A stretch of DNA of 28,806 nucleotides, from assembly GCA_027579435.1 (NCBI GenBank), contig JANBPK010001133.1, positions 1 to 28,806 on the forward strand, read 5' to 3'. The position numbers and the translations under genes were made by a program. Source of the DNA: Candolleomyces eurysporus. Its lineage: Eukaryota; Basidiomycota; Agaricomycetes; Agaricales; Psathyrellaceae. This document shows positions 1-28,806 of the stretch, one piece after another. The notes under the pieces are model-generated. The model had not been told where the DNA came from. It saw nothing but the letters and a program-made list of their open reading frames with translations, and did no database searches. Positions within the stretch are counted from its first letter, which is position 1, and each line of letters starts with the position of its first letter.

Positions 1-466
1 GCAGACTCACATACTATAAAACGAATGACCTGAATGACAAGGAATTCAGGCTCATGAGGAAGCAGACTTACAAGCTATACAAAAAATGAGGCAAGAAATT
101 CAGGTTCATGAGAAAGCAGACTCACTCGCTATATAAAAGATGAGCTGAATTGCAAGATGTTCAGGTTGGTGAGGAAGCAGACTTACATCCTATACAACAG
201 ATGAGCTGAATGGCAAGAAATTCAGGTTGGTGGGGAAGCAGACTTACATCCTATGCAACAGATGAGCTGAATGGCAAGAAATTCAGGTTCATGAGGAAGC
301 AGACTTACTTGCTATACAACAGATGAGCTGAATGGTAAGAGGTTCAGGTTCATGAGGAAGCAGACTTACTTGCTATACAACAGATGAGCCGAATGGTAAG
401 AGGTCCAGGTTCATGAGGAAGCAGACTTACTGCCTATACAACAGACAAGCTGAATGGCGAAAAATC
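1..466. repeat. 61-bp tandem minisatellite, about 8 copies
   Basis: Units begin with GCAGACT at 1, 62, 116, 177, 238, 299, 360 and 421. The period is 61 bp, except for the second unit, which is 54 bp. Each unit carries GCAGACTTAC, a CTATACAACAGATGAGC-like core and TTCAGGTTCATGAGGAA. Copies 4-7 are the most alike and the last is partial. The array runs off the left edge of the window, so its true size is unknown. No open frame spans it. Confidence 0.95.
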
Positions 467-827
467 ATCGGATTAACATGCATCAACTTACTGTCTGCCA
501 TGACAATGTATTCGCAATCAACATGTCCACATGCATATTCAAACGAAACAGACAAATCCGGATGAATCCATCATGGTTTAGCCGGATTCCGTATTCCGCA
601 CGGCCGATGAACAAGTGAAACCCGGTGGCTCATTAGTGTCAATGGCATCTCGGAAAACTCAACATTGGGCCCACCTCGATTTCGCTGGTTCTCAGATGAC
701 GAAAATGGATCATTTCGTGACCCTCCTTGCTCGGCCCGTTGTGGTCATACACTGGGTTCGAGGGGAGTGTAAACCGGGTTCGACATCGTCGACTGCAACT
801 TTATACTCAGCACTTTCTCTCCTCACA
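467..827. other. No gene recognised
   Basis: The array fades out near 466. The sequence that follows has no open frame with recognisable protein features. It lies downstream of the minus-strand ULD gene and could hold a last small exon or the 3' UTR of that gene, but I cannot place a splice acceptor with confidence. Confidence 0.4.
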
Positions 828-1675
828 TTAAGGTGAAGTTTGTCTTGAAGCTACGCACCAAACAAACCACCCTTGGTCCAAATAAGTCCCGAGTTCCGTC
901 TTTCCACATTTCGGACAACTTTTCGCAAGATCTTCGACCCATTCCCGCTCCACCAGCATGCTCATGGTCAGTGCCTCACCTGCAGCAACCAGAGACTCCC
1001 AATCCTGAGCCTCAACTAATGTTCCATTGCTTGATCCTGCAATGCAATACCGCTTCTCGATGACACGCTCCTCGCCTACCTTTCCTCTGAAATGACCAAC
1101 TAAGATGCGATGTAAGTCCTGATTGTGGCCGGTCTGGGTCAGAAACGATAGACGGAAATAATCGAGGGTCTCGCCCCACCTCGTAACTGCGCACAATCGA
1201 CAAAGGGAGGGTGAAGGTCTCGTCTAGCGCATCCGTGATTGTCAACGCGTTTGCGTCACTGTAGCCCACGGTCTGGGGAAGCCTGCCACTGAACAGTCGA
1301 TCCGCTTCCATAGTCATCAGCAACAGTTCATATTACAAGAGCAAGGTCCTACCTTGCGCTGCGGCGTATTGATGGATAACCAAGTTTCCTGCCACGTTGT
1401 TGAACATCGCTCTGTCGCCGATGGAGATGTTGCTGCTATGTGAAAACATCTGAAGGCCGCACGGTGCAGGCTCTAACGGTGGCCGCAACACCTTATCAAC
1501 CAGTCCGTCGCTGTGGACGAATGATTAGAGACTCACGCTCTTCGCGGGCAGGCGGACTGCCAATATTCTTGCCCTGACGCAGAAATCCTCGCTGCATCGT
1601 TGACGGAGAGGATACGCGCGGGCTCTTGCCCTTGCCCTTGCCCTTGGGCGGATTGCGAGTGCGATCGACCGGCAT
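828..1675 (-). CDS. Ubiquitin-like (ULD_2-type) domain protein, one apparent frameshift
   Basis: I read three exons: 1675-1537, 1472-1353 and 1304 down to about 828, with introns 1536-1473 (GTGAGT..TTAG) and 1352-1305 (GTAGGA..GAAG). Phases agree across both junctions. The N-terminus is basic and Lys/Gly rich (RNPPKGKGKGK). It is followed by an IGDRAMFNNVAGN segment and then the ULD region with LPQTVGYSDANALTITDA, DYFRLSFLTQTGH and a CPKCGKTELG zinc-ribbon-like end. Fungal proteins of this kind are often linked to NACHT-type signalling genes; the role here is unknown. The frame breaks at a four-base homopolymer (1174-1177): one base fewer would join SYE to ETLDYFR. A GTGCGT donor at 858-853 may end this exon, in which case the true C-terminus lies further downstream. 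The start chosen is the first ATG with consistent splicing. Confidence 0.72.
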
Positions 1676-1935
1676 GTCAAAGCGATGTTCAATGGTTGGG
1701 GGAGAGCAGAGAGACTTGGGGAAAGTAAGCAAGGGCAGATATCTCTGATGGAGGATGCGTGTCACTGGAGGTGTTGGTGATATGCGCAATCGTTGGATAG
1801 ATCGAGGGGTTATGCACTGTGACTAATTCAATATGGTCACAAGAGTGATCAACTCCTCCGCCAGGATCCTCGACCTAAGATGCTATTTAGATCTTATCTT
1901 ATCTTGTGGGCCGGCTGTTACGGACCGAAGACGAC

Positions 1936-2649
1936 ATGGGGGTTACACCAGGAACCACCGTGACGAGCACAGGTCTAGGTTCGAGTGGCGCTGCCTCGGG
2001 GTCATCGTCGAAGCAAAAACAGCGACTTGGGCCTGGTTACGCTCAGTATGGCGCTGGACCTCTATTCCCTCCCATGGCCGTTCAAGGCACGGAGGCGGTT
2101 GGGGAGGACATTCGTGAGCACGATCTGGATGCCAGCTTAGCTCTGAACTTTGGCCTTGCACCAGCGAAAGTTGCGAAACCCAAGGATGGACTCTTTGCGC
2201 AGGATCTCTTGCTGAATCCCACCAGGAACCACCATGACGAGCACAGGTCTAGGTTCGAGTGGAGGGAGCGATGGCTTGTTGTGAGGGATGGGTGGATATT
2301 CCTCCTCCGGGACCGAGAGCTGAGTCCGGGCGACCGGTCGAACGAATCGCATTCGAATTCCCCATTGTCGTCCCCGCTTCGAGCACGATCTCGCTCCGAT
2401 GTGTGCTTTATGGCCCCGTCCAGGTTGTACAAAGCTGGTCCCTACTCGGACGACGAGAACGACGGTCGACTGTCCCGGGCATTTCCAACGCCCTACCAAC
2501 ACCCCCGCCCGCTCTACCCGCCGTCCAAGCTGTCGACGATGATCGCTGCTGCCGCGCAGGGCGACGGGTTTGGAGCGAATGCAATCCCGCGCTCGCTGGG
2601 CCCGAGGCCTAGACTTGCAACCCCTCCTAAATGCCTTGCNTTTGGCTGA
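1936..2649 (+). CDS. PH-domain-like protein fragment, probably a broken gene
   Basis: An open frame begins at the ATG at 1936 and is Ser/Gly rich at first (TSTGLGSSGAASGSSSK). It then carries RSRFEWRERWLVVRDGWIFL at about 2245-2304, which resembles the first strands of a pleckstrin-homology domain (x-x-RWLVVRDGW pattern). The rest of a PH fold is not recognisable. What follows is low-complexity Ser/Arg/Pro sequence ending in an ambiguous base at 2640 and a stop. PH domains bind phosphoinositides or proteins at membranes; that role is only suggested here. A 43-bp segment inside the frame is duplicated (see the repeats). I think this is a gene fragment rather than a complete gene, because the domain is cut short and no introns could be placed. 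Confidence 0.35.
   Translation: MGVTPGTTVTSTGLGSSGAASGSSSKQKQRLGPGYAQYGAGPLFPPMAVQGTEAVGEDIREHDLDASLALNFGLAPAKVAKPKDGLFAQDLLLNPTRNHHDEHRSRFEWRERWLVVRDGWIFLLRDRELSPGDRSNESHSNSPLSSPLRARSRSDVCFMAPSRLYKAGPYSDDENDGRLSRAFPTPYQHPRPLYPPSKLSTMIAAAAQGDGFGANAIPRSLGPRPRLATPPKCLXFG
1946..1988 (+). repeat. 43-bp direct repeat, copy 1
   Basis: Matches 2220-2262 with a single mismatch (G versus A at the CCG/CCA position). It is read in a different frame from the second copy, giving the Ser/Thr/Gly-rich stretch rather than the RSRFEW stretch. Confidence 0.9.
2220..2262 (+). repeat. 43-bp direct repeat, copy 2
   Basis: Second copy of the 1946-1988 segment, 274 bp downstream. Here the frame encodes the start of the PH-like motif, so this is probably the original and the upstream copy the derived one. 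Confidence 0.9.
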
Positions 2650-3067
2650 TTCTCAGGGTCAGTATGACTACATCAATATCAGCATTATGTGCTGTATGAA
2701 AAAAAAATAAATTTTGTGTTGGCATTGACGAGCGGGGCATGGTTCTGTGAGAACACTGTTACAGTCATTTGTATAATAATTTGCAGTCGCTGAGCAGAAA
2801 ATGTGATGCCATGACGCATAATGTCATGGCTCAGCTACCCATAATAGACTGGTTGACGAGCATTTCAACCGGCGCATCCAAATTTGGTGGCATGACTTAG
2901 TCTGTTGTTAACTTGATTCCTTGGAACAGTCGGTGATTTTCAACATCACGTGCACGACCAAACAAACGCGACATGCTCATTTATCGCGGCGTTTTAGATA
3001 GCCGGCGACCCCTATTCCCTCCTATCCATGTCTCGTTTGTCGTCAAAGCGGATGATATTGTGTTGGG
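2650..3067. other. Intergenic, no gene seen
   Basis: AT-rich sequence with a short A-run at about 2700. I see no open frame, tRNA or repeat. It ends just before the helicase relic and may contain its old promoter. Confidence 0.5.
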
Positions 3068-4777
3068 ATGGCGCAAAAAATGATAAAATTTATTGACACT
3101 ACCTCTATCTTGTCCCCGATATCTCTCTTAAGCCTGGGTATGAGTGCTCCAGAACATGGAGTATGGACCTCTGAGCGAGGGCGGCACCAAGTCCAACGAA
3201 TCTTGCAGCAAAGCGAACCCCCTATCAAGCCTCACGACTATCAGACTGAAGGGATCTGTAGATCACTGGATGGGCAGGATATTCTCGTCACAATGGCTAC
3301 AGGATCTGGGAAGACAGGCTTCTTTAGTATGACTATGAAAGTCATTCTGGCAGTTTCAATGAATCCAGAACTTGCCATGGAGGGGTCAACTCCATTTCCC
3401 CGAAATCCTGCAATGCTCATTGTACTACCCACCAAAGCACTACAGGAAGATATGGCAAGTCTATTCTGCTTTCTGTGATACTGTTCTCTGAAGCTCAAGT
3501 CCGATTAGAAGAAATCTATGCTCAAACTTGGTCTGGATGTCATTGTCATTAATTCAGATACATGCTCAGCTGCCCGCAAATCAAAATGAAACTTGTGGAC
3601 GGAATGCCAGCAACAGCATTCCATCATTCTCATCTCGCCCGAGGAAATGCAAAGCCAGGAATTCCATCACCTTATCAACAATGAACACTTTGTCACTTGT
3701 ATTTGCCGTTTCAGAGTTGATGAAGTTCATTTGGTATACATCTGGGGTCTCAGTTTTCGAGATTCATTTCTTCAAATCGGCCAAATGCGTGCACAGCTTC
3801 CATCAGTGAATCAATGGAACGTACCACTTATTGCAGCCTCAGCAACCATTCGGGACAGACCACCAAAAGATACAATCTGCAAGACTTTAGGTTTGGAGGA
3901 AGCGCAGTATCATTTATTGCGTCGTTCTAATCGGTGTAGGGATCTTCAAATTCTCCTGTGCCCCATGAAGTCATCAACTACAAGCTTTACCTTCCTGGAC
4001 CTTGACTGGACACTTCAGGAGTACAATACAACCGTTGTCTTCTGCAAGACAATCTCTCTTAGCTTCCGCGTTGCAGCCTATTTATGGCACCTTGCACTAA
4101 GCAGAGATCTCAAGGATGTTGCCAAATGTATTTGGATGTTCAACTCGCTCAATTCAGCCTCATTCAACATCGATACATTCAAGTTCATCGAAGAACCCAA
4201 GAGCGCATCAATCATTATTGCAACAGATGTGCTAAGCGTGGGTTGGGATGGACAGACTACACGCAACGCGGTAGTCTATGGGGAACCAAATGATATTGAT
4301 GACTTTGTCCAGAAGATTGGCTGTGCAGGCCAAAATCAAGCATTGGTCAATTCGCTACAGGGGATTCTTTACTACTCAAAAAAGGCTCTCACATCAGCAG
4401 CGTCACCAAAAGACAAGCAAACCCTGGATTCCAGCATTTCTCAGTTTCTCTTGGCAGGTGCAAACCGAAAAATCTTGNATGAGCAGTACAAAAATCCAGA
4501 AGCAGATGAAGAGTACAAATGCACACAATGCATCGAGCAGCCTCAGATTGCAAAGCCTGATGCTTGCAGCTGTAGTGGATGCCAGCCAGAGGTCCGTGTT
4601 GAGGAACCCAAACCACAGGAGGCAAGTAGCCTGGAGCCAAGGCAGCGAGCAAGACCAGGGAAGGGTATTTTGAAAAACATGCGAGCTCATGCAGCATGCA
4701 TATTTGCAAAGCTTTGCCAGAAGTTGTACATACTCGGATCAGCACCTTTGATACGCCATATCTCTACCTTCCGGTGA
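3068..4777 (+). pseudogene. RecQ-like DEAD/DEAH superfamily 2 helicase, decayed
   Basis: Exon 1 is 3068-3454 and exon 2 starts at 3509. The 54-nt intron between them uses a GC donor (GCAAGT..TTAG). Visible SF2 motifs: YQTEG before MATGSGKT (Walker A, motif I), IVLPTKALQEDM (Ia), VDEVH (DExH box, motif II), AASAT (III), VVFCKT (IV) and IIIATDVLSVGWDG (V). Motif VI should read like QxxGRxGR but is QKIGCAGQ, so both arginines are lost. An in-frame TGA lies at 3587-3589. The C-terminal part has clustered cysteines (CTQC, CSCSGC). RecQ-type helicases unwind DNA 3'-5', and fungi carry many dispersed, sometimes telomere-linked, copies. With the stop and the lost arginine finger, this copy is very unlikely to work. 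Confidence 0.85.
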
Positions 4778-5119
4778 TGCACCGTCTGCGCAAACACCCT
4801 ATAAAATTTGCAAACTTGTTCTTAATGTTTGTGAACTGACTTGTGTATACAGAAGATCTTCGTGAAGTGGGAAACTATAGAGTTGGAGCTTTCCCTGGTT
4901 GCCAACTAGGCAGACTACCTAGCAGAGACAAGACAGACAAGTAAGACAGTTCTACAATGGTACTTTATGTTTGTGAAGGCCTTGTGAACATATCTGAAAC
5001 AGCTACAACTAGGATCAAAGCTACCTGATATGCTTGATCTGGTGAGGGACAATATCAGTGGAAGTTATGCATATTACAAGGGAATTTGCCCTGACATTGC
5101 TAAGCGGAAGTCTTCGTGA
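4778..5119 (+). pseudogene. Probable decayed C-terminal region of the helicase
   Basis: Past the stop at 4775-4777, one frame from about 4855 still looks protein-like (KWETIELELSL, VLQWYFMFVKAL, LPDMLDLVRDNISGSYAYY) but is broken by TAG at 4907, TGA at 4985 and TGA at 5117. The codon bias and length suggest a last helicase exon after an intron ending near 4850. I cannot match it to a named domain, so the link is inferred from position. Confidence 0.4.
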
Positions 5120-5831
5120 AGTAGCCAATGGCTTTGAGAACCTGATTGTCGATCTGCTAAGTCAACAAGCGCTGACCTTACTCTTTTGGGAAGTATCAAC
5201 GTTAATTGATTGAGCTTTGGAAGGATTGTCCAACGTTCATGAACCCGAACAGAAAACCGGAAAGCACGACTAAAGCATATAGGGTCAGCAACCCGAAGCT
5301 CAGTCAGCCTGTCCAGAGCCAAGAGATAGAAAGAGTCAGCAGAGTGGAGAAGCAATGTGGCTTGGTGGAGCCAAGCACCCAAAACTCGGATCAATTCATC
5401 GGGTGAGGTTTGTGAACGGAAGGGTGCGCTCTCTGGAAGCAATCCTTGGTGAATATCCATGCGGACTCGATAACAGCCATGTCCAGAACAGGTTCGCAAA
5501 GAGCCTGGACTGCATTCTAAAGTTTNGAGACTCAACTCTCGGCCTTCGATACCCTCATATGATCATGTTTCTTATCTCTCTCTGTCTCTGTCATCTGTTT
5601 GTTTCTCTGTCTGTTTGCCAAACATTAATTACATATATATACGTCTTTGTTTTACTTGTATTATCATCAGCGGGTAGCTAGCGTTTGTATTTCGCGTTGG
5701 GACCGTGTTCCCAGGAATCTATGAGAGCCATCTGTTATCGAGAAAAGAGTGTTTAAGTTTGCAAAGTCAATCAGAGTTGTGTCGCTTGCGTATTATCAAA
5801 TTGTTCTTGCGTTAAAGTTGCTCGAGACCGT

Positions 5832-6033
5832 TGATGGGTGACTGATAAGTCAAGCACTGGTATAGCGTCTAGGCGACCAAGGGTATAAATCCTAGATACT
5901 GGGGGCTTGCAGTCACAGGCACCATAGCTCAGTGGTAGAGCAACACAGCCATAGTGTAGGGGTCGCAGGTTCGAATCCTGCTGGAGCCGCATTTTCTGTT
6001 GGTTATGAAGCTGGTCATTTCTAAAGTCGTATC
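5832..6033 (+). mobile_element. 202-bp tRNA-bearing insertion with a 5-bp direct repeat
   Basis: Copy B of the surrounding repeat lacks this segment. In copy A it is flanked on both sides by ACCGT (5827-5831 and 6034-6038), which looks like a target-site duplication. It contains a tRNA-like gene with intact Pol III A- and B-box sequences and a TTTT terminator at 5992-5995. That structure fits a tRNA-derived SINE, but there is no A-rich tail and the tRNA lies in the right half, not at the 5' end, so the type is uncertain. Confidence 0.6.
5918..5989 (+). tRNA. tRNA-like gene, anticodon CAT (Met-like), possibly a pseudogene
   Basis: The acceptor GGCACCA pairs with TGGAGCC (one A-A mismatch). 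The D arm is GCTC-AGTGGTA-GAGC and the T arm GCAGG-TTCGAAT-CCTGC is perfect. The anticodon CAT is at 5950-5952. The anticodon stem is weak: ACACA against TGTAG pairs at only three of five positions, and position 33 is C rather than U. It is followed by TTTT at 5992. The A box (TAGCTCAGTGG) and B box (GGTTCGAATCC) are good. It may be transcribed, but decoding function is doubtful. Confidence 0.55.
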
Positions 6034-6336
6034 ACCGTGTTCTCTGTTCGCGAAGTTATCTGTCATATCTTGAACCCTACCGTGTGTTAGCGAAGTCACT
6101 TCATGAAGCATTTCTATCGTTGCTGGTTGAGCCTTAGCTCCCCCTCAAACTTGCAATTGTACAAGAAGAGTTCTAGAAGCCTCTGTTGACTAGACTTAGA
6201 GCTTTTACCTATACCCCTTGCCCGCCTTTATCTTCACGAAGGTATTTGGTGTGTTGTGTTGTTGTGGTTGTGTGTGTGTGTTTGAGCTCTATAGTTTTGT
6301 TGGTTAGAGAGCCCCAGTTCGCTACCTGCACATCAA

Positions 6337-7970
6337 TGGAAGCAGTGATCAATGTCGGACGGTTAATCCAAAGTTCATGAACCTGCTCGGAAAACCGGAA
6401 AGCACAACTAAAGCTTATGTGGTCATCAACCCGAAGCTCAGTCAGCCTGTCCATAGCCAAGAGATAGAAGGAGTCAGCAGAGTAGTGAAGCAGTGTGGCT
6501 GGGTGGAGCCAAGCACCCAAAACTCGGACCAATTTGTTGGATTAGGTGCGCAAATGGAATGACATGCTCTCTGAGAGCCATCCTCGGTGAATATCCATGC
6601 GGACTCGACAACAGCTGTGTCCAGAACAGGTTTGCAAAGGGCCTGGGCTGCGTTCTAAAGTTCAAGACTCAACTCTTGGCCTTCGATACTATCATAGGCA
6701 ATGGGTTGCAAAATGGAACTGGAAATGCAAAAACACCATTCTGGACACAACCACATCCCAGAGGGCAGACCAGAGTTGGGAATATGGTGTGAGGTAGTGT
6801 TAGTATGATGTTAGTAAAAACCAATTAAAAAAATACTCATTCCTTCGACAGATGCATACCTATCAGTAGGAAAAANTTGAGGTGCAAAACACAANTTTTT
6901 GTGAGAAAAGCTACTTTCTAGACAACACAGAGAGAATGGCATCACAGAAATTGACATTGTGGTATATATATACTTTGAAAATGTGCATGCCCATTTTCAG
7001 GGGGATTGGGGCACCGAGAGGACCATCCCTCATGAATCAATGCTGTGTGATGGCCAGGCGACAAGGACTATGATCCGAGGACCCATCAGATTTCAGTCTC
7101 CACCGGAATGCCCAATCAACAAACTGAGAAGTCGTGTAAACGTACGTGACACTCTATCACATTTTGTGACATTCGGTGACATCTGATTTTGCAACTCCCT
7201 GCCCTGGGGCACTTTTTTCACCGGCATCTCTCTGGCTCACTCTAAAGTTGATGGTTACATCAAAAAAANTGCGCAGAGCCCTTTAAAAGAAGTAGATCAA
7301 GTACTGTGCAAGCTCTCAGAACGCCCCGCTTAATGAGCGACAAGAAAAACATCAGTCAACAAAATTTTTTGCAACTCCATGCCAACGATAGTACCCTCAT
7401 GTGATTGTGTTTCTTATCTCTCTCCGTCTCTGTCATCTGTTTGTTTCTTTGTCTGTTTGCCAAACAATAATTATCTATATATATGTCTTTGTTTTATCTA
7501 TTATAGCACAAAGCAGGTAGCTAGCATTTGCATTTTGCGTCAGGACCGTGTTCCCAGGAATCTACAAGAGCCATCTGTTATTGAGAAAAGAGTGTTTAAG
7601 TTCGCAAAGTCAATCAGAGTCGTGTCACTTGTGTTTTATCAAATCATTCTTGCGTTAAAGTTGCTCAAAGCCATGTTCCTCTGTTCGCGAAGTTATCCAT
7701 TGTATCTCGAACCTTACCATGTGTTAGCGAAGTCACTTCATGAAGCATTTCTATTGTTGCTGGTTGAGCCTTAGCTCCCCCTCGAACTTGCGATTGTACA
7801 AGAAGAGTTCTAGAAGCCTCTGTCGACTCGACTTAGAGCTTTTACCTATACCCCTTGCCCGCCTTTATCTTCACGAAGGTATTTGGTGTGTTGTGTTATT
7901 GTGGTTGTGTGTGTGTTTGAGTTCTATAGTTTTGTTGGTTAGAGAGCCCTAGTTCGCTACCTGCACATCA
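6337..7970 (+). repeat. Tandem ~0.92-kb repeat, copy B (interrupted by a MITE)
   Basis: Lies head-to-tail against copy A with no clear spacer and ends at the same CTACCTGCACATCA. Removing the 703-bp element and one TA leaves about 929 bp, close to the 919 bp of copy A without its insert. The two copies differ by scattered substitutions. The minus-strand NACHT relic begins immediately after its right end. Confidence 0.8.
6689..7391. mobile_element. 703-bp TA-flanked MITE with inverted ends (Tc1/mariner-like)
   Basis: The left end CTATCATAGGCAATGGGTTG and the inverted right end CTATCGTTGGCATGGAGTTG form a terminal inverted repeat of about 25 bp with a few mismatches. TA dinucleotides flank both sides (6687-6688 and 7392-7393); copy A of the host repeat has a single TA at the matching place. 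TA target duplication is the hallmark of Tc1/mariner-type elements. There is no transposase frame inside, so it is non-autonomous. An extra internal copy of the right-end motif (TTTTGCAACTCCCTGCC, about 7183-7200) suggests an earlier rearrangement of the end. It contains three ambiguous bases (6876, 6895, 7269). Confidence 0.85.
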
Positions 7971-8655
7971 GCGACATAGATGAATTGGCCCGACACATTC
8001 TGTACCAGTGTTTGAATGGATTCTTCCGAAGGCCACGATGAAGGGAGGCCGTATCAACGACGAAGTTGATTGAACTGGGCCTCCAGGAAGAGGGCGATGT
8101 CGCCGTCGGCGTTGTACTTTTCATGCAAATCGAGTTTTTCAGCAAAGGGGATAGGACTGTTTTCGGGGTCGAAAATTTCGGGAAATACGCGCTCGGGATG
8201 GCTGGCGATAATGATAAAGAAAGGAAAGGATGGATCGGACGATGCAGCTCAAAGAACTTGGAGGATCTCCAACTGGTCTTCAGCGTTCTTTCGAGCAAGT
8301 CTGCACCGCGGACCGACGCTTGCGGTATCGTGGTATTGCTCAGCCTTGCATTCATCCAGACCGTCAATGATGATGGCACCCTGCAACCCGGGTCTGTCAG
8401 TTTGACGTACGACCTTGTGTAATGGGGTTAAAACAAGAATTTCCATTTGTATGTGGATATTCTTGTCGAACATGTCTGGGTTCTTTCCGATAGCAGTGGA
8501 AATGGCGCTTTGCAAATCCTCTCGGTGCTGGGCCAGCTGGTGTGCAATGGTTGTGACAAACGCGGTCTTCCGACGCCAGCCAATGGACGCTGACCAGGAT
8601 GCAAAGAAGAACGTCGCGCCCAAAATACCATTTGCCGCGCTGATACGACCGCATT
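7971..8655 (-). pseudogene. NACHT NTPase fragment, decayed and truncated at both ends
   Basis: Read on the minus strand, one frame gives GATFFFASWSAS, TTIAHQLAQHREDLQ and GAIIIDGLDEC. The last is a NACHT Walker B motif (four hydrophobics then DGLDEC). FPEIF, KLDLHEKYNADGDIALFLEA and GLPSSWPSEESIQTLVQN follow. The Walker A loop should lie upstream but the LTR at 8656 cuts the gene just before it; the other side ends at the tandem repeat. Two in-frame TGA codons (8250-8248 and 8056-8054) sit where CGA is plausible. NACHT proteins of fungi act in heterokaryon incompatibility and immune-like responses. This copy cannot encode a working ATPase. Confidence 0.85.
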
Positions 8656-9777
8656 TGTTTTAGCGAATATAAGTTCAATTTTCGCGATAATAAACTATAA
8701 GGTTGACGCGGTCTGAGTCTCTAAGTACAAGAATGACTACGCTATCGATAAGGATCACGCGGCTTGAGAAGGAAAAGAGTTAGAACTATGACTCTAGGGA
8801 CACGAGAGTTGAAGCTACTCGAGGCTGTCAACTTGAAGCCGTCCCAGTTGTATTATACCCTGACCAGAGAAGCTACTCTAGTCGACACCGTGCTAAAAGT
8901 CAGGCGGCTCGACTGAAGCGGCTTCAGAAAAGTCATATACCTTTACAATGCAACTGTCAGGACTCTCAGGCGGCACTACCAGAGAAGTTCAGAAATCAGG
9001 CGGCTTCATATTAATTGAGTACAAGTGCTGGAGCGGCTTGAGGAAACCTTTGAAACGACGAAGTTCATGGCTGGTGGCGCGGCTGGGTGGCTGTGATAAA
9101 CTCTGACGTGGCGCGAGGAACTGAAGCGGCTCGAGTCCTGAGTCAAGGGAATGACCAGACCGACCGTTGGCATCGGGGAAAAAGGTGCAGGTGATGCCGG
9201 GCGAGGCAACCGTACCTGTCCAAAGCGGCTTGAGACTAGCAACGAGAGTAGGGGACGCAGAGCAAGGATGCCCGTCCCACTCTCAATCATCAGTCGGCAT
9301 CTCACGCGGCTTCACCAGAAAGGAAATGGTGATCTAAATTTGGCGTCCCAGAGGCGCGCCTGACTCGCGTGGCTACAATCTTGGCGCAGCCTCTACCAAT
9401 ACCTGGTTCTATTTTCTCTTTATCTTTTGCTTGGACTCTTATTAGTGGCTATAACTTGTCTATCACATGTGTCTTTTTATCTATTTTTATGCGGCTCGGA
9501 GTAGTATATATACATGCTAACTACTGGCTCGAGTGGCATCATCGTATCATTGTTGTTTTATCTTTACTTGCGTTTATCGACGAATCATTGAGCTTTTCTG
9601 CTTATATTTTACACGGCGNGAACTATCGGTTGCATTGGAACTTAGGAACTTAAGCAGTCATAAGGAGTGACTACTGAAGAATAGGGACCTTACTAGCAGT
9701 ACACTAGGGTACTTCTAGTTCTGTGGAGTGTATCTACGAGAGAACTTGAGAACTCAGTATTCTTAATTCACTCAACA
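8656..9777 (-). mobile_element. 1.1-kb LTR of a retrotransposon (3' LTR, minus orientation)
   Basis: On the minus strand it starts TGTTGAGTG and ends AAAACA, giving matching TGTT..AACA termini. Immediately upstream on that strand is a purine-rich stretch, GTTTGTGGGGGT (9778-9789), placed as a polypurine tract would be before a 3' LTR. Its far end abuts the NACHT relic, so it inserted into that gene. It contains a recurrent GCGGCTTGAG motif. No second LTR is in the window. The copia-like assignment rests only on the TGTTGA start and purine tract. Confidence 0.6.
8757..9500 (+). repeat. Dispersed GCGGCTYGA motif cluster
   Basis: The core GCGGCT, usually followed by TGAG, CGA or TCA, occurs near 8758, 8904, 8918, 9000, 9033, 9078, 9126, 9225, 9306 and 9491, with a near match GCGGCACT at 8970, all in one orientation. 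Spacing is irregular. The cluster lies inside the LTR, where repeated promoter-factor sites would be plausible. Confidence 0.7.
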
Positions 9778-10030
9778 ACCCCCACAAACTCGCACTTTGA
9801 CTTCGTGTGGCCTGACTCTCACACCGCGTGACTGTACACAGCTTGTAACTAGGTTGTGGTTAGTGGTTTTGTGTGTGTGTTCTGAGCTTGGCAGCACCGA
9901 TCTCATCACCGGGTCTCAGCATCTTCCTAAATTTTGCTGCATGTGTTGTAACCAAATCACTGAATATATCATANGTCTTGTCAACNAGATTCCTATTAGG
10001 ATCAGTCAGAATAGAGCGACCATGCTATAT
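9778..10030 (-). mobile_element. Short truncated internal piece of the same retrotransposon
   Basis: Continues from the polypurine tract on the minus strand. One frame reads DLVTTHAAKFRKMLRPGDEI before a stop, but I cannot match it to a known Pol or Gag end. Two ambiguous bases (9974, 9986) lie here. The right boundary is estimated from where a different-looking sequence begins. Confidence 0.35.
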
Positions 10031-11221
10031 CTACTCTCAGGTCATATCCGTTGAAAATGGCTTTATCTGGCTGTCACAGGCCGGCAATTGGTGCGACGCC
10101 TCTAGCGTCGATCCCTCGATGCAATTCTTGGCGCTGACATCAAGCTGGAAGGCACCGATTATAACTTCCCATTCAGCGACGTCTCGAGCCAGCCCTCGGA
10201 ACCCGATGGGATCCGACCAGGGGCCCCAGCTCAGGCAGTGTCGGACAATGATAAGCGAAATCGAGAACGTGGGCCAACGATGCAAATCACGAAACCATGA
10301 TCAGGACCAGCATCTTGTGAGCGCCTGTAATGAGTGCAAGGTAGATGCTCACGATCAAGACAAGCTAGCCGGTAGCACTTACAGTCCCAAATATTACTGG
10401 TGCCCATGGTCAAGGCAAGAATGTTGATAGAAATCCCAAGGCTGATACCCTGTGATGAAGTCTAGCGGTCTGACAAATGCACGAGCACATGTCGGCTGGA
10501 ATTTATAGTCTAGATCCAGTATAAAATGTCCTGCAGCGATTCTAAGGGAGGATGAGCTTGTTCCCAGCGGCCACGGGCTATCAATCAGATAGACGTTGCC
10601 AATGGGGCGTCAAACCCTATCAGCCTGACATGCCTTTGGGCAAGGAAAAACCCCAGCGCCCCTTATAAAGCATGGTCAAACCGTTTACAAGGCTTGCCAA
10701 ACAAGCGATTGGCAGGCATGATCATTTCGTCATACGCCGCCTGATGAATGTCTAGGCTGTGGCTGTGCCCGCCTGGGCTGCCAAAGTCTCGAAGCGCCAA
10801 GACCGCAACTGGGGATCGCCGTGAGATAATACTAGGTTGGGCGCCTGGCAATTTTTCCTCCCTTGAAACGGCGTCTGCCAACTTGAGTAAGAGCTTTCAA
10901 AAATATGATCTAGCTCACCTAACACTGTTATATCCCCTAGAAGAGAATTCTCTCAACATTCTCCACGAAGGATGACAGAAGCTGCCCTCAGTGACTATAT
11001 CTGTGGGTCCGTTTTCGGTGGAAGTTGGAATAAATACGGCTCCCCGAACAAGTTTGCTGTCACTGTGACTGAATATATTGACGCTCCGCACTGTTCGCTG
11101 GGAACGAGCTTGCACACTGTCTTGACAACCCATTCACTTTTTTTACATCCACTTATGCACCCCTACGTGTGCGTGTTTCCTTGTTACCCAGCTAGGAGCT
11201 GAAGTTGAAGGAGGAGTGTCG
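10031..11221. other. No confident gene; possible relics
   Basis: Both strands show short protein-like stretches. On the minus strand at about 10290-10420, a frame rich in hydrophobic residues (LVLIVSIYLALITGAH) is broken by stops, as in a decayed membrane protein. On the plus strand at about 10140-10300, a frame reads EGTDYNFPFSDVSSQPSEP. Neither has recognisable domains or splice structure. The last part (about 10980-11221) is presumably the promoter of the DUF6533 gene. Confidence 0.35.
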
Positions 11222-13002
11222 ATGTCTGAGGCTGTCGAGGGCGTCGTTTCGATTGGGTTTGCGCCGTCTCTTGTCAAGGTGAGGGTTATGACATTGACAT
11301 CCGACCCTTGCATATACTTACGCCTAGCAGTATATGTCCGGTATGCGCCGTCTCTACGATCTTCGACTCCGCGAACTATATCTGACGCCTCCTCGATCCC
11401 CCAGTTGTTAGTTTAACCTTGCTGGTAAGTACGCTGGTTACAGAGTCGTGATTGTTCGACGTGTAAACCCAAATTTCAATAGGTCTGCGACTACCTTTAC
11501 ACTTTGGAGCTGGAGGTTGGACATTGCCTCGCCTCATTCGCGAGATAAATTAACACAGAATTGATCCAGGTCTCCCTTATCTGGCCGAGAGAATGGAATA
11601 TCGTCAAGCTCGTCTTCTTTTTGGCACGGTATTTGCCTTTCATCGATGTACCGATGGTGTTCGTTTGTGAGTTTCTCCTCAGACCTTTTCCCAGAAAGAC
11701 CAGACCTGAACTTCCCGAAAAATTCTAGTTTATTTCAATACGAGTCGATCCCTTGAGGTACGCTTCTTCGGCCCATGCCCTGATGTCGCTGCTCACTGAC
11801 TATGTGCCTGTCAAGTTCTTCACTCAACAATGTAGACGGCTCGATCAGGCCAACACTTGTACGTCCCCTGAGCCCACCGCCCCAGTTCCTCTCCCTCGAC
11901 GTACCAAAACTGACTTGAGACTCCGTTTCAAGGGCTCATAAGCATCGGGATTATGTCGACGGAGGCTATCCTCGTAATTAGAACTCGCGGACTACTCGGC
12001 GGAGCACGAAAATTTCTAGTCTATTTGGTCACCCAATACACAGTATGGCCGTCTCTCACTCCCGTGGTGAGAATGAGCTTGACGCATTTCTGGCTGGGCC
12101 TTCTAGCTTCTATGCTTTGCTGTATTTGTCATCCTCGGCATTTCGACACACTCTTGGACCTGTAAGCTCGTCATTATCCCGGTGATGAATCTCTGCTAAT
12201 ATCATTCATTTTTCTTGAGATGGACCACCACCAATATATAGCCATGGTTGCCAACTCGCGCAGACACCTGGACACGGCCGCCTTCTCTTCCTTGCATTCA
12301 TTGTGTTACTCATTCACGAGATCAGTGCGTGTTCACACTATGCCCTCCTTTAAAATTGTCTCATTTGCGGCTTAAGTCGTTATGGTCATCACGCTCTACG
12401 CCGGATGGACAAAATATCGTGATCAGCAACTCACTCCCCTACTGAGGATTTTGTATCGTGATGGGACCCTTTTTTTCATTCTTACTTTCAGTGAGTGCAT
12501 TCCTTGACTCCCGACATGTACTCAGGTCCCTGACGAGTATGATATCGTTCCGACTTGCAGTGGTTTCATTAGCGAGTATCATTAACATCGTAGCAAATTC
12601 TGTAAGCCCGCCTTCGATCACCTTCCTCTCTCTCAGGAGCTCTTTTCTAACCCCATCAAAATCTCTAGCAACAAAATATTGGACTATTTTCGGTGTAAGT
12701 GTGATTTTTGACACTCCCTTTCTTCGTATTCGGGATGTTGGGTTGGTCTGACTCTTATCGCCATTGTCTACAGCTTTCAACGCGTCGTACACGCCATCCT
12801 CTCAACGCGAATTATCCTCCAGGCTCGAAAGGCTGCCTCGAGTACCTCAGAACAGCCTATCGAAGGAGTACCGCTGTCAGATCTCAATTTCTTGACCACA
12901 GAGGGGACACAGACAACCAAAATGACAATGACGACAACAGAAGAAGGAACAGGAGAAAGCCGGTATCAGTCAGTCGCACCAACTCGAAACGAGAGCGTAT
13001 GA
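11222..13002 (+). CDS. Seven-helix DUF6533-family membrane protein, 14 exons, 333 aa
   Basis: Exons: 11222-11278, 11328-11340, 11405-11424, 11483-11515, 11570-11666, 11729-11757, 11816-11858, 11933-12042, 12107-12161, 12220-12324, 12377-12490, 12561-12601, 12637-12692, 12774-13002. All junctions are GT-AG, phases agree throughout, and the sum is 1,002 nt. Family signs are CDYLYTLELEVSLIW (DUF6533 core), the ARYLPFIDVP helix, STEAILVIRTRGL after helix 3, LRILYRDGTLFFIL before helix 6, and FQRVVHAILSTRIILQARKA at the C-terminal helix. About seven hydrophobic segments are visible, then an acidic/Thr-rich tail. These proteins are abundant in Agaricomycetes, sit in membranes and have no established function. 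Exons 2 and 3 are only 13 and 20 nt. Exon 13 (the join to FQRVV) is the least certain junction. No stop or frameshift is needed, so the gene looks intact. Confidence 0.85.
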
Positions 13003-14215
13003 TTTCTATGTGTTTAATTGTGATAGATAGATATATACTTGTATTGTAGATCAGAGGACCGTCAAACGTCGGGACAGAGTAATACGCACCGCAATTGCCG
13101 GCTGCAGGCAAACTTGCCAACCATTTGCAGCCCAGATACTACTTTACACTTCCACATCTTGGGTGCAAGCTGGCTTGCCTCAAGTGACTCGTATCTGAAC
13201 GCTACCTTCTATAATACAGCCCTTCGAAAGCTCTTGAGTATGATACGATGCAGCATCCCGTTTATGAAGTCCTAGTGCTAGTGAAGATCAAGATGCAGAT
13301 TACTGACCTTATGCAGCCAGTGGCCGCCAGAGACGTAGGTTCCCAAAGTCATGTCAGTCTTTCTTCACTTCCTTTGGATTTTGTACTCATCTGTGACCGT
13401 ACAGTCGTGTCGCGCGCTTTTCGATGTCATCACGTCTGGATCTCACCTTTTCGTTGGGTCTGTCACTGAGACGATGGGCATCCCTAAGCTGAAGCATGCA
13501 TGCTTAAGCCCATACCGGTGGTGTATGTAGGAAGCTGGGAAGCTTCCACGATTCACGTTCCTCCTTGTTCAGCTCCGACTCAGCCTTGAAACCTATATCG
13601 ATTTGCCATTTGCCAGCGATCGTCCACAATTGTCTCTCTCTTCCTCGTACCAGGAGGAAGATTTCTTTTCTTTGGGGACAGAACAACTGTCAAGCTATGA
13701 GGGCTTGGTGCGGTGGGACAGCAAGCCGTGTCTCCACTCATTATCGCATCTGTTACGATCGACTGAGGTCACTTCAAAGGAAGTTATGCGCGGGTGTTCG
13801 GTATCGTCTCGATGCAGACGGTCGACTGGGGCCATCAAAGTGACTTCGCTCGCTACCTATGCCTTACCGCTTCCGATGACACGGTACATCCCTCACACCT
13901 ATGCCAGCGGGAACAGTGCTAGGCCCAGCTTCTACTGCGGGTCTCTTGTGATGGTTGTGCCACACGCACAACGTCATTTTCAGTGTTTCACGTCCGAATG
14001 AAGAGTCCCACACAGCAGAGTTGCTACTCCCCATTTTGCGTCAATCGCCTCTTCTCTTCCAAAGGGATCAAGTATATTACGGACTATTTATCCATCCTGT
14101 CGAGCTGGTCGTATACAGTTAGTCGTTACGGTTGAATGTAGCACTACTAGAAGTCTGACGCCTTCCTCTCAAATTTGGGCGGATGATACGCCCGTTGAGA
14201 TCTCTCCTCGACCCC
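13003..14215. other. No confident gene
   Basis: Several overlapping frames of 60-130 codons exist on the plus strand (for example 13603-14001) but show no domain, helix pattern or convincing splice sites. A 23-bp word at 13791-13813 recurs at 18222-18244. The minus strand near 13300-13360 has a short stretch GTYVSGGHWLHK that I could not place in a gene. Confidence 0.4.
13791..13813 (+). repeat. 23-bp exact repeat, copy 1
   Basis: Identical to 18222-18244 (begins CGGGTGTTCGG, ends TCTCGAT). The second copy sits at the left edge of dispersed repeat R2 copy 2, so this may be a fragment of the same element. Confidence 0.75.
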
Positions 14216-15311
14216 TCAGGAGGGGGGGGAAACAATACGACGAAGCAGCGAGGCCAATAAAGTTCCAATAGCACGAGATTTGGGAAAGACCCCGCCTTCC
14301 CCGAGCGTGTATCTGCTCAACTCCCGCTCGCTCGCAAATACCGTTATTTCTTCGTCATCTGGAAGGGTTGTAAGATCAACCAAGTTTACATGAGTGTTGA
14401 ACACGGCCTGTAGGGTCATCCGTTAGACTTCCAGTCAGTATCAGAGTAAGGTAGCTTACCTCTCGCGCCTGTTCCAGTTCGTCTGGGACAGGCGTGATTC
14501 CGATCCTCACACATAGCTTTTGCCACGCATGTAAATCATTGACGTCGCTTCCGAACCTCTCCTCGAACTGGAAAGCCATGGCAGAGGAAAATTGCTGCCA
14601 TGCATCCTCCCGCTCTGGGTCACCTGGCCGCCATTGCATCTGGCGACTGAGACGACCAAATTCTTGTCGAGGCTTCACCCATGGGCGATAAACGAAACCT
14701 TCGTATTGCGCGAAGAACTCTTGAACAGGTTCACCCGGGATCGGCTCTGAATCTGCCTCCAGGGCTGCGACTTCTTCGACTTGTGCCTCTTCCCCGACGG
14801 CCTCAGTGATGAAGGCACCGGTTGGCTCAAGTAGAATGGGGGTTTCGTCCTTGGCCTTCTTCTGCCAATAGAAAGAAGGATAAACGTTTACCGTCAGCGG
14901 CTATATTCATGGGCCGAGGAGTTCAAGCCCAACCCACCTTGTTCTTCGTACCATCGTTCCTCCGCCCAGTCCGAGTCCGAGTCCGAGTCTTCTGTTGTTT
15001 GGCTTCTTTCGCGCTAGCATTCGCATCCTTCTGAATGGCTGGGGCGACAGTCTCCTCAGTCAAAGTGGCATCGTCCGGGAGCTCTTCGATGTNAAGCGCT
15101 ACTGGGGNTTTCCNTGTACGACTGCCCCCCCCCGCAGCTTGCTTTTGCTTCTGAGAATTTAGATTTGTGAATAGTATTCTCTAGTCATAGCCAAATCACT
15201 GACCCTCATTCTTTCCTTCCTCATCTTCCACCACCAGCCAGGCCTTCTCGGGCGACCAGATCCAGCCCTGGCAGGAGAGCCATTGGTAGCGACAACAGCG
15301 GCCGTCGACAT
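14216..15311 (-). CDS. Conserved fungal protein of unknown function, 304 aa, 4 exons
   Basis: Exons on the minus strand are 15311-15204, 15150-14938, 14861-14460 and 14407-14216; introns are 53, 76 and 52 nt, all GT-AG and in phase. The N-terminus is basic with a run of tryptophans (PGWWWK). The middle is charged, with IEELPDD and a TRTRTRTGRR stretch. The C-terminal half is the conserved part: EFFAQYEGFVYRPW, WRPGDPEREDAWQQF, LHAWQKLCVRIGITPVPDEL, VNLVDLTTLPDDEE and a final GTLLASLLRRI. I know this pattern from Agaricomycete hypothetical proteins but not its role. A decayed inverted duplicate, including the promoter, lies at 18789-19000 plus 25508-26094. The low-quality patch at 15093-15133 (three N and a C9 run) makes residues about 40-55 unsure, yet the frame holds. 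Confidence 0.82.
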
Positions 15312-15517
15312 GATGGGCGCTAATCGATAACGCGGACTGAACCGTGGAAGGAACGTTGCTATTCAAGATGATAGATAGAAGGTATGAAAGTTAGCCACGG
15401 AGAAATAGCGTCGTAGGCTGTCCTCGTATCCAGAATGCGACTGGCACCCGACTGTAGGTATTGGGGGAACCGATCTCACACTGGCCACGGGGAAAGCATG
15501 TATTGGGGTTGAAGTGT

Positions 15518-15526
15518 CTTTATATA
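15518..15526 (-). promoter_or_regulatory. TATA box of the 14216-15311 gene
   Basis: TATATAAAG on the minus strand about 210 bp before the ATG. The same element is conserved in the duplicate promoter at 18828-18837, which supports it being functional sequence. Confidence 0.55.
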
Positions 15527-15570
15527 CGTTGGCAGGAAGGCTTGACACGAGGCCTTTTGTTTGTGCCATA

Positions 15571-16245
15571 ATCGTACTGAATAGGCTACCCATGGGTCAT
15601 GGGAGATGCAACGAGGACGGAAGAAGCCATCGAAGGTTCTCTTTGGAACTAAAGTGGCTTAGGGTGGGTGGTCATGGGATGGTGAGATAGGCGCCTGTGA
15701 TTACGATTCAAACTTTACCTTGGGACCAATATACGAGGGTAATGCTGGGTTCTGTTTTCATATTCTTATCACTGTGAGTGGGAAGGAAGAGCTTCTACAG
15801 TCAGAGATACGAATCTCGAGGTTCAGAGGCGGTTGAGCCCTCTTCACGAACTTGAATCGGGACATTGGGCGAACACAATCAATGATAATCAATCTCTGTG
15901 CCCACTGTGGGTGTCTGATGTACTGCACAGTACGGAACCCGTGTTTTCCTCGGCAGCTGCTGAAACATTGTTGGCTCATGTAATCAGCATAGCTGTTGAA
16001 AGCTGTTGAGGGCGCGCTGAGGTCATATGGTTGCTGCACCTTTTCCCGTGAACACCGCCCAATCCAGCTGATCTTTGCGACTGATTACGGTCATCGTAAT
16101 GCAGATACGTGCGATATCGAAGATACCGGGTTTCACCTAGAACGGGAGTTGATTCCGACAATCCTGATGAGAAGTGTTTACCGGGGTTTATCATGGAAAA
16201 TGGGGATTTATGAGCCCAGCAGAGCGGTAGTTAGTAGCGTACCTG
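15571..16245 (+). repeat. Dispersed repeat R2, copy 1
   Basis: Aligns along its length with 18241-18788 at moderate identity. Shared words in order include TACTGAAT..GGCTACCC, TGCAACGAGG, CACTGTGGGTGTC, CCGTGAACACCG, GACAATCCTGATGAG and AGCCC.GC.GAGCGGTA. No frame stays open in both copies, so it is probably a non-coding transposon relic. Confidence 0.7.
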
Positions 16246-18221
16246 TAACGTCTATCAATGATGACTCGAAGATGACCAAAACAGTACCACATCCAGGTGC
16301 CTCAGGCAGCTGATGATCAGCTATGTTTGGCCAGACCCTTGCCAGACCCACGATTCATGCCTGTGAAACTATTCAGCTCCTCCTGTGTTATGGGTGCCGC
16401 CCGTATAGGTGCTTGACTGCTTTCAGAGACTTAGGCCACTGAGTCGAGCCAACTCTCCGCGGCTGATCCAAAAAACCGTTTCTCAACGCCGATCAAAAGG
16501 CCAGGAGCGTGACCTTACGTTGAGGGCTTCGACGCGTTTTCTGCTGTTTGTCAGCCGTTCATCGGAGAGGTTTGTTCATGAAAAAATGGCTCACGCAAAC
16601 TGTGTTGGTATCCACGAGCTTGCCCGGGCCTCGATCATCAGCAGCTTCGGCCCAAGCTCGGTGGGGCCCTGGTGTTGCATCTGTTCCCGCCGTTTATTGT
16701 GCAGCTACTTTCGCAAGGGGAGCAACGTCGCCAACAATAACGACCGCAGCTGGTGGATGCCGGAAGAGTTGGGAGGGGATTTCAGAGATCGGAGGATGTC
16801 CTCGATGGCCAGCGTCAGTCCTTCCGGCCAAGGACTGGTGGAGTAGCCTGAGGTAGAGGCGGAGGAGGTAGTGGGAATGAGGGCCTCGAAGCAGAAGAAC
16901 TAGGAACGGATCCGAGACTTCAAACGCAGATGCTGGCTCAGAATTCGAGCACTTGATCTCTCTGCCCACGAATCCCGTCATATCACGTTCGATTTTGCCT
17001 TCATCATTGGACTCTTCATCTTCGAATCAGTCTCCCCAGCTGCAACGTGGCAAAAACAAGAGTTAACAATGTTGGCGTATCTGGGCCTACCGTCGTCCGG
17101 TTGTATGACCTTCCGCTCCTAGAGTTCCATTACTACCACCACGGAGGTAGCACCGCTAGCTTGGAATGAGCGTCGTCGTCTTCGTCGACTGGTGATATTC
17201 TGGATGACGGTGGTGTGATCGGGAACGACCAATTAATCGCTCACTCGAGACAACATGGGATCGCAGTAGTGGTATGAATGACGAGATGGGGAGCAGCTAG
17301 CGGACCTTCGCGCCAGCAGGCGTTGGATTTGGCTGCTACGTCTACTGTGCGGTATCAGCCACCCAGCGAGGTGGTATCGGTTTTATCGATATTTGGAGAG
17401 GTCTTATCGAGCATGTCTCAGCAACCCTTGCGGCCATCACCTCAGCAGCAGCAGAGAGACAGGTATAGGAGTGTGTATCGGTGGCGATTTTTCTTTCTTT
17501 CTTTTTATTGCTCATATTATTCGTCTGCTCTCATCACTCATCGATTCGTATCGTTCTGCAAGGCTATTTTCCTTTTCCCTTCATCGTCTATTTACCTTAC
17601 TATCCGCGCAGCTTTGTGCCACCCTTTTCCATCTCTCTCGATCAATTAATTGGTCGTGTGGTCCGGTTCATTCGTTCGTTCATCGCAATCTTCCAGAATC
17701 GTAATTCCCTCAGACACTCAACAAACCACACTGTGGTTTTTGTACTAGGGGGCACGATGTGGTATGTTGTTCCCTTTTTTCGACCTTGAGTTGACTCATC
17801 CAGGGATATAGTAAAGTGTGGCGGCTCCCTCCCCTCGAAAAGCTCCCATCCGGATTCCCCATTCCTTCTTCGGCTCTTCATATGCAGCCTCCCAGCTCTT
17901 TGGAGGACACACTTCAGATCCAACTCCCGTTCCTGCCACGGAGTAAACGGTACATATTTTTGCTGCATACCTATCGCTCTCAACCTGTATGAAGTGGCCG
18001 ATGCTTCGCACGGCAAGTGCCGAGGCATTTTTGACTGGAACCAGCGGAAAATAGCGGCCGGAGTGATGGCTGCACATGCCGGAAGCACCGTCTTGGACCA
18101 CATCGACCCCCCGTAGTACCCGAGTCAAAAATGCCTTGGAACCTTGCAGGTGTAAAGCTCACTCATGGGTATTTCGACTGCGTAAATTTCGCACAAGAAA
18201 CCTCAGAAGCAACCAGATGCT
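16246..18221. other. No confident gene; one unassigned minus-strand frame
   Basis: 16409-16856 (+) and 16694-16981 (-) are open but featureless. 17480-17700 is strongly pyrimidine-rich on the plus strand (TTTCTTTCTTTCTTTTTATT), as in fungal promoters or introns. 17796-18128 (-) is an open frame of 110 codons reading GVDVVQDGASGMCSHHSGRY near its start, without a domain I recognise. A (T)CGT-rich trinucleotide patch lies at about 17170-17190. Confidence 0.35.
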
Positions 18222-18244
18222 CGGGTGTTCGGTATCGTCTCGAT
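18222..18244 (+). repeat. 23-bp exact repeat, copy 2
   Basis: Identical to 13791-13813 and directly joined to the start of R2 copy 2. Confidence 0.75.
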
Positions 18245-18788
18245 ACTGAATTGGCTACCCGCTGATCATGAGAGCTGCAACGAGGCCGGCAAAGTCGTCC
18301 AAGATTCTCCTTGGGACCTAGGGCATGCCGTATGGTTATGGGATCGTGAGATAAGCGCCCGCGATTCAAACTCGATCTCGGGACTAAATTCGTGAACATG
18401 AGGGCAAATCTCACCTATTTTCTCATATTTATGTCAACGTGAATGGAACGGGAGAGAACACCCACGGTCAGAGGAATCTCGAGGCTCGCAAGCGGTTGAG
18501 TCGTGTTCGCAGTGTTGGACGACCTCCGTGGCTCACTGTGGGTGTCGCACTGCACACTAGGGAACCAGTGAATTCTTCGACAGTTGCTCAAACGTTGCGC
18601 ACTTTTTCCGTGAACACCGTCCAATCCACTGGAAACTGGTCCGGCTGGTTAACGCAGTGCGACATGATGTGATTCCGAAGATGCAGGGGATTCTCCCTCA
18701 GAGCGAGAATTAGTTGCGACTCGGACAATCCTGATGAGCGGTATGTGTGGGGTTTATCGACATGCATACAGCCCGGCGGAGCGGTAAA
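18241..18788 (+). repeat. Dispersed repeat R2, copy 2
   Basis: Diverged partner of 15571-16245 in the same orientation. It ends at GCGGAGCGGTAAA, directly upstream of the duplicated promoter segment that starts at 18789. Confidence 0.7.
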
Positions 18789-19000
18789 GTGCACACAAAA
18801 GGCCTCATGTCAAACCCTAGCACCAATGTATATAAGGTGCTTCAAATATCCGGGCTTTTCCCGTGGCCAGTGTGAGCCCCATACCCACAATTGGGTGCTA
18901 GTCACATTCTGGGGACGAGTGCAGGACGACACTACTTGCCTTGCACGCTGATCCTTCATACCTCCTATTTGTCTCAAATAGCAACGCTACTTGCATCATA
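18789..19000 (+). promoter_or_regulatory. Duplicated promoter of the decayed gene copy, cut off by the transposon
   Basis: Matches, in opposite orientation, the upstream region of the 14216-15311 gene (about 15325-15567). Shared words include CACAAAAGGCC, CCGTGGCCAGTGTGAG, TTCATACCT and AATAGCAACG. A TATA box (GTATATAAGG) is at 18828-18837. The segment stops exactly at the transposon's target duplication, and its continuation is at 25508. Confidence 0.75.
18994..19000. repeat. Target-site duplication, left (CATCATA)
   Basis: Seven bases identical to 25501-25507, directly next to the left terminal inverted repeat. Confidence 0.88.
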
Positions 19001-19025
19001 CTCAGTAAAAATGCAAAGTCACGCT
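19001..19025 (+). repeat. Terminal inverted repeat, left
   Basis: Pairs with the reverse complement of 25476-25500. Differences are at positions 12, 13 and 22 of 25. It contains the outermost GTCA site at 19018. Confidence 0.88.
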
Positions 19026-19094
19026 CAGTCATCCATTGGTCACTCACCTGAGGAGTCCCAGTCATGATGTAGTCAACAGGTCTCATCATAGTCA
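19018..19094 (-). promoter_or_regulatory. Left subterminal array of GTCA motifs at ~11-bp spacing
   Basis: GTCA (reverse complement of TGAC) occurs at 19018, 19028, 19039, 19061, 19072 and 19091, that is, at steps of 10, 11, 22, 11 and 19. The orientation mirrors the right-end array. Likely a cooperative binding platform for a transposon-encoded protein; this is inference. Confidence 0.7.
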
Positions 19095-19201
19095 CCATCT
19101 CCTGATATTCAGTGATTGCATCGATTCCATCAATGACAACGAGGCTCGCTAAATGACTTTGTACAAATGTAGCACGAACACATTGTCCTCTACTTACTGT
19201 G

Positions 19202-22200
19202 TTAATCTGAATCAAAATATAACCCTGAATCCTCGTCTCCAGACTCGTCCACATCACTCTCACTATGATCTTCTAAGTCCTGTTTCTGACCCAGTTCCTC
19301 CGGCGTTAGCAAAGAGAGACCAGGGTGCTTTCTGAGAATATACACCCGAGGTTTGGAGGGCGGATTCCAGATGCCCACAACATCCCGAATCCAAGATACA
19401 GAGATTGCACGAACCCTTGACCCCCAAACTCCTCGAGTATAGAGACCCAATGGTTCGCTTCTTTGCTCAAGTGGGGTGTAGACAACATAGCACCGTTTTC
19501 TTCCTCCAATCTTGATTTCATAGAATGAGGCAGCCTCCCCAAAAATGAGATTTGTGCTGAGTTTTCGGCTTTCTGTATTGTCAATGGAAATGTTCTCAGC
19601 CTGATAGGATATGGTTTTAGAAAGAATTGGGCAATTCAAGAGGGTTAAATACGCACTTCAAACCACCGGTACTGTCGGGAAATTGCAGAACCTTCACCAA
19701 GTGCACTCCTGAGAACTCTCTTGTTGGGAAGTTTGAGCTTTCCCCATCGTTGAACAATGGCATTTGCAACAAAATCAGAGGTTGTTAAAGAGCCCCCAGC
19801 TTGGTCGTGCTCCAGACATTCGGCTAGTGCGTTGATATGTGTCTGAAGTTCTTTCCATGCCTTTTTGGTCCAGGTGTGCTTTTGCATGCAACGATATGAA
19901 TTATTGGTCAGTGTATGTGGAAGGGTGGCATTGTTGCTGCTCTCTGAATGCAAGGAGGGAAAATGAAGGAGGAGGATGCGGATAAGCTCACGCTCATAGA
20001 TCTGATTTGCAAGATTTNGCAAATGGGGATTTTTTGGACCTGATTCGATGAGCCATTTCCCTGATCTTTCGCTCAACTGTTGCTTGAGATCCAACACGAA
20101 TTGAGCCATTCCATTTTATGTGTCGAGGGATGTGGACCAGCTGAAAGATACAAAGACGCATCCGGTTGATATTTGCAGGCTTGTTGTCCACATAGAGTTG
20201 CTCGTACTGGCAAAGGAAATTGTTAACTTTATTCTGTAGGTGTCTCAGGTCTTCCTCAGTGCGAGGAATAGGAGTCATTGCAAATTCTACAATGGCAACA
20301 AACTGGGCAAAATTTTGAAGGACCAGAGTATTGAGCCCTATCTCAATGCCAATTGGAATGATGTACCAATGTAGGACAGCCATCCATTCAAAAACCTTGT
20401 ACTGGCTGTTTCGCTTTGTTTGAGGATTGCGAATTGGCCCAGAGAGGGATGGAGGAAGGGTTTTATTTGCACTCTCAATAAGCTCACCAAGTTTGGCAAG
20501 CTTTGAGTGTGGGACATAGATTAGCTCTCCATCACAAGATGAAACCCAAGTGTCCCAGATAAATGTCATGCAGTTCTCATAGAACAGGTGAAATGGGTCA
20601 ATTGGGAAGAAGACAGGGTGAAGGAAAGTGGGGCTTGTGGCACAGAGTGGTAGTCGAGATATGCCTGTTCTTCGCACAATCTTTGCCCGTACTGTTGGAT
20701 TCTTGGCAGAGTCCAGCATGATAATTGTTTTCCAGTAGTCAGTTTCTCTTCGAATAGGAATATTGTCAAGATTGACAAGTGGGCGGCCTGGATTCAAGGT
20801 TTTTGCTTCATTCTCTGGTGGATTGATTGGATAATATTGTGCCTTTGTTCCAGGCAATGCCCGAGCTCCTTTGACCGTGGAGAAGCGATCACCATAGACT
20901 GCTGTATGTCCTGCCATCCCACTGATTTTTGCAGACCCAAGCATGTCACCAAGCCCCATGCAACAGTAAAAATGGCACAGAAAATATCCCTGTGTAACAT
21001 TGTCCCAGAGCCATACTCCTTCCTTTCCACAAGCCAGCTCTTCAAACATGGGATACAGAAAGGTTTCAATATCAACAGGAGAGTGAGGTCCTGGGATTGA
21101 AAGGTTAATGATCACATTCTGGGCTTTATACCGGATTTCAGGTGGGAGGTTCAGCAGCACAATGATGAGCAACCAACAGTTGGATTGCTTTTTCATTGTC
21201 AGTTGTGCACCATCAGTTGAAATGGCAAAGGCTATGTCCCGTTCATCTTGAAATAACCCATTCTCTTCATAGTGGATTTGATGAATGAGTCCACCTGCAT
21301 AATCTGAGAATTTTCTTCCAGGAGCACTGTCCTTGCTGTGCTTTAAAGCCTCCTTCAACTGCTCGCTACGGTAGCGCAGCTGTTGAGCTGACTCAGAAGA
21401 GCTATACATTGCACGAAGTGATGGTGTGATTGGGAGATACTGATACTGGGCCCTTGGTTTAGGTTTTCCAGTCTTTGTAAACCTAAAACGTGGCTGCTTG
21501 CATTCTGGGCAGAATAGCATATCTGCATAGCTGCCAGTATAGGCGACACAGCTCTTGGGGCACATGTCTATTTTTTGGGGCATGAATGAGACCAAGCGTG
21601 AAGCTAGCGCTCGAACTTGATGAAGTGAGAGGATTTTTGAGTGTGTTGCTTGTCCTAAGACCTGTGCATGTTTCTTGTAAGCCTTGACAGTGCCGTTTGA
21701 CTCCGACCATGCAATATAATGTTGGAGCGAAAGCACATTGACTTTGGATAAGTCATTAATTTGAGTCTCCAATTTGGCACTCAATGGGGGAACCGGAGGG
21801 GGAGAGTAACCGTTGCGGAGCTTATCTTGGAGTTGAGTCAGGCTCTGAGGAATTGTAATGTTGGGAGGGATCGAGAGCTCGCTCTCTTCAATAGTTGGAT
21901 CAACCATGGTATCTTCAATGAGGTCTGAATCGTCGCCTGCAGCTGGGCTCTGTCCATCATCGGCACCAATATTTGGAACAGACTCGGAGATCACAGAAAA
22001 TCCAGAATTGCTACTGTCACTCAACTCGCATTCACTATCACTTGATCCAGCCGGATCTTGGTATAATGATGCTTGAGCCTCCTGGAGAAGATCTCCTTCC
22101 ACACTGTTGCCCATTGGGCCAATGGATGGGGTTGGATTGAATTCCTCAGTGGGAAGACTAGGATTGGCATAAGAGGGGGCTACCACAAAGTTATCAGTTT

Positions 22201-22451
22201 ATCAGTACATGCAGATAACAGTGGCTTTGTCATGGGGCTTGACCTTGTTGATTTTCTCCATCTTGAGACAACTCTGGTTGATTCAAATTAATAAATCTCT
22301 CGAGCAAGCTACACAAGCGATGGTTCTGCTGCAGCTGAGCCTGCTGAAGCGCCGTAACATCTGCATCAAGATGCTCTTTGATTGTGCGCCGAGAGTGGAA
22401 GGATTTCCCTGGGAAGCATATAGAGCACCGACACTTGAAGTTGCCAGGCAT
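19202..22451 (-). CDS. Tnp2-like transposase, about 1,042 aa, 3 exons
   Basis: Exons are 22451-22244, 22179-19657 and 19600-19202; introns are 64 and 56 nt, GT-AG. Dropping the single N at 20018 makes phases exact from start to stop; with it the frame shifts at SKKSPF. Residues 5-30 hold a Cys/His cluster (CRCSIC..H). An acidic Ser-rich linker follows, then MCPKSCVAYTGSYADMLFCP (about residue 272), a zinc-binding motif usual in fungal Tnp2 proteins. The core has ISTDGAQL (about residue 392, likely first catalytic Asp), NLPPEIRYKAQNVIINLSIP and a long C-terminal region ending in acidic repeats (SESDVDESGDEDSG). It would cut and join the element's ends in the nucleus. It shares a promoter with the plus-strand gene. 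I cannot point to the other catalytic residues with certainty. Confidence 0.88.
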
Positions 22452-22622
22452 AACAAAAACAAAACCTGCTCAAGAGTGAGCGGAAGGGAGGTAGAGGCAA
22501 GATCTAAGCATGGAGATACTTGCAGGAGATATCAGACAGGCACGATCACATGATGGCATGGGTAGTACTATAGGCCAATTCAAGCAACGACTGTACGACG
22601 TAGCACAGAGAACACAGCAAAC
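22452..22622. promoter_or_regulatory. 171-bp divergent promoter of the transposon genes
   Basis: The two start codons face away from each other across only 171 bp, so one bidirectional promoter must serve both transposase and accessory gene. I see no strong TATA box; ACTATAGG at about 22568 is a weak candidate for the plus-strand gene. Confidence 0.65.
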
Positions 22623-25116
22623 ATGTATTCTGACGACGAATATCCACAACAACATCAACCAGCAATGCTATACCATGACAGTCCATGCATACCTAACCAC
22701 TACGCATTCCAGGACAAGGATCCCCGAGCATCTCTGAGCCCGCCACCACAACAACAATATTTCCCCAGCCCCACAGCTCAAATCGAGCGTCTGTCCCTGA
22801 GCCAGCTCTTGCAAAATCCCCATGTTCTCGACCTGCATGAGAAGGTGATGAGGTGCACCACAATCCAACTCCAGCATCACGAAGAAATGCAGGCACTCAG
22901 ACGAGAGCTCACTGCATTGAAGGAAGAGAACGCGCAGCTGCGGAACTTTCGGTGAGCAACTCACAGCTTGAATAGCATTCAGCAAACTTACCTGTATCCT
23001 TTTAGAAGACAAAGCACCATCCACCAGCGCGGAACGTCCGTATCCACCAGCCTGTCCTCGGTTTCTCCAATGGATTCAGCCTCCCAGGTCCATGCACCCG
23101 ATGATGACCCCGACATCAGCCTCTATTTTCAGAAGGGTTCGATAGCCTGCCCAAAAGGGCTGGACCCAAAGAAAGTGATCTGGTCCCTTGAAGACGCCCG
23201 AGCTGATCCTCTAATTGGAATGAGGAGCGCAAACCCCGGTCGTCCCAACATGCAAAAGGCAATCCGGAAACTCGATGGATCCTGCCTGACAGACTCAGAG
23301 TACCGTGCTATCCTTAGCATGGGAAAAGATGTCATCCAAACGCACCTGGAGCCGCTTGCTGTACCACAGGCATGGCGTAACAAGACAAGAGGGAAGCGGT
23401 ACTACAGCGAGGTACATCCACTTGCTTGGAGAAAGGCCGTAAACGACATGGATAGTCGGGAGAGGTTACTGAGGGTGTGCGCAGGCAGCTGGAAGTCTGA
23501 GCACGTCCTCTCGAGGCTGCTTCGGCCAAGCGAGTCATCGTCGCAAGGTGAACCTGAGGCCGAGATTGTGGAAACTGGTGGCGCTGCCACACCAACGCCA
23601 ACACCATCAATAGCAGCAGCGAAAGATAAGCGCAAGCGGGCAGAGTCGAGTTCTGCAAAAAAANGCGAAGAAACGAAGCAAGCAAGCTAGAGATGCAATG
23701 GAGGGAGGGGGGAAAGACAAGGATGAAAGTGCGTAAACAACGGTCGTCAACGTTCCAAATTAATCACATGCTCACCACACGCACAGACTCACCACTGCCA
23801 TCAGGAAGCCTGCCTTCGAACAATCAAGGCTCGTCTCCAACAGCAACCAGCTCTGGTGCTCAGTCATCGTTGGCAGCCAAGGCCACTGCAATCCATAGCC
23901 GCATCTCCCAATTGGGAGGATCAGAGCCAGCTCCAAGTACAACCCTGCAGGCTGGAGCAGATAATGCTTGTGCAGCTCCGAGTCGGCCTCCCAGCCCACC
24001 CCGGTCCGTCTCGGGCAACTCAACTCCCACCATGGGAGACCCTATTGACATCAGCTTCATTGAAGTGGGTAACTCAGGTGAGCATACATTCGTATCCGTC
24101 AAAGAAGGGGATGTTGATTCATCTGCATAGTTTCCGATATTCGCAGTACGTCCACTCTGTTTGCAATGCTCGGTCTGGTCGCTAATGCTGTTTAGGTGAA
24201 ACAATAACCATCAAATCCCTTCCAGAGTGTACTAATTTGCTCCTCCGAGCGTTCGAAGTGGAAGAGGATCAGAATCCAATCGATCCAAGTGATGTGGTCC
24301 GGCAATTACTAACTCGTCTTCAGGGAGCGGACCCTAACGATCCCAGCCTTTCGCCGGACAACAACAACTCAAACTTCGGGCACTGGCACTTCACTGCAGG
24401 CAGTATCACGATTTCAACCGCCCTCGATCGCTGGGAGTCAGTCGGTTCTGTTGCTTTTGCTTGCCAGCTCATTGCTGCAGCCTTGAGAATTGTGAAGATC
24501 GCTCGCCATGTCTGCTTCAATCGCAATGTTGCCCGTGACAACTTGATCTCTGAGGTTTATATCGGAATCCTCTTTGAGAAACTTTGGAAAATATGGGAGA
24601 ATTCCCATCCTCAGGTGAGTGTTATTCAGTATGGACTGCATTCAGGCTCCCGATCTCACCCCATTTTAGTCCTCTACTTCAACGACGCCGGACCAGGATA
24701 TCCTTCGGAAGCAACTCCAGGTTTGGGTTCAAATTTCTTGGAATTCTATCTCTCTTACCTCTCTTTATGCCACAGACGATCCGGAAGGACCAGCTCCAGG
24801 CATGGGCAAAAGAACACAGCATTCCAATCGTAAATGAAAACCAGAAAGAGTGCAACAAAGATAGCAAGTTTTATATTCCACCCTGATGCTCGGATACTGA
24901 TCAGTTTACTGCAGCCTTGATAACCAATATATTGATGCTTGCGAGCAAGGACGCACTCACCAGCGAAGCCATTGCTCAGATGAAGGCCAGTACAGTCTCT
25001 ATGCGAAAGGTATGTCGATTTCCCTCCGTTGTGAAGTCCGTATCTCCTGCTGATAGCAACAGACACGACCGCAGCGCAAGACGCAACAACCAAATGAGAA
25101 TGGGCAGTCGGTTTGA
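22623..25116 (+). CDS. Transposon accessory protein: leucine zipper, basic NLS, SAP-like C-terminus; about 682 aa, 8 exons
   Basis: Exons: 22623-22951, 23006-23728, 23787-24077, 24196-24614, 24670-24720, 24776-24863, 24915-25009, 25063-25116. Phases agree throughout if the N at 23664 is ignored. Intron 6 uses a GC donor (GCAAGT); the rest are GT-AG. Order of parts: Gln/Pro-rich start; coiled coil about 75-110 (MQALRRELTALKEENAQLR, bZIP-like heptads); a conserved-looking block with PKGLDPKKVIWSLEDARADP; a basic stretch where the N lies (KKAKKRSKQAR, about 327-337); a Ser/Pro-rich linker; a block with VVRQLLTRLQGADPNDPSL and NFGHWHFTAGS; and a SAP-like helix pair (DQLQAWAKEHSIPIV .. TLITNILML). 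By analogy with plant TnpA it may bind the subterminal TGAC arrays. I have no domain assignment for the central blocks. Confidence 0.8.
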
Positions 25117-25185
25117 ACGTTACGCAGTGGTAATCTTGGCTTGAATTACATTATCTAGTCTAGTGGTGTATCCATTGATATTTAG

Positions 25186-25483
25186 TGACTACAATGTGAC
25201 TATTTCTTGACTGAGCCCCAAGGTTTCGGTGACTGATCTCGTGAATAGAGAACGACTGTAGGGAGACTCTGAAAGTGACCCTGACGTGACCATGAGTTGA
25301 CTTGATGCGACTCGGGCTTGACTCTTTCGTTCCAAGTCATCCAGATTTATTGTGACAATGTGTTGACTAACTGACAGCATGTCGGTGTCAGGCCCAAGTC
25401 TCGCAAATGCGCGAAATCCGACATTTAGTCACGACTGACATTTTGTCTACGTTCGAATGACTACTCGGCAACATAAGCCTGAC
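25186..25483 (+). promoter_or_regulatory. Right subterminal array: 15 TGAC motifs, mostly 11 bp apart
   Basis: TGAC at 25186, 25197, 25208, 25230, 25276, 25282, 25287, 25298, 25319, 25353, 25364, 25372, 25436, 25458 and 25480. One-mismatch copies fill gaps at 25253 (CGAC), 25264 (AGAC) and 25308 (CGAC). Steps of 11 or 22 bp dominate, so the sites face the same side of the helix. Roughly one TGAC would be expected by chance in 300 bp. It contains no open frame that would explain the pattern. Confidence 0.88.
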
Positions 25484-25500
25484 TTTGTGTTTTTACTGAG
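25476..25500 (-). repeat. Terminal inverted repeat, right
   Basis: Reverse complement begins CTCAGTAAAAACACAAAGTC, matching the left end at 22 of 25 positions. The outermost TGAC (25480) lies inside it. Confidence 0.88.
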
Positions 25501-25507
25501 CATCATA
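25501..25507. repeat. Target-site duplication, right (CATCATA)
   Basis: Identical to 18994-19000 and directly after the right inverted repeat. Confidence 0.88.
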
Positions 25508-26094
25508 CGTTATCGATTGGCACCCCATGTCACCGACACCTCCCGTTACTGCCAATCCCACTCCTCACGTGGGTGGGTCGGATCATCCAAAACGACATGG
25601 CTGGTAATAGAAGAAGAGGAGGGAGACATGAAGGTCAATGATTCCTAACGAGCATCACTGGGATGTCCTGCTCAAGTGTTCACCGATCTAAAAANTTCTC
25701 AGAAGCAGAGGCAAGCTGCCGAAGATGCGCAAGGGGTCCAGGAGATTCCGACTAGTGGCACATACATCGAGGAGCTTCCGTATGAGGCTACCGTGACTGA
25801 AGCTAGCGACTGCTGCTCCAGTCATTCAAGAGAATTCAGATGCCAGTTCCGTAGGCGCGAAGAAAAAGAAGAAGCAAGCGAAGGAGGGGTGGGAAGAACA
25901 AAGTGAATTGGATTAAACTTCCTGGCCCATGAAAGGAATCGCTGACGACAATTTACCATTGGTGTCGTACTGGCAGAAGAACGTCGAGGGAGAGCATGAA
26001 GCTACCGAACGGGCTGCGCCTCTGGAACCGGAGCTAAAGACGATGCCCGAAGGGCCTGTCAAAGATTTTTTCGCGCAGTACGAAGGATTCATTT
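25508..26094 (+). pseudogene. Decayed inverted duplicate of the 14216-15311 gene
   Basis: The 5' UTR word GTTATCGATT and the ATG (25527) match the intact gene. The exon 1 counterpart (25527-25633) is one base short and has TAA TAG where the intact copy has two tryptophan codons. The intron 1 counterpart is 25634-25702 and ends TTCTCAG. The exon 2 counterpart keeps AAGCAGAGGCAAGC, IEELP and an Ala/Lys-rich stretch in shifted frames. The exon 3 counterpart keeps GPVKDFFAQYEGF, after which the match stops at about 26094, where R2-like sequence begins. The conserved C-terminal half is missing. The promoter lies on the far side of the transposon at 18789-19000. Confidence 0.8.
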
Positions 26095-26155
26095 TGACGA
26101 GTGGTATGTATGGGGTTTATACAGCCCAGCAAAGCAGTAGCTAGTGGCGTACTGG
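26095..26155 (+). repeat. Dispersed repeat R2, short fragment
   Basis: Matches the right end of R2 copies 1 and 2 (GGTATGT.TGGGGTTTAT, then CAGCCCAGCAAAGCAGTAG). It interrupts the decayed gene duplicate right after its EGF codons. Confidence 0.65.
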
Positions 26156-27014
26156 GCGTAACTCGTGACGCCCCGATTCGTCTCTTAGCGCCGATAAAAA
26201 AAAACAGAAATAATGGCTGGACTGAGCATAGCACGCAAGAGAGACGAGAGTCGACGAAAAGAAAGTATTCCTTTTCGCAGACCAGAGAAGGGACGCGTTG
26301 TTTGGTCGCCTCGGATGACCAAACAAGCGGACCGGCGGATCGTTGGTGCTCATGGCGGAATCGCGTGACGTCACGGATGTGATTTGGACGCGTAGGGTGC
26401 CTAGCGCCCTGGCTTGATAGACAAGGTGAGCAATTATGCTTTTGGTCAGCCATTCAAATATTCACCAGACAGGCTTTTAATCAGAAAATAGCTTACGGAA
26501 CTTGAAATCGTAATTCACGAGCTGCCTCGATCACCGGCTGAGCAGGGCGTGTATTTGGTGGGGCCGAAGATGGTGCTTCTGAAACAGGTTCACCAATTAC
26601 ACGAAATGTTGCAGAGAAAGACCCTTTAGATAGGTAATGCGCCAATCAAGCATCTTAAAATGTACCACAGATAGGAAATGTCCGAATGTGTCGGCGATTG
26701 CGTCCTCCGAGTCGGGAGACCAGCATCTGAATATCCCGACTTCCATTGAGTTTATCAGAGGAAACTATGTCTATCGTGAAGGCTTACTGAGCCCACCCCA
26801 GAATGGTATCAAGTGAGACGTCAACGTGCGTCATGTTCGAGGTTCATCTGTTCTCCTGAGCTTGTCTTACTGACGAGACAACACTACCAAACCGACTCAG
26901 AATACTATTTAAGTTGTTCGAATGCGAATTGTCCCCTTTGCTCTTGCCTCATTTCAAGATTCGACGAAGAACAGCACCCCCTCCTCCCTCAAAGTCTGTT
27001 ATATTTGCGCTGTC
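26156..27014. other. No confident gene; possible minus-strand exon at 26493-26650
   Basis: A minus-strand frame ending at TAA (26495-26493) reads SATFRVIGEPVSEAPSSAPP and then REL before stopping. Its composition looks coding but I cannot place upstream exons or name a family. 26156-26400 is featureless apart from an A-run at 26197. The last 200 bp should hold the promoter of the MARVEL-like gene. Confidence 0.3.
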
Positions 27015-27885
27015 ATGACCGCCCTCAGCGCTGCTCGCATCTTCTTCCATGGACTGCTGGTGAGTTACCCATGCATCCTCGCTCCATACTTCGGCTGACG
27101 ACAATATGGCCTCGCGCAGTGGTGTTGTGCCGTCGTCCTCATGGCTCTAACGGCCTACCGGATCCACTACACCAAAGGAAGGGACTCCGGCGATATTCTT
27201 ACTTTGCGAACTCATTATTACGGTACATCCGCCCTGGTTCGCATTTCGACCCTTTTTTGACCCAGATTTTTAGATCCTGTAATCACCCAGCTTCTGGTCA
27301 CGTCAATTCTTACGATTCTCGGATCAACGATTGTGTGAGTTTGTCATTTTCCTTGTATATCAGCCCATCTTACTGACTCTCTTGTAAGCATCGTACTTAT
27401 CGCAGGCCGGATGAGTGGCCCCAAGAGTTTCATGGGCGAAATGTTGTACTTGTTCATCGTCTGGGTGATGTTCCTCGTGGGCGGAGCCATTACGACAGTG
27501 AGTGCAATCATCATTAGATAGAATAATGCATCTAACCGCCGTTTCCCCCACTCTCCAGCACAAATGGTTGCATCTCAAATGGTGTCGTGGTAGTTACAAA
27601 GTCTGCCGTATCCTCGAAACTATCAAGGCCTTTTCCTGGATTTGTTTCGGTCTTCTATCCTTTCTCATGCTATTCGCTGTTGCCGACTACTTCTGGTCGC
27701 GACACAAGAAGGGTGGATCAGCTTACGGAGGTTCCACTTATCCGGAGGCGAGAACCGTCACCGCCGCACCTGCAACCTACACCGCCCCTGCTCCTGCCAC
27801 TCAGCAACCACCAACCACTCACACGACCGAGACAACTTACACTGAAGTTCGTGCTACGAACGCTCCCGTTACCGCTACCGCATAA
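27015..27885 (+). CDS. MARVEL-like four-helix membrane protein, 214 aa, 5 exons
   Basis: Exons are 27015-27059, 27120-27222, 27274-27334, 27389-27497 and 27559-27885, all GT-AG and in phase, summing to 645 nt. Helix 1 is about residues 9-35 (FFHGLLWCCAVVLMALTAYR). Helix 2 (TQLLVTSILTILGSTIVIVL) begins just after the exon 2-3 junction. Helix 3 is LYLFIVWVMFLVGGAITT. Helix 4 is AFSWICFGLLSFLMLFAVAD, after the basic/Cys loop KWLHLKWCRGSYKVCRILE. The cytoplasmic-looking tail is Thr/Ala/Pro rich. Four helices with a short N-terminus and this loop pattern fit MARVEL-domain proteins, which act in membrane apposition and vesicle traffic. No specific function can be given. The gene appears intact. Confidence 0.82.
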
Positions 27886-28149
27886 ATCAAGTCTTTGCAA
27901 AGGAATGACACTCGAGCAGTATAGGAATGTAACCCTTTTCGCTTTCTCGTTTTGCAAGTAGGAATGTATGTAGATCAAATGTAGCATCACCGTAATATAC
28001 GAAATTTTTCTTAGTTGTTTAATTCTTCGGGCGTTATGCCTTCCGATGGTCACGTTGATCATGAACTGAACGAAATAGATACCGAATTACACTGTGATCG
28101 ATGGCTAATATACAACTAGTGAACTTTGCTCGTGAATACTTGAGACCTG

Positions 28150-28806
28150 TTAATTAGTAGCTTCGTTCATCTTGACCCATACACCTCCCTATAAAAAACG
28201 CGATTAGTATTCATGCCCTCGAAAGCTGTACACCGGACGCCACTTACGCTAGCATACATCGTCAAATGGTTCTTCGGCCTGACCTTCTCAATCGCCTTTC
28301 GCCCGGTGCCCTTTGCCCAATCGGCGGGAGGGACCGCTTCCTTAGGCGCAGAAGCGAGATCCAAGGAAATGTCACAGAAGGACTGCAACAAGCGGATGAC
28401 CATGAAGGACATCTCGTTGTAAGCGTACTGTTGATTCGAAAGAATTAGACGCGTCGAACTCAGGACAGGTGGTAGTAATGACGTACTTGTTGGCCGAGGC
28501 AGATTCTGGGTCCAGCGTTGAAGGGAAGGAAAATGAATGAATTCTTGAGTAGGTATTTCTTCAGACGGTCGTCCAGGAAGCGGTCTGGGTCAAACTCCTC
28601 GGCTAAAAGGGAACGCATCAATACTACTGAGAATTGGTGGTAAATAGAAAGATTCGTTACCGTCTGGGCCCCAAAGATCTTTCCTCCGGTGCATTAGGAA
28701 AACGGAATAGACGACACTGGAAAACGATCGGAATTTGCAAAAAGGCGTGATAACGACGGCCAAAACGTACCTTGTCTTGGGTGGAATGTACAATGGCTTC
28801 TCTGAT
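28150..28806 (-). CDS. Cytochrome P450, 3' part (gene continues past the window)
   Basis: Visible exons on the minus strand are 28806-28771 (partial), 28716-28661, 28602-28487, 28427-28248 and 28188-28150, with introns of 54-59 nt, GT-AG and in phase. Signature parts in order: [29 protein letters not shown] and FDPDRF (the PERF-type region), then [17 protein letters not shown], the heme-binding loop with its Cys ligand, and a C-terminus ending HLTMYASGGVWVKM. This is the usual end of the CYP monooxygenases found in expanded sets in basidiomycetes, which oxidise lipids or xenobiotics at the ER using a partner reductase. The oxygen-binding I helix and ExxR motif lie outside the window, so intactness and subfamily cannot be judged. 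Confidence 0.9.

Follow-up and report, generated by a model that had tools for sequence, protein, structure and literature searches.

A CTCAGT-ended Tnp2-class transposon with a 7-bp target-site duplication in Candolleomyces eurysporus, likely from a distinct branch of RAG1-fold elements

The window analysed here is a stretch of 28,806 nucleotides from the agaricomycete Candolleomyces eurysporus, in which a 6,500-bp element occupies positions 19001-25500 and carries two divergent genes with their 5' ends face to face (Table 1). An earlier note had described it as a complete Tnp2-type transposon with 25-bp inverted repeats, two spliced genes in divergent orientation and a perfect duplication of CATCATA. 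This description was confirmed, with a qualification as to completeness. The sequence CTCAGTAAAAA occurs in the window exactly twice, at 19001 (+) and 25500 (-) as an inverted pair, while shuffled windows gave a mean expectation of 0.01 and none of 100 shuffles contained two; the two ends agree at 22 of their first 25 bases, and the CATCATA match across the element is perfect and exactly 7 bp long. As to completeness, each gene crosses one undetermined base, so either may or may not be intact. Three such single bases are present in the window (20018, 23664 and 25695), each adjoining a homopolymer run; the first lies in the transposase gene and the second in its neighbour, and the reading frame changes at both. 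Inward-pointing NGTCA repeats are in excess in both subterminal regions, as judged from 2,000 mononucleotide shuffles per region.

Table 1. Features of the element and its borders, in window coordinates
Feature	Position	Strand	Basis
Left copy of 7-bp target-site duplication, CATCATA	18994-19000		
Left terminal inverted repeat, CTCAGTAAAAATGCAAAGTCACGCT	19001-19025	+	22 of 25 bases as in the right one
Left subterminal region, inward-pointing NGTCA repeats	19001-19210	+	6 against 0.76 in shuffles (210 bases)
Transposase exon 3, C-terminus	19202-19600	-	open frame, GT-AG intron
Transposase exon 2, catalytic core	19657-22179	-	Pfam Transposase_21; column counts; frame changes at N 20018
E709	20072-20074	-	residue numbering of ORF 22198-19994
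D437, place of first Cys of CxxC	20888-20890	-	residue numbering of ORF 22198-19994
D418	20945-20947	-	residue numbering of ORF 22198-19994
D329	21212-21214	-	residue numbering of ORF 22198-19994
Transposase exon 1, Cys/His-rich N-terminus	22244-22451	-	open frame, GT-AG intron
Second gene, divergent, six exons, about 640 codons	22623-24886	+	all five introns GT-AG
Exons of second gene	22623-22951, 23006-23728, 23787-24077, 24196-24614, 24670-24720, 24776-24886	+	
Right subterminal region, inward-pointing NGTCA repeats	25101-25500	-	15 against 1.49 in shuffles (400 bases)
Right terminal inverted repeat, CTCAGTAAAAACACAAAGTCAGGCT	25476-25500	-	end comparison; sister end CTCAGTAAAAACGGAAAGTCA nearly the same
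Right copy of 7-bp target-site duplication, CATCATA	25501-25507		

The transposase gene consists of three exons (19202-22451, minus strand) joined by two GT-AG introns; exon borders of both genes were drawn from the sequence and its open frames, not from transcripts. Its main open reading frame matches Pfam Transposase_21 with an E value of 3.2e-13 and 49.8 bits (cut-off 28.6), in agreement with the Tnp2 assignment of the earlier note. The predicted model of the protein resembles RAG1, which cleaves antibody genes in vertebrates, as well as ProtoRAG and Transib, at about 10% identity. The transposase is therefore predicted to have a RAG1/Transib-like catalytic fold, with D, D and E in the columns of D329, D418 and E709. 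These three residues are retained in the clade of the window protein, for which 121 proteins were examined and whose three named relatives are Agaricomycetes; proteins of this class of fungi include P0073, P0110 and P0112, from Panaeolus cyanescens, Coprinellus aureogranulatus and Athelia sp. TMB. HxxxH is kept there as well (H689 in 119 and H693 in 118 of the 121), and the CxxC pair is replaced by D..[S/T], with D in 120/121 and S or T in 119/121 proteins; in the other aligned Tnp2-like proteins of the genome both cysteines are kept (12/12). The surroundings of H537 and E541 had been considered as the region of the catalytic glutamate and were dropped, since HxxxH..E at 689-709 is closer to the motif order of RAG1.

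For the second gene, a Pfam scan of the exon 2 and exon 4 open frames revealed no domain, and no homologue was found at E 0.001 with either the whole protein or residues 145-290 as query. A single-sequence structure model of exon 2 reached a pLDDT of 39 and was set aside. The gene has one relative in the genome, on contig C1053, with 36% identity.

Searching the 65.85-Mb assembly (1,296 contigs) with the main transposase frame gave at least 48 matches, and among those listed only one, on contig C1125, is close to the window transposase (49% amino acid identity). This sister gene is followed by CTCAGTAAAAACGGAAAGTCA, near-identical to the window end, and 400 bases next to it hold 8 NGTCA repeats against 1.55 in shuffles. 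A 21-base end pattern, allowing one mismatch, was found in the genome at the two window ends and on C1125 only, the 100 bases from the left edge of the element detected no other copy in the genome, and the window element is the only complete CTCAGT-ended copy found. No relative appeared in scans of the viral_contigs and genome_contigs collections for relatives' DNA elsewhere. The left end of the sister was sought in C1125 11700-27777 and C1053 8020-13100 and not found, so its duplication cannot be counted; the genome search proposed in the earlier note therefore returned the same end beside a related transposase, but no second countable duplication. Next to each half of the sister there is a long repeat whose ends are TG..CA-like, with the same five outer bases at both (GGATG in C1125 orientation), which suggests that one retrotransposon insertion may have split the sister element over two contigs.

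This 1.17-kb repeat, 89.6% identical between C1053:8020-11661 (L065) and C1125:22344-23516, adjoins the second-gene relative on the former contig and the sister transposase on the latter. C1125:13940-22118 (L062, L063) also contains a retrotransposon that looks Copia-like by eye; its open frame runs to 2,024 codons, and its terminal repeats, 429 bp in length, are 96.5% identical.

Since the window element is single copy, the 7-bp claim was tested on relatives in the same genome; the duplication counts below refer to this one genome, and 212 homologues entered the analysis as proteins, without termini or duplications. Judged by the points at which homologous copies cease to resemble each other, the L013/L014 family begins with CCCAGTGAAAAATC, and CCCAGTGAAA ends were also found at L006 and L025; this group of genes is more distant from the window transposase than the sister is. 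These four were called Tnp2-like by their match to the window protein; the proteins of L006, L013 and L014 fall below the Pfam cut-off for Transposase_21, and L025 has no Pfam hit. Eight facing CCCAGT pairs were collected, seven by a CCCAGTGAAAAATC search (six within 1.5 kb, and C989 over 11.4 kb) and the eighth from the C1105 element. Perfect 7-bp duplications flank four of them (C373 CGTCAAC, C1226 AGTGACC, C254 GGTTAGG and C1105 GTTGATG), which makes 5/9 CYCAGT pairs when the window is included. The remaining four have 3 bp (C1038) or no repeat (C1142, C991 and C989). The C989 ends, 11.4 kb apart and with unlike inner bases, may not belong to one element; one of the two had been among six single CCCAGT ends without a clear partner and was paired with the facing end later. 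When flanks were exchanged among eight CYCAGT elements, the match never exceeded 4 bp in 56 swaps.

The ties of these pairs to transposases differ. The C1105 element contains an open-frame fragment matching the window transposase at 31%, and the C254 end has about 30 bases in common with L013/L014. C373 and C1226 are tied to this group by 14-15 end bases only, and no transposase was seen inside them. For the CCCAGT element on C1038, a right end was searched for and not found. Sites resembling CTCAGTAAAA near Tnp2 fragments on C112 and C1099 were judged by eye to be chance, and a first scan of loci with 1.5-kb flanks for inverted repeats and duplications, which gave nothing convincing, was superseded by the pair searches with real ends. 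Six of the paired elements (C373, C1226, C1038, C1142, C991 and C254; L084-L095) are 1.0-1.4 kb long with facing CCCAGTGAAAAATC ends, and three of the six have perfect 7-bp duplications; they appear to be non-autonomous derivatives of a transposon with CCCAGT ends.

Other Tnp2 families of the genome bear CACTA or CACTG ends, the L003/L005 and L010/L011 families ending, by homology breakpoints, in CACTATGG and CACTGTAG. Among seven facing CACTA pairs, 3-bp duplications were counted in four (C1218 GCT, C252 CTC, C1137 ACT, C513 GAG) and none in C58, C1279 and C1225, and no duplication was longer than 3 bp. The control is a small one: C252, C513 and C1225 share flanks and represent one event, so that 3 bp applies to 3/5 independent events; only C58, C1218 and C1279 hold Tnp2 genes (3 bp in 1/3). 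In the 42 combinations of exchanged flanks given with these pairs the match was at most 3 bp. The CTCAGT clade is also separated (100/99) from the CACTA-ended and the CCCAGT-ended groups in an unrooted tree, in which placement is relative to the Tnp2-like proteins of this genome only. Within that scope the poor fit to the CACTA group and the distinct lineage suspected in the earlier note were supported, and by the duplication counts the 7-bp habit extends beyond the family of the window element; for the exact CTCAGT family the 7-bp count comes from a single element.

The left flank of the element is repeated in the genome, which allowed a comparison with uninterrupted sites. The nearest paralogue, C1153:78044 (78-79% identical), aligns with 18792-19001 and resumes at 25508, thereby fixing the insertion edges; C1153:83974, C372 and window 15032-15563 show about 70-73% identity and a less exact alignment. 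All four have 6-7 other bases (CA-TCCG, CAGTCCG or CAGTCTG) in the position of the second CATCATA, so the comparison does not prove the duplication; given these bases, one has to assume that sequence was deleted next to the insertion or that the repeat is due to chance. That the window's 7-bp duplication is due to chance is very unlikely.

The length of a target duplication reflects the spacing of the cuts made by two transposase subunits, and it is used as a superfamily hallmark. We propose that a Tnp2-class transposase with a predicted RAG1 fold would excise the element at its CTCAGT ends and insert it by making strand cuts with a 7-bp stagger, which would leave the flanking perfect CATCATA duplication. 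D329, D418 and E709 would form the active site, and the enzyme, perhaps together with the product of the second gene, would bind the NGTCA repeats as well as the ends; with D..S/T in place of the CxxC pair, the insertion domain may be altered in its zinc-binding part. Excision, end binding and cut spacing are inferred from anatomy and sequence. That the 6,500-bp element is a DNA transposon of this kind, with a Tnp2-class RAG1-fold enzyme, CTCAGT ends and 7-bp staggered cuts, we hold with good confidence. With five CYCAGT elements at 7 bp and some CACTA elements at 3 bp, it is likely that we are dealing with a distinct branch, or two, of cut-and-paste transposons of the RAG1-fold (CMCT) class, which would cut the target with a wider spacing. 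A direct link between the CxxC replacement and the 7-bp spacing appears disfavoured by the CCCAGT group, which keeps CxxC.

Three other readings of these data were weighed. It is very improbable that the window contains an ordinary CACTA/EnSpm element with misread boundaries, whose true duplication is 2-3 bp and whose 7-bp match is chance. The family is single copy, and the nearest paralogue without the insertion also contains CATCATACATC, which would allow an older origin for part of the second heptamer; but the heptamer begins exactly where the inverted ends stop, that same paralogue places the borders of the insertion at 19000-19001 and 25508, the sister element carries the same end, exactly 7 bp recur in four of eight other CYCAGT pairs, and the CACTA-ended families of the genome look different, with 3 bp at most. 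Scarcely more credible is the notion that CTCAGT and CCCAGT ends belong to another superfamily with 7-8 bp duplications (Kyakuja, hAT7 or P-like) and that the Tnp2 genes are captured passengers. In the accessible part of PMC12730594, 7-bp duplications are given for Kyakuja and hAT7 and not for Tnp2 types, yet the Kyakuja termini described there are CA..TG without inverted repeats. Moreover, CYCAGT ends adjoin Tnp2-like genes at six loci (the window, C1125, C395, C1038, C562 and C1105), and a Pfam scan of the element's open frames gave no hAT-type match.

A more serious contender, though one we still regard with some doubt, accepts the 7-bp Tnp2 elements as real and supposes that 7 bp arose separately in the CTCAGT clade and in the CCCAGT group, which would not form one lineage. 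The unrooted tree, with three groups on long stems whose branching order it leaves open, and the CxxC retained in the CCCAGT group are in line with this, while the likeness of the ends, CTCAGT-AAAAAT and CCCAGTGAAAAAT, speaks for common descent. The boldest form of our own proposal is a superfamily-rank branch of Agaricomycete RAG1-fold transposons with CYCAGT ends and 7-bp duplications, including one widespread clade without the zinc-binding CxxC common to EnSpm, Plavaka, Transib and RAG1; this is put forward tentatively, its chances falling a little short of even.

CACTA elements have inward-pointing subterminal repeats and a second gene beside the transposase, and the window element has both. 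It also resembles fungal and plant CACTA/EnSpm elements in its Transposase_21 (tnp2) domain and inverted ends, and differs from them in having CTCAGT ends, 7 bp and D..[S/T] in place of CACTA or CAC..GTG ends, 2-3 bp (3 bp here) and CxxC. Transib, ProtoRAG and RAG1 have 5-bp duplications and CAC ends, and neither 5 bp nor the CAC heptamer of Transib/RAG is found in the window element, the protein of which, besides its low identity to theirs, lacks CxxC. According to the part of PMC12730594 available, CMCT lineages mostly have CA..TG termini, C(2)C and H(3-4)H motifs and duplications of 2 to 5 bp. The window element shows the fold with D, D and E (in the predicted model) and H(3-4)H before E, and lacks C(2)C between the second D and E as well as a 2-5 bp duplication; it is thus placed in the CMCT class by fold and domain and set apart by its ends, duplication length and lost CxxC. 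Plavaka A (TGT..ACA, 2 bp) and Plavaka B (CATCA..TGATG, 2 or 3 bp) are likewise fungal CMCT elements of Agaricomycotina in the same partial source, and differ from CTCAGT..ACTGAG with 7 bp. The ends of KDZ and Plavaka are characterised in the supplement of PMC8290104, which, in the part available, takes the pfam18759 domain as its Plavaka criterion; the window protein gave no Plavaka Pfam match at E 0.1 in a Pfam copy whose inclusion of pfam18759 is unconfirmed. Kyakuja (KDZ) shares the 7-bp duplication in Agaricomycetes and differs by its CA..TG ends without inverted repeats and another transposase class (PMC12730594, in part). SmTRC1-like animal elements have Transposase_21 in common with the window, and an Aedes end, CCCAGTCAAC, resembles the CCCAGT group, but their duplications are of 2 bp (PMC1636069, in part). 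In the open-access literature, supplements aside and as far as its texts were available, no Tnp2 elements with CTCAGT or CCCAGT ends and 7-bp duplications were found, and passages of PMC9674265 and a term search of PMC3411680 gave nothing bearing on CYCAGT ends or 7 bp.

If the proposed branch is real, a group of RAG1-fold enzymes described as making 2-5 bp duplications would include members making 7 bp, with the 3-bp CACTA elements of the same genome as an internal control, and what sets the cut spacing of a RAG1-type enzyme would be open to direct comparison. Such a branch would further show that the zinc site shared by Transib, RAG1 and CACTA can be rebuilt, and a classification rule would be available for many fungal Tnp2 elements that are now just hypothetical proteins by name.

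The host locus (window 13848-19001 and 25508-26931) is a patchwork of segments also present on C1153 and partly on C372, in other order and orientation. Farther upstream, an open frame at 8249-8659 (-) matches NPHP3_N and, weakly, NACHT, and may be a fragment of a fungal NLR-like gene. At 3056-4777 (+) there are two open frames with DEAD and, below the cut-off, Helicase_C matches, which from our impression we take to be RecQ-like.
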